This document shows, one piece after another, positions 1-64,000 of a DNA stretch of 64,000 bases. Made by a program: the position numbers and the translations under genes. Numbering within the stretch: the first letter of the stretch is position 1; each line of letters begins with the position of its first letter. The notes under the pieces are model-generated. The model ran no database searches. It was not told the DNA's origin and worked only from the letters and a program-made list of their open reading frames with translations. The stretch covers positions 1 to 64,000 of the forward strand of contig JAJZPL010000010.1 in the NCBI GenBank assembly GCA_021811185.1, in the 5' to 3' direction. This stretch comes from a bacterium (GTDB lineage Bacteria; Elusimicrobiota; Elusimicrobia; Elusimicrobiales; UBA9959).

Positions 1-561
1 GCGCCTTTCATGCTGGGTTTTATTACGGCGGGTATTATAGCCATCTCGCTGCAGCCGGGAATATCTCACAAAGTCATCAACCGTATTACGATGACCTACA
101 GGGGGGTGTACGCCACTCAAACCTTCCAGACCGGGATCGGCGGTCCCGTAAAGCTTGAAGATTCCGCGGCCTCCCGGGTATATTCCCTGAAACGGGTATT
201 TTTTGAAAAGCTGCCGAAGCATCCGATCTTAGGCTGGGGCGTCACCGGGGTAGGGCTTTGCGATACACAATACGCCCTGGTCCCCGGAGAAACGGGCGTG
301 CTGGGCGCCATCCTTTTTATCTGGATGCTTTTCCGGCTCTTTTATACGGCTAAAACTGTTTTTTACTCCTATAAGGACCCTCTTATAAGGGCGCTGGCGC
401 TTGGTTTTATAATTTTCATGGTAGGCCTGCTTTTCCAGTCTTTCGGAGTTAACAGCTTCGTAATAGTGCGCATAATGGAGCCTTTCTGGTTCGTCGCCGC
501 GCTGCTCAGCGTCCTTTATCTAAAGGCGGGAACGCGGCCCAAGGGGAGCGCAGGTGCCTGA
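1..561 (+). CDS. O-antigen ligase/polymerase-like membrane protein, C-terminal part
   Basis: The reading frame is open to the first base of the window, so the N-terminus lies upstream; 186 residues are visible. Two hydrophobic helices near the end, the PILGWGVTG motif and the following acidic GETGVLG stretch match the C-terminal half of the O-antigen ligase/polymerase superfamily (Wzy/WaaL). These multi-pass inner-membrane enzymes polymerise or ligate lipid-linked glycans on the periplasmic side. The stop codon overlaps the GTG start of the next glycosyltransferase by 8 bases, so the two are translationally coupled. The call rests on the hydrophobic pattern and the short motif; whether it polymerises or ligates cannot be told from this fragment. 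Confidence 0.7.
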   Translation, partial: APFMLGFITAGIIAISLQPGISHKVINRITMTYRGVYATQTFQTGIGGPVKLEDSAASRVYSLKRVFFEKLPKHPILGWGVTGVGLCDTQYALVPGETGVLGAILFIWMLFRLFYTAKTVFYSYKDPLIRALALGFIIFMVGLLFQSFGVNSFVIVRIMEPFWFVAALLSVLYLKAGTRPKGSAGA

Positions 562-1453
562 GTTCATAAGCGTCCTAATTAACAGCTATAACCGCGCGGA
601 ACAGCTGCGCGGGAACCTTGAATTGGTTTTTCTGCAGGATTACCCGGCCGATCTTTTCGAGATAGTAGTGATGGACGATGCCAGCACTGACGGGACATGG
701 GAGATGCTTTCCGGCCTGGCCGCGGGCGGGCAGCATCCGAACCTGCGCATAATGCGCAATGACAGCAACCTTGAAATAGTCGGCTGCCGGCAGAAACTCT
801 TCCAAAATCTTTCTCCCCGTTCTACCGTTGCCATATTGCTGGACGACGACGTGTCTCTGCCCCCCGGCTGCCTGGGCAAAATGGCCGCCTATCTGGGAGA
901 ACATCCGGAGGTCGGGGCCCTGGGGCCGCGCGTGGTATACGCCAAAAACCCTGACCGCACCGCCCATTATCCTAATTTCGTGAACCGCTTTACCGGCTTC
1001 TACAGTTCCAGGGAGGTCTCGGAGATCACCGACTGCGACTGGTTGATAGCCTGCTGCCTCGCATTGAGAGTTGAAGCGCTGGCTCGGACCGCGGGGCTCG
1101 ACATCGGGTTCGTAAATTCACATGAAGAAGTGGACCTGTGCCTGAGGATCAAGGCGCTTGGCTACAAGGTTGTGTACTACCCGCTTGTTAAGGTAAGGCA
1201 TGACATAGGCGAGAGCAAGAGGAAGATAAACAGGCTTTACTATCTCTACCGGAACAAGTTCCTGGTGATAAGAAAGAACTTCCCTTTCCCATGGAAAGTC
1301 ACCGCGACTGCAGCGGCGGTATTTTTAGGTTTTCCTAAATATATTTTTGAGTCCGTGCTTTATAACCGGGGGGCGGTCTTTTCAGAGCTTAAGACCATTA
1401 CCATGGCCGTCCTGGACGGGCTCCTTGGCCGCGGCGGAAAATTTCCGCGGTAG
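554..1453 (+). CDS. Family 2 glycosyltransferase
   Basis: This 299-residue GT-A fold glycosyltransferase is predicted to transfer a sugar from an NDP-sugar to a glycan or lipid acceptor at the cytoplasmic membrane face. The N-terminus has the family pattern: VLINSYNR at 7-14, the nucleotide-binding VVMDDASTDGTW around 38-49, and a DDD metal-binding triad at 97-99. A SHEEVDLCLRIKALGY segment corresponds to the conserved catalytic ED region of GT2 enzymes. A hydrophobic stretch near the C-terminus may dock it on the membrane. Start is GTG at 554, inside the previous gene. It converges with the minus-strand operon ending at 1476. Donor and acceptor cannot be predicted. Confidence 0.88.
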   Translation: MPEFISVLINSYNRAEQLRGNLELVFLQDYPADLFEIVVMDDASTDGTWEMLSGLAAGGQHPNLRIMRNDSNLEIVGCRQKLFQNLSPRSTVAILLDDDVSLPPGCLGKMAAYLGEHPEVGALGPRVVYAKNPDRTAHYPNFVNRFTGFYSSREVSEITDCDWLIACCLALRVEALARTAGLDIGFVNSHEEVDLCLRIKALGYKVVYYPLVKVRHDIGESKRKINRLYYLYRNKFLVIRKNFPFPWKVTATAAAVFLGFPKYIFESVLYNRGAVFSELKTITMAVLDGLLGRGGKFPR

Positions 1454-1475
1454 GCCGCTTCCCCGGCGGCCGGCC

Positions 1476-2099
1476 TCAGCTTGTTCTCTTTAGTACTACG
1501 CAGGAAACTTTCCACCGGTATCTCTTCAGCCAGATCCTCCAGAAACGGAACGCCCTGTATCCCCAAAAAGGCAGCCGCGACCTGTAGTAATAGTAGCGGC
1601 TGTCCCTGATGTCCAGGATCTCGGACTGAACCACCACGGCGTCAAAGTGCTTCTGGAAATCCCTCGCCAGGCCTTCGGCGGAGGGCCGGTACATGGTGTC
1701 TATCGGGTCTTCGTGGCGCGGGTAATTGAACGGCACCGTGACCAGGATATACCCGGAGCTTTCCGTTATCCCGGCGATATTCCTTATTGCCGTTTCCCTG
1801 TCCGCTACGTGTTCCAGCAGGCTGGCGCAAATAACTAGCTGGAAACGTTCCTTTGTTCTCTCCAAGAGGTCAGCGGAGGCTATGTCCGCTACTATGTCCA
1901 CGGCGGGGGAACTTTTAATGTCCATGTTAAGGATGGAGCAGCCGCGTTCTCTGAGGGGGGCTAAGACGTTCTCCTCGATATGCGGCTGGGTTTTTAGAAA
2001 GTCGGCATCCGAAGAGCCGATATTAAGCACCTGGCAGTTCGGGGGAAGCGCGAGGGCGGAAAGTTTTTCCCTTATCCAGGCGGATTCGTCGGTGAACAT
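1476..2099 (-). CDS. Class I SAM-dependent methyltransferase
   Basis: Predicted SAM-dependent methyltransferase of about 207 residues, probably acting on a glycan or lipid intermediate of the surrounding polysaccharide cluster. The SAM-binding motif is the variant VLNIGSSDA instead of the usual VLDIGCG. It is followed by an acidic loop (NMDI) and the typical VICASLLEHV strand/helix. I chose the ATG at 2099, which forms an ATGA overlap with the upstream glycosyltransferase and has GGAGGC 8 bases upstream; a TTG two codons earlier is also in frame. It is the last gene of the minus-strand operon. Substrate unknown. Confidence 0.8.
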   Translation of the reverse strand: MFTDESAWIREKLSALALPPNCQVLNIGSSDADFLKTQPHIEENVLAPLRERGCSILNMDIKSSPAVDIVADIASADLLERTKERFQLVICASLLEHVADRETAIRNIAGITESSGYILVTVPFNYPRHEDPIDTMYRPSAEGLARDFQKHFDAVVVQSEILDIRDSRYYYYRSRLPFWGYRAFRFWRIWLKRYRWKVSCVVLKRTS

Positions 2100-3292
2100 C
2101 AGCAAAGCCTCCTAAGAACGGAATCGAGTTTTTCCATTGCCGTCTTTTCTGAAAAAAGTTCAAGCGCCCTCTTAGCGGAACGGGCCGCCAGCTTTTCTCT
2201 TGTCCCCGGATCTCTGGCCAGTTTGAGCATGGCCGCGCAGAGGCGCTCAGGGTCCGAATGCGGGACCAGGATCCCGGCATCCCCCACGGTCTCGGTGTTT
2301 CCCCCAAGGTCAGTGGCGATGGCCGGCAGGCCTGCGGCCATGGCCTCTATCAGCGTGTAGGCCAGGCCCTCCGGATGAGTGGACGGCATAATAAAAATAT
2401 CGGCTGTGCTATACAGCGCCGGCAGGTCTTCGCGGGGCCAGGTGCCCAGGAAACGTATCCTCCCGCTTTCCAGCAGCTGCTTCCCGGCTATCGCTTTCAG
2501 CCTAGGCTCGTAATTCCCGCTCCCCGCAATAAGCAGTACCGGAGCCGCCTCTTCCGCGGCCAGCAGTTTAAAGGCGGCGATGGCGACCTGGAACCCTTTC
2601 GGCTTCCAAAGCGCGCCGAGCGCTAAAAAAACAGGAGGGTCCTGCGCCAGCAAAAGTTTCGCCCTGGTTCCTGCGCGCAGGGTCCCGGAGCGAACGAATA
2701 GAACGTCCGCGGCCCAGTTATGCAGGGTTTGGACCTTACTTGGAGGCAACCGGTAAAAAGACCTGAGCAGGGCGGAGTTCTTCTCCGATACTGAAAGCAC
2801 CATGTCGGCTTTCCGCAGAAAGGGGCGCTCGTGCCTGAATATCAGGAGCAGAAGGCGCGGTATCGTTTTGACCAGGTAGTAGGCCAGCGCTCTTGCGCTG
2901 TCTATCTCGGCCCAGAGTTTTTGAAAGTGCACCAGGTGGAAGTTGTGTACGAAAGCTACAAGTGGGATCCCGCGTTTTTTGAGGACGTCCTCGATGCCTG
3001 CCGCGTAATAACCCTCCGATATCACAACGTCAGGCCCGGACACTGCCAGAAGTTCTTCAGCCTTCCCGCGGAGCGCTGTTTGCCAGGCGGCAGTGTGGGG
3101 CTCGGCCGCGGACGCTACCGGCTCTATTCCGGCCCCGCCGCTGGAAACCCCTGACGGTACTATCGTTATAACTTCGAATCCCAGTTTGGCCAGGAGGGCG
3201 TTCAGAAGCTCGGTATGGGTTTTTACTCCGCCCCAGCCCTCGCCCGGGACAGGGGAGGAAGGACTGATCAGCCAGGCGGTCTTTTTATTCAT
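2099..3292 (-). CDS. Family 4 glycosyltransferase
   Basis: A 397-residue GT-B fold enzyme of family GT4. The N-terminal Rossmann domain carries the GWGGVKTHTE loop typical of the acceptor side. The C-terminal domain has VFLALGALWKPKGF, a GSGNYEPRLK nucleotide-binding loop, and the catalytic EGLAYTLIEAMAAGLP motif with its two conserved glutamates. It should transfer a sugar from an activated donor with retention of configuration in the cytoplasm. Its 3' end overlaps the downstream methyltransferase (ATGA), and its start overlaps the end of the CDP-alcohol phosphatidyltransferase by 4 bases. Linkage and donor are not predictable. Confidence 0.9.
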   Translation of the reverse strand: MNKKTAWLISPSSPVPGEGWGGVKTHTELLNALLAKLGFEVITIVPSGVSSGGAGIEPVASAAEPHTAAWQTALRGKAEELLAVSGPDVVISEGYYAAGIEDVLKKRGIPLVAFVHNFHLVHFQKLWAEIDSARALAYYLVKTIPRLLLLIFRHERPFLRKADMVLSVSEKNSALLRSFYRLPPSKVQTLHNWAADVLFVRSGTLRAGTRAKLLLAQDPPVFLALGALWKPKGFQVAIAAFKLLAAEEAAPVLLIAGSGNYEPRLKAIAGKQLLESGRIRFLGTWPREDLPALYSTADIFIMPSTHPEGLAYTLIEAMAAGLPAIATDLGGNTETVGDAGILVPHSDPERLCAAMLKLARDPGTREKLAARSAKRALELFSEKTAMEKLDSVLRRLC

Positions 3293-4038
3293 CTCAATTC
3301 AGCGGCGGCCTTACTCATGTAGTAGACGAACACCACGGCGAGGCGGAGCAGGTAGTATAACGCCAGCGAATATACGAAGAACGCCGCGCCGGCGCCGCCG
3401 AAAGCCGAGGCAGCGGCAAGCAGGAGGACCTGTACGTTAAACGCGTTGAGGTTTATGAAAACGGCGTAAAATAAGTTCCCTCTAAAACTGGAACTGCCAA
3501 TGCGGGCGTTTATATCGATAGCCGGCGACGCCGCTTTCTGAAGTTTGAGGTTGTCGTATGTCGTCTCGATAATACCTGAGTAAAGCATAGCGCAAAGAGA
3601 GGAGAATCCCGCCGCTACTACCACCCAGGAGGCCGCCGCGCCCCCGGCCATGTAAAGGCCGCAGGCCAGTGCCGGCATATATATACCTTCTGCCAGCCGC
3701 CCGAGCATGCCGTCGAGCATCTTGCCGTAAAGCGAGACGCTTTTTGTCGCCCTCGCGAGGTTGCCGTCCACGGCGTCAAGCAGCGCGAAAAGGGCCAGCC
3801 CGGCAATGCCCGGCCAAAAGCCATAGGTTCCCGAATTAAGCAGCAGCCAGGAGGCAGCAAGCCCTGTTCCAAGGCCAGTCCAGGCTACGGCAGGGGCCGA
3901 ATTTGTCAGGCGCGAAACCAGAGCTGCGACCACGAACGAGGCCGGCCTGAAGATATAGCGGCTTACCGGAAATTGCTTTTCCCAGTCACGTTTCTGCTCG
4001 TAGGAACCTTTGATCTCGGCTATCGTATAGTGTCTCAT
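3289..4038 (-). CDS. CDP-alcohol phosphatidyltransferase family membrane protein, motif incomplete
   Basis: A multi-pass membrane protein of 249 residues with the CDP-alcohol phosphatidyltransferase signature. Members swap CMP on a CDP-linked alcohol or lipid for a second alcohol, making phospholipids or phospho-alcohol headgroups. The motif is visible as D88xxD91-G92xxA95R96, then G105 and D109, but the fourth aspartate, expected at 113 and the presumed catalytic base, is glycine. The first three Asp residues, which hold the metal and CDP, are intact. Location between two glycosyltransferases, with ATGA overlap to the upstream one, suggests a role in glycan assembly. It may be a weakly active or repurposed member, so the reaction is uncertain. 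Confidence 0.8.
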   Translation of the reverse strand: MRHYTIAEIKGSYEQKRDWEKQFPVSRYIFRPASFVVAALVSRLTNSAPAVAWTGLGTGLAASWLLLNSGTYGFWPGIAGLALFALLDAVDGNLARATKSVSLYGKMLDGMLGRLAEGIYMPALACGLYMAGGAAASWVVVAAGFSSLCAMLYSGIIETTYDNLKLQKAASPAIDINARIGSSSFRGNLFYAVFINLNAFNVQVLLLAAASAFGGAGAAFFVYSLALYYLLRLAVVFVYYMSKAAAELR

Positions 4039-5261
4039 TTTCCTGCCTTTAGCAAACCTTCGGAGATCTCAAGATAGCGGCCTATGTTCTTCTCGCTGAA
4101 ATCCGCACAGGCTTTTTCCCGCGCGGCCGCGCCCATAGCCGCCGCCAGCGCGGGGTCCCTTAGTATGGCCGCTGTTTTTTTCGCTATCCCGGCGGAGTCG
4201 CCAGGGCTGGTGAAGAAGCCGTTGACCCCATCCGTTATTGTGGAGCCCGTGCCGCCGATCTTCGAAATGACGCTGGGCAACCCGCAAGCCATCGCCTCCA
4301 GTATTACCAGCGCCAGGCCTTCCTTGCGGAGGGTAGGATTGAGATAGATGTCGGCCGCGTTGTAGATCTCGGGCAGGTCCCTGTTGGGGATATTCCCGGT
4401 GAAGGTCACCGCGTTGGAAAGGCCGGATCTTTCGGCCGCGGTTTTAAGAGCCCCCGCTTCAGGGCCGTCGCCGGCGATCGCCAGCTTCAACCCCGGGAAT
4501 TCTTCGCGCAGCAGGGCGAAAGCCTTTAGGCCGACGTGAAACCCTTTCTGCTTATGGAGAACCCCTGTCATCAGCAGCAGCTGCTCTCCGGGCAGGACGC
4601 CAAGCTTATGTCTTGCCGCTTCCCGTTTTCGTTTATCCGGGGCAAAGAGAGCCGTGTCGATGGGATTGTATATCTTTATCATCTTTCCGCGCGCCGAGGG
4701 AAATTCCTGGCCGAGTTCCAGAAAACTCTCGTCGCTTATCGCGACGACCAGGTCGGAGTCCCGTATCGTCCGGTTCAGCCATGGAAGGTAGTAGAAAAGA
4801 GTTTGCACCGCATAGCGTGTGAAGAACCAGGCGATCTCGCTGAAGGAGTTTACCCGGTTCCAGTTGCTGATGACCTCGCCCCTGATCCCCAGTCCGTTGA
4901 TGATGGAGACGAGCGGTACGCCGGCCTTGGCGCGCGCGAAAGCCGCGTAGTGCTGGCCGCAGAGATTCTCGGCCCAAATTACATCCAGCCCGTGTTCGGC
5001 TTTCAGGGCCAGGATCTTCTCCGTGCTGGCGGACCACCAGGCGGGGGCGTCCTTGCGGGACATCCGGTGGCTGGTCCCGCGGAGATAGTCTATCCGGTAG
5101 CCGTCCTTTTTCTCTGTTTCCCTGCCGTCCGGGCTCGCCGTGGTAACCCAGAACACCCGGTGCCCCTTAGCCGCGGCCAGCCTGGCCAGGATTTCCGCGT
5201 GGAGTTCGGTGCCGCCTACCTGGTGCAGCGGTGTCGAAGTTGAAAGCAGGCAAATATTCAT
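4035..5261 (-). CDS. Family 4 glycosyltransferase
   Basis: A 408-residue GT-B glycosyltransferase of family GT4. The N-terminal domain opens with a loop GGTELHAE after the first strand, as in sugar transferases of polysaccharide clusters. The C-terminal domain has LLLMTGVLHKQKGF, LAIAGDGPE and the catalytic KEGLALVILEAMACGLP segment with both glutamates. A hydrophobic patch around residues 145-165 (FFTRYAVQTLFYYLPWL) may contact the membrane. It starts 7 bases after the preceding methyltransferase and overlaps the CDP-alcohol gene by ATGA. Family membership is secure; donor, acceptor and linkage are not known. Confidence 0.9.
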   Translation of the reverse strand: MNICLLSTSTPLHQVGGTELHAEILARLAAAKGHRVFWVTTASPDGRETEKKDGYRIDYLRGTSHRMSRKDAPAWWSASTEKILALKAEHGLDVIWAENLCGQHYAAFARAKAGVPLVSIINGLGIRGEVISNWNRVNSFSEIAWFFTRYAVQTLFYYLPWLNRTIRDSDLVVAISDESFLELGQEFPSARGKMIKIYNPIDTALFAPDKRKREAARHKLGVLPGEQLLLMTGVLHKQKGFHVGLKAFALLREEFPGLKLAIAGDGPEAGALKTAAERSGLSNAVTFTGNIPNRDLPEIYNAADIYLNPTLRKEGLALVILEAMACGLPSVISKIGGTGSTITDGVNGFFTSPGDSAGIAKKTAAILRDPALAAAMGAAAREKACADFSEKNIGRYLEISEGLLKAGK

Positions 5262-5268
5262 GCGTTCT

Positions 5269-5964
5269 TTATAGCAGCGTGTCGGCTCGGTCTTCCATAG
5301 CCCAGGGCTTTATAGGCGAGGAGGTCTTCCGGAGAAGGTAAAAAATACTGGAGGACATTGCGGGCAGAAACCTGGCGCCCCAATAGTTCAACGGCCAGGG
5401 AAGGGGATAAAGAGACGCTCCTTCAGAGGCTTCCAGGGAAAATCCCGTGTTCTCTGCTAAAAAATCCTTAAAAGGACCGTAGCTGAAGCAACGCAGGTGC
5501 GGACCCGATATATGGTTGCATAACGGCTGCCTGCCCAATAGCAGCAGAAGGCGGTTATGCAGTCCGGCCAGGTTCGGGATGCCTATTAGCAGGTATCCTC
5601 CCGGTTTGAGCACCCGCGCCGCCTCGTTCAGCGGCAGGAACATGTTTTTCAGGTGCTCAAGGACCTGGTTACAGATCACCAGGTCGAAAGAACCGTCAGG
5701 CCAGGGGAAATCGTCCTTCTCCAGGTCTATCTTCGAAACTTCGAAAGAATGACCTTTGCTCAAGTATTGAACTTTTGCTTCTATGCCGTTGACTTTCGCG
5801 GCCGGCAGTCCTAAAAAATCCGCGTAAAGCAGGGTTTTCCTGCCGTCCCCGCAGCCTATGTCCAGAAGGGTCCCGCAACCGCGCGCGCGGGCAAGCAGGC
5901 GCAGGACCGCTTTGTGGGCCCTGAACCCCTCCTCGTTCATGCGGAGCAGGCTTTTAATGAACAT
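5269..5964 (-). CDS. Class I SAM-dependent methyltransferase
   Basis: A 231-residue methyltransferase with motif I LLDIGCGDGRK at about 34-44, an acidic residue ending the second strand (GIEA), and the DLVICNQVLEHL and VLKPGGYLLIGIPN segments of the Methyltransf_11 type. The C-terminal third is basic and hydrophobic, which may bind membrane or lipid-linked substrate. Its start overlaps the upstream methyltransferase by 11 bases, so the two are probably co-translated. An in-frame ATG at 5940 is an alternative start. It probably methylates a sugar or lipid intermediate of the cluster, but this is inferred from location only. Confidence 0.85.
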   Translation of the reverse strand: MFIKSLLRMNEEGFRAHKAVLRLLARARGCGTLLDIGCGDGRKTLLYADFLGLPAAKVNGIEAKVQYLSKGHSFEVSKIDLEKDDFPWPDGSFDLVICNQVLEHLKNMFLPLNEAARVLKPGGYLLIGIPNLAGLHNRLLLLLGRQPLCNHISGPHLRCFSYGPFKDFLAENTGFSLEASEGASLYPLPWPLNYWGARFLPAMSSSIFYLLRKTSSPIKPWAMEDRADTLL

Positions 5965-6685
5965 CGGTCCGCCTTACGGCCTTTTCTTTAAGCAGGAAGA
6001 TGAAATTGTCGGCGAAAAGGCCTGGCAGCAGCTTATAAAGGCCGGTGAACCCGGTATTGCTGGCGCGGCCGACTATCATGAATCCCAGCCAGTCGGCCCA
6101 GGACTCGAAATCCGTGAGGGTCCAGAAGCGCAGGTGCTCGCCGGGGTGCAGGGTCCACTGTACCGGGAAGCGTCCGAAGAGCAGGCGCAGGCGGTGTATG
6201 TAATGGCCCGTGTTCGGGATGGAAACGATGAGGCCCTTGCGGAAATGGCCGCGGGTCTTGCGCGCCAGGTCTTCAGGTCTGGGAATATGCTCCAGTACTT
6301 CAGAAATTATTATGTAGTCGTAAACGCCTTTGATCTCGAAAGCGGCGGACGAGACGTCGGCCACGGAGGCCTTTACGCCTTTGCCGCGGGCCATCAGCAC
6401 GCCGGTCTCGGAGATGTCCAGGCCCTCCCCGTTTATCGCGTTCTCCCGTTCCAGATGTTTTATCGCAGAGCCGTCGCCGCAGCCAATGTCCAGCACGGAC
6501 GAACCTCGCTCTATCAGCCGGGAAAAAATGGCGTAGCGCCTGGAATACCCTAATTCCCCGCGCTTGCGCCAATACTCGGTGTAGTCCATGCTGCCGAGGG
6601 CCGGGGCCGGGGTCCCGAATATCGCCTTCATGATGGCGGCCGGGCGCTTAATGTAATAGCCTGCAATATCTAAAAGTTCAGACAT
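5954..6685 (-). CDS. Class I SAM-dependent methyltransferase (MetW-like core)
   Basis: A 243-residue methyltransferase with VLDIGCGDGSAIKHL as motif I, GLDISETGV as the acidic loop and YIIISEVLEHI as motif II, close to the MetW/UbiG-like group. The long frame can be extended to 6742. I chose the ATG at 6685 because AAGGGA lies just upstream and the extension is low in recognisable content. It is the first gene of the minus-strand operon running to 1476 and is divergent from the flippase gene at 6819. A role in modifying the surface glycan is inferred from its neighbours. Confidence 0.82.
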   Translation of the reverse strand: MSELLDIAGYYIKRPAAIMKAIFGTPAPALGSMDYTEYWRKRGELGYSRRYAIFSRLIERGSSVLDIGCGDGSAIKHLERENAINGEGLDISETGVLMARGKGVKASVADVSSAAFEIKGVYDYIIISEVLEHIPRPEDLARKTRGHFRKGLIVSIPNTGHYIHRLRLLFGRFPVQWTLHPGEHLRFWTLTDFESWADWLGFMIVGRASNTGFTGLYKLLPGLFADNFIFLLKEKAVRRTDVH

Positions 6686-6818
6686 CGTTCCCTTAGCTGT
6701 CCGCGCTGCGCCGACCGGACCGGCTGAATTTACCGCAATCAATATATATATAATAGTTAACGATGTTTTACAACTGCGGCGTTTAAAATTAGCGGGCCTT
6801 ATTTGCTTTAATTTACCT
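6686..6818. promoter_or_regulatory. Divergent promoter region of the two polysaccharide operons
   Basis: This 133-base AT-rich gap separates the minus-strand operon from the plus-strand flippase operon. On the minus strand TTGTAA is followed 17 bases later by TATATA. On the plus strand TTTAAT at 6807-6812 ends 6 bases before the flippase ATG, and TATAAT occurs at 6749-6754. No good -35 box matches the plus-strand elements. Coordinated, divergent control of the operons is plausible but not shown. Confidence 0.4.
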
Positions 6819-8171
6819 ATGTCCGATGAAGAACTTCAAATGAAGAAACAAGTGGCCGGGCGGCAGTTCTTTGGCGTTCTGGGCTTCCGTATCGGGCAGC
6901 TGGTATTCTCTTTCCTGATGAGCGTGATGGTCGCCAGGATGCTGGGCCCCGAGGTGAAGGGCGTCCTCGGCGTCGTGTTCACCTTTATCGGCACCTCCGG
7001 TTTCCTTTTCTCCTTCGGCCTTGCCAGTTCCCTTATCTACCACACCGGCCGCGGGATCTATACGCCCGGAGAGATGGTCTCAGGCTCGATCTACTGGATG
7101 CTGGTCCTTCTGGCTGTGTTCCTGCCGGCGGCCGCAGGTTTTTACCACTTTTTCGGACAGACCGTTTTGAAAGGCATAGACCCGCAGTATTTCTACTTTT
7201 CACTGCTGTTGTTCCCGCTTTTCCTTTTGAATCTGGTTTCAGGGTCCATCGCCAAAGCTTCAGGCAAGATAGGACAAGCCGCGGCGGCTGTTTTTATCAA
7301 GGAGGCCGTATATTTCGTGGCGATGGTCCTGGCCGTTCTGGTCTTTGATAAAGGCGCTGGCTGGATAATATCGGCGAGGGTGGCCGCAGATTCCATAGGC
7401 ATGCTGCTGCTTTTTTTTATTATCAGGAAAAAGATACGGGCGGCGGACCTGCTTCCGTCCTTCAGCGGCAGGATGACCCGGGACGTGTTCCGTTACGGCC
7501 TGAAGAGCTATTTCGGCAGCGTGCTGCAGCCGTATAATCAGAGGTCCGACATTTTTATCCTCAATTACTTCCTGGGGCCGGTTTTCGTGGGCGTTTATTC
7601 GGTGGGCCTGAGTCTGGGCGAGTACCTGCTGATAATCCCATCGGTAGTATGTTTCGTTCTCCTGCCGAAAGTCGCCTCGGCCGGACCGGGCGAGGGGGCT
7701 AAATACACGGTCTCGTTCACCAGGAGGACTTTTTGGCTCATGCTGGTCTCGGGCCTGGCGGTCCTGTCCGTGCTGAAGTGGCTGATCCCGCTGGTCTTCG
7801 GAGTTGCCTTCGGGGAAGCCAGGTATGCCGTCTATATCCTGTTCCCAGGCAGCCTTATGCTGGCCCTGGCCTGGATACTCGGCGCGTTTTTTGAGGGGAT
7901 CGGCAAGCCCGGGGTGCTGATGCGCGCCAATATGATAGTCTTCGCCGTGAATATTTCCATGAACATAATGCTGATCCCGGCGTGGGGGATAAAGGGCTGC
8001 GCCGCGGCCTCTACTGCGGCCTACGTCCTCTCCGCGGCATTCCTTGTCCGCTATTTCAAGAGAGAGACCGGCATGGGGTGGCTCTCGCTCGTGGAATTCC
8101 GGGCGGCCGATTTCTCGCCGGCCCTGCTGATGAAGGACTTGGGTTTAAGTCATAACGGCCGCAGAGTATAA
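6819..8171 (+). CDS. Wzx-like oligosaccharide flippase
   Basis: A 450-residue polytopic membrane protein with about 12 hydrophobic segments and the polysaccharide-biosynthesis-protein pattern: amphipathic N-terminus, then FFGVLGFRIGQLVFSFLM, and VARMLGPEVKGVLGVV matching the family's GPxxxG loop. Such proteins of the MOP superfamily flip lipid-linked oligosaccharides to the periplasmic side. That fits the O-antigen-polymerase-like gene at the left edge. No Shine-Dalgarno sequence precedes the ATG; a -10-like TTTAAT ends 6 bases before it, so a leaderless mRNA is possible. It heads the plus-strand operon. Confidence 0.88.
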   Translation: MSDEELQMKKQVAGRQFFGVLGFRIGQLVFSFLMSVMVARMLGPEVKGVLGVVFTFIGTSGFLFSFGLASSLIYHTGRGIYTPGEMVSGSIYWMLVLLAVFLPAAAGFYHFFGQTVLKGIDPQYFYFSLLLFPLFLLNLVSGSIAKASGKIGQAAAAVFIKEAVYFVAMVLAVLVFDKGAGWIISARVAADSIGMLLLFFIIRKKIRAADLLPSFSGRMTRDVFRYGLKSYFGSVLQPYNQRSDIFILNYFLGPVFVGVYSVGLSLGEYLLIIPSVVCFVLLPKVASAGPGEGAKYTVSFTRRTFWLMLVSGLAVLSVLKWLIPLVFGVAFGEARYAVYILFPGSLMLALAWILGAFFEGIGKPGVLMRANMIVFAVNISMNIMLIPAWGIKGCAAASTAAYVLSAAFLVRYFKRETGMGWLSLVEFRAADFSPALLMKDLGLSHNGRRV

Positions 8172-8174
8172 CCA

Positions 8175-9305
8175 ATGAAAGATACGACAAGGCTGCTTTT
8201 TGTGATAGAGAACTCCGCGTACGGGGGCGGAGAGAAGACTTTCTCCCAGCTGATACGGGGCCTCCCGAAGGAGAAATTCGAGTTATACTGCGCCTCCCTT
8301 CCGTACGGCCGCTTCCACTACGAGGTTAAGGACCATTGCCGTTTCCTGCCGCTGGACCTTACCCGCCGTTTCAACCTGTCCAATATCGGCAGGCTTAAAG
8401 GCCTGATGCTGGAACATAAGATCGACATCGCCCACAGCCAGGGGGCGCGGGCGGATTTTTACTGCGGCTTCGCGGCGGCCGGGGCAGGAGTAAAAGCGCT
8501 GGCCACGGTGGCGATGCCGGTGGAGGGATTCAATGTCTCATTGCCCAGGAAAATGGCCTACAGTCTGCTGTACTTGGCCGCCGCCAGAAAATTCCGCCTG
8601 GCGGTGACCGTATCCGAATCCTTGGGAACGCTGCTTCGGAAGAAGTTCCGTTCGGTCGAGGTGATCCCTAACGGCGTCGACCTCGACGAATTCAATCCGG
8701 ATAATTTTAATGCCATCCCCGTCATAGAGAGGTTCGGCTTGCGTGGCAGGCTGGTTGTAGGCGCGCTTGGCAGACTGGAGTGGCAGAAAGGCTATGGTTA
8801 CTTGCTGTCCGCGTTAAATATAGTTTTGCGCAGTGAGCCGGAACTGCGGGAGAAGCTGGTTTGCCTTGTCGCCGGCTCCGGCAGTTTAGAAAGCAGCCTT
8901 AAAAAACAGGCCGCGGAACTCGGCCTCGGAGGGAACGTGATCTTCTGCGGCGAGTTCCAGCAGGCCCGCGATTTCCTCGGGGCGGTGGATATCTTCGCCA
9001 TGCCCTCGCTTAGCGAGGGCCAGCCGCTCGCGCTGCTGGAGGCGATGGCGATGGCCAAGCCCGTAGTGGCTTCCGATATCCCCGGGATAAGCGGGACTGT
9101 TTCGCACGGGCACGAAGCCCTGCTGGTGCCGCCGGCCGACGCGGAACCCCTGGCTGCGGTGCTGCTCAAGTTGCTCCGGGACAGGCCGGCCGCCGCGGCG
9201 CTGGGGCGCAGCGCCAGAAAGAGAGCCGAAGGCTTCGGTTTGCCGGTATTCATCGGCAGGCATGAGGCCATTTATTCGGTATTAATGGCCGAAGGAAAAG
9301 AATGA
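8175..9305 (+). CDS. Family 4 glycosyltransferase
   Basis: A 376-residue GT4 enzyme starting 3 bases after the flippase stop. The N-terminal domain has YGGGEKTFSQLIRGL, a glycine-rich acceptor loop. The middle has VIPNGVDLDEFNP, a strong GT4 hallmark. The C-terminal domain has VGALGRLEWQKGYG, LVAGSGSLE and the catalytic SEGQPLALLEAMAMAKP segment. It is predicted to add one sugar to the lipid-linked repeat unit before flipping. The donor cannot be inferred. The close spacing to the flippase supports a single transcript. Confidence 0.92.
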   Translation: MKDTTRLLFVIENSAYGGGEKTFSQLIRGLPKEKFELYCASLPYGRFHYEVKDHCRFLPLDLTRRFNLSNIGRLKGLMLEHKIDIAHSQGARADFYCGFAAAGAGVKALATVAMPVEGFNVSLPRKMAYSLLYLAAARKFRLAVTVSESLGTLLRKKFRSVEVIPNGVDLDEFNPDNFNAIPVIERFGLRGRLVVGALGRLEWQKGYGYLLSALNIVLRSEPELREKLVCLVAGSGSLESSLKKQAAELGLGGNVIFCGEFQQARDFLGAVDIFAMPSLSEGQPLALLEAMAMAKPVVASDIPGISGTVSHGHEALLVPPADAEPLAAVLLKLLRDRPAAAALGRSARKRAEGFGLPVFIGRHEAIYSVLMAEGKE

Positions 9306-9315
9306 GGTCGTTCTT

Positions 9316-9585
9316 ATGCCGGACGGACTTCTTAACATTGCTAAGTTGATCAGGCCAAGGCAGCTGCTTAAAGCCCTGCTCCATCCCGCGGAAGAACTAC
9401 GGGCCTTCAAATTCCGCTGCCGGCGGGTGCCGGAGGCTGAGTTCGCAGGTTTTCTGGCGCGTCTAGCCGGTCAGGACCAGCGCAGGGTCGAGGCCGTCCG
9501 CGCCGACCTTGATGGGAATCTAGATGGAAAATATTCTATCCTCGCTGAAAAAGCGCGCGACGGCAGCGACCGGCACGGTGACTGA
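9316..9585 (+). CDS. Small ORF of unknown function, possible gene remnant
   Basis: The frame encodes 89 residues rich in Arg, Leu and Ala, with a basic N-terminus (LIRPRQLLKALLHP) and an AEFAGFLARLAG helix. It has no recognised domain. It occupies the 218-base gap between the GT4 gene and the next membrane-protein gene and overlaps the latter by 62 bases if that gene starts at 9524. An AGG lies about 9 bases upstream of its ATG. The text reads like the front end of a longer protein, so it could be the remnant of a truncated gene; alternatively it is a real small protein and the next gene starts at the GTG at 9578, giving an 8-base overlap like the one at 554. Confidence 0.4.
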   Translation: MPDGLLNIAKLIRPRQLLKALLHPAEELRAFKFRCRRVPEAEFAGFLARLAGQDQRRVEAVRADLDGNLDGKYSILAEKARDGSDRHGD

Positions 9586-11131
9586 AAAAGCCGCGAGGCC
9601 CTCCGCTTCCAGGCAGGCACGCCTTTGGTTCAGCCTGCTGATGCTGCTCTGCGCCGCCTACGCGGGGCGGCACTGGATCATTTACGACGGTTATGTCCCT
9701 GCGACTCGTGACGAATCCATGTTCCTGCCGGTAATATTGAAGAATTCCACCCCGGCGCTTTACGCGCGGGATTATTCCGTTAATAATTTCCATCTGGCCA
9801 GCGGGGTTTTTCTCGACTTTTCCTCGGCTTGGCTCAAGCTGGCTGGCGGTAACCTGCGCGTGTTCCTGCTTGGGGCCTCCACTGCCTTGCTCTTCATTTT
9901 CATTGCCGGGGTCTTCTTCCTCGTCAGGCATCTTACCGGAAATCCCGCGGCGTCCTTACTGGCCGGGCTGCTGCTGATGCGCCCGCGTCCGGCCACGGCC
10001 GGCACCGGGTTCGCGGTGTATGTAGGGAATTACCAGGCCCGCACGTTCATAGACGCATTGACCCCCTGGTTCTTCCTGGGGTATTTCAAGTCCGGTTCCG
10101 CTGCGGGTAAACTTCTGCTGGGCTGCTTGCTAGGGGCGGTTTCATGGTTCTACCCGGTATACCCGGCGCAGTTGGCGGCCCTGTTCGCGCTGTTATCGCT
10201 GCTCCAGGGGCGGGTGCGGGACGCCGTAGCGCTGTCAGCTGGATTTGCCGTTATTTTTGCGCCGTACTATTTCCAGGCTATAGTTCACGGCGCCGGACCT
10301 CTTACCCCTGAGGCGGTCAGGATAGTAATCGGCCGCTGGGGGAACCAGGTCTACCCGCAGGTTTGGGGGCTGATTTCAGAGTTCCTGTGGTATTTTTCGC
10401 TGCCGCTGGCCCTTTTCCTGGTCTCCGGGGGGGCGCGTAAAGCGGAGGGCGAGAGCGGGGATATGCGGACCTTCCGCCTGGCCGGTCTTGCCGCCGCGGC
10501 GCTGATAGCGGCGTCTTTCCTCTCTTATGCTTTTCCGGTGCTGCTGCCGCTGATGCTGCAGCGGCTGGGGCGGCTTTACCACCTGATCTTCCTCGTTTGC
10601 GGGGCGGCCGGCGCCGTGGTTCTCTTCTCGAAAGAAGGGCGGCCGGCCCTTAAGGCCGCCTGCCTGGCCCTTGTTCTTCTGAACTTGGCGGTCATTGATC
10701 CGCGTAGTTTGTTCGAGGACTTCTATCCGGGCCTTAGCGCGAACGTATCTGCTCCGGAAAAAGGAGAACTGCTGGCCCTGGCCGCTTTAGCCAGGAAATC
10801 TACCCCGGTCGACTCTATCTTTATGGTGCCACCCGACGGGTTTAATAATTTTTCCCTGTATTCGGAGAGGGGGATAGTTGTAGCTTTCAAGACCACTTCC
10901 GCCGTTAACGATTCCCGCGTGCTGGAGTACTGGAAGACGGCCTATGATAAAGCCAGGGCCGCTTATGCTGGCGGCGATTTCTCAAAATTAAAAGCCCTCG
11001 CCAGGAATTACGGGGCGGACTATGTGCTTGTGGCCTCCGGCACGTTCAAAACGGATGAAAAGCCGGTAATGGAAGCCGGCAGTTTAAAGATATATACTTT
11101 GGGGGGACTCGACGCGGCGGCGCGCCGTTAA
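9524..11131 (+). CDS. Large polytopic membrane protein, possible glycan-assembly protein
   Basis: A 535-residue protein with roughly 10 hydrophobic segments and a soluble C-terminal domain of about 130 residues. An acidic DES motif (TRDESMF) follows the first membrane segment, as in GT-C glycosyltransferases that use lipid-phosphate sugars. The soluble tail contains DSIFMVPPDGFNNF and NYGADYVLVAS, reminiscent of DUF6798-type proteins. I infer a GT-C-like or related membrane role in surface-glycan synthesis, but the family assignment is tentative. The start is uncertain: ATG at 9524 lies inside the small ORF and GTG at 9578 is an alternative. It is followed after 11 bases by asnB. Confidence 0.65.
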   Translation: MENILSSLKKRATAATGTVTEKAARPSASRQARLWFSLLMLLCAAYAGRHWIIYDGYVPATRDESMFLPVILKNSTPALYARDYSVNNFHLASGVFLDFSSAWLKLAGGNLRVFLLGASTALLFIFIAGVFFLVRHLTGNPAASLLAGLLLMRPRPATAGTGFAVYVGNYQARTFIDALTPWFFLGYFKSGSAAGKLLLGCLLGAVSWFYPVYPAQLAALFALLSLLQGRVRDAVALSAGFAVIFAPYYFQAIVHGAGPLTPEAVRIVIGRWGNQVYPQVWGLISEFLWYFSLPLALFLVSGGARKAEGESGDMRTFRLAGLAAAALIAASFLSYAFPVLLPLMLQRLGRLYHLIFLVCGAAGAVVLFSKEGRPALKAACLALVLLNLAVIDPRSLFEDFYPGLSANVSAPEKGELLALAALARKSTPVDSIFMVPPDGFNNFSLYSERGIVVAFKTTSAVNDSRVLEYWKTAYDKARAAYAGGDFSKLKALARNYGADYVLVASGTFKTDEKPVMEAGSLKIYTLGGLDAAARR

Positions 11132-11142
11132 AGGAGACAGGG

Positions 11143-14073
11143 ATGTGCGGGATCTGCGGCTTTGCGGGGGATAAGAACGAGGGGCTGCTGCGCGCTATGA
11201 CGGCGTCGCTGGAGCACCGCGGGCCCGACGAGGCCGGTTTCTTCACGGCCGAAGAGCACGTTTCCCTCGGGATGCGGCGGCTCAAGATCATAGACCTGGC
11301 GACAGGGTCCCAGCCCATCTCGAACGAGGACGGGACGGTTACCGTCGTTTTCAACGGCGAGGTCTACAATTTCAAGGAACTCCGCAAAGAACTGGAAGCT
11401 TCCGGGCATAAGTTCAGGACCGCTACCGACACCGAGGTGCTGGTGCACCTGTACGAGGAGGACGGCGAGGATTTCCCGAAGCGGCTGCGCGGCATGTTCG
11501 CTTTCGCGCTCTGGGACTCCAAGATCCGGCGGCTGCTGCTGGGGCGCGACCAGTTCGGCATAAAGCCGCTTTACTACGCGCTGGCCGGGGGGAAACTGTA
11601 TTTCGCCTCGGAGCTCAAGGCTCTGCGCCTGTCCGCCGGGCTCTGCGGCGAGCTGGACCCGGCCGCCCTCGACTACTATTTCTCGTATCTCTACATCCCG
11701 GCCCCGCTCACGGTCTATAAGAACGTGTTCAAGCTGGAGCCGGGCTCGCTGCTGTCCTTCCGGAGCGGCGCCGCCCGCCTGGTAAAATACTGGCGATCGG
11801 GGAACCGGCTGGAGCCTGTCCGCCCTGAAGAGTTCTATATAGAAGGGATACGCGACCTGCTTTCCAAAAGTGTAAAGGAGCAGCTGGTCAGCGACGTGCC
11901 GCTGGGCCTGCTGCTTTCCGGCGGCATGGACTCAGTTTCCATCCTGGCTTTCATGGCCGAGCACGCCGGGAAGGGGGTAAAGGCCTTTACCGCCAGTTTT
12001 GACGGCGGGGACGCCAGCTTCGACGAGACCGGGGCGGCCCGCGCCGCCGCCAGGCGGTTCGGGGCCGAGCATTTCGAGATCCCGGTGAAGCCGGATATCG
12101 GCGCCGTCATCAGGAAACTCGCCGGGCAGTTCGACGAGCCTTTCGCCGATTCATCGGCCATCGCCAATTATCTCGTAACGAAGGAGGCGCGCCGGCACGT
12201 TACCGTGGCGCTGGCCGGCATCGGCGGGGACGAACTTTTCGGAGGCTACCCGCGGCACCTGGGCGCCAGGCTGCTGCCCGCGTATTTTAAAGTGCCCCCT
12301 TTCGTGCGCAGGTTGGCGGGTGGCGCGGCTTCGCTGCTGCCCGAAAGCCGTTCCGCTTTCAACCTGCCGGGCCGCGCGAAGAGGTTCCTGACCTCCGGCG
12401 CGGCGGATTTCGCCGGGGCGTACGATTCCTGGATCTCCTACCTGGGGCCCGCGGAAAAGAAAGATTTTTACTCCGCCGGCCTGCGGGGGGCGCTCGCCGG
12501 CGGCTGGTCGGCGCTGCCCGGGCTTCCGCGCACCCCCGACGAGGTATGCGGCTTCGAGCTTGGGGCCTACCTGCCGGACGACCTGCTCTGCCTGGCGGAC
12601 CGCGCTTCCATGGCCAACTCGCTGGAACTGCGCGTTCCGTTCGTGGACACGCGGCTGGTAGAGTTCATGGCGGGTATCCCGCTTTCCGCCAAGACAAAGG
12701 GTTTCACGCTTAAATACCTGCTGAAGAAAGCCATGGCGGGAAAACTGCCGCCGGAGATCCTGAAAGGCCCTAAGCGCGGCTTCCAGGTGCCGCTGGCCGC
12801 CTGGCAGGAGAAAGAACTGAAGTCTTTCACCGCGGAGGCGCTGAGCCGGGAGAACGTTCTCCGGGCCGGCGTGCTTTCGCCCGAAGGCGTGGAGAAGATG
12901 CTGGCCGAGCACGCGTCGGGCCGCCGCAACCTCTACGACCGCATCCACGCCGCGTCCGTTTTTCACCTCTGGCTGGACCACGCCGGCCGCAATCCGCCGG
13001 CCGCCCTGAGCGGCGCCTGGAACGTGCGCGGCAGGCGCAAGATCCTGCTGGTGAACCTGGCCGGCCTCGGCGACATCGTCATGATGACCCCGGCCGTAAG
13101 GGCTATAAAGGCGGCTTACCCGGACGCAAGCCTCGAACTGCTGACGATCGACCGCTCGAGGGAACTGGCGGAAGGGCTCCGCGGCATAGATAAAATATAT
13201 TCCGTCCCCATAACGTACAGGTTCATGGGGCCGCGCGCGCTGTTCGCCTTCTTCAGCGCCCTTAGCGAGCTGCGCCGCGCGCGGTTCGACGCGCTGGTCA
13301 ACTTCAGCCTGGTGTCTTCCTATGCCGGGCTGCTGAAGACCCGCCTGATAAATTTTATCGTTAAACCCGCGCTGGCTTCCTGCCGCGCGCTTAAAGGGCT
13401 TGGCGCCGCCGGTGATTTTACCGCTTACGAGGAGTTCATAGAAAAACAGAGCGAGGTCGCGCTGACGGCTAAGCTGCTGGCCCCGCTCGGCCTGGCGCCG
13501 CGCGACCTCTATATCGGCTACGAGCCGTCTCTAGAAGAAAGGAAGAAGGTTTCGCTGGACATAGCGGGGCGCGGGCTTTCCGGCAGGCCCGTGATCGGCC
13601 TCAACCCCGGCGCTTTCCGGCCTTCCCGCCGCTGGCCGCTGAAGAAGTGGAAGGACCTGGCCGCCCTGCTCCTTGAAAAATACCCTCGGGCCCTGGTCAT
13701 AGTTACCGGCTCGCCCGCCGAGAAAGGCCTGGCCGAAGAACTTAAGCTCTCGGACCGCGTTTTCCCGGCCGCGGGGCTTTACTCCGTAAGGGAGAACGCC
13801 GCGCTCTACGGTCTTATGGACGTTTTCATAACTAACGATACCGGCCCCATGCACATAGCCGCGGCCGTCGGCACGAAGACCGTCTGCGTTTTCGGCCCCG
13901 GCGACCACTGGCGCTTCGCCCCTTCCGTGGCGGAAGGTAAAAAAAGGATCGTGCGCAGAGACGCTCCCGGCTGCAATATCCCCTGCTACAAGTTCGATTG
14001 CGCCGATCCCGCCTGCCTGGAGGGCGTAAGCCCGGCAGAGGTCCTGGCCGCGGCCGGGGAGCTGCTGGGATGA
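11143..14073 (+). CDS. Asparagine synthetase (glutamine-hydrolysing) fused to family 9 glycosyltransferase
   Basis: A single uninterrupted 976-residue frame joins two enzymes. Residues 1-610 are an AsnB-type amidotransferase. Cys2, the glutaminase nucleophile, is exposed after Met removal (MCGICGFAG). A GPDEAGFF loop follows, and the synthetase PPi-loop SGGMDS is at 259-264. From about 626 comes a GT-B family 9 domain with KILLVNLAGLGDIVMMTP and TNDTGPMHIAAAVG, resembling heptosyltransferases. A strong AAAGGAG precedes the ATG. AsnB-like enzymes in glycan clusters may amidate sugar acids or peptides, and GT9 adds a heptose-like sugar. The fusion suggests both act on one glycan. No stop codon or internal ribosome site at the junction argues for two separate genes. 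Confidence 0.92.
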   Translation: MCGICGFAGDKNEGLLRAMTASLEHRGPDEAGFFTAEEHVSLGMRRLKIIDLATGSQPISNEDGTVTVVFNGEVYNFKELRKELEASGHKFRTATDTEVLVHLYEEDGEDFPKRLRGMFAFALWDSKIRRLLLGRDQFGIKPLYYALAGGKLYFASELKALRLSAGLCGELDPAALDYYFSYLYIPAPLTVYKNVFKLEPGSLLSFRSGAARLVKYWRSGNRLEPVRPEEFYIEGIRDLLSKSVKEQLVSDVPLGLLLSGGMDSVSILAFMAEHAGKGVKAFTASFDGGDASFDETGAARAAARRFGAEHFEIPVKPDIGAVIRKLAGQFDEPFADSSAIANYLVTKEARRHVTVALAGIGGDELFGGYPRHLGARLLPAYFKVPPFVRRLAGGAASLLPESRSAFNLPGRAKRFLTSGAADFAGAYDSWISYLGPAEKKDFYSAGLRGALAGGWSALPGLPRTPDEVCGFELGAYLPDDLLCLADRASMANSLELRVPFVDTRLVEFMAGIPLSAKTKGFTLKYLLKKAMAGKLPPEILKGPKRGFQVPLAAWQEKELKSFTAEALSRENVLRAGVLSPEGVEKMLAEHASGRRNLYDRIHAASVFHLWLDHAGRNPPAALSGAWNVRGRRKILLVNLAGLGDIVMMTPAVRAIKAAYPDASLELLTIDRSRELAEGLRGIDKIYSVPITYRFMGPRALFAFFSALSELRRARFDALVNFSLVSSYAGLLKTRLINFIVKPALASCRALKGLGAAGDFTAYEEFIEKQSEVALTAKLLAPLGLAPRDLYIGYEPSLEERKKVSLDIAGRGLSGRPVIGLNPGAFRPSRRWPLKKWKDLAALLLEKYPRALVIVTGSPAEKGLAEELKLSDRVFPAAGLYSVRENAALYGLMDVFITNDTGPMHIAAAVGTKTVCVFGPGDHWRFAPSVAEGKKRIVRRDAPGCNIPCYKFDCADPACLEGVSPAEVLAAAGELLG

Positions 14074-14894
14074 CGGCTTGTCCCGTCTGCGGCGGCAGTT
14101 CCGCCGTCTACCTGCCCGGGCTTCTGAAATGCTCCGCCTGCGGCCTGACCTATAAAACGGAAAGGTATTTCGGCTCTCCGGCCTACGCGCCGGAGCTGGA
14201 GGCGGGCATCTATGGCGCGGCTAAAGGACAGTTGTTCGCGGAGGCTCTGGATTTTCTGGATAAAGCGCTGCCGGGAAGGGGACGGCTGCTGGATATCGGC
14301 TGCGCGGGCGGGGAACTGCTGCAGGCGGCGGCGGCGCGCGGCTGGAAGGCCGAGGGTATAGAATTGGACGCGGCTCTTGCCCTGAAAGCCGTAGCCCAGG
14401 GGTTCGAGGTGCATTCCAGACCGGTGGAGGAAGCCCTGCTGGACAGCGGGGCCTACCAGGCGGTAACGGTCTTCGAAGTTTTTTGCCTGATGGACAAACC
14501 CGCCGCGGCGGCGGCGGAGGCATTCCGGCTGCTGGCGCCGGGCGGAATGATCTACATACGGGAGTTCAACGCTTCTTTCCACCTGTTCATGGCCGGGCTT
14601 GAGCGGCGCGGGTTATTCAAACTCTTGGGGGCCAGCCCCGCGGTGCTGCATAACTTTAATTTCAGCGCTGAGACCCTTCGGGTCATGCTCGGGCGGGCGG
14701 GCTTTACGGACGTGCGGATACGCAATTCCAGGCCTACGGCGGGGGACCCTTACCGCACCGGTGGGCGGCTCGGCGGATTTCTTACCGCGGGCCTTAAAGT
14801 TCTATACTATTGGCTGGCGCAGGCGCTGTGGTTCCTGACTTTCGGCCGCGCCTTCTTTGGTTCGACACTGATAGTTACCGCGCGCAAACCATGA
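14070..14894 (+). CDS. Zinc-ribbon class I methyltransferase
   Basis: A 274-residue protein whose first 25 residues form a zinc ribbon (CPVCGGS and CSACGLTY, two CxxC pairs). A methyltransferase domain with LLDIGCAGGELLQAA and GIELDAA follows. The organisation matches the Methyltransf_23 group often found in sugar-nucleotide or lipid clusters, where the ribbon is structural. I chose the ATG at 14070, which makes an ATGA overlap with the AsnB-GT9 gene; the longer frame from 13998 would cover that gene. Its own stop overlaps the next start the same way. The substrate is unknown, presumably a glycan precursor. Confidence 0.85.
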   Translation: MTACPVCGGSSAVYLPGLLKCSACGLTYKTERYFGSPAYAPELEAGIYGAAKGQLFAEALDFLDKALPGRGRLLDIGCAGGELLQAAAARGWKAEGIELDAALALKAVAQGFEVHSRPVEEALLDSGAYQAVTVFEVFCLMDKPAAAAAEAFRLLAPGGMIYIREFNASFHLFMAGLERRGLFKLLGASPAVLHNFNFSAETLRVMLGRAGFTDVRIRNSRPTAGDPYRTGGRLGGFLTAGLKVLYYWLAQALWFLTFGRAFFGSTLIVTARKP

Positions 14895-15565
14895 AAGCAG
14901 CCATACACCAACTTCAATACTGGCCGGGGCTCCGGTTCTTCGCCAAGATGCGCGCGGCCGACCTTTTCATCTACCTCGACGACGTGCAGTTCGAGAAGCG
15001 CGAGTTCCAGAACCGCAACCGGATCCGGACCGCGCGGGGCTGGCAGTACCTGACCGCGCCCGTAGTTTCCAAGGGCCGCTTCTCGCAGAAGATCAACGAG
15101 GTGGAGCTGGACAATACCGCCGCTTGGCGCGAGGAGCACCTGCGCGCGATAAAAATAAATTACGCGCGGGCTCCTTTTTTTAAGGAGCACCTGGCGGCGC
15201 TGGAAGAACTGTATTCGCGCGATTACCGCCTGCTGGCGGACCTGGCCACGGCCACCATGGATTTCCTGAAGGACGCTTTCGGCATCAAGACCCCGGTGCG
15301 CTTCTCGTCGGAGCTTAAGGTGGAGGAGACCTCCAGCGCGCGCCTGGCCAGGCTCTGCGCGGCTGCCGGGGCGGACGAATATCTTTCCGGGGCCGGCGCC
15401 AAAGCCTACCTCGACCCGAATGTTTTCAGTTTTGCCGGGATAAAACTTTCCTGGCAGGAGTTCAAGCCCGCGGCTTACCCGCAGGCTTTCCCCGGCTTCG
15501 AGCCGGACATGTCGGCGCTGGACCTGCTGCTCAACTGCGGGCCGCGCTCGGGTGAATATCTATGA
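14891..15565 (+). CDS. WbqC-like family protein
   Basis: A 224-residue soluble protein resembling the WbqC family found in O-antigen and other surface-polysaccharide clusters. The start MKAAIHQLQYWPGLRFFAKM and the segment LDDVQFEKREFQNRNRI are characteristic, as is the C-terminal GAKAYLDPNVF. The family's biochemical role is not firmly established; it is often guessed to act in formation of an amino-sugar or acyl modification. Start at 14891 is set by the ATGA overlap with the preceding methyltransferase. The stop overlaps the next gene by ATGA, indicating a tight three-gene unit. Confidence 0.85.
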   Translation: MKAAIHQLQYWPGLRFFAKMRAADLFIYLDDVQFEKREFQNRNRIRTARGWQYLTAPVVSKGRFSQKINEVELDNTAAWREEHLRAIKINYARAPFFKEHLAALEELYSRDYRLLADLATATMDFLKDAFGIKTPVRFSSELKVEETSSARLARLCAAAGADEYLSGAGAKAYLDPNVFSFAGIKLSWQEFKPAAYPQAFPGFEPDMSALDLLLNCGPRSGEYL

Positions 15566-16278
15566 ACCAATATATAGCCGCCGCGGTGGGAGAGATGGAC
15601 AAGGTGAATATTTCCAAGCTGGAATATCCCGGAACCGGGGCCATGGACCCGTCCTCCTGCCGCTTCCTGGCCGCCTTTACCAGGGCGCTGGGCGCGAAAA
15701 GAATACTCGAGTTCGGTTCGGGCTTCTCGACGCTGATGATGGCGCGTGAGATCGAAGCGGCCGAGGGCAACTACCTGCTCTCCGTGGATTATTCGCCCCG
15801 CCATTCTGCCATGGCTAAAGAAGCGTACGAAACCTCCGGCTGCCAGGCCAAGGTGGAGTTCCGCGTGGCCCCGCTCAGGCCCAGGTTCTACGGGCCGAAA
15901 CTGCTGCTTTCCTACGGCCTCCCCAAGGGCCTGATCGAGGCGCTCGGTCCCTTCGACCTGGTGCTGATCGACGCCCCGCATCACGATTACGGCTGCGAAT
16001 CGGTCCTTTACGATATTTTCCCCGCCGTGGCGGAAGGCGGCTACATAATTTACGACGACGCCAACCGCGCCGACATGGAAAAGAACTACCTGCGCGGGTG
16101 GAAGTCGGCTTTCGGCGGGGATATCGACCCCGTGCTGCTGGAAGGCATCGGCAACGGCCTGTCGGTGATCGAAAAGGTGGCGGACGGCAGGCCGCGCCAC
16201 CGCGAACTCTCGCTGCCTTCTTCGCTTAAGACCATAGCCGGTTATACGCGCCTGCTGCTGAACAAAGACGAAGATTGA
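15562..16278 (+). CDS. Class I methyltransferase (Methyltransf_24-like)
   Basis: A 238-residue methyltransferase with ILEFGSGFSTLMMA as the SAM-binding loop, VDYSPRHSAMAKEA, and LVLIDAPHHDYG on the catalytic side. This pattern belongs to the Methyltransf_24/caffeoyl-CoA-like group and not to the MetW group upstream. It is the last gene of the plus-strand polysaccharide operon, overlapping WbqC by 4 bases and followed by a strong terminator. It probably O-methylates a sugar hydroxyl of the glycan, though this rests on neighbourhood only. The C-terminal 30 residues are basic and lack a known domain. Confidence 0.82.
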   Translation: MNQYIAAAVGEMDKVNISKLEYPGTGAMDPSSCRFLAAFTRALGAKRILEFGSGFSTLMMAREIEAAEGNYLLSVDYSPRHSAMAKEAYETSGCQAKVEFRVAPLRPRFYGPKLLLSYGLPKGLIEALGPFDLVLIDAPHHDYGCESVLYDIFPAVAEGGYIIYDDANRADMEKNYLRGWKSAFGGDIDPVLLEGIGNGLSVIEKVADGRPRHRELSLPSSLKTIAGYTRLLLNKDED

Positions 16279-16298
16279 GCGCCGCCGGCGGCGGGAAT

Positions 16299-16327
16299 AA
16301 AAAACGCCCCCTTGAGGGGCGTTTTTG
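16299..16327. terminator. Bidirectional intrinsic terminator
   Basis: A 10-bp perfect stem (AAAACGCCCC with GGGGCGTTTT) and a 5-base loop, flanked by A and T runs, sits between the convergent ends of the polysaccharide and thiamine operons. It can stop transcription from both sides. Confidence 0.92.
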
Positions 16328-16339
16328 TTCTATGGCGTC

Positions 16340-17412
16340 TTACCGTGCTGCGGACTTTTTGTTCATCGCCGCGGCGAAGGCCGCCCAGAACGGGTCCGTG
16401 ACCGGGTGCTCCAGCGCGCGCTCCCGGCCTTCTTCCACCAGCCTGATCCCGCTGCCTGGCGTTACTTCGCCTATTACGGAGGCGTCTATATTCTTTGCCT
16501 TAAGCCTGGCCAGCACGCCCCGGGCCCCTTTCGGCGAGGCCGTTATGATCAGCGTGCCCTCGCTTATGGAGGCGTAGGGGTCTATGCCGAAGTGCGCGCA
16601 GATCTTTTTGGCGGCGGGGGCCAGGAGAATGTCCTCTTTCCTTACGCGCATGCCGGTGCCGGAGGCGCGGGCGATCTCGTAGAGCCCGCCCCACACCCCG
16701 CATTCTGTGGCGTCGTGCATGGAGGTTACGCCCGCCGCGCGCGCGTTCCCGTCCGCGGCGGCCAGCGCGTCCTCCACGGTGGACATGCGGCGGAAGAACT
16801 TTTCGGCTTCCGCGAGGGTTCCGCTCCCAGCTCTTCCCGGATCAGGGCCGGGCAGGCGGCGGCCAGCAGCCCGCAGGTCTCGATGGCGGCGCCCTTGGTG
16901 GCCAGGATGACGTCGCCGGGCCGGGCCATGCGGGTGCTTACGTACTTGTCTTCGTCGCCGAGGGCCGTCATCACCGCGCCGCCCACCATGGGATAATTAC
17001 AGCCGGCGTAGCGCGCGGTATGCCCGGTCACGACGCTGACGCCGTACTTCACGCATTCGCGGTGCACGGTCTCCCACAGCAGCTCAAGTTCCTCTTTTTT
17101 TATCGAGAGCGGGAGGTTCAGGTCCACGGCCAGGTGCGAGGGCTTCAGCCCGGTGGTGGTGATGTCCGAGGCCAGGATGTGGAAAGCGAACCAGGCCGCC
17201 CGTTCCCAGCCGTAATCCGGCACGATGAAGAACGGGTCCGCCGTCATCGCCATCACGCGGCCCGGGGCCACGCGCACCACGCCGCAGTCCACGCCGTGCA
17301 TGGGCCCTTCCAGGATGTCCTTCGAGGGCGCGCCAAGGCGCGGGTAGATCAGGCCGTCGAAGATCGCGGGGTTTATCTTGCCCTCGAGGGGCATTTCGGC
17401 AGTTGTGGTCAT
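16340..17412 (-). pseudogene. AIR synthase-related (ThiL/HypE-like) protein, frameshifted
   Basis: Two overlapping frames together make one AIR-synthase-superfamily protein. The N-terminal part (17412 to about 16820) includes MTADPFFIVPDYG, ASDITTTGLKP, and VSVVTGHTARY, matching the ATP-binding half. The C-terminal part reads ATECGVWGGLYEIA and continues to 16340. The frame changes near 16816-16822, where GAACCC replaces what would need to be GAAACCC. A single missing base explains the break; sequencing or assembly error in a short homopolymer is possible. It overlaps thiE by ATGA and lies at the 3' end of the thiamine operon, so a thiamine-phosphate-kinase-like role is likely, but HypE-like relatives cannot be excluded. 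Confidence 0.75.
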
Positions 17413-18032
17413 TTTTTTATCCTTTTGAATTTCTTTACCGCCCGGCCGGTTTTGCCGCCGGCGAAGACCGAAGAGACCACGGAGACCATATCGGCGCCCG
17501 CGGCGTACACGGCGCCGGCGTTCTGCGCCGTGATGCCGCCTATGGCCACCAGCGGCACTTTAACGATCCTCGAGGCCTCGGTGAATACCGATAACGGCAC
17601 GATGGCCTCTTCGGGTTTTGTCGGCGAACGGAAGCAGGCGCCGAACGAGACATAGTCCGCCCCGGCCTTTTCCATCCTGAGCGCCAGTTCGATATCTCCG
17701 TAGCAGGAAACGCCGATGAGGGCTTTGTTCCCTAGCAGCTGCCTGGCCGCTTCCACGGAGGCGTCGTCCCTGCCCAGGTGCACGCCGTCGGCGCCGATGG
17801 CGGCCGCCAGCAGCGGGTCGTCGTTTATCAGGAGCTTGGCGCCGTGCGCGTGCGCCGCGAGGACCACCTCTTTGCCCAGTGCGAGCCGGTCGCGCAGCCG
17901 GCTGGCTTTTTCGCGCAGCTGGATGATGCCGGCCCCGGCCGCGGCGGCTTCCGCCACCCTTTTGACGAAGTCTTTTCTCGAGAGCAGTTTCTCGTCGGTA
18001 ATAACGTAGAGCCCTCCGGGGAGCTTCTTCAC
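17409..18032 (-). CDS. thiE: Thiamine-phosphate synthase
   Basis: This 207-residue TIM-barrel enzyme couples HMP-PP with thiazole phosphate to give thiamine phosphate and pyrophosphate. The family markers are YVITD near the start, GAGIIQLREK, LLINDDPLLAAAIGADGVHLG, and PLVAIGGIT. The length is typical. Translation starts at GTG (18032) in a GTGA overlap with thiD and ends in an ATGA overlap with the frameshifted AIR-synthase gene. It is transcribed with thiC and thiD under the TPP riboswitch near 20230. Confidence 0.95.
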   Translation of the reverse strand: MKKLPGGLYVITDEKLLSRKDFVKRVAEAAAAGAGIIQLREKASRLRDRLALGKEVVLAAHAHGAKLLINDDPLLAAAIGADGVHLGRDDASVEAARQLLGNKALIGVSCYGDIELALRMEKAGADYVSFGACFRSPTKPEEAIVPLSVFTEASRIVKVPLVAIGGITAQNAGAVYAAGADMVSVVSSVFAGGKTGRAVKKFKRIKK

Positions 18033-18817
18033 GCAAGCCTCCAGAAGTGGTTAAGCGGCCCGTGGCCGCCGCCCAGCGCGAAGGAATTGCGGATAGCTCC
18101 GCCGACGTACTTAACGGCTTCCCGCACGGCTTCGCGCGGCCCCTGCCCCAGCGCCAGGCCCGCGGCGACGGCGGCCGAGAGCGTGCAGCCGGTGCCGTGG
18201 GTGTTCTTCGTCCCGAGCCGAGGCGAGCGGAAAGCCGTGAAGACCTTGCCGTCGAAGAGCAGGTCCTCGCAGAAAGGGCCTTCCAGGTGGCCGCCTTTCA
18301 ACAGCACGTAGGCGGGCCCTAGGGCGCGGATCGCCCGCGCGGCCCGGCGGGCGCTGGCCGCGTCCGTTACGGGAATGCCCGCCAGCCGCGCGGCCTCCGG
18401 CGCGTTGGGGGTGATCACCAGCGCCAGCGGGAGCAGTTTCTTTATCAGCGCGCCCGCCGCCCGCGGTTCCAGCAGGGCGTGCCCGCTCTTGGCGAACATT
18501 ACCGGGTCCACTACCAGGTTCCTGACACGGTGGGCCTTAAGTCTGGCCGCCACCTCCGCGATCACCGGGGCCGAGGCCAGCATGCCTGTCTTCACGGCGT
18601 CGGTACCCAGGTCCTCCAGTACCGCGTCTATCTGCGCCGCAACTACCAAAGGCGGTACCGGCGAAACGCCTCGTACGCCCAGGGTGTTCTGTACTGTAAC
18701 CGAAGTTACAGCCGACATCCCGTAGACCTTGAAGGCGGTGAAGGTCTTCAGGTCCGCCTGCAGCCCCGCCCCGCCGCCGGGGTCCGAGCCGGCTATAGTA
18801 AGGGCCCTGGCGGTCAT
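18029..18817 (-). CDS. thiD: Hydroxymethylpyrimidine/phosphomethylpyrimidine kinase
   Basis: A ribokinase-fold kinase of 262 residues that phosphorylates HMP and HMP-P with ATP to HMP-PP. It begins MTARALTIAGSDPGGGAGLQAD, the diagnostic N-terminal substrate loop. NTHGTGCTLSAAVA, the anion hole and catalytic Asp-containing region of ribokinases, is near residues 205-218 (the catalytic base is usually in the GTGC loop). I selected the ATG at 18817, which makes an ATGA overlap with thiC; an upstream in-frame start would lie inside thiC. Lengths and order fit a compact thiamine operon. Confidence 0.95.
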   Translation of the reverse strand: MTARALTIAGSDPGGGAGLQADLKTFTAFKVYGMSAVTSVTVQNTLGVRGVSPVPPLVVAAQIDAVLEDLGTDAVKTGMLASAPVIAEVAARLKAHRVRNLVVDPVMFAKSGHALLEPRAAGALIKKLLPLALVITPNAPEAARLAGIPVTDAASARRAARAIRALGPAYVLLKGGHLEGPFCEDLLFDGKVFTAFRSPRLGTKNTHGTGCTLSAAVAAGLALGQGPREAVREAVKYVGGAIRNSFALGGGHGPLNHFWRLA

Positions 18818-20100
18818 GCCGCGACCTTCTTTCCCAGCGTCCGGGACACGCGCATGGAGCAGAAGTCCGGGCCGCACATGGTGCAGAACTTTTTATCCTC
18901 GGTTTTTTCAGGCAGGCCTTCCGAATGCATGCAGCGGGCCCGCCCGGGATCCAGCGCGGTGCGGAATTGTTTCTCCCAGTCGAAGGCGTAGCGGGCCTTC
19001 GACATGGCCAGGTCGCGGCCGGCGGCGCCCGCTCGGCCGCGGGCTATGTCCGCGGCGTGCGCGGCTATCCTGGAGGCCATCAGGCCCTGCCTTACGTCCT
19101 CCAGCTCCGGCAGGCCGAGGTGTTCCTTAGGCGTGACGTAGCACAGGAAGGACGCGCCGGCCCAGCCGGCGACGGCCCCGCCGATGGCCGCCGTAATGTG
19201 GTCGTAGCCGGCGCCGACGTCGGTGACCAGAGGGCCAAGCACGTAGAAAGGCGCGCCGGAGCAGAGCTTTTCCGCTTTTTCTACGTTCAGGAAGACCTTG
19301 TCCAGCGGCACGTGGCCGGGGCCTTCCACCATGACCTGCACGCCGGCCGCCCTGGCCCGCTTCACCAGCCCGCCCAGAACTTCCAGCTCGGCGAACTGCG
19401 CCTCGTCGCAGGCGTCGGCCAGCGAACCGGGGCGCAGCCCGTCGCCCAGGCTGAACGTGACGTCGTGCTTCCGGAAGATGGCGCAGATCTCGTCGAAGAA
19501 AGTGTAGAACGGGTTCTCAGCGCTGTTGAGTTCCATCCATTTGGCTATGGCCGCCCCGCCGCGCGAGACTATGCCCGTGACGCGGCCGCGGACCAGCGGC
19601 AAATGCGCGCGCAGCAGACCCGCGTGGACGGTCATAAAGTCCACGCCGGCTTCGGCGTGTTCCCCGATAACTTCCAGCAGCAGGGTTTTGCTTATTCCCT
19701 TCGCGCCGCCCGCCCGGGCCAGGGCTTCGTACAAGGGCACGGTGCCCAGCGGCAGCGTGCAGCGGCCGAGGAGCTCCTTCCTGATGGCGCGAAGGTCCCC
19801 GCCGGTGGAAAGGTCCATCACGGTATCGGCCCCGAGTTCCATGGCCAGCTCCAGTTTCTTTATTTCTTTCTTCAGCCCGGAACCCGCGCCGGAGGTCCCA
19901 AGGTTAACGTTTACCTTGCAGTTGAAGGCCTTGCCTATGGCGGCGGGGAACAGGTTCTTATGATTGACGTTGGCGGGCACGACGGCGCGGCCGGCCGCCG
20001 TTTCTTTGAGCAGCAGGCCGGCTTGCGCGCCCTCGCGGGCGGCGGCTTTCACTACTTCAGGGGTTAAAGCTCCCTTTCGGGCCGATTCTAGCTGTGTCAT
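18814..20100 (-). CDS. thiC: Phosphomethylpyrimidine synthase
   Basis: A radical SAM enzyme of 428 residues that converts 5-aminoimidazole ribotide into HMP-P, the pyrimidine of thiamine. It has the unusual C-terminal iron-sulfur motif CTMCGPDFC (CX2CX4C), which holds the 4Fe-4S cluster, and conserved MVEGPGHVP and PFYVLGPLVTDVGAGYDHI. It is the shorter form of the family lacking the long N-terminal domain of proteobacterial ThiC. It is the first gene of the operon and directly downstream of a TPP riboswitch with a terminator. Its stop overlaps thiD. Confidence 0.97.
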   Translation of the reverse strand: MTQLESARKGALTPEVVKAAAREGAQAGLLLKETAAGRAVVPANVNHKNLFPAAIGKAFNCKVNVNLGTSGAGSGLKKEIKKLELAMELGADTVMDLSTGGDLRAIRKELLGRCTLPLGTVPLYEALARAGGAKGISKTLLLEVIGEHAEAGVDFMTVHAGLLRAHLPLVRGRVTGIVSRGGAAIAKWMELNSAENPFYTFFDEICAIFRKHDVTFSLGDGLRPGSLADACDEAQFAELEVLGGLVKRARAAGVQVMVEGPGHVPLDKVFLNVEKAEKLCSGAPFYVLGPLVTDVGAGYDHITAAIGGAVAGWAGASFLCYVTPKEHLGLPELEDVRQGLMASRIAAHAADIARGRAGAAGRDLAMSKARYAFDWEKQFRTALDPGRARCMHSEGLPEKTEDKKFCTMCGPDFCSMRVSRTLGKKVAA

Positions 20101-20130
20101 TTTGTCCTTTGGTCGAGGAAAAATGACAAT

Positions 20131-20159
20131 AAAAAACCGGCCGCGATGGCGCAGTCGGC
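20131..20159 (-). terminator. Riboswitch-controlled intrinsic terminator upstream of thiC
   Basis: On the minus strand GCCGACTGCG pairs with CGCGGCCGGT across a CCAT loop with one A-C mismatch, followed by six T residues. It sits 25 bases beyond the TPP aptamer and about 30 bases before the thiC start, the position of an attenuator. This suggests that TPP binding ends transcription before thiC. Confidence 0.75.
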
Positions 20160-20183
20160 AATATGTGTACGTACCCTTTCATT

Positions 20184-20272
20184 TTCCCTCCGCTGGTATT
20201 ACCCAGTTCAAGTTTTAAGGGTCTTCCGGCAACACCGGAACTCTCAGCCTGGTAACAACCAAGCTCCCCGAT
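20184..20272 (-). promoter_or_regulatory. TPP (THI-box) riboswitch
   Basis: The minus strand reads GGGGAGCTTGG, then CTGAGAG, a hairpin CCGGTGTTGCCGG, GACCCTT, and CTGGGTAATACCAGCG followed by GAGGGAA. These are the conserved blocks of the thiamine pyrophosphate aptamer in the right order and spacing. It lies upstream of thiC. A TAGAAT -10-like box is 7 bases upstream (20279-20284), so the aptamer begins near the transcript's 5' end. The adjacent terminator supplies the expression platform. Confidence 0.96.
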
Positions 20273-20298
20273 ATTTATATTCTAACAAAAAAGCGCGC

Positions 20299-21414
20299 TT
20301 ACTTGGCGCGGGTCAGGGTTATTACGGGGATCTCCGCCTTGGCCAGCCAGCGCAGCGGCGGGCCCCAGGTGCCCGCCCCCGACGTGATATAGAACGCGCT
20401 GTTCTTTATGTGTTCGAGCCCGTAGAAATGCGGGTAGAACAGTTTGGTGAAGATATGGAAGGGGAAGATCTGGCCGCGGTGCGTATGGCCTGAGAGCACG
20501 AAGTAATCCCCGCTGGCGGCGATCTCCGGGTAGTACACCGGCTGGTGGCTCATCAGGATGGAGAATTTCCCGTTCCTGCTCCTGTTCAGGATGTCCGTTA
20601 CGTCCTTTACCAGCAAATGTTCTGTGTGGATGTCGCCCAGGCCCGCCAGCCGGATAGCGCCGAGGTCGAGCGATTCGTTCTTGAGCAGCTTGATGCCGAA
20701 GGTTTTGTAAGCGGCCATGGCCGCTTCCAGGCCGTAATAATACTCGTGGTTGCCCAGCGCCCCGAAGAGCCCGAGCCGGCTTTTAATTTTAAGGGTGAGG
20801 TCGCTTACGGTCTTAAGGTCGGAAAGGCCCGGGTCTATCAGGTCGCCGGTCACCAGCACCAGGTCCGGCTTCTCGGCGTTGATCAGGTCCACTATGCCCG
20901 CCAGCTGGCGCAGCTTCCAGCGCGCGTCCAGGTGGAGGTCCGAGATCTGCGCTATTTTAAAACCTTCCAGCTCCGGCGGCAGGTTCTTTATGTCCGCGGT
21001 CACGCGCTTTATCCCCGGGACCTTGTGGCCGTTGTAGAAGCCGTTCACCAGGATGAAAGCCAGCGCGGCGAAGGTGAAGGAAGCCAGGTACGGGGCCTGT
21101 ACCCCCGGCACCCGGCGCAGCACGAGCCCGGCAAGGTCCGAGCACGCGAAAACGAAACTGGTTATAAGTATGACGCCCATCCAGGCGTAGCAGGCGGCGT
21201 AGAGCGGGTCCAGCGCCGGGGCCTGGTAGTGGCGCCGGAGGAACATGGCGAAAGGGGAAAGGAAAGCTACCAGCAGCAGCGCGCCGCGCAGCCAGGAAGC
21301 GCCGGCGGGCCCCAGCGTGAAGGCCCGCGCGATCCAGCGTGCCGCGTAAAAATGCAGGCCGACGTAAGAGGCGACCAGGGCGATGAAAATGGGGAGGAAG
21401 TGGTAGGGTTTCAT
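20299..21414 (-). CDS. Membrane-anchored metallophosphoesterase
   Basis: A 371-residue protein with about four N-terminal membrane helices, then a calcineurin-like phosphoesterase domain from about residue 145. All metal-binding blocks are present: ISDLHLD, GDLIDPG, GNHEYY, HQP and SGHTHRGQ. This matches the YkuE/YaeI-like group, where the domain may cleave a lipid phosphodiester such as a nucleotide-linked lipid; the actual substrate here is unknown. It follows the pilin gene by 62 bases and ends just before the thiamine riboswitch, possibly sharing sequence with its -35 region. The orientation of the catalytic domain cannot be judged. Confidence 0.88.
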   Translation of the reverse strand: MKPYHFLPIFIALVASYVGLHFYAARWIARAFTLGPAGASWLRGALLLVAFLSPFAMFLRRHYQAPALDPLYAACYAWMGVILITSFVFACSDLAGLVLRRVPGVQAPYLASFTFAALAFILVNGFYNGHKVPGIKRVTADIKNLPPELEGFKIAQISDLHLDARWKLRQLAGIVDLINAEKPDLVLVTGDLIDPGLSDLKTVSDLTLKIKSRLGLFGALGNHEYYYGLEAAMAAYKTFGIKLLKNESLDLGAIRLAGLGDIHTEHLLVKDVTDILNRSRNGKFSILMSHQPVYYPEIAASGDYFVLSGHTHRGQIFPFHIFTKLFYPHFYGLEHIKNSAFYITSGAGTWGPPLRWLAKAEIPVITLTRAK

Positions 21415-21478
21415 ATTTTACGGCGCGGCCCGACTGCCTGCTGTTGGAGGATGTTCCTGAAGAAGAGAGCGGCGGCCG

Positions 21479-21916
21479 TCATAAAAGGCTCCAATCTTCG
21501 CCTTTGATGTCCAGATGCGAGCAGTTCACCGAGATCCGGCCCCAATCCCTGTCGGAGGGGTTATTGATGTAGGCCCAGCCGCCGAAGTCGGTTATGTATG
21601 TTCCGGTCGAACTGCCAGCCGCTACGTCTGCTATTGTCAGGTGGGGGGTGCGGGGTACCTTTACCAGCGGAATGCTGTTTATGTACTTGTGGGTAGCCAG
21701 CAGGGACGAGAGGTCGTCGGCGGGGTACCAGCCCTGGTTGTCGGCGTAGTAAACGGAAATGGCGGAGCGCAGCGTGGAAAGCGCTCCCTTGGTATAGCCT
21801 TCCTTGGATTTGTCTATAAGGTCGGCGAACTTCGGGATGGCGATCGCCGCCAGGATGCCTATAATAGCCACTACGATCATCAGCTCGATAAGCGTGAAAG
21901 CGTTTCTTTTTCCCAT
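21479..21916 (-). CDS. Type IV pilin/GspG-like protein
   Basis: A 145-residue pilin-fold protein with a class III signal: short basic leader MGKRNA, then FTLIELMIVVAIIGILAAIAIP with the conserved Glu at +5 of the mature protein. The residue before the cleavage site is Ala and not the usual Gly. The C-terminal domain resembles major pseudopilins (GspG) with a WYPADDLSSL segment. Such proteins form type IV pili or secretion pseudopili at the inner membrane and need prepilin peptidase, which is not in this window. It begins 2 bases after the ankyrin-gene stop. Exact role unknown. Confidence 0.9.
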   Translation of the reverse strand: MGKRNAFTLIELMIVVAIIGILAAIAIPKFADLIDKSKEGYTKGALSTLRSAISVYYADNQGWYPADDLSSLLATHKYINSIPLVKVPRTPHLTIADVAAGSSTGTYITDFGGWAYINNPSDRDWGRISVNCSHLDIKGEDWSLL

Positions 21917-21918
21917 TT

Positions 21919-22602
21919 CTAATGCTTTTTGCGGCCGGCAGGTTTTACGTAAGGCTCGTTCTTTATAAGGGCTTCAAGTTCCGGGTAGCCGCTCATTTTC
22001 GCTATTTCGGCGGCGGTCTGGCCGTCGGCGTTGGTTTTGTAAGGGTTCGCCCCCAGCGCCAGCAGCTCCTTAATGGTAGCCTCGCGGCCGCGGTTCGCCG
22101 CCATCATCAGCGCGGTGTTGCCGTTGCTGTCCTTGAATTCCAGGTTGGCCCCGCCCTCGGCCAGGGCCTTGACGACCTCGGTGCGGCCTTGCAGGGCGGC
22201 CCACATCAGGGGCGGCCAGCCCAGCCGGTCCAGCGCCCCGGTCCTGGCGCCGGCGGAGATCAGGTAGCGTACCGTTTCCAGGCGGCTCCAGCGCGACGCT
22301 ATGTGCAGCGCGGTCTCGCCTTTGGAGTTGCGGGCGTCGATGTTGCCGCCGCGGGCGATGAGCAGGGCCAGGGTATCCACGTTGTCCTTGGCGGCCGCCC
22401 ACATAAGCGGGGTCCAGCCGGCCTGGTCCGTGATGTTTGGGTCTATGCCGGAATCCAGCAGCTTCTTCATGTTGCGCGTGTAGTCGTTCTTGGCGGCTTT
22501 GAACATCCGCTCCTGGGGCGTGCCCAGGGGGATGTCGCAGCCGGCGCTGAACATGGAAAGTGCGGCTAAAGCCGCGATGAGAATAGCGTTCCCCCGCTTC
22601 AT
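21919..22602 (-). CDS. Ankyrin-repeat lipoprotein
   Basis: A 227-residue protein with a signal peptide ending in FSAGC, a probable lipoprotein cleavage site, although the lipobox is imperfect. Four to five ankyrin repeats follow (GWTPLMWAAAK, GETALHIASR, GWPPLMWAALQ, GNTALMMAANR and DGQTAAEIAKMS). Such repeats bind other proteins; here the protein is likely periplasmic or outer-membrane anchored. The start was set at ATG 22602, after a hydrophobic-poor extension. A TATATT ends 7 bases before this ATG within the 20-base gap after the fumarase gene. It is followed directly by the pilin-like gene. Partner unknown. Confidence 0.82.
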   Translation of the reverse strand: MKRGNAILIAALAALSMFSAGCDIPLGTPQERMFKAAKNDYTRNMKKLLDSGIDPNITDQAGWTPLMWAAAKDNVDTLALLIARGGNIDARNSKGETALHIASRWSRLETVRYLISAGARTGALDRLGWPPLMWAALQGRTEVVKALAEGGANLEFKDSNGNTALMMAANRGREATIKELLALGANPYKTNADGQTAAEIAKMSGYPELEALIKNEPYVKPAGRKKH

Positions 22603-22622
22603 GCAGTTAAATATATAAATAA

Positions 22623-24269
22623 TCAGGCCTGTATACAAGGGGCAGCCGGTATGCAGGCCGGCTTTGTGAAAAGATCCCCGCCCTTGTCGTCCACCAGGAT
22701 AAAGGCCGGGAAGTTGGAGACGTCTATGGCGAGTACCGCTTCCATCCCGAGCTCCGGGTAATCCAGAGTCTCCACTCTTTTAACGCAGCGCCCGGCCAGC
22801 AGGGCGGCCGGGCCTCCGGGCGCGCCCAGGTAGAAGCCGCCGTATTTAAGGCAGGCGGCGGTAACTTCCGGCGAACGGCCGCCCTTGCCCAGCATGACGA
22901 GGGACGCGCCGTGGGCTTGCAGCAGGTCTACGTAGGGGTCCATGCGGCCCGCCGTGGTGGGGCCGAGGGAACCTGAAGGTTTTCCGGCGGGCCGCTTGGC
23001 GGGCCCGGCGTAAAAGAGCGGGTGCTCTTTAAGGTAGCCGGGCAGTTCCTTGCCGGAGTCCAGGAGTTCCTTGAATTTAGCGTGCGCGAGGTCCCGCGCC
23101 GCCACCAGGCGGCCCGTCAGCGCCAGGCGCGTGCCGACGGGGTATTTAGAGAGCTGCGCGCGGACTTCCGCCAGCGGCCTGTCCAGGTCCACGACGGCGC
23201 AGCCGCCGGGGGAAGAGAATCCGGCGCGGATCTCTGCCGGGATAAGGCTGCCGGGGTCCCGGTCGAGCTCTTCCAGCCAGGCGCCGTCCCTGTCTATGCG
23301 GGCCAGCACGTTGCGGTCCGAAGAGCAGGACACGCCCATGCCTATGGGCAGCGAGGCGGCGTGGCGGGGCAGGCGCACCACCCGCACTTCGTGCGCGAAA
23401 TATTTGCCGCCGAACTGCGCGCCTAAACCGAATTGCCGCGAGGCTTCCAGGAGTTCCGCTTCCAGCCCCTTGTCGCGGAAGGCGCGCCCGGCCGCGCCCG
23501 GTTCTCCCGGCAGGGCGTCCAGGGCGCCGGCGGAGGCCAGTTTGACCGTTTTAAGGCACAGTTCCGGCGAGGCGCCGCCGACGACGAAAACTACGTGGTA
23601 GGGGGGGCAGGCCGCGGTGCCGAGCGAACGCATTTTCTCTACCAGGAAAGGTTTGAGGTTCTCCGGGGCGAGCACGGCCGGGGTCTGCTGGTAAAGCATG
23701 GTCTTGTTGGCCGAGCCCCCGCCTTTGGCCAGGAAAAGGAATTCGTAGGCCATGCCAGGCCTGGCGGTAATTTCCACCTGGGCCGGGAGGTTGCTGCCGG
23801 AGTTCTTCTCGCGGTACATGTCTTCGGCCAGCAGCTGGGAATAGCGCAGGTTCTCGCGGGCGTAGGTCTCGCCGATCCCCCGGGCGAGCAGTTCCACGTC
23901 TTTGGCGCGGGTCCACACCTGTTCGCCTTTGCCCGCCAGCACCAGGGCGGTGCCGGTGTCCTGGCAGAGCGGCAGCTCGAAGGCAGCGGCTACGGCGGCG
24001 TTCTCGAGCAGGCAGTAAGCCATGAACCTGTCGTTCTCCGAGGCTTCGGGGTCGGCGAAGATGGCGGCCAGTTTCTCGTTGTGGGCGCGCCGCAACAGGA
24101 AAGAAACGTCCCGCATGGCCTCGCGCGCCAGGGCGGTGAGCGTCTCGGGGGCTATCTCCAGGATCTCCCTGCCGCCGGCGTTGATCACTTTAACGCCGTC
24201 TTTCGAAAGCAGGCGGAATTTAGACCCGGGCGCGGGCGGCTGGAAGAGCTCGTCGTTGAAATCAGTCAT
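22623..24269 (-). CDS. Fumarate hydratase, class I (iron-sulfur)
   Basis: A 548-residue oxygen-sensitive fumarase that interconverts fumarate and malate with a 4Fe-4S cluster. The size is close to the two-domain FumA/FumB type. Signature segments include LCQDTGTA, GGSANKTML, ACPPYHVVFVVGG, and GVSCSSDRN, giving the three cluster cysteines typical of the family. The C-terminal part has GPTTAGRMDPYV, which includes the catalytic region of the smaller subunit family. It starts 16 bases after the iron-sulfur subunit of fumarate reductase/succinate dehydrogenase, linking consecutive TCA steps in one operon. Confidence 0.95.
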   Translation of the reverse strand: MTDFNDELFQPPAPGSKFRLLSKDGVKVINAGGREILEIAPETLTALAREAMRDVSFLLRRAHNEKLAAIFADPEASENDRFMAYCLLENAAVAAAFELPLCQDTGTALVLAGKGEQVWTRAKDVELLARGIGETYARENLRYSQLLAEDMYREKNSGSNLPAQVEITARPGMAYEFLFLAKGGGSANKTMLYQQTPAVLAPENLKPFLVEKMRSLGTAACPPYHVVFVVGGASPELCLKTVKLASAGALDALPGEPGAAGRAFRDKGLEAELLEASRQFGLGAQFGGKYFAHEVRVVRLPRHAASLPIGMGVSCSSDRNVLARIDRDGAWLEELDRDPGSLIPAEIRAGFSSPGGCAVVDLDRPLAEVRAQLSKYPVGTRLALTGRLVAARDLAHAKFKELLDSGKELPGYLKEHPLFYAGPAKRPAGKPSGSLGPTTAGRMDPYVDLLQAHGASLVMLGKGGRSPEVTAACLKYGGFYLGAPGGPAALLAGRCVKRVETLDYPELGMEAVLAIDVSNFPAFILVDDKGGDLFTKPACIPAAPCIQA

Positions 24270-24285
24270 GGTCCTCGCAAAAACG

Positions 24286-25053
24286 CTATTTCTTGGAGAC
24301 GAAATTCGCGCGCAGGAACTCGCGGTTCAGCCTGGCTATTGTGGAAACCTTTATCTCTTTAGGGCAGACCGCCTCGCACTCGTACTCGTTGCCGCAGCAG
24401 CCGAAGCCTTCCTTGTCCATGGCGGCCGCCATCCTGAGCGCGCGTTCGGCCCTTTCGGGCCCGCCCTGCGGCAGCAGCGCCAGCTGGGAGATCCTGGCGC
24501 CGGTAAAAAGCATGGCCGAACCATTGGGGCAGGCCGCCACGCACGCGCCGCAGCCGATGCAGGCCGCGGCGTCCATGGCTTCTTCGGCTTTCTCCTTCTC
24601 CACCAGGATGGCGTTGGCGTCCGGGGCGGAGCCGGTATCGGCGGAGATGAAGCCGCCCGCCATCATCACCCGGTCGAGCGCCGAACGGTCCACCACCAGG
24701 TCCTTGATCACCGGGAAGGTCTTCACGCGCCAGGGTTCCACGGTTATCACGTCGCCGTCCCTGAACCGGCGCATGCGCAGCTGGCACACGGTCGAGTGCT
24801 CGTCGGGGCCGTGCACGTCCCCGTTCACCACCAGGCCGCAGCTGCCGCAGATCCCTTCGCGGCAGTCGCTCTCGAAAGCCACCGGAACCTCGCCTTTTTT
24901 AAGAAGGTCCTCGTTCAGCACGTCGAGCATTTCCAGGAACGACATCTGCGGGGTGGCGTCTTTAACTTTGTACGAGACCATCCTGCCGGGCTCGCGCGGG
25001 CCGGCCTGGCGCCAGAGGCGCACGGTGATATTAAAGCGTTTGGCGTTGGGCAT
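24286..25053 (-). CDS. Succinate dehydrogenase/fumarate reductase iron-sulfur subunit
   Basis: A 255-residue subunit carrying three Fe-S centres that pass electrons between FAD and quinone. The 2Fe-2S motif is CREGICGSCG with a later Cys at HSTVCQ; a ferredoxin-type CIGCGACVAACP and a terminal CCGNEYECEAVCP provide the 4Fe-4S and 3Fe-4S ligands. It resembles the Bacteroides/Wolinella-like B subunit. It begins 1 base after the flavoprotein stop (TAA/ATG), so translation is coupled. Direction of catalysis cannot be told from sequence. Confidence 0.95.
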   Translation of the reverse strand: MPNAKRFNITVRLWRQAGPREPGRMVSYKVKDATPQMSFLEMLDVLNEDLLKKGEVPVAFESDCREGICGSCGLVVNGDVHGPDEHSTVCQLRMRRFRDGDVITVEPWRVKTFPVIKDLVVDRSALDRVMMAGGFISADTGSAPDANAILVEKEKAEEAMDAAACIGCGACVAACPNGSAMLFTGARISQLALLPQGGPERAERALRMAAAMDKEGFGCCGNEYECEAVCPKEIKVSTIARLNREFLRANFVSKK

Positions 25054-25054
25054 G

Positions 25055-26968
<1,914 letters not shown>

Positions 26969-26978
26969 TTTGTCCTCT

Positions 26979-27662
26979 CTACTTGATCACCACTACCTGG
27001 TAGCCGGCTTCGGCGGCCTTCAGGTCTATGCCGGCCAGGAAATACAGGGAGATCAGCGCGAAGCCGGTCATGGCCAGGGCCACGGCCAGGCCGCCGGCCT
27101 TTACGAGCGGCGTGTACTTGGGGTGGCTCAGGCCGAGGGTCTGGAAGGCGCTCTGCATGCCGTGGCTCAGGTGCAGCGCCAGCGCCAGCGAGCCGGCCAG
27201 GTAGATGGCCGCGAAAAGCGGGCTGCGGAAATCCGAGGTGACCATCTGGTAGAACCCCATGGAGTGGTCGGAGAAACGGAAGGTGAACAGGTGGTAGAGC
27301 AGGTAGGCCAGCAGCGCCGCCGAGGTGTAAAGCATGGTGGCCGAGCCTATGGTCCGCCCGCCCTGCCAGCGGCGCGCCTCGTAGCCGCGCGGGGCCGTAA
27401 GGAAGTCCTCTACCCGGACCCAGACGCCGGAAACGATATGGGCGAGGAACAAGGCCAGCAGGATGACTTCCAGGAAAGGGGTTACCGGGTTGGCGAGCAG
27501 GAACTCAACCCAGCCGTTGTAGAACACCTCGCCCTTGAACAGCAGCAGGTTCTCCGCCAGGTGGAGGAGCATGAAGGCGCCCAGCAGCAGGCCGGACACG
27601 GCCATTACGGCTTTTCTCCCCAGGGAGGTTGTAGCCAGGCGTTTAATAAAAGTAATATCCAT
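26979..27662 (-). CDS. Succinate dehydrogenase/fumarate reductase cytochrome b subunit
   Basis: A 227-residue membrane anchor with five predicted helices and histidines in the helix ends ([39 protein letters not shown]), which fit a di-haem cytochrome b558 type seen in B. subtilis and Bacteroidetes. It binds quinone and the FAD/Fe-S head. A GGAG lies 8 bases before the ATG. It is first in the operon and divergent from the large NHL-repeat gene. Confidence 0.92.
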
Positions 27663-27801
27663 CTATACGGCTCCGTGACCACCGGAATAAACTGTATCGT
27701 AAAACATTAGCGGTACGGAAGGCAAGGCATAGCCCGCAACGCAAACGGGGGGAAATTTAATAGAATATAGTATTCAGTATTACGCATGGGGAGGCAGTAC
27801 A
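27663..27801. promoter_or_regulatory. Divergent promoter region between the sdh/frd operon and the NHL-repeat gene
   Basis: The 139-base gap is AT-rich at its right end, with TAGAAT and TATAGT near 27761-27771 and a GGGGAGG ribosome site at 27789-27795 for the plus-strand gene. No clear regulator site is visible. Confidence 0.4.
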
Positions 27802-30800
27802 ATGAACCGCACCTTAATTTTCTCCTTGATCTTCGCGGCGCTGGCGCCTTGGGCGTCCGCTTACGAGAAGATAGAGTTCAAGGGCCAGATCCTGAGCCCG
27901 GCTTTCATGAAACCGTCGGCCGTGGCCGTTTCCGGCGGCAAGGTCTTCGTGGCCGACTCCAGGGCCAACGCGGTCTTTGTCTTCGACTCCGAGGGTAAGC
28001 AGCTCGCGAAGATCGACGGCGGGCTTAAGGCGCCAGAGGCGCTGGCCTTCGGCGGCGGCAGGCTTTACGTGGCCGACACCGGCAACTCCCGCGTGGCGGT
28101 CTTCGACGGCGAGGGCAAGCCCCTCTGGTCGTTCTCCGGCGAAGGTTCCGCCCCCGGCCAGCTGGACGCCCCCGGCGGCATCGCCTACGGCCCCGACAAC
28201 CGGCTTTACGTCTCCAACACCGGCAATTCCCGTGTCGACGTTTTCAACTCCGACGGTATCTACCTTTACGGCTTCCCTACCCTGAAGGCCGACGGCCTCA
28301 CTAAAGTGTACCCCGCGCACATCGCGCTCGACCGTTCCGGGAACATCTTCGTTTCCGACCCGGACAAGGCGCTGCTGCAGAAATACGACCGGCCCGGCAA
28401 GCTGCTCAGGGAGATGAACGTGGCCAATAACGGCGCGGCCCCGGATGCCCGCGGCCTGCTCTATATAATCGATTCCAAAGAAGGCAAGGTTAAGGAATAT
28501 TCCGAGCTGGGCGGCGTTCTGGGAACTTTTGGCACCAAGGGCAAGGGCAAGAGCGCGTTCGGCAACCTGCGCGACATCGCCATGGACGAAGCGGGCGTGC
28601 TCTACCTTTGCGACGACGAGAACAGGAAAGTGGCGGCCATCAAGCTGGAAAGTTCCGGCAATGCCCCCGAGCTGCCCCTGGCTCCCGTGCTGGACCGCTT
28701 CACCGTGAGCGGGCCGGTAGTGAAACTGCCCTTCAAAGCCGACGTCTTCGCCGTGACGCCCGACAACAAGGTTGTGGCTTACCTGCCCGAAACCCGGGAG
28801 ATAGTCCTTATCGACGGCGGCGTCAAGAAAACCCTGGTGCGCGAGGGCAAGCTGCAGGGGCAGGTGCGCTCGCCGCGCGGCATCTTCGTGGACAAGCAGG
28901 GCATGATCTACGTGGCGGATACCGGCAACGACCGGGTGCAGATCTTCAACCCCGACGGCAGCTACTCCAACCAGTTCGGCGAGAGCGGCTCCGGGGACGG
29001 GCAGTTCAAGGCGCCTTCTTCGGTGGCGGTCAATTCCAAGGGCAATATCTACGTGGCCGATACCCGGAACAAAAAGATAAAGGCTTTCAGCCAGGACGGC
29101 ATCTTCCTGTTCGCCGCCGGCCCGGAGCTGGGCAACATCACGCTGCTTAACCCGGTGGCGGTGCGCTGCGACGAGAACAAGAACGTCTATATCCTGGACG
29201 CCGCGCTCAAGAAGGTAGTCGTTACGGACGCCATGGGCAAGTTCCTGCGCGTCTGGGACGATTCCGGCGCGCTGCGGGACCCGGTTTCCCTGGATTACGA
29301 CGGCAAGGGCTTTTTCTATATCCTGGACAAGGGCTCCTACAACGTCAAGATCTTCGACGCAGAAGGCAATTTCACCGCCAGTTTCTTCGCCAAGGGCCGC
29401 GGCGAGCGCGAGCTCTGGGACCCGCAGTGCCTGGCTTTCCGCAACGACAAGATCTATATCTCCGACCCCGAGAACGCGCGGATCCTGGCTTTCGATATCA
29501 GCTACCTTCCCGAGGAACCCTTCGACCTTAAGGCCGAAGCCGGGGAGAAGGGCGTAAAGCTTTCGTGGAAAGCCAAGGCCAACGCCTGGACCGACGGCTA
29601 CAGGGTCTTCCGCCGGCAGGGCGCCGACGGCGAGCTTAAGGAGATCGCCTCCGTGAAGGAGAAGGCTTACGAAGATGCCGCCCTGACCGCCGCGGCTACT
29701 TACTACTATTACGCGGCGCACCTGTCCGTAAGCGGCGCGCAGGGCGGCCTTTCCCTGCCGGCCGCCGCCTACTTCAAGCCGCCGGAAGCCCCCAAGCCCG
29801 CAGAGCCCGCGCCCGCGGCGGAGAACAAGAACGTGGCCCCGATGGAGATCGTCCCGCTGGAGCTCAATTACATCTTCTCGGCCAACTACAAGTATTACCA
29901 GAAGAACCCGGTGGGCCGCATCGCCGTGGTGAACAACACCGACAGCGACTTTACCAACGTTAAGCTTTCCTTCTTCTTCAAGGACTTCATGGATTTTCCG
30001 ACCGACACGATCGTGAAGGAAGTGAAAGCCAGGTCCAAGGTCGACGTGGACTTGATGGCCACGCTGAACAACAGGATCCTCGGCATAACGGAGGACACCC
30101 CGGTCCAGTGCCAGCTGACGCTGACCTATTACCAGGACGGGGCGGAGAAGACCTTCACGCTGAACCAGCCGGTGAAGGTGCTGTCCAAGAACGCCATCGT
30201 CTGGGACAAGCCGGCGCGCCTGGCCAATTTCATCACCACCAAGGACACCCCGGTGATGGGCTTCAGCCGCTACGCCTTGAACGAGAAGGGCAAGGTTGAG
30301 GACGAGACCTCGTTCCTGAACGGCAATACCCTGACCGCGCTGATGGTGTGGGAGGCGCTGGGCGAGCAGGGCCTGAGCTACCTGGCCGACCCGGTCAGCC
30401 CTTATTCGGTGATCAAATCCTCCAGGGCCGAGGCGCTGGATACGGTGCAGTTCCCGCGCACCACGCTGAAGCTCAGGAGCGGCGACTGCGACGACCTGAC
30501 GGCGCTTTTCGCCTCCATCCTGGAGGCCGCCGGCGTGCAGACGGCGCTGCTGGACTACCCGGCGCACATAGCGCTGATGTTCGACACGGGCTCCTCCGAC
30601 GCCAGGGAAGTCGGCATCCCAGAGGAATACCTGATCAAGCACGACAATACCTGGTGGATAGGGCTCGAGACCACCATGGTGGGCAAGGATTTCTACGAAG
30701 CGGTAAAGCACGAGGCGGACCTGTATCGCCGGTCCAAGGACGAGGTGCGTGTTATAGACGTGAGAACGGCCTGGTCGGAGTTCGAACCCGTCACGCTGCC

Positions 30801-31275
30801 CGATACCGAGGCCGAGAGCTACCCCGACAAGGCCAAGTTCATCGCGCGCGTTAAAGCGGCCGCGGCCGGCCTGCTCAAGGCCCGCTACGCCTACTTCAAA
30901 GATTACTACGGCAAGATCCTGCTGGAGGACCCCGCCGACATCGACGCCAACCTGAACCTGGGCATCCTTACCGCCCGGAACGGGGAAGCCGGGGCGGCGG
31001 AAAAATACTTCGGGGAAGTGCTGGAGAAAGAGCCGCACAACGCGGCCGCGCTGAACAACCTGGGCAACCTCGCTCTGGAGCAGGGCAAGTACGACGAAGC
31101 GCGCAAATACTATTTCGACTCCGCCAAGGCCGACCCGTACGACGCGGAGATCTGGCTGAACCTGGCCCGCCTTTCCGACAAGGCCGGCAAGAAGGACGAC
31201 GTGAAGGCCTTCGCCGACCGCGCCGCCAAGATAGACCCCGCCGCCAAAACGAGCGGGGATAAGCTGCTGAAATAA
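27802..31275 (+). CDS. Large secreted NHL-repeat/FN3/transglutaminase-like/TPR protein
   Basis: A 1157-residue protein with a signal peptide ending WASA. Residues 25-570 hold about ten NHL repeats (motifs such as VADTGNSRV, VADTGNDRVQIFN and VADTRNKKIKAF), predicted to form beta-propellers. A fibronectin-III domain occupies about 574-660. A beta-rich region follows, and a transglutaminase-like segment (LRSGDCDDLTALFASILEAAG, then YPAHIALMF) around 890-935 provides a Cys- and His-containing site. The tail has TPR motifs (NAAALNNLGNLAL) to residue 1157. It starts after a strong ribosome site and is followed by a small envelope protein. A surface scaffold or peptide-processing function is a guess. 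Confidence 0.85.
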   Translation: MNRTLIFSLIFAALAPWASAYEKIEFKGQILSPAFMKPSAVAVSGGKVFVADSRANAVFVFDSEGKQLAKIDGGLKAPEALAFGGGRLYVADTGNSRVAVFDGEGKPLWSFSGEGSAPGQLDAPGGIAYGPDNRLYVSNTGNSRVDVFNSDGIYLYGFPTLKADGLTKVYPAHIALDRSGNIFVSDPDKALLQKYDRPGKLLREMNVANNGAAPDARGLLYIIDSKEGKVKEYSELGGVLGTFGTKGKGKSAFGNLRDIAMDEAGVLYLCDDENRKVAAIKLESSGNAPELPLAPVLDRFTVSGPVVKLPFKADVFAVTPDNKVVAYLPETREIVLIDGGVKKTLVREGKLQGQVRSPRGIFVDKQGMIYVADTGNDRVQIFNPDGSYSNQFGESGSGDGQFKAPSSVAVNSKGNIYVADTRNKKIKAFSQDGIFLFAAGPELGNITLLNPVAVRCDENKNVYILDAALKKVVVTDAMGKFLRVWDDSGALRDPVSLDYDGKGFFYILDKGSYNVKIFDAEGNFTASFFAKGRGERELWDPQCLAFRNDKIYISDPENARILAFDISYLPEEPFDLKAEAGEKGVKLSWKAKANAWTDGYRVFRRQGADGELKEIASVKEKAYEDAALTAAATYYYYAAHLSVSGAQGGLSLPAAAYFKPPEAPKPAEPAPAAENKNVAPMEIVPLELNYIFSANYKYYQKNPVGRIAVVNNTDSDFTNVKLSFFFKDFMDFPTDTIVKEVKARSKVDVDLMATLNNRILGITEDTPVQCQLTLTYYQDGAEKTFTLNQPVKVLSKNAIVWDKPARLANFITTKDTPVMGFSRYALNEKGKVEDETSFLNGNTLTALMVWEALGEQGLSYLADPVSPYSVIKSSRAEALDTVQFPRTTLKLRSGDCDDLTALFASILEAAGVQTALLDYPAHIALMFDTGSSDAREVGIPEEYLIKHDNTWWIGLETTMVGKDFYEAVKHEADLYRRSKDEVRVIDVRTAWSEFEPVTLPDTEAESYPDKAKFIARVKAAAAGLLKARYAYFKDYYGKILLEDPADIDANLNLGILTARNGEAGAAEKYFGEVLEKEPHNAAALNNLGNLALEQGKYDEARKYYFDSAKADPYDAEIWLNLARLSDKAGKKDDVKAFADRAAKIDPAAKTSGDKLLK

Positions 31276-31286
31276 GGAGGGGTGAT

Positions 31287-31814
31287 ATGAAGAAAATACT
31301 TTTAACGCTGGCGCTGGTGTTCACGTTCAACGCGGCCTGGGCCGCCGACGGCGGGGACTGGAAGAGCTGGTACTCCAATACGCTGAAAGGCCTTAAGGCC
31401 AAGGTGGAGAGCCGGCTCCAATCCAAGAACAGGGTGGCCGCCGTGGCGGCCGTGCGCGGAGAAAAGCAGGGCGGCGACGCCCGGGCCCTGTACTGGAAGG
31501 GCGGGGTTTCCGAGGCGGCCCGCAAAAAACTGGACGCCGAGCGCAAACAGCTCACCGACGCGCTGCAGCTGGTGCTGGACGGCAGCCTGCCGCAGGGGAA
31601 GGCCGCCATAGAAAAGTTCATGAAAGATAACCCCGACAGCGTCTACCTGGCCGAGGCCAAAGAAGCCCTCGAGAAACTGCCCGCGGACCAGACCAGGCCC
31701 GCAGCGGCGCAGCCCGCTAAAGAGGGAGCTGCGCCGCAGAAAGAAGAGAAGGCGGCGCAGCCGAAAGAGGAAAAGGCCGCTGCCGAAACGGCTCCGACCG
31801 GTTCCGGCAATTAA
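31287..31814 (+). CDS. Small secreted protein of unknown function
   Basis: A 175-residue protein with a clear signal peptide (cleavage near AWA-ADGG) and no recognised domain. The mature part has a helical KVESRLQSKNRV segment. The C-terminus is a low-complexity run rich in Ala, Lys, Pro and Glu with three repeats of a KEEKA unit, likely disordered. An AAGGAGGGG ribosome site lies 11 bases after the stop of the large NHL protein, so it probably belongs to the same operon and acts with it in the periplasm. Confidence 0.8.
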   Translation: MKKILLTLALVFTFNAAWAADGGDWKSWYSNTLKGLKAKVESRLQSKNRVAAVAAVRGEKQGGDARALYWKGGVSEAARKKLDAERKQLTDALQLVLDGSLPQGKAAIEKFMKDNPDSVYLAEAKEALEKLPADQTRPAAAQPAKEGAAPQKEEKAAQPKEEKAAAETAPTGSGN

Positions 31815-31827
31815 CGGCAGAGAGACA

Positions 31828-31859
31828 TGAAAAAGCCCCGCCCAGGCGGGGCTTTTTCA
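31828..31859 (+). terminator. Intrinsic terminator
   Basis: A near-perfect inverted repeat, with AAAAAGCCCCGC facing GCGGGGCTTTTT and a short loop, followed by T-rich sequence, separates the convergent ends of the NHL operon and the next lipoprotein gene; it can work in both directions. Confidence 0.92.
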
Positions 31860-31871
31860 TTTGGCGGGGCG

Positions 31872-32906
31872 TCAGTCGTCGGGGGTTTCGGAGGAAGCCG
31901 CTTCTTTGGGGTTCCAGGAGCGGGCGGCGGGGGCCGGGGTTATCCCCGGCGCGGCGGCCGCCGAAGTAGTTACCGGGACCGTCCAGGTCTTATCCGGCCG
32001 GACCGGGACCGCGGCGGGTTTTTCCTGCGCGCCTGCGGGCTGGGCGGGCGTAATTTCCTGTGCCGGCGCGGCCGACGGCTTGCCGGGCACGATCCAGGTC
32101 TTGTCAGGTTTTTCCGGCTTAACGGCCTCCGTGCCGCCGGGAGCGGCCTGCTCGGAAGTGCCGGGCAGCCAGGACCTGTCCGGAGGCATGGGAGGGGCGG
32201 GGATGGAGTCGGGCTCGGGGGCCTCTCTTCCGGCCGCGGGCAGCTCGCCGGCCGCGCCGCCGCCCGCTTTCAGCCTGGCGTACACGTCGGTGGCGGACCG
32301 CCAGAGCATCTGTTTTAAGAGGGTGTTCTCGCGGGGGCCGGGCGCGAAGAAGGGGTAAAGCGGGGCCAGCAGCAGGTGAAAAGTGGTTTTGCGCTGGCCT
32401 ACGATCTCCACGCGGGCTATGCCGGTGGAGACGGCGAAGTCCGCGTCAAGGGCGTAGTTCACGCGGAGGGTGGAAGGGATGATGAAGATGAAGCCGGTTT
32501 CCGCCAGGTAGGAATGGAAAAGGTCGGCGTAGGTCCACCGGCCGTAGGTGGTGAGTTCCAGGCGCAGCGTGCCGCGGCCTTTCTCCCGGTCGTAAAGGCC
32601 GGCCGCCCGGTATATTTCCTTCGCGCGTTCCGCAAAGGCAGAGCTGTCCTCGGCCGGCGCCGCTACCGTCTGCGGTTTGAGCGGGTTGGAGATGGAACCT
32701 TCGCCTATGGAGTCCGTGGGCGAGCGGTACGGGTAATTGCGCCAGGAGACCTTGATGTCGGAAAAAGGCGTCACCGAACGGTCCTGCAGCATGGCGGAGG
32801 CGGCGTTGCGTTCGACCAGGATGTCGCCGGAGTTGAAGGAAGCGCAGCCGCAGAAAAAGACCGAAAAAGCCAGGGGGAGGAGCAGGAGATACTTTTTTAT
32901 TGGCAT
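31872..32906 (-). CDS. Lipoprotein with C-terminal PDKTW-type repeats, unknown function
   Basis: A 344-residue protein with a signal peptide ending FFCGC, a lipobox-like site. Residues 20-215 are a globular region with no recognised domain. The C-terminal 120 residues are Pro/Ala-rich and contain a repeated motif: PDRSWLPG, PDKTWIVPG, PDKTWTVP and a final RSWNP. These could be ligand- or protein-binding tails exposed from the outer or inner membrane. The gene is convergent with the NHL operon, with a shared terminator, and is followed upstream by the divergent gap before 33008. Confidence 0.8.
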   Translation of the reverse strand: MPIKKYLLLLPLAFSVFFCGCASFNSGDILVERNAASAMLQDRSVTPFSDIKVSWRNYPYRSPTDSIGEGSISNPLKPQTVAAPAEDSSAFAERAKEIYRAAGLYDREKGRGTLRLELTTYGRWTYADLFHSYLAETGFIFIIPSTLRVNYALDADFAVSTGIARVEIVGQRKTTFHLLLAPLYPFFAPGPRENTLLKQMLWRSATDVYARLKAGGGAAGELPAAGREAPEPDSIPAPPMPPDRSWLPGTSEQAAPGGTEAVKPEKPDKTWIVPGKPSAAPAQEITPAQPAGAQEKPAAVPVRPDKTWTVPVTTSAAAAPGITPAPAARSWNPKEAASSETPDD

Positions 32907-33007
32907 TGTGTGTGAATCCGCCTGATATCCGTCATTATGAAATACCGCGTATTTTTACTATATTATATTATACAACCAAATAGCCGCAAGCTGCTTAGGG
33001 GAAGACT
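32907..33007. promoter_or_regulatory. Divergent promoter region
   Basis: A 101-base gap with an AT-rich TATATTATATTATA tract at about 32958-32971, suitable as a -10 region for the plus-strand GNAT-like gene. AGGGGA lies just upstream of the latter's ATG at 33008. No further element is visible. Confidence 0.4.
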
Positions 33008-34204
33008 ATGCCGCCGAAAAAAATCGAGAAGATAATACAGACCGAAGGAAAGCCGGATATCATAATCCGCCTGGCCCAGGTACAGGACATGCGCCGCATC
33101 CAGATGCTTTACGCCGAAGTCTACGGCGCTTCCTACCCGATCCCCATCATAATGGACAAGGCGCTGATGCGCAGCGCCATAGAGAACGACGATTACTACT
33201 GGATGGTGGCGGAGTGCGAGGGGCGCGTGATAGGCAGCCTCGTCTACGAGCTGAACCTGGAGTACAGGAACTCGAAGGCCTTCGGCGCCGTGGTGAGCCT
33301 GGAATTCCGCAAGCTTGACCTGGCCTACACGATGATGAAGCTGGTCCTAGACGACATAACGAAGAAGAAGGACCTGGTGGACCTGGTCTACGCCACCACC
33401 CGCACCGCCAACTACGCCCCTCAGCGGCTGACGGAGAACCTCGGCTTCATCAAGCTGGGGATCTTCCCCAACACGCATAAGGTGCAGGATAACGAAACGC
33501 ACTGCCTTACGGCTTTTTTCACCGATAAGGCGCTGCAGATGCGCAGAAAAAATACCAGGATCATCCCCGAAGTGGAGCCCTTTTACGAGATCGTCCGGCG
33601 GCAGATCGACCTGGACAAGCCGCAGGTTAAGAACGTGGAAGGGATGTACAGCGACCACAAGCAGAAGATCCCGCTGCTCAACTTCGAGGCCATAACCGCG
33701 CCGGCGTTCGTAAAGAACCGCTACAAGAAGACGAAGAGCAACAGTTTCTTCGGACATATCGTGATGCCGTTCCACGAGCCGAACCTGATCCTGATCACGC
33801 CGGACCAGGGCACGGAGGTCTACCTGACCTACAGCACCAAGGATAAATACAGCGTGATCGTGGGCGGCGTGACCAACGAGAAAAGCTTCGCCGTGGTGCT
33901 CGAGAGCGTGGCCCAGAAGGTCAGCCAGATGGACATGGCTTACGTGGAGGTCATCATAGACGCCTACTCGCCGCATATCCAGCGCGACGCGCTGGACGCG
34001 CGGTTCATCCCGAGCGCCTACTTCCCCTGCGCCAAGCGCATGGGGGGCAAGCGGTACGACTGTATCGTCTTCTCGAGGACTTTCGACATCCTCGATTTCC
34101 GCAACGTCAAGATCATCTCGCTGTACAAGAACTTCCTGAAGGAATACCTGAAGCTCTGGCGCGAGAACTACATCGAGCTGGTCTTCAAGACCGAGCCCAA
34201 ATAG
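33008..34204 (+). CDS. GNAT-like acetyltransferase-family protein with extra C-terminal domain
   Basis: A 398-residue protein. The N-terminal half (20-175) resembles a GNAT fold: IIIRLAQVQDMRRIQ, GRVIGSLVYELN, SLEFRKLDLAYTMMKLVLDD, and a CoA-side segment near NYAPQRLTENLGFIKLG. The second half (175-398) has no clear domain and contains FIPSAYFPCAKR. It is followed after 7 bases by the LuxE-like gene, so they form one operon. GNAT proteins transfer acyl groups from acyl-CoA; here it could deliver or remove an acyl group in the reductase pathway, though the substrate is unknown. Confidence 0.75.
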   Translation: MPPKKIEKIIQTEGKPDIIIRLAQVQDMRRIQMLYAEVYGASYPIPIIMDKALMRSAIENDDYYWMVAECEGRVIGSLVYELNLEYRNSKAFGAVVSLEFRKLDLAYTMMKLVLDDITKKKDLVDLVYATTRTANYAPQRLTENLGFIKLGIFPNTHKVQDNETHCLTAFFTDKALQMRRKNTRIIPEVEPFYEIVRRQIDLDKPQVKNVEGMYSDHKQKIPLLNFEAITAPAFVKNRYKKTKSNSFFGHIVMPFHEPNLILITPDQGTEVYLTYSTKDKYSVIVGGVTNEKSFAVVLESVAQKVSQMDMAYVEVIIDAYSPHIQRDALDARFIPSAYFPCAKRMGGKRYDCIVFSRTFDILDFRNVKIISLYKNFLKEYLKLWRENYIELVFKTEPK

Positions 34205-34211
34205 GAACCCT

Positions 34212-35381
34212 ATGGCCGACCTTTCCGTAGAAGACCGACTTCCGCCCGTATATAAGCCGCTGAAAAGCCGCGCCGCGCTCGATGCGCTGTTCGAGACTCC
34301 GGCTTTCGAGTATTCGCCTGAAACCTCAAAGGCTTTCTGCGCCTCCATGCGCGCCGCGCTGGATTTCCAGGGCAAGCGCGCGCCGGTGCTGAAAGCGCTC
34401 TACAAAGCCGAAGGCTTCGAGCCGGAGTCGGTCAGGAAGGAAAAGGACATTTCGAGTATCCCATTTCTCTTCGTGGCCGCGCTGAAGGAGCGCGACCTCA
34501 CCACGCTGCCGCCGTCGCAGATCGCGCTGGAGCTCAAATCCAGCGGCACTTCTGGCCAGCACAGCCGCATGCAGCTGGACAAGGGCTCGCTGATGCGCGT
34601 GCGCCGCATGGCCTGGAAGGTGTTCGAAGGCCTGGGGCTCACCGACCTGGAGCGGGCCCACGATTATATCTGCTTCACCTACGACCCCGAAGTGGCCAAG
34701 GACCTGGGCACCGCCTGGACGGACAAGCTGCTCACCGGCTTCACCAAAAAGGGGGAGATCTTCTACACCTTCCGCTGGAGCAAGGCGAAGAACGACTTTT
34801 ACTTCGATATCGACGGCGCCGTTTCGGCCATGAAGAAGTTCGAGGACGCGCGGGGCGTGGTGCGGCTGGTGGGCTTTCCCGCGTTCGCGCTGAAGCTGAC
34901 CGAGGAATTCAAGCGCCGCTACGGGCGCTACCCGAAGCTGAACCCGGAGTCCAGCGTGGTAACCGGCGGCGGCTGGAAGACCCTGGCCGACGAGGCTATC
35001 GATAAGAAAGTTTACCGCGGCATCCTGGCCGCCAACCTGGGCATCCCCGCGGAGAACGTGCGCGACCTGTTCGGCATGGTGGAGCACGGCGTGCCGTACG
35101 TGGACTGCAGGCTGGGGAATTTCCATATCCCTAACTACGGCCGCGTGATAGCGCGCCACCCGGGCACGCTCGCCCCGCTTGGCTACGGCAAGAAGGGGCT
35201 GCTGCAGTTCATTACCCCTTATCTCACCAGTTATCCCTCGCTTTCGGTGCTGTCGTCGGACTTCGGGCTGGTGCGCGAGCGCTGCTCCTGCGGCCTGGCG
35301 GGCCCGGTGCTGGAGATCCACGGCCGCGCCGGAGTTAAAAAACTTAAGGGCTGCGCCATCAGCGCGGCGACCATGTTATGA
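34212..35381 (+). CDS. LuxE-like acyl-protein synthetase
   Basis: A 389-residue AMP-binding enzyme of the LuxE type. The nucleotide loop is SSGTSGQ; FGMVEHGVPYVDC and HIPNYGRVIARHPGTL match the LuxE core; a CSCG pair follows. The conserved C-terminal cysteine of LuxE corresponds to Cys381 in KGCAISA, the site that carries the acyl chain before transfer to the reductase. It would activate a carboxylic acid as acyl-AMP and hold it as a thioester. Its stop overlaps the LuxC-PaaK fusion start (ATGA), the expected partner. No luciferase genes are present nearby. Confidence 0.88.
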   Translation: MADLSVEDRLPPVYKPLKSRAALDALFETPAFEYSPETSKAFCASMRAALDFQGKRAPVLKALYKAEGFEPESVRKEKDISSIPFLFVAALKERDLTTLPPSQIALELKSSGTSGQHSRMQLDKGSLMRVRRMAWKVFEGLGLTDLERAHDYICFTYDPEVAKDLGTAWTDKLLTGFTKKGEIFYTFRWSKAKNDFYFDIDGAVSAMKKFEDARGVVRLVGFPAFALKLTEEFKRRYGRYPKLNPESSVVTGGGWKTLADEAIDKKVYRGILAANLGIPAENVRDLFGMVEHGVPYVDCRLGNFHIPNYGRVIARHPGTLAPLGYGKKGLLQFITPYLTSYPSLSVLSSDFGLVRERCSCGLAGPVLEIHGRAGVKKLKGCAISAATML

Positions 35382-38017
35382 AAATACACAATACCTATTT
35401 GTTCGGCAAGGTCTCGGACAAGGCCTCGTGGACGCCGGCGGAACTGGAAAAGGTGGGCCTGCAGGCGCAGGCCGCGCGCGAGCTGATGCGCGGCGTCTCC
35501 CGCGATTATATCGCCGACACGCTTTCCAGGGCGGGGCGCATGTTCGAGAGAGGCGGCAAGTACCGCAAGGCCGCGCTGGCGCACCTGAAGCAGCATATCC
35601 CCTTTTCGGAACCGGTGATCGACAAGAGCCTGGACATCATCCCCGAGATCCTGGACAAACAGGCCCTGATCAAGCGGATGAACATGGAGCTCTTTATCCC
35701 GTACGCGCTGGAGGCCCCGGTAGAGCGGCGCGGCTACGACGGGCTGGTTAGGGCGCTGCCGAAAGGCGTGGTGCTGCACGTGGGCGCCGGCAACGTGTTC
35801 CTGGGCATCCTGGACTCGCTGGTGATAGGGTTCCTGACGAAGAACGTGAACATCATAAAGCTTTCGTCGTCGGGCTCCAGCTTCCTGAACCTTTTCATGG
35901 ACGCGCTTAAGGAAGCGGACGGTAAAGGCGTGCTGGCCAGCTCCGCCGCCATCGTCAGCTGGAAGGGCGGCAGCCAGGGCCTGGAAGAGGCCGCGCTGAA
36001 GCACGTTAACGCCGTGTTCGTGTGGGGCGGCTACGAGGCCGTGCAGGCCTACAGGAAGATCGCCCCCATAGACGTGCGGGTGGAGGGCTTCGGCCCCAAG
36101 ACCAGCGTGGGCGTGGTCTTCGACAGCTGCATAGAATACGAAGGCATGGACAACGTGGCCCGCCGGGCGGCGCTGGACGCCTCGCTGTGGGACCAGGCGG
36201 CCTGCTCCTCGCTGCATACGCTTTACATCGTGGCGCCCAGGCTCAAGCACAAGGCGCTGGCTTCCGATTTCCTGAAGTTCGCGGCCAGGCATTTCGCCGA
36301 CCTGGCTAAAGAACTGCCGCAGGGCAAGCTCTCGCCCGACGAAGAGGTGGAGATCACCCGCGCCCGGGAACTGGCCCGCGTGGATATGGCGCTGGGGAAC
36401 GCGGCTTACGTGAGCTCCGCGCCCACCACGCATTGGACCGTTATTTACGAGAAGGACACGGCGTACCGGGTCTCGCCGCTGAACCGCGTGCTGTACGTGA
36501 AGACGGTGGAAACCATAGAGCAGGTGAAAGAACTGCTGCTGCCGATGCGCGGCTATATCCAGACCGTGGGCGTGGGCGGCTCGATCGAGCGCAAGAAGGT
36601 GCTGGAGACGCTGGCCCCGGCCGGTATAGCCAGGGTGGTCAAGCTGGGCAAGATGCTGGAGGAGGCCAACGGCTCACCGCACGACGGCATCTTTCCTATG
36701 ATGTCGCTGGTGAACTGGGTGCCGATAGAGGAGAAGCCCTCCCAGCTGGACCGCCTGAGCGAGCTGGTGGACCACGCCCGGACCCGCAGCCCGTTCTACG
36801 CCCGCCATTTCAAGGGCGTGCCCAGGATAATTTCGCTGGAGGATTTCCAGAGGGTGCCTTTCCTCGAAAAACACCACGTGCTGGAGAACACGCCGCCGGA
36901 CAGTTCCGACCTGCTCACTTCCAAGGTGCAGCGCGGCATCTTCTTCGCCAGCGGCGGTTCTACCGGCCAGCCGAAATACGTTTTTTACGACCAGCACGAG
37001 TACGACCATACCTGCCGGATGCTGGCCTTCGCGATGGAGGCGGCCGGCCTCAACGAGAAGGACGTCATCGCGAACCTATTCGTGGCGGGCAACCTCTGGT
37101 CCAGCTGGCTGTCGGTGGAAAAGGCCATCGCCTACACCAAGGCCATCTCGGTGCCGGTGGGCAGCAACCTGCCGCTGGAGAACATCGCAGGCTACCTGGA
37201 GGACTTCCAGGTGACGGCCGTAGTGGGGCTGCCGTCCTTCCTGGTTAAACTGGCCGAGTTCGTAAAGGCGAACAAGAAATACAGGGTGGGCATCAAGAGG
37301 ATCTTCTACGGCGGGGAGTACGTGGGCGAGGAGATGGTGAAGTTCTTCAAGGACGTGTTCCCCGGGGTGGACGTGCGCTCGGCGGGCTACGCTACGGCGG
37401 ACGCCGGGGTGCTGGGGTTCCAGTGCCCCGCCTGCGTGAAGGGGCAGCACCATTTGTTCGCGCACAGCCAGTTCATAGAGTTCGTGGACCAGGATACTTT
37501 CAAGCCGGTGGAGAAGGGCGAGATAGGCGAGCTGGTGGTTACGGGGCTTTCCAAGAAGCACATGCCCATCATCCGCTACCGGGTGGGCGACCTCGGGCGC
37601 TGGATAAAAAAAACCTGCGCCTGCGGCAGGAAGGAGCCGCTGTTCGAGATCCTCGGGCGCTGCGACGACCGCATCCACGTCGGCGGGGCGCATTTGTTCG
37701 TGAACGACATTCAGAACGCGCTGGGCAAGGTGCCCGACCTGAGTTTTAACTTCCAGGTGCTCATCGACAAGAAGGGCCACCGCGATACGCTCAAGATCCG
37801 CGTGGAGGTGAAGGATGAGGCGGCGCTGGCCAGGGCGGGAGAACTGGCGGACCTGCTGTGGCGCGAAGTGGAAGGCCACTGCGAGGACCTGCACGAGAGC
37901 GTGCGCATGAAGTGGCTGGACAAGCCCGAGATCGAGGTGCTGAAGCCCAACGCCATCGAGCGCGTTCAGCGCACCGGTAAGATCCGCAAGGTCATAGACA
38001 AGAGAGTGAAGGTATAA
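35378..38017 (+). CDS. LuxC-like acyl reductase fused to PaaK-type acid-adenylating domain
   Basis: An 879-residue fusion. Residues 1-450 match LuxC: a VVLHVGAGNVFLG cofactor loop at 131-143 and Cys276 in DQAACSS, equivalent to the reductase nucleophile. Residues 465-879 match PaaK/phenylacetate-CoA-ligase-type adenylating enzymes, with FASGGSTGQPK at 523-533, YRVGDLGRW and a C-terminal RTGKIRKVI. The reductase would take an acyl group from LuxE (or from CoA) and reduce it to aldehyde with NAD(P)H; the fused domain could activate a second acid. Fusion and pairing with LuxE suggest channelled acid-to-aldehyde reduction. Acid type and product are not known. Confidence 0.85.
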   Translation: MKIHNTYLFGKVSDKASWTPAELEKVGLQAQAARELMRGVSRDYIADTLSRAGRMFERGGKYRKAALAHLKQHIPFSEPVIDKSLDIIPEILDKQALIKRMNMELFIPYALEAPVERRGYDGLVRALPKGVVLHVGAGNVFLGILDSLVIGFLTKNVNIIKLSSSGSSFLNLFMDALKEADGKGVLASSAAIVSWKGGSQGLEEAALKHVNAVFVWGGYEAVQAYRKIAPIDVRVEGFGPKTSVGVVFDSCIEYEGMDNVARRAALDASLWDQAACSSLHTLYIVAPRLKHKALASDFLKFAARHFADLAKELPQGKLSPDEEVEITRARELARVDMALGNAAYVSSAPTTHWTVIYEKDTAYRVSPLNRVLYVKTVETIEQVKELLLPMRGYIQTVGVGGSIERKKVLETLAPAGIARVVKLGKMLEEANGSPHDGIFPMMSLVNWVPIEEKPSQLDRLSELVDHARTRSPFYARHFKGVPRIISLEDFQRVPFLEKHHVLENTPPDSSDLLTSKVQRGIFFASGGSTGQPKYVFYDQHEYDHTCRMLAFAMEAAGLNEKDVIANLFVAGNLWSSWLSVEKAIAYTKAISVPVGSNLPLENIAGYLEDFQVTAVVGLPSFLVKLAEFVKANKKYRVGIKRIFYGGEYVGEEMVKFFKDVFPGVDVRSAGYATADAGVLGFQCPACVKGQHHLFAHSQFIEFVDQDTFKPVEKGEIGELVVTGLSKKHMPIIRYRVGDLGRWIKKTCACGRKEPLFEILGRCDDRIHVGGAHLFVNDIQNALGKVPDLSFNFQVLIDKKGHRDTLKIRVEVKDEAALARAGELADLLWREVEGHCEDLHESVRMKWLDKPEIEVLKPNAIERVQRTGKIRKVIDKRVKV

Positions 38018-38039
38018 CTCGGTCAACAAGGAAAACAAC

Positions 38040-39725
38040 ATGGCTAAACACCTGATCACGAGCGCGCTGCCTTATGCCAACGGGCCCATACACTTCGGGC
38101 ATATCGCCGGGGCTTACCTGCCGGCCGACATCTACAACCGGTTCCTCCGGCAGAAGGGGGAAGAGGTGATCTACATCTGCGGCACCGACGAGTACGGCGT
38201 GGCCATCACCATCAACGCCGAGAAGGCCGGAGTGCCGTACAAGGAGTACGTCGACAAGAACCACGCGCTGATCAAGGCGTTCTTCGACAAGCTGAACATC
38301 CGCTTCGACCATTTCTCCCGGACCACCATCCCCGAGCACGCGGCCCTGGCGCAGGAGTTCTTCCTGGCGCTGCACGAGAAAGGCCACATCAAGCCCGCGG
38401 TGGAGGCGCAGTTCTTCTGCGTTACCTGCAACCGCTTCCTGGCGGACCGCTACGTGTCCGGCACCTGCCCCAAGTGCGGCGCCGCCAACGTGCGCGGCGA
38501 CGAGTGCACCAAGTGCGGCGAGTGGCTGGACCCGTCCAAGATCGTCAACCCGTCGTGCAAAGTCTGCGGCAAGACGCCGGAGATCCGCCAGACCACGCAG
38601 TACTTCCTGGACCTGAAGGCCTTCGCGCCCAGGCTGAAGGAATGGCTGGAGAGCAAGAAGGACTGGAAGCCCAACGTGAAGAACAAGGCCCTCTCCCTTA
38701 TTGAGGAAGGCCTGGTGGAGCGCGCCATCACCCGCGACATCTCCTGGGGCGTGCCGGTGCCGCTCGAGGAGGCCAAGGGCAAGGTGCTCTACGTGTGGTT
38801 CGACGCCCCGATAGGCTACATCTCCGCCACGATGGAATGGGCGAAGCTCGCCGGCAAGCCGGAAGCCTGGAAGGACTGGTGGCTGGACAAAGATACCAAG
38901 CTCGTGCACTTCATCGGCAAAGACAACATCATCTTCCACACCATCGTCTGGCCCGCCATGCTGATGGGCCAGGACAAGCAGTACATCATCCCCGACAACG
39001 TGCCCGGCAACGAGTTCTACAACCTGGAGGGCCGGCAGTTCTCCAAGTCCGACGGCTGGTACATAGACACCGAGGACTTCTTCTCCAAGTACGGAGTGGA
39101 CGCGCTGCGCTACGCCATCGCCTCCAACGGGCCGGAGACCTCCGACTCGCAGTTCACCTGGGAGGATTTTCAGGGCCGCAACAACGAGCTGGCCGACTCC
39201 CTTGGCAACCTGGTCAACCGCTGTTTCTCGTTCATGAAGAAGAACTTCGAGGGAAAGATTCCGGCGATAGCTTCGGAACTTACCGCCGAGGACAAGGCGC
39301 TGCTGGACAGCTTCGCGCCGGCTTTCGACGAGGTAGGCAAGTCCTACTCTGCCTACCGCGTGCGGCAAGCGGTGTCTCAGGCTATGGCGCTGGGCCATGC
39401 CGCCAACAAGTACGTGAACGACACCGCCCCCTGGAAGCTCAGGAAGACGGACCTGGCGCGCTGCGGCACCGTGCTGAACGTGGCCTCGCGGGCCATCATC
39501 AGCGTGGCGATACTTATGTATCCCGTAATTCCGGATACGGCGCTGAAGATCCTGGAGAAGGCCGGCCTTAAGCCCGACGGCAAGGCCCCTGAGTTCAAGC
39601 CCTTCGCCGGCGACCTTAACAATATGCCGCTGGGCGCGGACGACACGCTGCTCTTCGCCAAGATCATGGACGACCAGATCAAGCTGGAAGTAGAGAAACT
39701 GAAAGCGTCAGAAAAGCCCGCATAA
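38040..39725 (+). CDS. metG: Methionyl-tRNA synthetase
   Basis: A 561-residue class I synthetase that attaches Met to tRNA-Met. It has HFGH near the N-terminus (HIGH equivalent) and QFSKSDG (the KMSKS loop). It carries two zinc knuckles, CVTC with CPKC and CTKC with CKVC, as in the double-knuckle E. coli-type enzyme. The C-terminal anticodon-binding domain is present, but no EMAP-like tRNA-binding extension follows, in contrast to longer bacterial forms. AAGGAA sits 9 bases before the ATG. It is followed by a strong terminator. Confidence 0.97.
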   Translation: MAKHLITSALPYANGPIHFGHIAGAYLPADIYNRFLRQKGEEVIYICGTDEYGVAITINAEKAGVPYKEYVDKNHALIKAFFDKLNIRFDHFSRTTIPEHAALAQEFFLALHEKGHIKPAVEAQFFCVTCNRFLADRYVSGTCPKCGAANVRGDECTKCGEWLDPSKIVNPSCKVCGKTPEIRQTTQYFLDLKAFAPRLKEWLESKKDWKPNVKNKALSLIEEGLVERAITRDISWGVPVPLEEAKGKVLYVWFDAPIGYISATMEWAKLAGKPEAWKDWWLDKDTKLVHFIGKDNIIFHTIVWPAMLMGQDKQYIIPDNVPGNEFYNLEGRQFSKSDGWYIDTEDFFSKYGVDALRYAIASNGPETSDSQFTWEDFQGRNNELADSLGNLVNRCFSFMKKNFEGKIPAIASELTAEDKALLDSFAPAFDEVGKSYSAYRVRQAVSQAMALGHAANKYVNDTAPWKLRKTDLARCGTVLNVASRAIISVAILMYPVIPDTALKILEKAGLKPDGKAPEFKPFAGDLNNMPLGADDTLLFAKIMDDQIKLEVEKLKASEKPA

Positions 39726-39742
39726 GTTTAAGGCCGGGAAAA

Positions 39743-39779
39743 GGACAGGCTGCTTAAAAAAGCAGCCTGTCCCTTTTTT
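39743..39779 (+). terminator. Intrinsic terminator
   Basis: A perfect 13-bp stem (GGACAGGCTGCTT with AAGCAGCCTGTCC) with an AAAA loop, followed by C and six T, lies 17 bases after the metG stop. Confidence 0.95.
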
Positions 39780-39849
39780 GCCGCCGACCCTATCTCGGCT
39801 AATTCAAGCGATAACCGCGCTTATGTTCCCTGCAGATTTATCCGGCATC

Positions 39850-41091
39850 TTAAATTCCTGCTGCGTCCCGCCTGAGATTTCCGACACCATTTTTAATTTT
39901 AAGCGCCAACCACGATCCCGTAGCCAGCCAGGCGGAGAGCGAAAACAGTGTGGAGAATTTCCAGAACAAATTCTCTCCGATAAGCGCGGTGCAGCGGGAG
40001 TAAAGGGCCGGGGAATAAAGACCCATGTACAGGCACCCCATCCAAAGCGTGCAGAAGGCGGCGTAAGCCGCGTATATCCTTTCCGGACGCTGCGCCCTGG
40101 TGACAAGAGCGAACGGGACTGGCCAGATAAGATATTGGCTGCCGAAGCCGGAGGTGAAGGTTAAAAGGCCCAGGAAAGCGATGATTATGTCGTCAATAAG
40201 CCGTGTCCGTCCGCGTGAACACTGGTAATAAACCGCTAAAAGCGCCAGCAGGAGATACTTTCCGAAGCGGTTTCCCTGTTCATAAAGCCACTGGAATAAA
40301 CTCAGGGAGAAGTGCTTTTTTAGTATCGTCAAGACAAGCATGTATCCCCAGTAACCGAATTTGGGCGCATAGCCTAGCACGCTTTTGAGGAAAAGCCCTG
40401 GCGCCGCCAAGAAGTAAGGCAGGCTGAAAGCCGTGATGGGAAGCAGCGAGAGTGCAAGATAATGGAACCGGTCTTTAAGGGTTTTTTCGCGGAAAAGGAA
40501 GAAGGGAAGAAGTATTATCGGATAGTTTTTTGCTGCGATGGCCGCTCCCAGGAAAAGAGCAGAAAAGGTCTTGTCGCGCGCGTCTTGAGCAAATTCAAAA
40601 TAATACCAGGCCGCCAGGCAGAACATTATGACCATCGGGTCAAGCTGGCCATGAACGGATGTTACGAAGAAAGAAACCGGGTTCGCCGCGTAGAGCAGCG
40701 CGGCTTTAAAAGCCGAGACCCTGTCGGACTTGAGCCGTAAGACGGCGGAAAAGATGATAGCCGTAATGACGCAGTCGGAAATAATGGAGGGAACTTTTAT
40801 CATTCCCCAGAACGGTAGTCCGGCGGCCCCTGATAAGAACCTGAACGGCCACAACAGCCACGGGATGAAAGGGGAATAATTGCTCGGCAGGCGGCTGTAG
40901 AAATGCAGCAGTTCGCCGTTGAACAGTGCCCCTGGAAGAGCGAAGATATTGGTAACGTCCGAGGTTCCGTAAACGAGGAACGCCGCCGGAACCCGTAAAA
41001 TCAGGCAAAGACCCACGGCTGTCAAGATCAGGCGGCTAGTCGGCCAGGTGCGCAGCGCTAAATGCATTATCCCCCATTTCCCGTTCGGCAT
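39850..41091 (-). CDS. Polytopic membrane protein, mannosyltransferase-like (GT-C)
   Basis: A 413-residue protein with about 10 membrane segments. The motif LLYAANPVSFFVTSVHGQLDP resembles the GT-C enzymes that use polyprenyl-phosphate sugars (PIG-M/GT87-like). I favour the ATG at 41091; TTG at 41109 is an alternative. GC content is clearly below its neighbours (about half in the sampled lines), suggesting acquisition from elsewhere. It converges with metG and its surroundings show no other glycan gene. Function uncertain. Confidence 0.7.
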   Translation of the reverse strand: MPNGKWGIMHLALRTWPTSRLILTAVGLCLILRVPAAFLVYGTSDVTNIFALPGALFNGELLHFYSRLPSNYSPFIPWLLWPFRFLSGAAGLPFWGMIKVPSIISDCVITAIIFSAVLRLKSDRVSAFKAALLYAANPVSFFVTSVHGQLDPMVIMFCLAAWYYFEFAQDARDKTFSALFLGAAIAAKNYPIILLPFFLFREKTLKDRFHYLALSLLPITAFSLPYFLAAPGLFLKSVLGYAPKFGYWGYMLVLTILKKHFSLSLFQWLYEQGNRFGKYLLLALLAVYYQCSRGRTRLIDDIIIAFLGLLTFTSGFGSQYLIWPVPFALVTRAQRPERIYAAYAAFCTLWMGCLYMGLYSPALYSRCTALIGENLFWKFSTLFSLSAWLATGSWLALKIKNGVGNLRRDAAGI

Positions 41092-41364
41092 AATTGTTCT
41101 TTCTTCCAAAGGTTATTGCTAAATTCCCTGCAGCTAGAATAGTAATTGTATATTAATTGAAAATGGTTATTTTAAAATGCCGGCTGAAAGCCGGCGGGTT
41201 AATAGCGACGTTTAAAAAGCTCACTCGGGGTGAAAAGAGGAAAATCTCCAAGGAACTCCCGATAGCCGCTCTTATGTTTTCTGAGAAGTGAACTTTTTGG
41301 CGGGAGGGGGTACTAATTAGCAAGCGGGTGCGAACGATATGCGGATTATTAAAGGAGAAAAGTT
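41092..41364. other. AT-rich intergenic region with a hairpin
   Basis: A 273-base gap between divergent genes. It contains a 7-bp perfect hairpin GCCGGCT-GAA-AGCCGGC at 41179-41195, which lacks a downstream T run on the plus strand. The right part holds AAAGGAG just before the RcpC-like ATG. I saw no tRNA or known riboswitch motif. Confidence 0.5.
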
Positions 41365-41841
41365 ATGAAAACTATCAAATTGGTCCTTTTAGCGGCGGTT
41401 ATGACGCTGTGCGCGGCGGCGGCGAAGGCGGAAGAGCTGAACATGAAGGTGCCTCCCGGCTACCGGGCCACCGTGGTACAGGCCGACAAGGCCGAGTTCC
41501 TGTTCATCAAGCCCGGCGACAGGCTGGACATGCTGGTCACCTTCGACGCGGTGATGAAGGACAATTCCAAGGAAAAAGTAACAGCCAGCATCCTGCAGAA
41601 CGTGCTGGTGCTGGACACGGTGAGCAAGGACGGGGTCAACGCCGTCGTGCTGGCGCTCAATCCCAACGAAGCCCAGTACGCCATGCTTTCCCTGGGCTAC
41701 CAGGTCCACTTCACCATCCGCGGCAAAGGAGACACCGAGCTGCACCCGATGGAGATAGCCAGCTTCAAGCGCCTGCTCCGCGGCGATTCCGACGAGAAGC
41801 CCGCTAAAAAGGAAGACCCCGCCAAGCCCGCCGACAAATAA
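41365..41841 (+). CDS. Secreted RcpC/CpaB-like domain protein
   Basis: A 158-residue protein with a signal peptide (cleaved near AKA-EE). The mature domain, with MKVPPGYRATVV, FLFIKPGDRLDMLVTF, ILQNVLVLD and LALNPNEAQYAML, matches the beta-rich RcpC/CpaB domain of Flp/Tad pilus assembly, which normally follows a SAF domain. Here it stands alone without a SAF part, and no other tad gene is adjacent. The Lys-rich tail (AKKEDPAKPADK) is likely disordered. AAGGAG precedes the ATG. A periplasmic pilus-related role is inferred from the family only. Confidence 0.72.
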   Translation: MKTIKLVLLAAVMTLCAAAAKAEELNMKVPPGYRATVVQADKAEFLFIKPGDRLDMLVTFDAVMKDNSKEKVTASILQNVLVLDTVSKDGVNAVVLALNPNEAQYAMLSLGYQVHFTIRGKGDTELHPMEIASFKRLLRGDSDEKPAKKEDPAKPADK

Positions 41842-41855
41842 GGCGGCGGTTAAAA

Positions 41856-41886
41856 TGAAAAGGCCCGGGCAGCCGGGCCTTTTTCA
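41856..41886 (+). terminator. Intrinsic terminator
   Basis: TGAAAAGGCCCGG faces CCGGGCCTTTTTCA across a short loop right after the RcpC-like gene, with T tracts on both strands, so it may act in either direction. Confidence 0.9.
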
Positions 41887-41910
41887 TCGCCGAAGTGGTA
41901 AAATAGATGC

Positions 41911-42369
41911 ATGATAGTTACCGACCTTGAACACGCCGGCAAACAATTGCCGTCTTCGCCAGCGTTCCGGAAGGCTCTCGCTTTCCTGCGCCGCGGGGAC
42001 CTGGCGGCCCTGCCCGACGGCAGGTATGAGATAGACGGCGAAAGGGTGTTCGCCATGGCGCAGCGTTATGAGACTCTCGCGCAGGCCGAACCCCGGTTCG
42101 AAGCCCACCGCAAATATATAGACGTGCAGTTCATGGCGGCCGGCTCCGAAGTGATAGGCTGGGCGCACGTTTCCGCGCTGGCTGTAACGGAAGTTTACGA
42201 CGCTGAAAAAGACGTCTGTTTCGGCCCGGTGAAGACCGGGCTTTGGACGCCTGTCCGCCTGGGGGCGGGGCAGCTGGCCGTGCTTTATCCCGAGGACGCG
42301 CACGCGCCCAGGCTGGCGGCGGGGCTGCCCGCGCCGGTGGTAAAGGTAGTGGTCAAGGTGGCCGTTTAA
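41911..42369 (+). CDS. YhcH/YjgK/YiaL (DUF386) family protein
   Basis: A 152-residue cupin-fold protein. FEAHRKYIDVQFMAAG and VLYPEDAHAPRL are the most conserved blocks and supply His and acidic metal-binding residues. Family members are linked to sialic-acid and other sugar metabolism, but the reaction is uncertain (the E. coli homologue NanQ acts on sialic acid anomers). No SD sequence precedes the ATG; TAAAAT ends 6 bases before it, so a leaderless transcript is possible. It is flanked by unrelated genes. Confidence 0.9.
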   Translation: MIVTDLEHAGKQLPSSPAFRKALAFLRRGDLAALPDGRYEIDGERVFAMAQRYETLAQAEPRFEAHRKYIDVQFMAAGSEVIGWAHVSALAVTEVYDAEKDVCFGPVKTGLWTPVRLGAGQLAVLYPEDAHAPRLAAGLPAPVVKVVVKVAV

Positions 42370-42376
42370 AATAAAA

Positions 42377-42382
42377 TATAAT
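42377..42382 (+). promoter_or_regulatory. -10 promoter box of the aminopeptidase gene
   Basis: A perfect TATAAT lies 29 bases upstream of the M29 aminopeptidase ATG and is followed by a GGAGG ribosome site. No good -35 hexamer is seen. Confidence 0.6.
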
Positions 42383-42411
42383 TTAGCGAGACTTCTTACG
42401 GAGGATAAAAA

Positions 42412-43617
42412 ATGAGCGTGCTCTCTAAAATTCAACTGGAAAAATACGCGGACACCATGGTGTGGGGCCTCACTACCGCCCGCACCAAGCCTTTTAAGAA
42501 ATACGACAATATTCTGCTGCGCTGCGACCTGGAAGCGCGCGAACTGGGCGAACTGGTCCACCGCAGACTGGTGCAGCGCCGTTTTAACGTAGTGGTCAGC
42601 TTCCTGCCCAGCCCGGCCATAGAGAAGGATTTTTACCAGTTTTCCGACGATAAGCAGCGCGCCTTCCTGTCCTCCTGGGACAAGGAAATGTACAACAACC
42701 TCAACGGCTACGTCTTTATCCACGCGCCGGCCTCGCTGACGCACTTAAAGGACATCGACACCAGGCGCCAGTCGCAGGTGGCCATAGCCAAGAAGCCGCT
42801 GTTCAATATCCGCAACAAGCGCGAGGAGAGCGGCCAGTTCGCCTGGACTCTCTGCACCTACCCGACCGAAGAGCTCGCCCGGCAGGCGAAGCTTTCCGTG
42901 AAGGAATATGCTGCCCAGATCGCCAAGGCCTGCTATCTCGACGCCCCGGACCCCGTGAAGAAATGGGGCCAGGTCTACAAGCAGGTGACGGCCATAAAGA
43001 AATGGCTGGGCTCCTTGAACATGGACGTGATCCGTACCGAGTCCGCGTCCATGGACCTGGAAGTGAAACTGGGCGAGAAGCGCCGCTTCCTTGGCATCAG
43101 CGGCCACAATATCCCGTCCTTCGAGATCTTTACCTCGCCCGACTGGCGCGGCACCCGCGGCACCTACTACGCCAACCTGCCGGCCTTCCGCGGCGGCAAC
43201 TACGTGGAGAAGATAAAGCTGGAGTTCAAGGACGGCCGCGCGGTGAAGATCGCGGCGGCGAAAGGCGACGAGTACGTCAAGAAGATCATGAACACCGACA
43301 AGGGCGCCTCGCAGCTGGGCGAGTACTCGCTCACCGACAAGCGCTTCTCTCGGATAGACAAGTTCATGGCCGACACGCTCTTCGACGAGAACCACGGCGG
43401 CAAACACGGCAACTGCCATGTGGCCATCGGCAACTCCTATACCGACACCTACACGGGCGACGTCTCCAAGCTCAACGAAGCGCTGAAGAAGAAGCTCGGC
43501 TACAACGATTCCGCGGTGCACTGGGACCTGATCAATACCGAGGATAAGAAAGTGACGGCCACGCTGAAGAACGGCAAGCAGGTCACGATCTACGAAAAAG
43601 GGCAGTTCAAGTACTGA
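42412..43617 (+). CDS. M29-family metalloaminopeptidase
   Basis: A 401-residue co-catalytic metallopeptidase of the M29 (AmpS/PepS/aminopeptidase T) family, which removes N-terminal residues from peptides in the cytoplasm. The presumed metal and catalytic residues are E238 (SFEIFTSPDWRGTRG), E304 (LGEYSLTD), H336 (GNCHVAIG), Y343, H370 and D372 (AVHWDLI). Their spacing (66, 32, 7, 27, 2) closely matches that of the family. No signal peptide is visible. It has a TATAAT box and GGAGG ribosome site, and a terminator follows. Confidence 0.92.
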   Translation: MSVLSKIQLEKYADTMVWGLTTARTKPFKKYDNILLRCDLEARELGELVHRRLVQRRFNVVVSFLPSPAIEKDFYQFSDDKQRAFLSSWDKEMYNNLNGYVFIHAPASLTHLKDIDTRRQSQVAIAKKPLFNIRNKREESGQFAWTLCTYPTEELARQAKLSVKEYAAQIAKACYLDAPDPVKKWGQVYKQVTAIKKWLGSLNMDVIRTESASMDLEVKLGEKRRFLGISGHNIPSFEIFTSPDWRGTRGTYYANLPAFRGGNYVEKIKLEFKDGRAVKIAAAKGDEYVKKIMNTDKGASQLGEYSLTDKRFSRIDKFMADTLFDENHGGKHGNCHVAIGNSYTDTYTGDVSKLNEALKKKLGYNDSAVHWDLINTEDKKVTATLKNGKQVTIYEKGQFKY

Positions 43618-43634
43618 GCCGCCCCCGCAGCCAG

Positions 43635-43665
43635 GAAAGCCGCCCGCGTGGCGGCTTTCTTATTT
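43635..43665 (+). terminator. Intrinsic terminator
   Basis: A 10-bp perfect stem GAAAGCCGCC with GGCGGCTTTC and a 5-base loop, ending in TTATTT, follows the aminopeptidase gene and overlaps the start of the next promoter. Confidence 0.9.
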
Positions 43666-43692
43666 GTAGGCGCGGGGCGTATTTGGGATAAT
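43664..43692 (+). promoter_or_regulatory. Probable promoter giving a leaderless transcript
   Basis: TTGTAG and GATAAT are separated by 17 bases. The GATAAT ends 6 bases before the ATG at 43699, so the expected transcription start falls on the A of the start codon. No Shine-Dalgarno sequence exists between them. Confidence 0.55.
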
Positions 43693-43698
43693 ATAAAC

Positions 43699-44934
43699 AT
43701 GTCCACACTCCTCGCGGCGCTTCGAACCGAACGGGGCCGGCACGTAGCCGGCGCGGTCTTCCTCGCGGGTCTTTCGGCCATGTTCCTCTTCTGCGGCTAC
43801 GAATTCATCCGTTCCCCGGCGGAATCCATCTTCATGGAACAGTTCGGAGCCGGGTACAAACCCTACGCCATAGCCTGCGTGCCTTTCATGATGGCCGCTA
43901 TGATCTACGGCTACGGCCTGCTGCTTTCTTCCATAGGCGCCAAGAAGGCCATGGCGGTTTCCATGGCGGGCAGTTCCGCTTTTTTCGTGCTGGCCTGGCT
44001 GGGCCTGGGCCACGCGTGGCGGTGGCTGGCCTTCCTGCTGCTGGTGTTCAAGGAATCCTACGTGGTGGTGATCTCCGAGCAGTACTGGTCCTTCATCAAC
44101 AGCGTGCTGAAGGACGAGGAGGGGAAGGTGTTCAACGGGCCGGTGGCCGGCCTGGGGGCGCTCGGCTCGCTTGTCGGCGGCTGGACGCTGGGGCATTTCG
44201 CCGTGGGCCTGGGGACCGAGACTTTCGTGCTGTTCGCCGCCCTTATGATCCTGCCCGCCGTGGTCCTGTTCTGGATAGGTTACAATAAAGCGGGCGAGCC
44301 CAAGCCGGACAAGGACGAGGCCGGCGGCAGGAAGGGGCCCCTGCACCTGAGCATCCTCAAAGAGAACCGCACGGTGCTCTTCATAGCGTTCATTATTTTC
44401 TCGGCGCAGGTGGTCGCCACGGCGCTGGACTTCCGCTTCACCACGCTGGTGCAGGAATTTATGCCGCTCAAGGACGCGCGCACGGCCTACCTGGGGAATT
44501 TCTGGATGAACGTGAACATCTTCTCGTTCTCCATGCAGTTCCTGCTGACGCCGCTGCTGCTGCGCTACATCCCGCGGCGCGGCATCCTCACCGCCATCCC
44601 GGCGGTGCACATCGTCACCTGCCTGCTGCTGTTCATCTATCCGTCGCTCGGCCTGGCCTCCACGGCTTTCCTGCTGTTCAAGGGTATGGATTATTCCATC
44701 TTCCGGGCTTCCAAGGAAACTCTCTACATCCCTTTCTCCTACGATACCCGCTACCGCGCCAAGCAGGTGGCGGACGCTTTCACCTACCGCTTCGCCAAGG
44801 GCGTTACGGCGCTCTGGGCCTCCGGCCTGAGCGCGGCCGGGACCATCGCCCAGGGCTTCTACCCGGCGCTGGGCGTGGTCTTCTCCGGGGCGTGGCTGGC
44901 CATGTCCTTCCCGCTCACCGCGAAAAGGGAATAG
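43699..44934 (+). CDS. Polytopic transporter, nucleotide (NTT/Npt)-like
   Basis: A 411-residue protein with 11-12 hydrophobic segments. The block YWSFINSVLKDEEGKVFNG-x-VAGLGALGSLVGG has the layout of NTT/TLC ATP/ADP exchangers, where a Trp-Ser-Phe-x-Asn segment and a glycine-rich helix are conserved. Cytoplasmic loops are basic. MFS-like drug or sugar transporters are the alternative. Its -10 box sits so close to the ATG that a leaderless mRNA is predicted. It is followed by a terminator and converges with the PorV-like gene. Substrate unknown. Confidence 0.5.
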   Translation: MSTLLAALRTERGRHVAGAVFLAGLSAMFLFCGYEFIRSPAESIFMEQFGAGYKPYAIACVPFMMAAMIYGYGLLLSSIGAKKAMAVSMAGSSAFFVLAWLGLGHAWRWLAFLLLVFKESYVVVISEQYWSFINSVLKDEEGKVFNGPVAGLGALGSLVGGWTLGHFAVGLGTETFVLFAALMILPAVVLFWIGYNKAGEPKPDKDEAGGRKGPLHLSILKENRTVLFIAFIIFSAQVVATALDFRFTTLVQEFMPLKDARTAYLGNFWMNVNIFSFSMQFLLTPLLLRYIPRRGILTAIPAVHIVTCLLLFIYPSLGLASTAFLLFKGMDYSIFRASKETLYIPFSYDTRYRAKQVADAFTYRFAKGVTALWASGLSAAGTIAQGFYPALGVVFSGAWLAMSFPLTAKRE

Positions 44935-44964
44935 AGGGCTGGAGGATCGGAAGATCGGAGGAAT

Positions 44965-44998
44965 AGCCGGAGGGGAAACCTTCCGGCTGTTTTCTTTT
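44965..44998 (+). terminator. Intrinsic terminator
   Basis: A 10-bp stem AGCCGGAGGG with CCTTCCGGCT (one G-U pair) and a GAAA loop, followed by GTTTTCTTTT, between convergent genes. Confidence 0.85.
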
Positions 44999-45980
44999 AG
45001 AAGGTGATGGTAGCGGAGATGCGGTGCACGGTGCCCAGGTCGCCGAACGGCGAGAAGGCGTAGTCCACGTGGTAATCGGTGTAACGGAAGCCGCCGCCCA
45101 GGGCGAAATTCCGGCTGCCGCCGATGTCGCCAATACCTCTGGTGTTGAAGCCGGCCCTTAGGAAAACATCCATATCGTCGTAGACTTTTATTTTGCCTTC
45201 GGCGCCCATGGCGAAGAAAGGCAGATTGTCGCGCGACGCTACCAGGTCGGCGGTCAGGTTGAGGTAGTCCGCCAGCGAGGTTACGGTGCCGAGGCGCAGG
45301 ATAAGCGGCAGCGGGGCTTCTTCCTTGTCGTAGCGCAGCGTACCCATGATGTTCTGGGCCACCAGGCTCATGCGGAACCTGTTGTCGAACATGTACGGCA
45401 TATTGACGCCCACGTCGGCGGAGACCGTGTTGTCGGCGGAAAGGATCTGCGAGCGCACGAACTTGCCGGTGGCGCCCAGCACGAAGCGCTCCTCGGGGTC
45501 CTTGTTGAACCCTGTAATATAACAGGCGAAGCCCACGTTCACCGCCGTGTCGTACGGTGTGAACGAGCCGAGGTCCATGCCGCTGGAATCGGTCTTCGCG
45601 ATCTTGCCGAAATTCATGTACTTGACCGAAACGCCCCAGGCGCCCACTTCGCCGGCGGTTTCGGCGTAGGCGAAATAGTCGGCGTAGGTGCTGGCCAGGT
45701 AGGGCGCGTGCATGAACGCCATCGAATTTGTTTTTACGTTTATCAGCCCGGCCGGGTTCCAGTCCAGCGCAAAGGCGTCGTCGGCCAGGGCGGAGTACGC
45801 TTCGCCCAAGGCCGCACCGCGCGCGCCGCTGGCTATTTTTAAAAACTGCGCGGTGGCGGTGCCGGCCGAGGCGGAGTCGAACCCCTGCGCGGAAGCGGCC
45901 GTGCCAAGCGCGGCGCAAAGCAGCAGCGCCGGCAATAAAGCCGCGCCTTTAAAACCGCTTTGTCCGTGCCGCCGGTTCAT
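44997..45980 (-). CDS. PorV/PorQ-like outer-membrane beta-barrel protein
   Basis: A 327-residue protein with a signal peptide (cleaved near ASA-QG) and then the PorV/PorQ N-terminal motif: FLKIASGARGAALGEAYSALADDAFALDWNPAGL. The remainder is a set of amphipathic beta strands ending in a final F (ISATITF), as in outer-membrane barrels. In Bacteroidetes PorV is part of the type IX secretion system and carries cargo; PorQ-like homologues occur more widely. It follows the FN3/FlgD-like protein gene by 14 bases, so the two may be co-expressed. The actual link to a type IX system is not shown. Confidence 0.85.
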   Translation of the reverse strand: MNRRHGQSGFKGAALLPALLLCAALGTAASAQGFDSASAGTATAQFLKIASGARGAALGEAYSALADDAFALDWNPAGLINVKTNSMAFMHAPYLASTYADYFAYAETAGEVGAWGVSVKYMNFGKIAKTDSSGMDLGSFTPYDTAVNVGFACYITGFNKDPEERFVLGATGKFVRSQILSADNTVSADVGVNMPYMFDNRFRMSLVAQNIMGTLRYDKEEAPLPLILRLGTVTSLADYLNLTADLVASRDNLPFFAMGAEGKIKVYDDMDVFLRAGFNTRGIGDIGGSRNFALGGGFRYTDYHVDYAFSPFGDLGTVHRISATITF

Positions 45981-45994
45981 AATATCTGGCCGCC

Positions 45995-48900
45995 TTACCT
46001 TTCCAGGGCTACCTTGAAGCTCTTGCCGGTTTTCTTATCCTTGCTCTGTATGAAAGCTATGTAGACGCCGCTGGCCGCTTTGTTCCCGGAGTCGTTCAGC
46101 CCGTCCCAGTGCGCCATGCCGTTAACGTCCGCCTTGATCTCCCGGACCAGTTCGCCCAGGAAGGTGTAGATCTTTACCTTGGCGTAAGGGGGCATGTTGG
46201 TGAAGTGCATCACGTCCGAAACGGAATTCGGCCGGTAGGGATTCGGGTAGATCTTAACCTTGGCCAGCCCGGTTTCCGATTGGGCCTGCATGATCTGGAA
46301 GGTGGAGAGGTGCCAGGTCTGGCCGATCACGCGGTGCTGGGCGGTATCCGATACCGACGGCAGCGGCACCCAGACGCGGTTCTGCTCGTCGAAGAGGGCC
46401 AGGATGAGCCTGGAGGTGTCCGTGCCCAGGGGAAGGTCCGAGAGCCGGTAGGGCAGGGTTATGGTGATGGCGCCGAAGACGATGGTCGGCGGGAAATGCG
46501 TTATCTCCAGGCCGACCCCGGTGGGGGCGAGCTGGGACACGGCGGAGATCGGCGCGGAGAACGTTGCGGTCGAGGGGGTGAGCGCCCTTAATACCAGGAT
46601 GGTGGAACTGCCGATGGAGCCGTGCGGCAGATGGACGGAGATTTCGCCGTAGGAGGTTTGCAGCGTTACAATGCTGTCCTGCAGCGCCACCGCGTTCAGG
46701 ACCGCGGTGGAAAGGGTAACCGTGGACCCGGCGCTCTCGTAGGCGGAGAGTATGCCGGACTGGCCCGCGGCCTGCACCTCGGCCCAGTAGGAGGTGCCTA
46801 TCAGCAGGTTCTTGAAACTGCAGGACAACCCTTTTACGGACAGCGAGGAATTTATCACCGAGAAGTTCTGGGCGGTGGAGACGCGCACGTTGTAAACCGT
46901 GACGGAGGAGTTGTTATTGCTGAGCCAGTTCACGGTGAAACCGTCGGTGAGCGGGTTGGAGAAGGTCTGCTCCGGCGCCAGGATGTAAGGCGTCGCCGGC
47001 CGGGTCAGCGCCGAAGGGAGGTCCACCGGCGGGTCCACGGGCACGCCCATCAGGTTGAGCGCCGAAACCCGCATGTAGTAACTGGTGTTGGAAGCCAGGC
47101 CGTCGAACATAGCGTAGAGGTTGTATGTTACGGAGGAAAGCGTCAGGCTCGAATAATCCGGGCTGGAGGAAATGTTCACTCTGTAGGGGGTAATGACGAG
47201 CGGGTTGTCTCCGTTAAGCCAGTTAACTGTCAGGGAGCTTGCCTCCACGTCGGAAGCGGGTGCGGAAAGGGCATAATAAGCGCCGGTGGCCATGGGCGAG
47301 AAAACTACGGTGGGGGCGGCGCGGTTGAGGCGGTTTATGGAGGTTACGCGCGTATAATACGTAGTGTTCGGGGCAAGCCCGGAGAAAGTGGCGGAGGAAA
47401 GGACAGTGGCGGAAGAGACCAGGCCTATGGTAAACCCCGGGTCCTCGGCGAGGTCGGCGTTATAAACGGTGTCCTGCGGATTAGAGTCAGGCAGCCAGAC
47501 CGGGGTGATGGAGTGCGGCGTAAGGGTGAACGGCTGCTCTATGGGCTGGTTGGCCATGGTGGCGGTGGCGGGCGTAAAAGAGTAGTTGGCGGTGCCGTCC
47601 CAGTTCACCGAGCCGGCCCTGAAATAATAACTGGTGTTGGGAGCAAGCCCGGTAAGCGTCAGGCGGTCCATGGAGGTCAGGCCGGTGCTGGACGAAAAAA
47701 GCACCTGGGTGAAGGCCTGGGTGGTGGCGGCTTCCAGCAGGTAGGCTTCGGCGGTGGCCAGGGGCGGGGAAGCCGGCAGCGGCGTCCAGGCTACGGTAAC
47801 GCTGGAATAGAATACCCCGGTGAAAGACGCCGCGCCGAGGGGGTCCGGAAGCGTGGATTTGTTGGACGGGGCGGCGGTGGTGTAAACGGTGGCGCCGTTG
47901 TACAGGGCCGCCATCCTGAAGTAATACCGGGTGTTGGGGTCCAGGGCGTTCACGGTAAGCGTGGTTACCCCGGCGTCGAAGGTGGCCGAACTGCGCTGGA
48001 TGTAATTGAAGAATTCGTGCGTGGAGGCTTCCAGCGTATAACTGTCCCCGCCGGGGATGCCGGCGAAGTTCACCGTGGCGCTGGACTGCCAGACCTCGCC
48101 CAGGATGACGCCGGAAGGGGGCGCGGGCATCAAGGTCTGGGTAGCGGGCAGATCGGAATAGCTGGGAGTATCTGTCCAGTTAAGCGTGCCCAGGCGCAGG
48201 TTGTAAGGCGTGTTGGGCCTGAGTCCGGTAAGGGCCAGGGACAGGCCGCGCGGGTCTGGCGTGGAAGAGGAAAGCACTACCCCGGTGCCGTTGAAATTGG
48301 TGGAGGAGGCCGTAAGCCGGTAGCCCTCGCAGGAGTTGCGCTGCAGGGTGCCCGACAGGGGGAAAATTAAAACCGTTAGGGCGTCGGTCTCCGCCAGCAC
48401 GTATTGCAGGTTGGCGGAGGGCGGCGAAGTAAGGGTTAGGGTGGAAAGCGGGGCGGTATAGTTAAGATCGCCGGCCTGGTTTACGGAGGCCGCCCGCAGG
48501 TAGTAGGTGGTATTGGCGTCCAGGCCATCCAGGGTAAGGGTGTTCATGGCCAGGTTCTGGGTGCCGGTATAAAGCGGGGTGTCCGAGCCGTTGAAATTGA
48601 CCGAGGAGCCTTCCAGCCGGTAGCCCTGCGCGTTGAGAATCGTGTCCCAGGTCAACTGGGCGGAGCTGGAACTGACGGAGACCACGGCGGCGTTCTGCGG
48701 TTTTAACGCCAGCGTGGTGAAGTACCTCTTAGTGGTAAGGTCGGAGACCCCGTTCCAGTTAAGGGTATTGACCGCGTAAAAGTATGTGGTGTTGCTTATA
48801 AGCCCGGTAAGGTCCGTAGAGGCGGCGTTAGGGTCCGCGGTAACCCAGTCAACGCTGGGGATAAGTGTTGCCGAGAGGGCATATGAAAGTTTGTAGCCCT

Positions 48901-49609
48901 CGGAGTCCTCGGCGCCGGAGCCGTTGACCGGCGTCCACTTAACTGTGGCGCTGTCTTCAAACACTTCGGCGCTGATCCCGGGGAGGTCTATAGCGAGGGT
49001 GGCCGTGGAAACTTCGGGGGTTTCGGCCGTAAGCGCGCCGTTCACGCCGCGGGCGCGCACTTTCATGTAATAGGTGGTGTTGGCGCTAAGGCCGCTTATG
49101 ACCGCGGGATTGCCCTGCGGGCTGGTCAGGGGCACGGTCACGGGGCTGGGGAACCCGGAGGCGACGTCGTAAATAACTTCGTAGGTTGTCCATTCGGGGT
49201 TGCCGTTGATGTTCCAGGCCGCGTTGACGGTGGCGGTAAACGAGGATTGCGCCGTGAAATAAGCCGAGTTGAAATACATCCCTGTCGGGGCCGCCGCCCA
49301 GGTGTCGGTGGTAACGATGTTCGAGTAACTGGGATCGAAAGAGGATTTTACCTTGAAATAGTAAGTCGTATCGGGGTTAAGGCCCGGGTACGCGGCCGAG
49401 GTTCCGGCTATCGAAGTGCTGGAAATATAACCGAGGAAGGCGGAAGAAGTGGAGAGCAGCGCGGTGTACGGCGAGGTGCCCGCTGTCCAGGAGACATTAA
49501 CGCTGCCGGTGCTGGTGCTGTTAGGCGTGGCAGTGGGGGCGGCGCGCACGGGAACGACCGCCAGCAGGATGGCGGCCGCTGCACCAAGCAGTTTGGCCTT
49601 TAGAAGCAT
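45995..49609 (-). CDS. Giant secreted FN3-repeat protein with FlgD-like C-terminal domain
   Basis: A 1204-residue protein with a signal peptide (cleaved near PVRA-AP). About ten tandem fibronectin-III-like repeats of 90-100 residues cover residues 24-950; each carries a related NTTYY(F/L/M)(R/K) motif (for instance NTTYYMKV, NTTYYLRA, NTSYYFRA, NTTYYTRV). A beta-rich ZU5-like region follows. The last 90 residues have KVKIYPNPYRPN, GELVREI and SGVYIAF, typical of FlgD-Ig/type IX-sorting-like C-terminal domains. An adhesin or surface fibre is likely. It precedes the PorV-like gene in an operon. Confidence 0.88.
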   Translation of the reverse strand: MLLKAKLLGAAAAILLAVVPVRAAPTATPNSTSTGSVNVSWTAGTSPYTALLSTSSAFLGYISSTSIAGTSAAYPGLNPDTTYYFKVKSSFDPSYSNIVTTDTWAAAPTGMYFNSAYFTAQSSFTATVNAAWNINGNPEWTTYEVIYDVASGFPSPVTVPLTSPQGNPAVISGLSANTTYYMKVRARGVNGALTAETPEVSTATLAIDLPGISAEVFEDSATVKWTPVNGSGAEDSEGYKLSYALSATLIPSVDWVTADPNAASTDLTGLISNTTYFYAVNTLNWNGVSDLTTKRYFTTLALKPQNAAVVSVSSSSAQLTWDTILNAQGYRLEGSSVNFNGSDTPLYTGTQNLAMNTLTLDGLDANTTYYLRAASVNQAGDLNYTAPLSTLTLTSPPSANLQYVLAETDALTVLIFPLSGTLQRNSCEGYRLTASSTNFNGTGVVLSSSTPDPRGLSLALTGLRPNTPYNLRLGTLNWTDTPSYSDLPATQTLMPAPPSGVILGEVWQSSATVNFAGIPGGDSYTLEASTHEFFNYIQRSSATFDAGVTTLTVNALDPNTRYYFRMAALYNGATVYTTAAPSNKSTLPDPLGAASFTGVFYSSVTVAWTPLPASPPLATAEAYLLEAATTQAFTQVLFSSSTGLTSMDRLTLTGLAPNTSYYFRAGSVNWDGTANYSFTPATATMANQPIEQPFTLTPHSITPVWLPDSNPQDTVYNADLAEDPGFTIGLVSSATVLSSATFSGLAPNTTYYTRVTSINRLNRAAPTVVFSPMATGAYYALSAPASDVEASSLTVNWLNGDNPLVITPYRVNISSSPDYSSLTLSSVTYNLYAMFDGLASNTSYYMRVSALNLMGVPVDPPVDLPSALTRPATPYILAPEQTFSNPLTDGFTVNWLSNNNSSVTVYNVRVSTAQNFSVINSSLSVKGLSCSFKNLLIGTSYWAEVQAAGQSGILSAYESAGSTVTLSTAVLNAVALQDSIVTLQTSYGEISVHLPHGSIGSSTILVLRALTPSTATFSAPISAVSQLAPTGVGLEITHFPPTIVFGAITITLPYRLSDLPLGTDTSRLILALFDEQNRVWVPLPSVSDTAQHRVIGQTWHLSTFQIMQAQSETGLAKVKIYPNPYRPNSVSDVMHFTNMPPYAKVKIYTFLGELVREIKADVNGMAHWDGLNDSGNKAASGVYIAFIQSKDKKTGKSFKVALER

Positions 49610-49747
49610 ATATATAGTCTAACAGAGAACAGCCTAAAATAAATGTCAAATATGTTACAGACAGTGGCGCTCTCCCGGTCTTTCTTGCGCGGGGCGCGGT
49701 TTCTATTATATTATAATTAAAATCGCAGCGCGCTTCCCGGAGCAAAA
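49610..49747. promoter_or_regulatory. Divergent promoter region
   Basis: This 138-base gap between the FN3-protein gene and the DUF4185-like gene holds a perfect TATAAT at 49712-49717 on the plus strand and GGAG just upstream of the ATG at 49748. On the minus strand TTGACA occurs at 49644-49649. Spacings are not ideal. Confidence 0.45.
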
Positions 49748-50884
49748 ATGTCATCCCAGCTATACTCAGCAGCGCCCAGCCCAGACAAAAAAACGGCAAG
49801 GCCGCGGCTTTTGTCCGGCGGCCCCGCTCTTTGCGTCCTGCTTCTGGCCTTATCGGCGGCGCCCTCGGCAGCGCAGCAGCAGAGCACGGCTCCCGCCTTC
49901 GGGATCTCCAGCGGCACGCCGCTGCTGACCCAACTCGCCTCCACCGGGGTGGTGGTAGGCCAGGGCGGCAATTTTTCCATTCCTTTGCATGACGGACGCA
50001 CGCTCTGGCTGCTGAATAACGTGATGGCCGGCGAGTTCCGCCCCGACGCCCAGCCGGCGGTGTGGGACATCGTCGACGGCGCCGCGGCGTTGGCCGCCAG
50101 CACCTCGCCCTACGCCCAGGCCGGCGCGCTCCGCTTTGTTACCAACGAGGCCGGGCTGCCGCTGCCGCTCCTTTCCGAGGGCGCGGCCGAGTACAGCCCC
50201 GCGCGCAAGTTCTGGCCGCGGTCGGGCCTGTGTGCCGCCGGCAAGTGCTACGTTTTTTTCTCGGTGATGAACAATTACGGCCCCGGGCCTTACGATTATT
50301 TCCGCGTGGGGCAGGGCGTAGCTTACGCCGAGAACCCGGCCGGGCCTTACAAGAAGGCGCGCTACGGCGCCCGCTATTCTTTCTGGAACGACGTCGAGCC
50401 CGCTTTTGGCTCGGCCCTGCTGCCCGACGACGACGGCTGGGTCTACGTCTACGGCCGGGTGATGACCGCCCCCGGCGATTACGCCGCCGCGCTGGCCCGC
50501 GTGAAACCCGACCAACTGGCCGCCCGCGAGAAATACGAGTATTACAGCGCCGCGGCCTCCTCCGGGCCCTGGACCGCGGATCTGTCCGAGGCTTCTACTT
50601 TCCTGGAGGGCGCGCCCGAGGACTTTTCGGTCTCTTATAACGAGTATTTAAAGAGTTACCTGGCGGTCTACCTGGACCAGGACACCGGCTCCACCCTGGC
50701 GCGCCAGGGCCGCTACCCCTGGGGTCCCTGGGGCGAGCCGTTCACCCTCCTTGCCTGCTCGCCCGAGGCGTACTGCTTCGGCGCCAAAGAGCAGCGCGGT
50801 TTCGCCGCGGAAGGCGGCAGGAAGATATTTTTAACGGTTGAAAGGAAGAACGCGCCGTACCTGTACGAGATCACATTCAAATAA
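49748..50884 (+). CDS. Secreted DUF4185-like protein (beta-propeller)
   Basis: A 378-residue protein. A long basic N-region is followed by a signal peptide (about 28-44, cleaved near PSA-AQ). The mature part reads as blade-like repeats: DGRTLWLLNNVMAGEF, KCYVFFSVMN, WVYVYGRVM, YLAVYLDQDTG and LTVERKNAPYLYEITF, similar to DUF4185/glycosidase-like propellers. These bind or cleave sugars in some relatives, but catalytic residues cannot be assigned. It is followed by the butyrate kinase gene after only 8 bases. Confidence 0.65.
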   Translation: MSSQLYSAAPSPDKKTARPRLLSGGPALCVLLLALSAAPSAAQQQSTAPAFGISSGTPLLTQLASTGVVVGQGGNFSIPLHDGRTLWLLNNVMAGEFRPDAQPAVWDIVDGAAALAASTSPYAQAGALRFVTNEAGLPLPLLSEGAAEYSPARKFWPRSGLCAAGKCYVFFSVMNNYGPGPYDYFRVGQGVAYAENPAGPYKKARYGARYSFWNDVEPAFGSALLPDDDGWVYVYGRVMTAPGDYAAALARVKPDQLAAREKYEYYSAAASSGPWTADLSEASTFLEGAPEDFSVSYNEYLKSYLAVYLDQDTGSTLARQGRYPWGPWGEPFTLLACSPEAYCFGAKEQRGFAAEGGRKIFLTVERKNAPYLYEITFK

Positions 50885-50892
50885 GGGGAACT

Positions 50893-52011
50893 ATGATCGA
50901 ATATAACATACTCGTGATAAACCCGGGCTCCACGTCGGACGAGGTAAGCTACTTCCGCGGCGAAAAAGAGGTCTTTCATAAAACGGCGCGGTACAGCCCC
51001 GAGGACCTGAAGCCCTACGAGCGGGAGAAGATCACCGCGCAGTTCGACCTGCGCAAGAAGATGGTGCTGGCGGCGCTGAAAGAGCACGGCGTGGACGTGA
51101 AAGAAATTCACGCCGTGATAGGCCGCGGCGGCCTGGTAAGGCCCATAGAGGGCGGCGTTTACGCGGTGAACGAGGCGCTGCTGACCGACCTGCGCGAAGG
51201 CGTGATGGGCGACCACTCCTCCAACCTGGGCGGCATCATCGCCCACGACATCGCCGAAGCAGCCGGCCTGAAGTCCTTCATCGCCGATCCAGTGGTCGTA
51301 GACGAGATGCTCCCGCTGGCCCGCTACTCCGGCATGCCCGAAAACCCCCGCATTTCCATTTTTCACGCGCTGAACCAGAAGCGCGTAGGGCGCCACGCGG
51401 CGCGCCAGCTCGGCAAGCCTTACGAGGAATGCCGGCTGATCGTGATGCACGGCGGCGGCGGCGTTTCCGTGGGCGCGCACCTGGGCGGGCGCGTTATAGA
51501 CGTGAACAACGCGCTGAACGGCGACGGCCCCATGACCCCGCAGCGCTCCGGCGGCGTGCCCGCCGGCGGCCTGGTGAAGATGTGCTTCAGCGGCAAGTAC
51601 ACCCAGCAGGACATGATGCTCAAACTCAAGGGCCAGGGCGGCCTGGTGGCTTACACCGGCACCTCGGACTGCATAGCCCTGGAAAAATATATCCTGACCG
51701 GCGAGATCAAGCCCGGCTCCGGAGTGGACCCCGATAAGATGACCCGCGACGAGGCCCGGGAAGCGGTGGACGCCATGGGCTACCAGATCTGCAAAGAGAT
51801 CGGCGCCATGGCCACCGTACTGGAAGGCAAGGTGGACGCCATAGTGCTTACCGGCGGCCTGGCCTACGACAAGGTGCTAGTGCCCGAGATAAAGAGGCGG
51901 GTGTCCTGGATAGCGCAGGTGCTCTCCTACCCCGGCGGCGACGAAATGACGGCGCTGCGCGCGGCCGCTGAGATAGCGCTCCGCCACCCAGAGAAGGTCA
52001 AGAAATACTGA
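50893..52011 (+). CDS. buk: Butyrate kinase
   Basis: A 372-residue ASKHA-fold acyl-phosphate kinase that makes butyrate and ATP from butyryl phosphate. It starts with LVINPGSTSDEVSYF, has MHGGGGVSVGAHLGGRVIDVNNALNGDGPM and a GGLAY motif. The length agrees with Buk (about 355-370) and not with acetate kinase (about 400). GGGGAA stands 8 bases upstream of the ATG. Its partner phosphate butyryltransferase follows directly. Together they form the butyryl-CoA to butyrate pathway, or act on branched-chain acids. Confidence 0.95.
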   Translation: MIEYNILVINPGSTSDEVSYFRGEKEVFHKTARYSPEDLKPYEREKITAQFDLRKKMVLAALKEHGVDVKEIHAVIGRGGLVRPIEGGVYAVNEALLTDLREGVMGDHSSNLGGIIAHDIAEAAGLKSFIADPVVVDEMLPLARYSGMPENPRISIFHALNQKRVGRHAARQLGKPYEECRLIVMHGGGGVSVGAHLGGRVIDVNNALNGDGPMTPQRSGGVPAGGLVKMCFSGKYTQQDMMLKLKGQGGLVAYTGTSDCIALEKYILTGEIKPGSGVDPDKMTRDEAREAVDAMGYQICKEIGAMATVLEGKVDAIVLTGGLAYDKVLVPEIKRRVSWIAQVLSYPGGDEMTALRAAAEIALRHPEKVKKY

Positions 52012-52034
52012 TCTCGAATTATCGCGGAGGAAAA

Positions 52035-52964
52035 ATGAAATTCAAAAGTTTCGAAGAACTGCTGGGGCTGGTGCGGGGGAGGAGCAACCGCATAGTGGTC
52101 CCCGGCGCCAACAACGCCGAGGTGCTCACCGCCTGCAGGCTGGGCGTGGAGAACGGGATAATCTCCGGCGGCATCCTGATCGGGCCTAAAGCCCAGGTGC
52201 GGGAGATGGCCGCCGGCGTCGGGCTCAAGCTCGACATTTTCGAGCTGGTGGACATGTCCGATTACGCCGAGATGTGCAATACGGCCGTGGACCTGGTGAA
52301 GGCCGGCAAAGGCGACTTCCTGGTGAAAGGCCTGGTGGACACCAAGTATTACATGAAAGCCATCCTGCGCAAAGAAGTGGGCGCGGTCCCGGAAGGCCGG
52401 GTGCTCAGCCATTTCGTGCTGTTCGAGCTCGCCAACTACCATAAGCTTTTCGCGCTCACCGACGCGGCCATCATGATCAACCCCACGGTGGAGCAGAAGG
52501 TGAAGATCGCCGAGAACGCCGTGGAGATCATGCGCGCGCTCGGCGTTGAAAAACCAAAAGTGTCCGTGGTCTGCCCGGTGGAGAAGGTGAACCCCAAGAT
52601 CCCCAGCACGCTGGACGCCGAGGCGCTGGTGAAGCTGAACCGGGACGGCGTGCTCAAGAACTGCCTGGTGGAAGGACCTTACGACGTCTACATCTCGTTC
52701 TCTAAGGAGCTGGCGGCGGAGAAAGGAATAAAGGGCGCCGAGGTGCCCGGTGAGACCGACATCGCCCTGATGCCGGACCTCGACGCCGGCAACCTGGTGT
52801 ACAAGGCGCTTTCCTACTTCGGCGCCGGCATGAAGGCCGCCACGGTGCTGGCCGGCTCCAACCTGGCGGTGATCCTGCCTTCCCGCACGGATTCGCCCGT
52901 GACAAAATTGCATTCCATCGCCCTGGCCTGCTTCCTCAAGGACGCGGCCAAGGCGGCGGTTTAA
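52035..52964 (+). CDS. ptb: Phosphate butyryltransferase
   Basis: A 309-residue phosphate acyltransferase converting butyryl-CoA and Pi to butyryl phosphate, the substrate of Buk. The core has RIVVPGANNAEVL and GGILIGPKAQV at the N-terminus, followed by FLVKGLVDTKYYMKAILRKEVG and a C-terminal NLVYKALSYFGAGMKA, all typical of Ptb and not Pta. It begins 23 bases after buk with a GCGGAGG ribosome site. Acyl-chain preference (butyryl versus branched) cannot be told. Confidence 0.94.
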   Translation: MKFKSFEELLGLVRGRSNRIVVPGANNAEVLTACRLGVENGIISGGILIGPKAQVREMAAGVGLKLDIFELVDMSDYAEMCNTAVDLVKAGKGDFLVKGLVDTKYYMKAILRKEVGAVPEGRVLSHFVLFELANYHKLFALTDAAIMINPTVEQKVKIAENAVEIMRALGVEKPKVSVVCPVEKVNPKIPSTLDAEALVKLNRDGVLKNCLVEGPYDVYISFSKELAAEKGIKGAEVPGETDIALMPDLDAGNLVYKALSYFGAGMKAATVLAGSNLAVILPSRTDSPVTKLHSIALACFLKDAAKAAV

Positions 52965-53001
52965 GAATAATACCAGCTTGAGAAATTAAAGGAGAACTAC
53001 T

Positions 53002-53502
53002 ATGGCATGGGATTTTTTAAAGAAAATAGTGAAAGGCGGCGAAGAAGAAAAGAAGGGCCCCGCCCCGGAGTTCAAGATACCTCCGGCCCACGCAAAGCCC
53101 GCGGCCGCGCCTAAGGCGGAGGCCCCTAAGCCGGCCGCGCCCAAAGCCACGGAGGCCAAGCCCGCCGCCCCGGTAAAAGCCAAGTCCCCTGCCGAGAAGA
53201 CCGACGACGAACTGGCCGCCGAACTGGACGCCATCTCCCCGCAGATCCTGGCGCAGGCCAAAGAGCCGCAGATGCGCGCGCTGATCATAAACATCTACCG
53301 GCAGATGCTGGTGGACGGCGTGGACATCAACGACGATAAGGAAGTGAAGAAGTGGATGCGCAAGCATCCAGAGGTGCTGCAGGGCGGCCAGACCGTGAAG
53401 GTGGCCACCGTCCGCCACGAGGGCCCCAAGGTGGGCCGCAACGACCCCTGCCCCTGCGGGTCCGGCAAGAAATACAAGAAGTGCTGCGAAGGCAAGGCTT
53501 AA
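53002..53502 (+). CDS. SEC-C motif protein
   Basis: A 166-residue protein with an Ala/Pro/Lys-rich N-terminal linker, a helical middle ([21 protein letters not shown]), and a C-terminal SEC-C zinc motif [19 protein letters not shown]. In SecA and related proteins this motif binds zinc and interacts with SecB or the ribosome. The protein is not SecA itself and no other domain is recognised. It follows ptb after 37 bases with AAAGGAG; shared function with butyrate genes is doubtful. Likely cytoplasmic. Confidence 0.85.
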
Positions 53503-53523
53503 GGCCGGGCCAAGGCGCAAAAT

Positions 53524-53552
53524 AAAAACCCCCGGTTAAGCCGGGGGTTTTT
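53524..53552. terminator. Bidirectional intrinsic terminator
   Basis: A perfect 12-bp stem AAAAACCCCCGG with CCGGGGGTTTTT and a TTAAG loop lies between convergent genes. Confidence 0.95.
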
Positions 53553-53568
53553 ATTTGTACGGGTAAGC

Positions 53569-54408
53569 TTAGTTCCAGGAGACGGAGGGGAGAGCGGAAG
53601 GCTGTATCTCGGGAACGTTGGTCTTCACGGACTTTTCCTGCGCGTTCAGGTCCTTGAAGTTGCCCTTGCCGTCCACGCCGTAGGTCAGCGTGCCGCCGTT
53701 GGTGGAGAAGGGGGTGGACTGGATCCAGTTGAGGGAGGCCTGCAGGTAGGCCACCGGGTTCATCTTGGTGCCGATGTTCATCGGGTCGGACATCTTGACC
53801 GAGAGGTCGTATTTCCAGCCCCATTTGATATTGATGCTGACGGGCTGCACGGTGAAGTTGGTGATATAGCGGCCCTGGACCTTGGCCTCCTCCTTGGCCG
53901 AGCTGCCGGTGGCCTGCGCCACGTAATTATCCAGGCGGGCGCTCTTGCCGCTGTAGTCCTCGGAGCCGTCGTAGAAGAAGGAGATCTTGTATTTAACGTC
54001 TATCACGTTGATCCCCATCAGGTTCGTCACCACGGTGTGATAGATCATTTCCTTGGGGCCCTTCCAGCCGGAGACATTGCCCCAGTTGAAGGAAAAGCCC
54101 GGGATAGCGCTGGCGTAGGCTGTAGCGTAGGAGCCGCTGGGGGCGCCGCTGGTTATTACGCCCCAGGCCGTGGCGCCCGCGTTGACCAGGCCGCCGGCCG
54201 CGCCCTTGTTCATCCCGGCCATAGAGGAGGGAAGCGGGGCAAGGTGAGGAGGCTCGGAAGCTTTGCCCGGCTTTATCGAAGTAAGGGTGACCGCCTGGGA
54301 ACCTACAATATAGTACTCCTTCTTGGAGGAGTCGGGCTCCTGCGCCAGAAGCGGGGAAATTATTGAAAACACCGCGGTAAGGGCAAGGGTTGTTTTAAGG
54401 GTTTTCAT
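53569..54408 (-). CDS. Secreted protein of unknown function
   Basis: A 279-residue protein with a signal peptide (cleaved near LLAQ-EP). The mature part is rich in aromatic and small residues and beta-prone strands (ITNFTVQPVSINIKWGWKYDLSVKM) but has no recognised domain. An SPGFSFNWGNVSG-like region and AYLQASLNWIQS near the C-terminus suggest an extracytoplasmic beta-rich fold. The ATG at 54408 was chosen because a TATAAT lies exactly 6 bases upstream, and no SD is visible; leaderless translation is predicted. Confidence 0.75.
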   Translation of the reverse strand: MKTLKTTLALTAVFSIISPLLAQEPDSSKKEYYIVGSQAVTLTSIKPGKASEPPHLAPLPSSMAGMNKGAAGGLVNAGATAWGVITSGAPSGSYATAYASAIPGFSFNWGNVSGWKGPKEMIYHTVVTNLMGINVIDVKYKISFFYDGSEDYSGKSARLDNYVAQATGSSAKEEAKVQGRYITNFTVQPVSINIKWGWKYDLSVKMSDPMNIGTKMNPVAYLQASLNWIQSTPFSTNGGTLTYGVDGKGNFKDLNAQEKSVKTNVPEIQPSALPSVSWN

Positions 54409-54414
54409 AATTAG

Positions 54415-54442
54415 ATTATACCTCACTTTGAAGAATGCGCAA
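54415..54442 (-). promoter_or_regulatory. Probable promoter giving a leaderless transcript
   Basis: On the minus strand TTGCGC and a perfect TATAAT are 16 bases apart. The TATAAT ends 6 bases before the ATG at 54408. Confidence 0.6.
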
Positions 54443-54481
54443 GGGGGGAAGGGCCCAGGCCGTTCATGGGCCATAGGGCAC

Positions 54482-55189
54482 CTACCAATAGCGCACCGGC
54501 CCCACGTCCACGTGAACGAAGCCGTCGGACGGATAGTACCCCACCCCGCCGGCCTTTACCGACTTTGCGATGTCGCGCAGGGCTGAAGTGCGCAGGCCGT
54601 TTACCTTTATATCCGCGGCCCATCCTTTCATATGCAGGCTTTTCTTGGCTACCGCGGCCGAGTTGCTTGAAAGGGCGCCGTTAAGTTCGGGGCTGCGGTA
54701 GCCGCAGATAATGGTGAGGGTTTTGCCGCCGGCTTTTTCCTGTATTATGTCCAGGAGTTCCACTAGCTTGGGCGGCACGTCCATTTCGCGGCCGGTCAGG
54801 CGGCAGCGGAAAAGGTGCTTGATCCTGGCCAGCGCTTCGGGGATATAGCGGCCGTCGGCGTCCCGGTAGCGGATCTCCAGGGATTCCTTGGTCCACTCAT
54901 GATAAAATTTTACCAGGCCGTCGCCCCCCAGGTTCACGGGGGCGGGTTCGCCGGGCAGGCCCTTCTTGAGAGTTTCAGGGGCGGTTTCGCGGTCCGCCAG
55001 GTAGGAAGCGGCTTCGGCCTCGGCCATAGCCGAAAGCTCCGCCCTGGGGAGAGAGGGGGCGGGGATGCCCTGCACCGAGCGCAGGTCGCTGGCGGTAAGG
55101 AAGACCATGGCGAAATCCTCTGCTGCGGCGGGCAGGGCGCAGGCCGCGAGGAGCAGGCTAAGGGTTACAAGGATGTTTTTGGTCTTCAT
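54482..55189 (-). CDS. Periplasmic M15/DUF882-family peptidase-like protein
   Basis: A 235-residue protein with a signal peptide (near PAAA-ED). The C-terminal half matches DUF882/peptidase M15: GYRSPELN, then SLHMKGWAADI and GGVGYYPSDGFVHVDVGPVRYW, which supply the zinc-binding His, Asp and His. In relatives this domain cleaves peptidoglycan peptides or D-Ala linkages. The N-terminal 100 residues have no known domain. It likely works in cell-wall remodelling. The gene is separated from its divergent neighbour by a promoter region at 55190-55355. Confidence 0.87.
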   Translation of the reverse strand: MKTKNILVTLSLLLAACALPAAAEDFAMVFLTASDLRSVQGIPAPSLPRAELSAMAEAEAASYLADRETAPETLKKGLPGEPAPVNLGGDGLVKFYHEWTKESLEIRYRDADGRYIPEALARIKHLFRCRLTGREMDVPPKLVELLDIIQEKAGGKTLTIICGYRSPELNGALSSNSAAVAKKSLHMKGWAADIKVNGLRTSALRDIAKSVKAGGVGYYPSDGFVHVDVGPVRYW

Positions 55190-55295
55190 AAACTTGTACC
55201 GTTCCCATAGTTTAGCTGAAACTGAAATGCCGGCAAGTTCCTTAGGTCCCGGCCAGGGCCAGGAAAAGGGCCCAGGCGTTTAGGACCACGGGCCC

Positions 55296-55324
55296 TTGAC
55301 AAAACTCAAACTGCCCTTTATCCT
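55296..55324 (+). promoter_or_regulatory. Sigma-70-type promoter
   Basis: A perfect TTGACA -35 box (55296-55301) is 17 bases upstream of TATCCT (55319-55324, 4 of 6 matches). The predicted transcript begins about 25 bases before the kinase ATG at 55356. Confidence 0.7.
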
Positions 55325-55355
55325 ATCTATAAGATAAGTGTGTCCTTTGGATAAT

Positions 55356-57785
55356 ATGAGGAAGATACTTTCTGCCTTCTTATTTTTTGCCCTTTCCTCC
55401 GCGGCCCTGCCGCTTGCGGCGGAGGACGGCGCCGGCGTTACGGCGCCCGCCGCTATAGCGGGGACCGGAGCCGTTCCCCGGGAACAGACCGGCTCCGGCG
55501 CGGACGACGTGGCCGTCTTCCGCAACAACGCCATAGACCATCCCGACGTAGCGGCGGAGGCCCTGCTTCGCAAGGTCTCTTCCCTGCCTCCGGAGGAGGT
55601 TAAGGCCTTCCGCGAGCAGAACTGCGAAAAAATAGTGGAAATGATCGGTTCCCTGCATTCCTCCGCCAAGGACAGCCGCATCAGCAGGGAGGATTATTTT
55701 GACCTGACCAATCGGCTTTCTGACTACGGTATCCGGACCATGCAGGCCAGGAAACCCGGGCCGGGCTTCCGCAAACCGCCGGAGAAGAAGGACCCGGTGG
55801 AAGCGTTGGTGGACGTGCGCGTTTACGAGGAAGCTGGGGACCACCAGAAGGCCGCCGCCGCCCTGGAAACCGCCAGGACCGCCTACCCCGACAATTCCGG
55901 GGTGCAGACCTCCGTGGCCGTTTCCTATAACGAGGCTAAAAATTTCAAAATGGCGGAAAAATCGGCCACCGACGCCATAAACATAGATTCCAGGAACCCC
56001 GACGCCTACAAGGCCCGGGCCCTGGCCAGGGCTTCCCTCGAGGACAGGAAAGGCGCTATCGAGGATATACGGAAGGCCATGGAGATAGACCCCCAGGACG
56101 AATCGGCCAAGGTGCTTTCGGCGCTGCTGGAGAGCCGCAAGGCGGTGCCCACCCTTAAGTCTATTTCCTCCGTGGACGAGATCAAGCGCGCGCTTGGCGC
56201 CGTGGAAGAGGCTCCGGACGTGGTGGCCGCCGGCCCCGGTCCCGGGGGGGAGATGGGCGCGCTCGAGCCCGTCAAGGCCGCGGAACCGGATTACGCCAGG
56301 TCCAGGGCTTACCTGCAGACCGCGGCGGCCAAGAACCGCCTGGGCGACTACGAGAACGCGGCGCGCTACGCCGGGCTCGCCATAGAAAAAGACCCGGCGA
56401 ATTTTTCGGCTTACCTGGAGCGGGCCAACGCCAATAATTTCCTGGGCCGTTACGACGAAGCGGTGCGGGACGCCAGCCTGGTTATAGAAAAGGACCCTTC
56501 CAACCTGCAGGCTTTCAACATGCGCGCCTGGGCGCTGAACCGCAAGGGGCAGGCCCGCGACGCCGAGACGGACGCCAGCCGCGCCATCGGGCTCAATCCC
56601 AATTTTGCCGACGCGTGGTTCAACCGCGCGCTGGCCTACGAGAAGCAGGGCGACTACAAGCGGATGCTGGAGGATTTCAAGCAGGCCGCCGCGCTGAGCG
56701 GGTCCTATTCCAGCCGCTACCAGGACGCGGTGGCGCAGTATGGGCAGCAGGTGCCCGGCTTCGCGGCGCTGACGGCGGGGGCCAACCGGGCGGTCTCCGC
56801 CCAGGAAGACGGGCCTGTACGCCACCGGCGCAACCCTCTTACCCGGTTCCTCGTAACGCTTTTCTTCACCCTCACCGGCGGCGCGCTGGTGGCGATGGGG
56901 CTCATCCATATAATGACCTCCAAGCGCGACGGCGAAGCGGCCGCGCGCGTTACGCATCCCGACGTGCTTTCGCCTTCCATCTTCTACGAGGGCGTGGCCA
57001 CCGGCAAGTACAAGATCGAGCGCAAGCTGGGCGAGGGCGCCATGGGCGTGGTCTACGAGGCCACGGACCAGTCGCTGGGCCGCAAAGTCGCCATCAAGAA
57101 GATGAGCGACGAGATCAAGGTGAACGAGCGCGAGAAACAGCGCTTCCTGGACGAGGCGCGCACCGTGGCGCTGCTGCACCACCCGGGGATAGTGGAGATC
57201 CATACCATCTTCGAGGAAGAGGATAATATCTATTTGGTGTTCGAACACGTGGACGGGCAGACGCTGGACAAGGTGCTGGACCTGGAAGCCCGGATCCCTT
57301 TCGAGCGGGCGCGGGAGCTGTTCGGGGAAGTGGCGGGCGCGCTGGCCTACGCGCACGCCAAGAGCGTGGTGCACCGCGACCTGAAACTCTCCAACATGAT
57401 GCTTTCCTCGGAGGGCGGCGTGAAGGTAATGGACTTCGGCCTGGCGCGGCACGCCCTGGAATCCGCGGCCAGGTTCTCCAACAAGGAAGTGGTAGGCTCG
57501 CCCGCCTACATGGCGCCGGAGCAGGAGCTGGGCGTCTCGTCCGTGGAATCGGACATTTACGCCCTTGGGGTCTGCCTGTACGAATGCGTGAGCGGCGTAC
57601 TGCCGTTCCAGGGGCCGGATTTCCACCAGCAGAAAATGCGGCTGGCCTACCAGCGGCCGTCCGAGATGGTGGCCGGCCTGCCCAAGGGCGTGGACGCGGT
57701 CATAGCCAAATGCCTGGCGGTAGAGCCTGAAGAACGTTTCCATAGCGCGGACGACTTCCGCCGCGCCCTGAACGCGGTCTCTTAA
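55356..57785 (+). CDS. Transmembrane TPR-domain serine/threonine protein kinase
   Basis: An 809-residue protein. After a signal-like N-terminus (MRKILSAFLFFALSS), residues 140-480 carry TPR-like repeats (SVAVSYNEAKNFKMAE, AWALNRKGQARDAE, ALAYEKQGDYKRM). One hydrophobic helix, TLFFTLTGGALVAMGLI, is near 500-520. A Pkn2-type kinase domain follows from about 550: GEGAMGVVYEA loop, VAIKK lysine, HRDLKLSNMML, DFGLAR and GSPAYMAPE. This topology puts the TPR region outside and the kinase in the cytoplasm, the reverse order of most bacterial kinases. The start was set at 55356 with a sigma-70-type promoter upstream. Confidence 0.92.
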   Translation: MRKILSAFLFFALSSAALPLAAEDGAGVTAPAAIAGTGAVPREQTGSGADDVAVFRNNAIDHPDVAAEALLRKVSSLPPEEVKAFREQNCEKIVEMIGSLHSSAKDSRISREDYFDLTNRLSDYGIRTMQARKPGPGFRKPPEKKDPVEALVDVRVYEEAGDHQKAAAALETARTAYPDNSGVQTSVAVSYNEAKNFKMAEKSATDAINIDSRNPDAYKARALARASLEDRKGAIEDIRKAMEIDPQDESAKVLSALLESRKAVPTLKSISSVDEIKRALGAVEEAPDVVAAGPGPGGEMGALEPVKAAEPDYARSRAYLQTAAAKNRLGDYENAARYAGLAIEKDPANFSAYLERANANNFLGRYDEAVRDASLVIEKDPSNLQAFNMRAWALNRKGQARDAETDASRAIGLNPNFADAWFNRALAYEKQGDYKRMLEDFKQAAALSGSYSSRYQDAVAQYGQQVPGFAALTAGANRAVSAQEDGPVRHRRNPLTRFLVTLFFTLTGGALVAMGLIHIMTSKRDGEAAARVTHPDVLSPSIFYEGVATGKYKIERKLGEGAMGVVYEATDQSLGRKVAIKKMSDEIKVNEREKQRFLDEARTVALLHHPGIVEIHTIFEEEDNIYLVFEHVDGQTLDKVLDLEARIPFERARELFGEVAGALAYAHAKSVVHRDLKLSNMMLSSEGGVKVMDFGLARHALESAARFSNKEVVGSPAYMAPEQELGVSSVESDIYALGVCLYECVSGVLPFQGPDFHQQKMRLAYQRPSEMVAGLPKGVDAVIAKCLAVEPEERFHSADDFRRALNAVS

Positions 57786-57803
57786 GAACGAGCGCTCGAA
57801 AAA

Positions 57804-57838
57804 AGAAAGGCCCGGGAACCCCCGGGCCTTTCTTTTTC
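57804..57838 (+). terminator. Intrinsic terminator
   Basis: A 12-bp stem GAAAGGCCCGGG with CCCGGGCCTTTC and an AACC loop, with TTTTTC on the plus side, lies between the kinase and marC genes. Confidence 0.92.
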
Positions 57839-57849
57839 TGCCGCCGCGT

Positions 57850-58476
57850 TCAGTGGAAGAACGCTTTCTTAACGCCGTCGATAATGAACTGCACTGCGGT
57901 GGCGGCCAGCATAAGGCCCATCAGGCGGGTGGTGATGTTCATGACGATGGGGTTGATCTTGGAGGCTTTCTTGATGGCGACGCGGAAGATGATGTAACAG
58001 GCCAGGCCCACGAGGAGGAACAGCAGGAAGAGGATGCCGTTGTAGAGCAAGTTCTTGGCCCGGGATTCCAGCAGGATGGCGGTGGTGATGGCGCCGGGGC
58101 CGGACAGCATGGGGATGGCGAGGGGGGTGATGGAGACGTCGGCCTTCTCGGCGCCGGCGGCTTTTTCTTCCTCGGTCTCCTGCACGCCGGAGCGCCTGGC
58201 GCGCAGGTTGTCGAGCGAGACCAGCAGCAGCAGCAGGCCGCCGGCCATCTGGAAGGCGGCGATGGTGATGCCGAGCACGGAGAAGAGGGCGTTGCCGGTG
58301 AGGGCGAACAGCATCAGCACGCCGGTGGCGGTGATGCAGGCGGTGCGGGCCATGCGCAGCCGCTCGGCCTCGGTGTTCTCCGGCGTCATGGCGAAGAAGG
58401 TGGGCACGGCGGCCAGCGGGTTGATGATCGCGAACAGCGACCCCGCGCTCATCAGCGCGAAATTAAGTATTTCCAT
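57850..58476 (-). CDS. MarC-family integral membrane protein
   Basis: A 208-residue protein with six predicted membrane helices and the MarC/UPF0056 motifs FAIINPLAAVPTFFAMTP near the start and PLAIPMLSGPGAITTAIL in the middle. The family's function is unsettled (once tied to multidrug resistance). TATACT on the minus strand ends 9 bases before the ATG with no SD, so its mRNA leader may be very short. It converges with the kinase gene. Confidence 0.92.
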   Translation of the reverse strand: MEILNFALMSAGSLFAIINPLAAVPTFFAMTPENTEAERLRMARTACITATGVLMLFALTGNALFSVLGITIAAFQMAGGLLLLLVSLDNLRARRSGVQETEEEKAAGAEKADVSITPLAIPMLSGPGAITTAILLESRAKNLLYNGILFLLFLLVGLACYIIFRVAIKKASKINPIVMNITTRLMGLMLAATAVQFIIDGVKKAFFH

Positions 58477-58574
58477 TGCTCATAGAGTATATAAATTTCC
58501 TCTGATGGAATTGAACAAGTTTAAGGAAGGCGCGTCCTTGCTTTGGAATATCGTTCAGGGGCTGTGAAGCGTAG

Positions 58575-58658
58575 AGGGGACGCTGCTTCCTAACTTCCTA
58601 ATTTGTCATGCCCGCGGTCGATGACTATAAAATAGGAAGTTAGGAAGCAGCGTCCCCT
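58575..58658. repeat. Perfect 26-bp inverted repeat, probable REP/MITE-type element
   Basis: Two perfect 26-base arms (58575-58600 and 58633-58658), starting AGGGGACGCTGCTTCC, face each other across 32 bases. The loop contains a second inverted repeat GTCAT with ATGAC. This resembles the palindromic elements seen around REP-associated (Y1) transposases, although no transposase gene is in the window. It is not a normal terminator, as no T run follows. It lies 69 bases before tdh. Confidence 0.8.
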
Positions 58659-58661
58659 GGC

Positions 58662-58689
58662 CCGCTTTTTCTTTTTAAAGCGGTATAAT
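58662..58689 (+). promoter_or_regulatory. tdh promoter with overlapping inverted repeat
   Basis: A perfect TATAAT (58684-58689) is preceded by a 7-bp inverted repeat CCGCTTT with AAAGCGG at 58662-58683. The repeat overlaps the spacer, so it could be an operator. The -35 box is poor. Confidence 0.5.
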
Positions 58690-58726
58690 ATTGGTATGGA
58701 ATTTCAGGCGTTTAAGGAGCCCATTT

Positions 58727-59755
58727 ATGAAAGCCCTCGTAAAAGCTAAAGCGGAAAAAGGCCTTTGGATGCAGGACGTGCCGGAGCCCGAAGTGGGGGA
58801 CAACGACGTCCTTATCAAGATCAGGAAGACCGCCATCTGCGGCACCGATATCCACATTTACCAGTGGGACGAATGGTCCCAGAAGACCATCCCCGTGCCG
58901 ATGCACGTGGGACACGAGTTCGCGGGCGTGATAGTAGGCCTGGGCAAGAACGTGAAGGGGCATACCATTGGAGAACGGGTCTCCGGCGAGGGCCACATAG
59001 TCTGCGGCCACTGCCGCAACTGCAAGGCCGGGCACCGCCACCTCTGCATCAACACCAGAGGCGTGGGCGTGAACCGCCCCGGTTGTTTCGCCGAGCTGCT
59101 GAGCATCCCGGCCGAGAACGTGTTCCCGCTGCCGGACGGCGTTTCGGACGACGAGGCCGCCATCCTGGACCCGCTCGGCAACGCGGTGCATACGGCCCTC
59201 TCTTTCGACCTGATCGGCGAGGACGTGCTGATCACGGGCGCGGGCCCGATCGGCATCATGGCCGGCGCCATCGCCAACCACGTGGGCGCGCGCCACGTGG
59301 TTATCACCGACGTGAACGAGTACCGCATGGCCCTGGCCGGCAAGCTGGGCCTTAAGAACGTGGTGGATTCCCGCAGCGTGAAGCTGCCGGAAGTGATGAA
59401 GAGCCTGGGCATGACCGAGGGTTTCGACGTGGGGCTTGAGATGAGCGGCAACCCGCAGGCCTTCAACGACATGATCGCCAACGTCAAGATGGGCGCCAAA
59501 CTCGCCCTGCTCGGCATCCTGCCGCCCAACACCACGATCCCGTGGGGCAACGTCATCTTCAAGGCGCTTACGCTCAAGTGCATCTACGGCCGCGAGATCT
59601 TCGAGACCTGGTACAAGATGTGCGCCATGCTGACTAGCGGCCTGGACATAAAGCCCATCATCACGCACCGCTTCCCGGTGAAGGACTTCAAGGAAGGCTT
59701 CGAGATCATGTCCTCCGGCAAATCGGGCAAGGTGATCCTGGACTGGACGAAGTAA
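58727..59755 (+). CDS. tdh: L-threonine 3-dehydrogenase
   Basis: A 342-residue zinc-dependent MDR dehydrogenase oxidising threonine to 2-amino-3-ketobutyrate with NAD+. It has the catalytic zinc ligands in [12 protein letters not shown] and GHEFAG, the structural zinc cysteines [15 protein letters not shown], and the Rossmann motif [11 protein letters not shown]. The size equals that of E. coli Tdh. I selected the ATG at 58727, with AAGGAG 8 bases upstream; the frame could extend to 58691. Its 2-amino-3-ketobutyrate CoA ligase partner is not in the window. Confidence 0.95.
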
Positions 59756-59786
59756 GGCCGGTTAAATTAAAAAGGCGGAACAACTG

Positions 59787-61016
59787 ATGAAAACCCGTAA
59801 CCTGCTCCTGCTGCTGGCCGCGGCGGTAATGCTTTCCGGCTGCGGCATGCTAAAGCAGAAGGCCGCGGAGTATTATTTGGGCCGGGCCCGCAAAACGGCG
59901 GCCGCGCAGAACCCGCCGCCCGCCGCCATAGAGGCCGCTTTCACCGATATCGAGCTGGCTTTATCCTACGCCCCGGATTCCCGGCAGGCGGTAACGCTGC
60001 TGGAGGACCTGGCCGAGGCCGCTTCCAGGAACGGTTTCGCCAAGGCGCAGGAACTGGAAGCCGGGGCGCTCAGGAAAGCGCTGGCCGCCAGCCCTTCCAA
60101 CTGGGCGGCCCGCGAGGCCCTGATAAACTTCTTCGCCGCCCGCGGCGATACCGCGGGCCTGGAAGCCATGGCCGCCCAGTCCCAGGAGTTGGCGGCTTCG
60201 GGGGACGCGCAGAGCCGCTATTGCGCGCTGCTCGCCGCGCTGGCCGCGCGCGCCTCGGCGCTGCCCTGGCTGGAGTCCGAGGGCTACCTGGCCCTCAACA
60301 AGACCCCGGAAGTTTTTTTCGAGAAGACCGCCGCTTACGCGGCCGCCGCGGAAAAGATCCCGGGCCTGAAGGCGGAGACGGAGAAACTGGCGGCCGCCGA
60401 CCCGTCGCTGAAGAAGGCCGCGCCGGCGGAGCTGCTGTCGGCCGCCGAGGTGGCCGCGGCCGACGCGCTGCGCGACCCGGCGGCTGTCAACCGCGTGGTG
60501 CTTTTCAGTTCCAGGACGGCTTCCGACCAGGCCTTCCGCAAGGCCGTGGAATCCACCGTGCTGGGCAACGCCGCGCTGATCAGGCGCGACTACCCCCAGG
60601 CCCGGGCTTTCTACCAGGGCGCGCTTAACAATTACCCCGGCATGCTGGACGCCGCGCGCCAGATCGCCGAGGCCGATTTCCAGGAAGGGGCGGGCATGGC
60701 CGCCACCGGCGGCGACCAGAAGGCGGCGGCCAGGCTGCTGTACAAGGCCTACGGCGAGGTCAGCGGCGCCATAACCGAAGCCCTTAAAAGCGGCAACGTG
60801 CTGCCGTTCATAAAGCCGGATAAATTCCTGGGAGAACTCTATTCGCTCAAGGCCGCCGACCTGGCGGCGCTGAGGGCGGTGGAGGGAAAGCGCCTCAGGA
60901 ATACGGCCAGGCTGCAGTCCGAGTTCAAGGCCGCCCTGGACGAGGCGCTCAAGCTGAATCCCGAAGGCCGCCTGGCCCGTGAAATGCTGGACCGCTACAA
61001 CAAAGAGGGGTTCTGA
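59787..61016 (+). CDS. Lipoprotein with helical repeats, unknown function
   Basis: A 409-residue protein with a lipobox LSGC (Cys19). The rest is Ala-rich and mainly helical, with TPR-like pairs such as AIEAAFTDIELALSYAPDS and DYPQARAFYQGALNNYPG. No catalytic motif is visible. A periplasmic scaffold or assembly factor is likely. It is 31 bases downstream of tdh with an AAGGCGG ribosome site and followed after 12 bases by another secreted protein, so both may be read from the tdh promoter. Confidence 0.8.
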   Translation: MKTRNLLLLLAAAVMLSGCGMLKQKAAEYYLGRARKTAAAQNPPPAAIEAAFTDIELALSYAPDSRQAVTLLEDLAEAASRNGFAKAQELEAGALRKALAASPSNWAAREALINFFAARGDTAGLEAMAAQSQELAASGDAQSRYCALLAALAARASALPWLESEGYLALNKTPEVFFEKTAAYAAAAEKIPGLKAETEKLAAADPSLKKAAPAELLSAAEVAAADALRDPAAVNRVVLFSSRTASDQAFRKAVESTVLGNAALIRRDYPQARAFYQGALNNYPGMLDAARQIAEADFQEGAGMAATGGDQKAAARLLYKAYGEVSGAITEALKSGNVLPFIKPDKFLGELYSLKAADLAALRAVEGKRLRNTARLQSEFKAALDEALKLNPEGRLAREMLDRYNKEGF

Positions 61017-61028
61017 CCGGGTGGAACG

Positions 61029-61730
61029 ATGATGCGGAACGCATATAGCCGAGTCCTGCTGGCGGCCGCCCTGGGCGCCCCGGTTTTTTGCGGCGCGCAG
61101 GAGCCCTCCGTTTCCACCGGCGCGCCGGCCTCCGCCGCAAGCCCGCTCATGCTTAATTTCACCAAGGATTCCCGCGACTCCAGGGTGGGGCTGGATTACG
61201 CCGTAAGGTGGGATTTCAAGGACCTGCCCTCTTTCCGGCCCAGCCTGGGCGGGCTATACGAAGGGGTGAAGGCCGTTTCCTCCTGGGATATCACGGAGAA
61301 CACGCGGGTGAATTATTACGGTTTAAAGGTCAACCCTTGGCGGATCATCATCGGCAAAGAAAAGACCGTTCCCGCGGGCCCCGGCCCGGCGGCGGGCGAG
61401 GGCGTGGTGGCCCGGCCTACCCCGGAGTATCATAAGCGCCTGCGCCTCTCCGTTTCGCCGCTGGTGGACGACATAAAGCGAAACTTCGACGAGAACCTCG
61501 GGGAATTTCTTTTAAAGGCCTCCCTGCGCGGCACTTCGCCCGAATGGGAGAAGATGGGGGCGGCGAACCGCAGGATACTGGTGCGGGACGTGCTCTCGCT
61601 GGACGTCTGGCATCTGCCCGTGCCCGGAGTGGCCTCCGCCAGGCAAGGTCTCGAATTTATCAGCAAAGATAGAAAGCCGAAGCCGGCCGCCGTGGACAGT
61701 TCCACCGCCGCGGCCAGCCCCGGAAAGTAA
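61029..61730 (+). CDS. Secreted protein of unknown function
   Basis: A 233-residue protein with a signal peptide (cleaved near CGAQ-EP). The mature part starts with a Ser/Ala-rich linker followed by LDYAVRWDFKDLPSFRP and TRVNYYGLKVNPWRIIIGKE, a beta-prone region. A lysine/Pro/Ala-rich tail ends the protein. No known domain is recognised. It is 12 bases after the lipoprotein gene and likely belongs to the same operon. Converges with the PEP-synthase-like gene. Confidence 0.75.
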   Translation: MMRNAYSRVLLAAALGAPVFCGAQEPSVSTGAPASAASPLMLNFTKDSRDSRVGLDYAVRWDFKDLPSFRPSLGGLYEGVKAVSSWDITENTRVNYYGLKVNPWRIIIGKEKTVPAGPGPAAGEGVVARPTPEYHKRLRLSVSPLVDDIKRNFDENLGEFLLKASLRGTSPEWEKMGAANRRILVRDVLSLDVWHLPVPGVASARQGLEFISKDRKPKPAAVDSSTAAASPGK

Positions 61731-61750
61731 TTCCTTAACCGATCCTGTAC

Positions 61751-64000
61751 TTAAAGCGCCACCGCGCCGCGGCCTTCGGAGCCGTCTATCCGTATGTCCA
61801 TCGGGCGTTCGAAGCGCAGGTGGCGGATGTAGTTGAGCTCGGTCAGCGGCTTCTGCGCCGTAAGGCGTTCCCAGTTTATGAAGGCGTCGGGCCCGGTCTT
61901 GTGGATCGTGAGGTAGCCTAGGCCGAGCGAGGTCACGTTGTGGAAAAAGTGCGTCCCGTACGACGGGTCCACCACGAAGTCCCCGTAGGCGGCCTCTATG
62001 ATAACGCGCGAACCGGAGATGTGGTTCCATTTCACCGGGATGCCCAGCGCCGGATCGCTGGAGCCCCAGCGCCCCGGCCCGATGATCAGGTAAGGCCGCC
62101 CTTCCGCGCGCAGGCGCGCGTTCAGCTCGCCTATCTCGGCGGCGATCTCGCGGGTCTTCATGGAATCGAATTTTTCCGGGATCACGTAGACCAGGTCGGA
62201 GATATCGCGGTGGGCGCCGTTGCCCAGCGCCTGCTCGCTCAGGCACAGCAGGTTCTCCGGCTTCATGTCCTTCAGTGTAACCTTTTTTATCGGGCTGCGC
62301 GAGACCATCGGCCGCATCTGCAGGATATTGAAGGCGGCCTCGCCCGAAGCGGGGTCGTAGTCGCAGGCGAACTCCATCTCGATGTTGCCGCCCATGGCGT
62401 CCTTGCCCAGCGCGGAGATCGCGTTCAGGATGTCGGAAAGCGGCAGCGCCTCGTTCTTGAGGATCGGCGCGAAAGTTATGAGCCTGGGCCCCGGGTTCGA
62501 GATGCCGTCGTAAACCCGGTCGTCCCCGGCGGAGTAGGTGGAGCCGACCAGCTCCAGCGAGCCGTCCGCTTCCGCCTCGGGGATCCCGCAGGTGACGAGC
62601 GCGGGCTCTTCCTCGTAGCCCAGCGGGGCCACGCTCTCCGCGGTGGAGAGCGCGATGAACTCTTTCTGGGAATTGCTCAGGAAGTCCGCCAGCGTGGAGA
62701 ACTGGTGCAGGTTGTGCGGGTGCGCGGGGGAGAAACGCAGGGCGTTGTAGCCTTCCACAATGGTTTTGCCCAGGCCCAGCGCGATGTGCGCTATCGGGTC
62801 CTCGGCGCCCAGCGGCGGCACCGGGTAATAGTTGTAGGACTGCATCACCCCGGCGAAGGCCGGGTAGTAGCGGCCGCTCCCGCGCGGGCGGCCCACCACG
62901 CGCTGGATCACCACGGCCATTTTTTCCTCGTCGATGATCAGCGGGTTGAGCCTGCGGTAGGCGCGCGCCTCGCTGGAGAACACCGAGGCGTAAACGAATT
63001 TAATGGCCCGTTCCAGTTCCGCCAGCCGCGCGGCCGGGTCGGGGCTGCAGTTGGAGAGCATGTAGGTCTTGTAGACGCCGGCGAAGGGCTGGGTCTTGGA
63101 GTCCTCGAGCAGCGAGGAGGAGCGCACCGCCAGCGGTCCTTCCAGCTTCTCTATCACGGTCTCGAGGTCGCGCGTGACGTAGTCCGGCAGGCGCGCCTTC
63201 TCGAACACGGAGGCGATGTGGGCGCTGGAACTGTTCTCGTTGATCAGCGTCTCCAGCCCGTTCTGTTCCATGAAAAAATCGAACACGTCGGTGGCTATCA
63301 CGATGGTGTTGGGCACCGTCACCTTGACTCCGGGCCAGCGGCCCTCCAGCTCGGTCTTGCTGAGGAGAAAGTCCACGAACGCCAGCCCCCTGGCCTTGCC
63401 GCCGATGGAGCCCGCGCCTATCTTCACGAACGGCGTGCTGCTGTCGAACAGCTTGTGGTCGAACTTCAGCACCGTGCCCAACTGCGTCTTGTAGATGAAC
63501 TGGTGCAGCGTCTCGATCAGGTATTTGCGCAGGGCTTCCGGGTTGCCGAACTCGGAGATCTTCTTGGGGCGGATGTTGTAGGCCGCCTCGAACTCGGTGC
63601 GGGCCAGCAGCCACTTTGAGAAATGGTTGCGCCCGGCGTGGTAGAGCACGCTGTCTATGGGCACCACCTTGAGGAACTTCAGCATGGTGTGCAGGTCCGA
63701 CGCGCGGGCGAACTCGCCGCCGCCCTTGTCGGAGAATACGAAGTCGCCGAAGCCGAAGTAGCGCAGGATGAAGCCGCGCAGCTGCTTGGACAGGTCGGGC
63801 GCGGCTTTGTACATGAACGCGGCGCCCATGGCCCCGGCCTGGCCCGCGAACTTGGAATTGGAGGACTGCAGCAGCACGGGCATGTCCGGGTTGTCCGCCT
63901 TGATGCGGCGCGTCAGCTCCAGCCCGGCTTCCGGGTGGCAGACGCCGCCCTTTGGGTATTCTATGTCGCTGATCACGCCCAGCAGGTTGGCCTTGTACTT
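61751..64000 (-). CDS. Receiver-domain/PEP-synthase N-terminal-like protein, partial
   Basis: The frame is open to the right edge of the window, so the N-terminus is missing. The visible first residues GVISDIEYPKGG and the later MYKAAPDLS look like the second half of a response-regulator receiver domain: Asp before a loop and conserved Lys. The remainder has IGAGSIGGKARGLAF, GPLAVRSSSLLEDSKT and GPGRWGSSDPALG, matching the ATP/PEP-binding N-terminal domain of pyruvate-phosphate dikinase/PEP synthase. About 750 residues are visible. No swivelling phosphohistidine or PEP-mutase domain follows, so it is not a classical synthase; role unknown. Confidence 0.82.
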   Translation of the reverse strand, partial: KYKANLLGVISDIEYPKGGVCHPEAGLELTRRIKADNPDMPVLLQSSNSKFAGQAGAMGAAFMYKAAPDLSKQLRGFILRYFGFGDFVFSDKGGGEFARASDLHTMLKFLKVVPIDSVLYHAGRNHFSKWLLARTEFEAAYNIRPKKISEFGNPEALRKYLIETLHQFIYKTQLGTVLKFDHKLFDSSTPFVKIGAGSIGGKARGLAFVDFLLSKTELEGRWPGVKVTVPNTIVIATDVFDFFMEQNGLETLINENSSSAHIASVFEKARLPDYVTRDLETVIEKLEGPLAVRSSSLLEDSKTQPFAGVYKTYMLSNCSPDPAARLAELERAIKFVYASVFSSEARAYRRLNPLIIDEEKMAVVIQRVVGRPRGSGRYYPAFAGVMQSYNYYPVPPLGAEDPIAHIALGLGKTIVEGYNALRFSPAHPHNLHQFSTLADFLSNSQKEFIALSTAESVAPLGYEEEPALVTCGIPEAEADGSLELVGSTYSAGDDRVYDGISNPGPRLITFAPILKNEALPLSDILNAISALGKDAMGGNIEMEFACDYDPASGEAAFNILQMRPMVSRSPIKKVTLKDMKPENLLCLSEQALGNGAHRDISDLVYVIPEKFDSMKTREIAAEIGELNARLRAEGRPYLIIGPGRWGSSDPALGIPVKWNHISGSRVIIEAAYGDFVVDPSYGTHFFHNVTSLGLGYLTIHKTGPDAFINWERLTAQKPLTELNYIRHLRFERPMDIRIDGSEGRGAVAL

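Follow-up and report, generated by a model that had tools for sequence, protein, structure and literature searches.

An Elusimicrobiota operon of LuxE, a LuxC-PaaK fusion and a tandem-GNAT protein: a candidate reductase of carboxylic acids that would also activate a second acid

In textbooks, LuxC and LuxE belong to the light-producing machinery of bacteria. In the 64,000 nucleotides of Elusimicrobiota DNA analysed here (contig JAJZPL010000010.1, positions 1 to 64,000; referred to as the window), these light-production parts are joined by another acid-activating enzyme and by a GNAT protein, in a genome with no luciferase match. The initial annotation had proposed a three-gene operon as a candidate system for reducing acids to aldehydes, with two acid-activating steps. 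The operon was recovered as three ORFs on the + strand, with the tandem-GNAT gene followed by the LuxE gene after a gap of 7 bases, and the LuxE gene overlapping the LuxC-PaaK fusion gene by ATGA. The features are as follows.

32937..32966, + strand: weak promoter-like site 5' of the operon, within AT-rich intergenic DNA (pattern match, only 9/12)
33008..34204, + strand: tandem-GNAT protein, 398 aa (Pfam, AlphaFold model, PDB fold matches)
34212..35381, + strand: LuxE-type acid-activating, self-acylating protein, 389 aa (Pfam LuxE, 7xc6 alignment)
35352-35354, + strand: codon of LuxE Cys381 (KGC motif aligned to 7xc6 LuxE)
35378..38017, + strand: LuxC-PaaK fusion, 879 aa (Pfam, NCBIfam)
35522..36718, + strand: LuxC (acyl reductase) domain, fusion residues 49-447 (Pfam LuxC 1.5e-68)
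36203-36205, + strand: codon of LuxC Cys276 (aligned to 7xc6 LuxC)
36740..38005, + strand: PaaK-type adenylate-forming ligase domain, fusion residues 455-876 (NCBIfam PaaK models, PDB)

The region holds four such promoter-like sites, where chance alone would give 1.5, and this is no evidence of function. The genes upstream of the trio (27802-32906) are syntenic in the window's family and gave no biosynthetic clue.

The annotated absence of luxA/B was borne out for the organism's own genome, where the luciferase family PF00296 had no match (n = 1), while the same search was positive in 10 of 14 control genomes; because the genome is 93.57% complete, this absence is not absolute. Aldehyde supply to a luciferase encoded elsewhere in the genome, which the LuxC and LuxE homology would suggest, was rejected on this result and, within the limits of completeness, its probability is practically negligible.

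The second operon protein was assigned to LuxE by Pfam (E = 2.7e-33), and its alignment with the LuxE chain of 7xc6 runs through the KGC motif, confirming the position given earlier for the acyl-carrying Cys381; this cysteine is kept in 99/99 LuxE proteins. The score against the NCBIfam LuxE equivalog model was 86 bits at a cut-off of 550 bits. In the fusion, Pfam revealed LuxC (residues 49-447), AMP-binding (525-723; 2.4e-12) and AMP-binding_C_2 (770-876; 5.7e-10), the latter two also above cut-offs, and NCBIfam PaaK models cover residues 454/455-876, in agreement with the annotated joining of LuxC to a PaaK-type adenylating enzyme. Equivalog cut-offs were again undershot, with 125.1 of 750 bits for LuxC and 155.0 of 646.3 and 155.6 of 700 bits for PaaK. 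The PaaK half matched PaaK chains of the PDB with sequence E-values down to 3.1e-38 and a fold E-value of 5.2e-32. Alignment of the LuxC half with 7xc6 LuxC at the catalytic cysteine confirmed that Cys276 is intact, and it is kept in 109/110 fusion proteins. The C-terminal Lys868 of the PaaK half is present in 108/108 proteins reaching this position (2/110 stop short). This kept lysine does not discriminate between a CoA ligase and an enzyme of direct ligation. An AlphaFold model of the fusion (pLDDT 88.1, pTM 0.72) carries no information on the relative placement of the halves. In the PDB fold search, the TM-score on query length never exceeded 0.43 among the 50 matches listed and, therefore, no listed match covers both halves.

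For the first operon protein, a match to Pfam Acetyltransf_1 was obtained (E = 7.9e-5; 23.4 bits at a cut-off of 20.7), and the fold matches listed for its AlphaFold model (pLDDT 90.0, pTM 0.90) are GNATs, the top one at E = 6.5e-11, so that the GNAT fold is found by sequence profile and model alike. The protein annotated as GNAT-like does have this fold, but it is not a plain GNAT: it appears to consist of a tandem pair of GNAT-like domains (approximately residues 16-160 and 226-358, followed by a C-terminal helix), the second being suggested by the secondary structure of the model. The consensus of the CoA-binding loop of GNATs is R/Q-x-x-G-x-G/A. The window protein departs from it with D104 at the Gly position; glycine is found there in only 14/86 GNAT proteins, the loop of the window's clade mostly reads R-K-x-[D/N]-x-A instead of R-x-x-G-x-A, and in the GNATs of the long gene clusters the loop is lost as judged by eye. 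With its loop altered in this way, the GNAT protein may take acyl groups from a different donor or have no catalytic role.

Homologues were searched for signs of an artefactual fusion and for mutated key residues, as the initial annotation had advised. A near full-length fusion was found in 29/32 genomes of the window's genus, with pieces at contig edges in the other 3/32; the genus is represented by metagenome assemblies alone among the records listed. Matches across both fusion halves were present in at least 58/294 sampled Elusimicrobiota, in 26/290 of the Bdellovibrionota sample, in 14/149 Armatimonadota-like genomes and in 2/246 Planctomycetota genomes. The module recurs in several distant bacterial phyla. 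So many genomes carry the fusion that it is a product neither of chance nor of misassembly, ruling out an assembly artefact. An Armatimonadetes record encodes LuxE-LuxC-PaaK as a single in-frame protein of 1314 residues. Decay of the genes was ruled out by the kept Cys276, Cys381 and Lys868 together with dN/dS values of 0.10-0.18 in nine gene comparisons within the genus. In the residue counts, proteins identical over their last 150 residues were counted once, fusions below 700 aa and LuxE or GNAT proteins below 330 aa were left out, many of the proteins are close relatives, and the sets include sequences used to build the alignments. The pairwise identities of the three proteins covary over 78 loci (r = 0.965-0.98) and, more loosely, among pairs less than 50% identical (r = 0.58-0.69), both uncorrected for the shared ancestry of the organisms. 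A tree of 67 hand-chosen fusions, with close copies thinned, was calculated by a quick method; of the 64 inner branches, 16 have weak support.

Gene neighbourhoods were compared for 96 fusion loci. At 84 of the 91 loci having at least 900 bases upstream of the fusion, LuxE is encoded no more than 1.5 kb ahead of it, and no LuxE is nearby at L073, L100 and L208. A GNAT-type gene is nearby at 86/87 loci with room or showing one, a count that is biased high, as loci without room were dropped unless a GNAT was seen; L205 is without it. Over all loci, the tandem GNAT was seen in 84/96. An MFS transporter is nearby at 24/96 loci, with none within 9 kb at 72/96, and the neighbours annotated around the window's trio include none. 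Further recurring genes encode a second PaaK in addition to that of the fusion (23/96), a HATPase-like GNAT protein (13/96) and a secreted glutaminase-like protein (6/96); in the long clusters, the core is joined by a second ligase, the HATPase-GNAT protein, an MFS exporter and the secreted glutaminase-like protein. With these recurring extras (second PaaK, GNATs, MFS, glutaminase-like protein), an exported small molecule suits at least as well as a lipid or surface role. Around the Bdellovibrionota trios, nine proteins picked by recurrence were annotated plus one from locus L206, of which four are without a Pfam family and the remaining ones are a GTPase, a pantoate ligase, a pantothenate-metabolism flavoprotein, an HD-domain protein, a glutamine amidotransferase and an ABC ATPase; these ten gave no clue to function. 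A tally of PaaK parts and GNAT proteins, meant as a guide to the pathway, agrees for the trio and for the long cluster but not for the Bdellovibrionota versions, where the two numbers differ.

The reading we favour, at somewhat less than even confidence, is that of a reductase for carboxylic acids whose action is linked to the activation of a second acyl group and to acyl transfer. From family chemistry, we infer an ATP- and NADPH-dependent conversion of acid to aldehyde, in which LuxE would form the acyl-adenylate with ATP and load the acyl group onto its Cys381, from where it would pass to Cys276 of the LuxC half for reduction with NADPH to the aldehyde. The PaaK half would activate a second acid with ATP, either as adenylate or as CoA thioester. 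Our guess is that the tandem-GNAT protein transfers this second acyl group onto an amine or, alternatively, a hydroxyl and that the product is an acylated molecule carrying, or derived from, an aldehyde; the order of the steps is a guess as well. At about one quarter of the related loci, the product might be exported by the MFS transporter. We count in favour of this reading the domains, the kept residues, the LuxE and GNAT linkage, the 1314-aa fusion, the identity covariation, the dN/dS values, the GNAT fold and the MFS transporter at 24/96 loci, and against it the altered CoA loop, the lack of an MFS transporter among the neighbours annotated around the window's trio and within 9 kb at 72/96 loci, the PaaK/GNAT mismatch in Bdellovibrionota, and the loci without GNAT (L205) or without LuxE nearby (L073, L100, L208). 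Of the reductase with two acid-activating steps proposed initially, the gene set, the cysteines and the two activating parts stood, with the acid-to-aldehyde chemistry following by homology only.

The initial annotation had suggested that the operon supplies an aldehyde or alcohol for a lipid or surface molecule, and such a role is possible. If fatty acids were reduced to aldehydes or alcohols destined for an envelope lipid, this would agree with the use of long-chain acids by known LuxC and LuxE proteins (family knowledge; NCBIfam model names) and with the presence of the fusion or a piece of it in 32/32 genomes of the genus, which suggests a housekeeping lipid. However, no lipid or envelope enzyme follows the module across phyla among the annotated recurring neighbours (part of all), and the NCBIfam long-chain models scored far under their cut-offs (125 of 750 bits for LuxC, 86 of 550 bits for LuxE). 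On balance, the lipid role is unlikely. A surface role has precedent in LuxE-type proteins working without luciferase: excerpts of the literature describe flagellin glycosylation islands that lack luciferase and combine LuxE and LuxC with an AMP-dependent synthetase, ACP, FabG and sugar genes (PMC4875605, PMC7874193), as well as a LuxE domain in Vibrio cholerae RfbN of O-antigen tetronic acid synthesis (PMC4772473). By the same logic, the operon would make an unusual acid that the GNAT, as N-acyltransferase, attaches to amino sugars in a surface glycan, and a PMT_2 glycosyltransferase-like gene does lie 1.8 kb downstream of the window's trio on the opposite strand, the only sugar or flagellin gene among the neighbours annotated beside the trio (part of all). 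Yet this gene was without a match in the stretches of 20 relatives searched, the module's recurring partners among the annotated neighbours are not sugar genes, and the module is part of the genus core rather than a variable cassette; we regard glycan modification as quite improbable.

Two further explanations give the GNAT a minor part. LuxE and the PaaK half might each feed their own acid to the LuxC cysteine as two inlets to one product, with the GNAT as a side or helper part, as the covalent attachment of PaaK to LuxC, the acceptance of acyl thioesters by LuxC-type proteins (family knowledge) and the second PaaK at 23/96 loci would allow; this leaves the GNAT-type gene at nearly all loci with room unexplained and appears rather unlikely. 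PaaK-type ligases of natural-product pathways can link two molecules directly. The PaaK half could, accordingly, join two molecules as amide or ester, with the GNAT as a binding or regulatory part, for which speak the nearest solved folds, including PaaK-type ligases titled NatL2, AjiA1 and ClxA, and the degenerate CoA loop of many GNAT members, whereas the top sequence matches are chains named phenylacetate-CoA ligase; to direct ligation we give a very low probability.

Beyond the coupled reductase favoured for the operon itself, we tentatively suggest, as a doubtful wider reading, a multi-phylum biosynthetic system in which LuxE, LuxC-PaaK and the tandem GNAT together produce an acylated aldehyde, or a compound derived from it, for use as a signal, as an inhibitor or in another small-molecule role. 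The window's trio would be the core form, and the glutaminase-like protein of the long clusters may be a target or partner. Bdellovibrionota is a phylum known for predatory bacteria, and the module occurs there as well as throughout an Elusimicrobiota genus. If the product is a small aldehyde-derived molecule, the module would define a type of biosynthetic cluster that has been overlooked and that the fusion signature can find.

In comparison with known systems, an A-PCP-R type carboxylic acid reductase is defined by a phosphopantetheine carrier domain, and Pfam, read up to E = 1, showed none in the three operon proteins. The operon protein shares its fold with GNAT acyltransferases (RimI, SpeG, ArsN and kin) and differs in its two tandem domains and in the CoA loop altered in the window's clade. 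With PaaK-type ligases (PaaK1/2, BT_0428, NatL2, AjiA1, ClxA, 2-hydroxyisobutyryl-CoA ligase), the PaaK half has the fold, the nucleotide loop and the C-terminal lysine in common, but it is fused to LuxC and stays under the equivalog cut-offs. A LuxE-type protein without luciferase is common to the operon, the flagellin islands and RfbN, and the excerpts of the respective papers mention neither a LuxC-PaaK fusion nor a tandem GNAT (PMC4875605, PMC7874193, PMC4772473). In the part of the literature searched, no published description of the fusion or module was found; in PMC11481866, the only paper in which luxC, phenylacetate-CoA ligase and fusion come together, luxC is a reporter. The operon would be a new form of LuxC/LuxE-type system. 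With the LuxC-LuxE fatty acid reductase of Photobacterium phosphoreum (7xc6), it shares the KGC cysteine in LuxE and the catalytic cysteine and fold of LuxC, while it is set apart by scores far below the NCBIfam equivalog cut-offs, the lack of a luciferase match in its own genome, the tandem-GNAT partner and the PaaK-type ligase fused to LuxC.

Analysis of the three genes bore out the open reading frames, coordinates, 7-base gap between the first and second genes and ATGA overlap between the second and third that the initial annotation had described:

33008-34204, tandem-GNAT protein gene; open frame with a Pfam Acetyltransf_1 match that is weak and above the cut-off.
34212-35381, LuxE gene; open frame, Pfam LuxE at 2.7e-33.
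35378-38017, LuxC-PaaK fusion gene; open frame, Pfam LuxC at 1.5e-68, then AMP-binding and a PaaK-type C-terminal domain.

The best NCBIfam matches of the second half of the fusion were PaaK models, with scores under their cut-offs. Its AlphaFold model (pLDDT 88.1, pTM 0.72) matched PaaK-type ligases, the LuxC of 7xc6 (the LuxC-LuxE structure of Photobacterium phosphoreum) and aldehyde dehydrogenases, and no PDB entry spanned both halves among the 50 matches shown. For the first protein, the prediction (pLDDT 90.0, pTM 0.90; alignment of 35 sequences) contains two GNAT-like strand/helix sets, one after the other, the second being judged from secondary structure only; the PDB fold matches shown were GNATs, the best at an E-value of 6.5e-11.

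Alignment with 7xc6 revealed that Cys276 and Cys381 match the key cysteines of its LuxC and LuxE. Among distinct proteins from the fetched loci, 109 of 110 retain the LuxC Cys276 (only a shortened copy in locus L100 does not), and the LuxE Cys381 is conserved in 99 of 99. The PaaK residue Lys868 is present in all 108 proteins that reach that position. Other residues vary: 6 of 110 proteins have another residue in place of Lys533 in the PaaK loop, and some lack cysteines 747 and 749. A dN/dS of 0.10-0.18 was obtained for all three genes in three genome pairs.

The fusion was found near full-length in 29 of 32 genomes of the window's genus and as contig-end pieces in the other three. In the phylum sample (Elusimicrobiota), at least 58 of 294 genomes matched across both halves, counted from listed matches of at least 740 model positions and including G276, which has an internal stop; a wider tally of 111/294 takes in PaaK-only matches. 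In the related family f2, the fusion was found in 0 of 24 genomes of the first sample; two further f2 genomes, G160 and G164, do have it. Matches across both halves were also obtained in at least 26 of 290 genomes of the phylum of a Bdellovibrionaceae record (G467 with an internal stop), in 14 of 149 of the phylum holding records titled Armatimonadetes and Chloroflexi (G609 with an internal stop) and in 2 of 246 of the phylum of a record titled Planctomycetota. The named records with the fusion (80 of 88 relatives kept) likewise included Wallbacteria, Riflebacteria, UBP16 and Halobacteriovoraceae.

Linkage was assessed in 96 fusion loci, 76 and 20 from two fetched sets. In 84 of the 91 loci with room, LuxE lies no more than 1.5 kb upstream of the fusion. 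Of the other seven, L087, L088 and L091 have it at 1.5-1.8 kb upstream, and none was seen near the fusion in L073, L100 and L208. In the last of the seven, an Armatimonadetes record (L102:7069-11013), one reading frame of 1314 aa joins LuxE (36-407), LuxC (471-871) and PaaK (897-1307); this triple fusion is a single record, for which a sequencing error could in principle be the source. A GNAT-type gene is near the fusion in 86 of 87 loci with room or showing one, and the tandem GNAT was seen in 84 of 96 overall.

Gene content clusters on the fusion tree (n = 67), with 11 changes versus 31.4 in shuffles. The plain trio occurs in the window's family, Armatimonadota-like records and some Bdellovibrionota; in a second version, from Bdellovibrionota, another PaaK gene follows the fusion, often together with an MFS transporter. 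The long cluster, from records titled Elusimicrobia, Riflebacteria, Bdellovibrionaceae and Proteobacteria, comprises a secreted protein, PaaK, a HATPase-like/GNAT protein (HATPase-like part preceding the GNAT part), LuxE, LuxC-PaaK, MFS and the tandem GNAT. Across the 96 loci, an MFS gene lies within 9 kb of the fusion in 24, a second PaaK was present in 23, the HATPase-like GNAT protein in 13 and the glutaminase-like secreted protein in 6, in most just before the PaaK gene. Examples of these last two proteins are:

L117:91-1224, L113:4948-5994 and kin, secreted glutaminase-like protein; PF18626 below the cut-off.
L206:12047-13504, HATPase_c_2 (3.2e-10) then a GNAT domain in one protein, adjoining the LuxC-PaaK fusion.

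Two members of the former scored 22.9 and 22.2 bits against Gln_deamidase_2 (PF18626, protein-glutaminase; cut-off 25), and the secreted protein of L109 gave no match to this family. The HATPase part reached Pfam level only in L206 among the proteins scanned and was judged by eye elsewhere. At L196:6436-8897, two adjoining secreted-looking proteins follow the trio, each with an HEARHSDG motif; the one scanned has no Pfam family.

From family chemistry, LuxE would adenylate an acid and hold the acyl group on Cys381, from where LuxC would accept it at Cys276 and use NADPH to reduce it to an aldehyde; the PaaK half would activate another acid with ATP. Transfer of the PaaK-activated acyl group by the GNAT is the weak step, because the CoA loop is altered in the window's clade, where R-K-x-[D/N]-x-A is the usual sequence and 14 of 86 proteins have the Gly; judged by eye, the GNAT of the long clusters has lost the loop. 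The loop sequences suggest that the acyl donor may be other than CoA or that the GNAT may be non-catalytic.

In line with the absence of luciferase proposed initially, the window's own genome, given as 93.57% complete, gave no PF00296 match. That genome has one LuxC copy and another LuxE, which shares 85% identity with that of the window, at L220:1-3288 on contig C57 (3288 bases), where it is followed by a transposase gene identified by eye as IS200-like. A 123-base piece of C57 matches the beginning of L073, the fusion locus of another genome, at every base. The second LuxE may be contamination or a second copy, the former being possible because contamination of the genome is given as 5.22%. 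Upstream of the trio, 27802-32906 is syntenic across the family and encodes a 1157-aa NHL-propeller and TPR protein, a 175-aa protein and a divergent 344-aa protein of lipoprotein-like look with no Pfam match. Downstream lies:

39850-41109, opposite strand to the trio, PMT_2 glycosyltransferase-like gene, 1.8 kb downstream of the trio and downstream of metG.

Because of this gene, which found no match in the 20 relatives' stretches searched, a glycan role of the module is kept as a rival to the scheme outlined above.

In the parts of the literature consulted, no description of the LuxC-PaaK fusion or module was found. LuxE-type proteins without luciferase are described there in flagellin glycosylation islands (PMC4875605, PMC7874193), as RfbN of O-antigen synthesis (PMC4772473) and in a Riemerella gene (PMC4772473).
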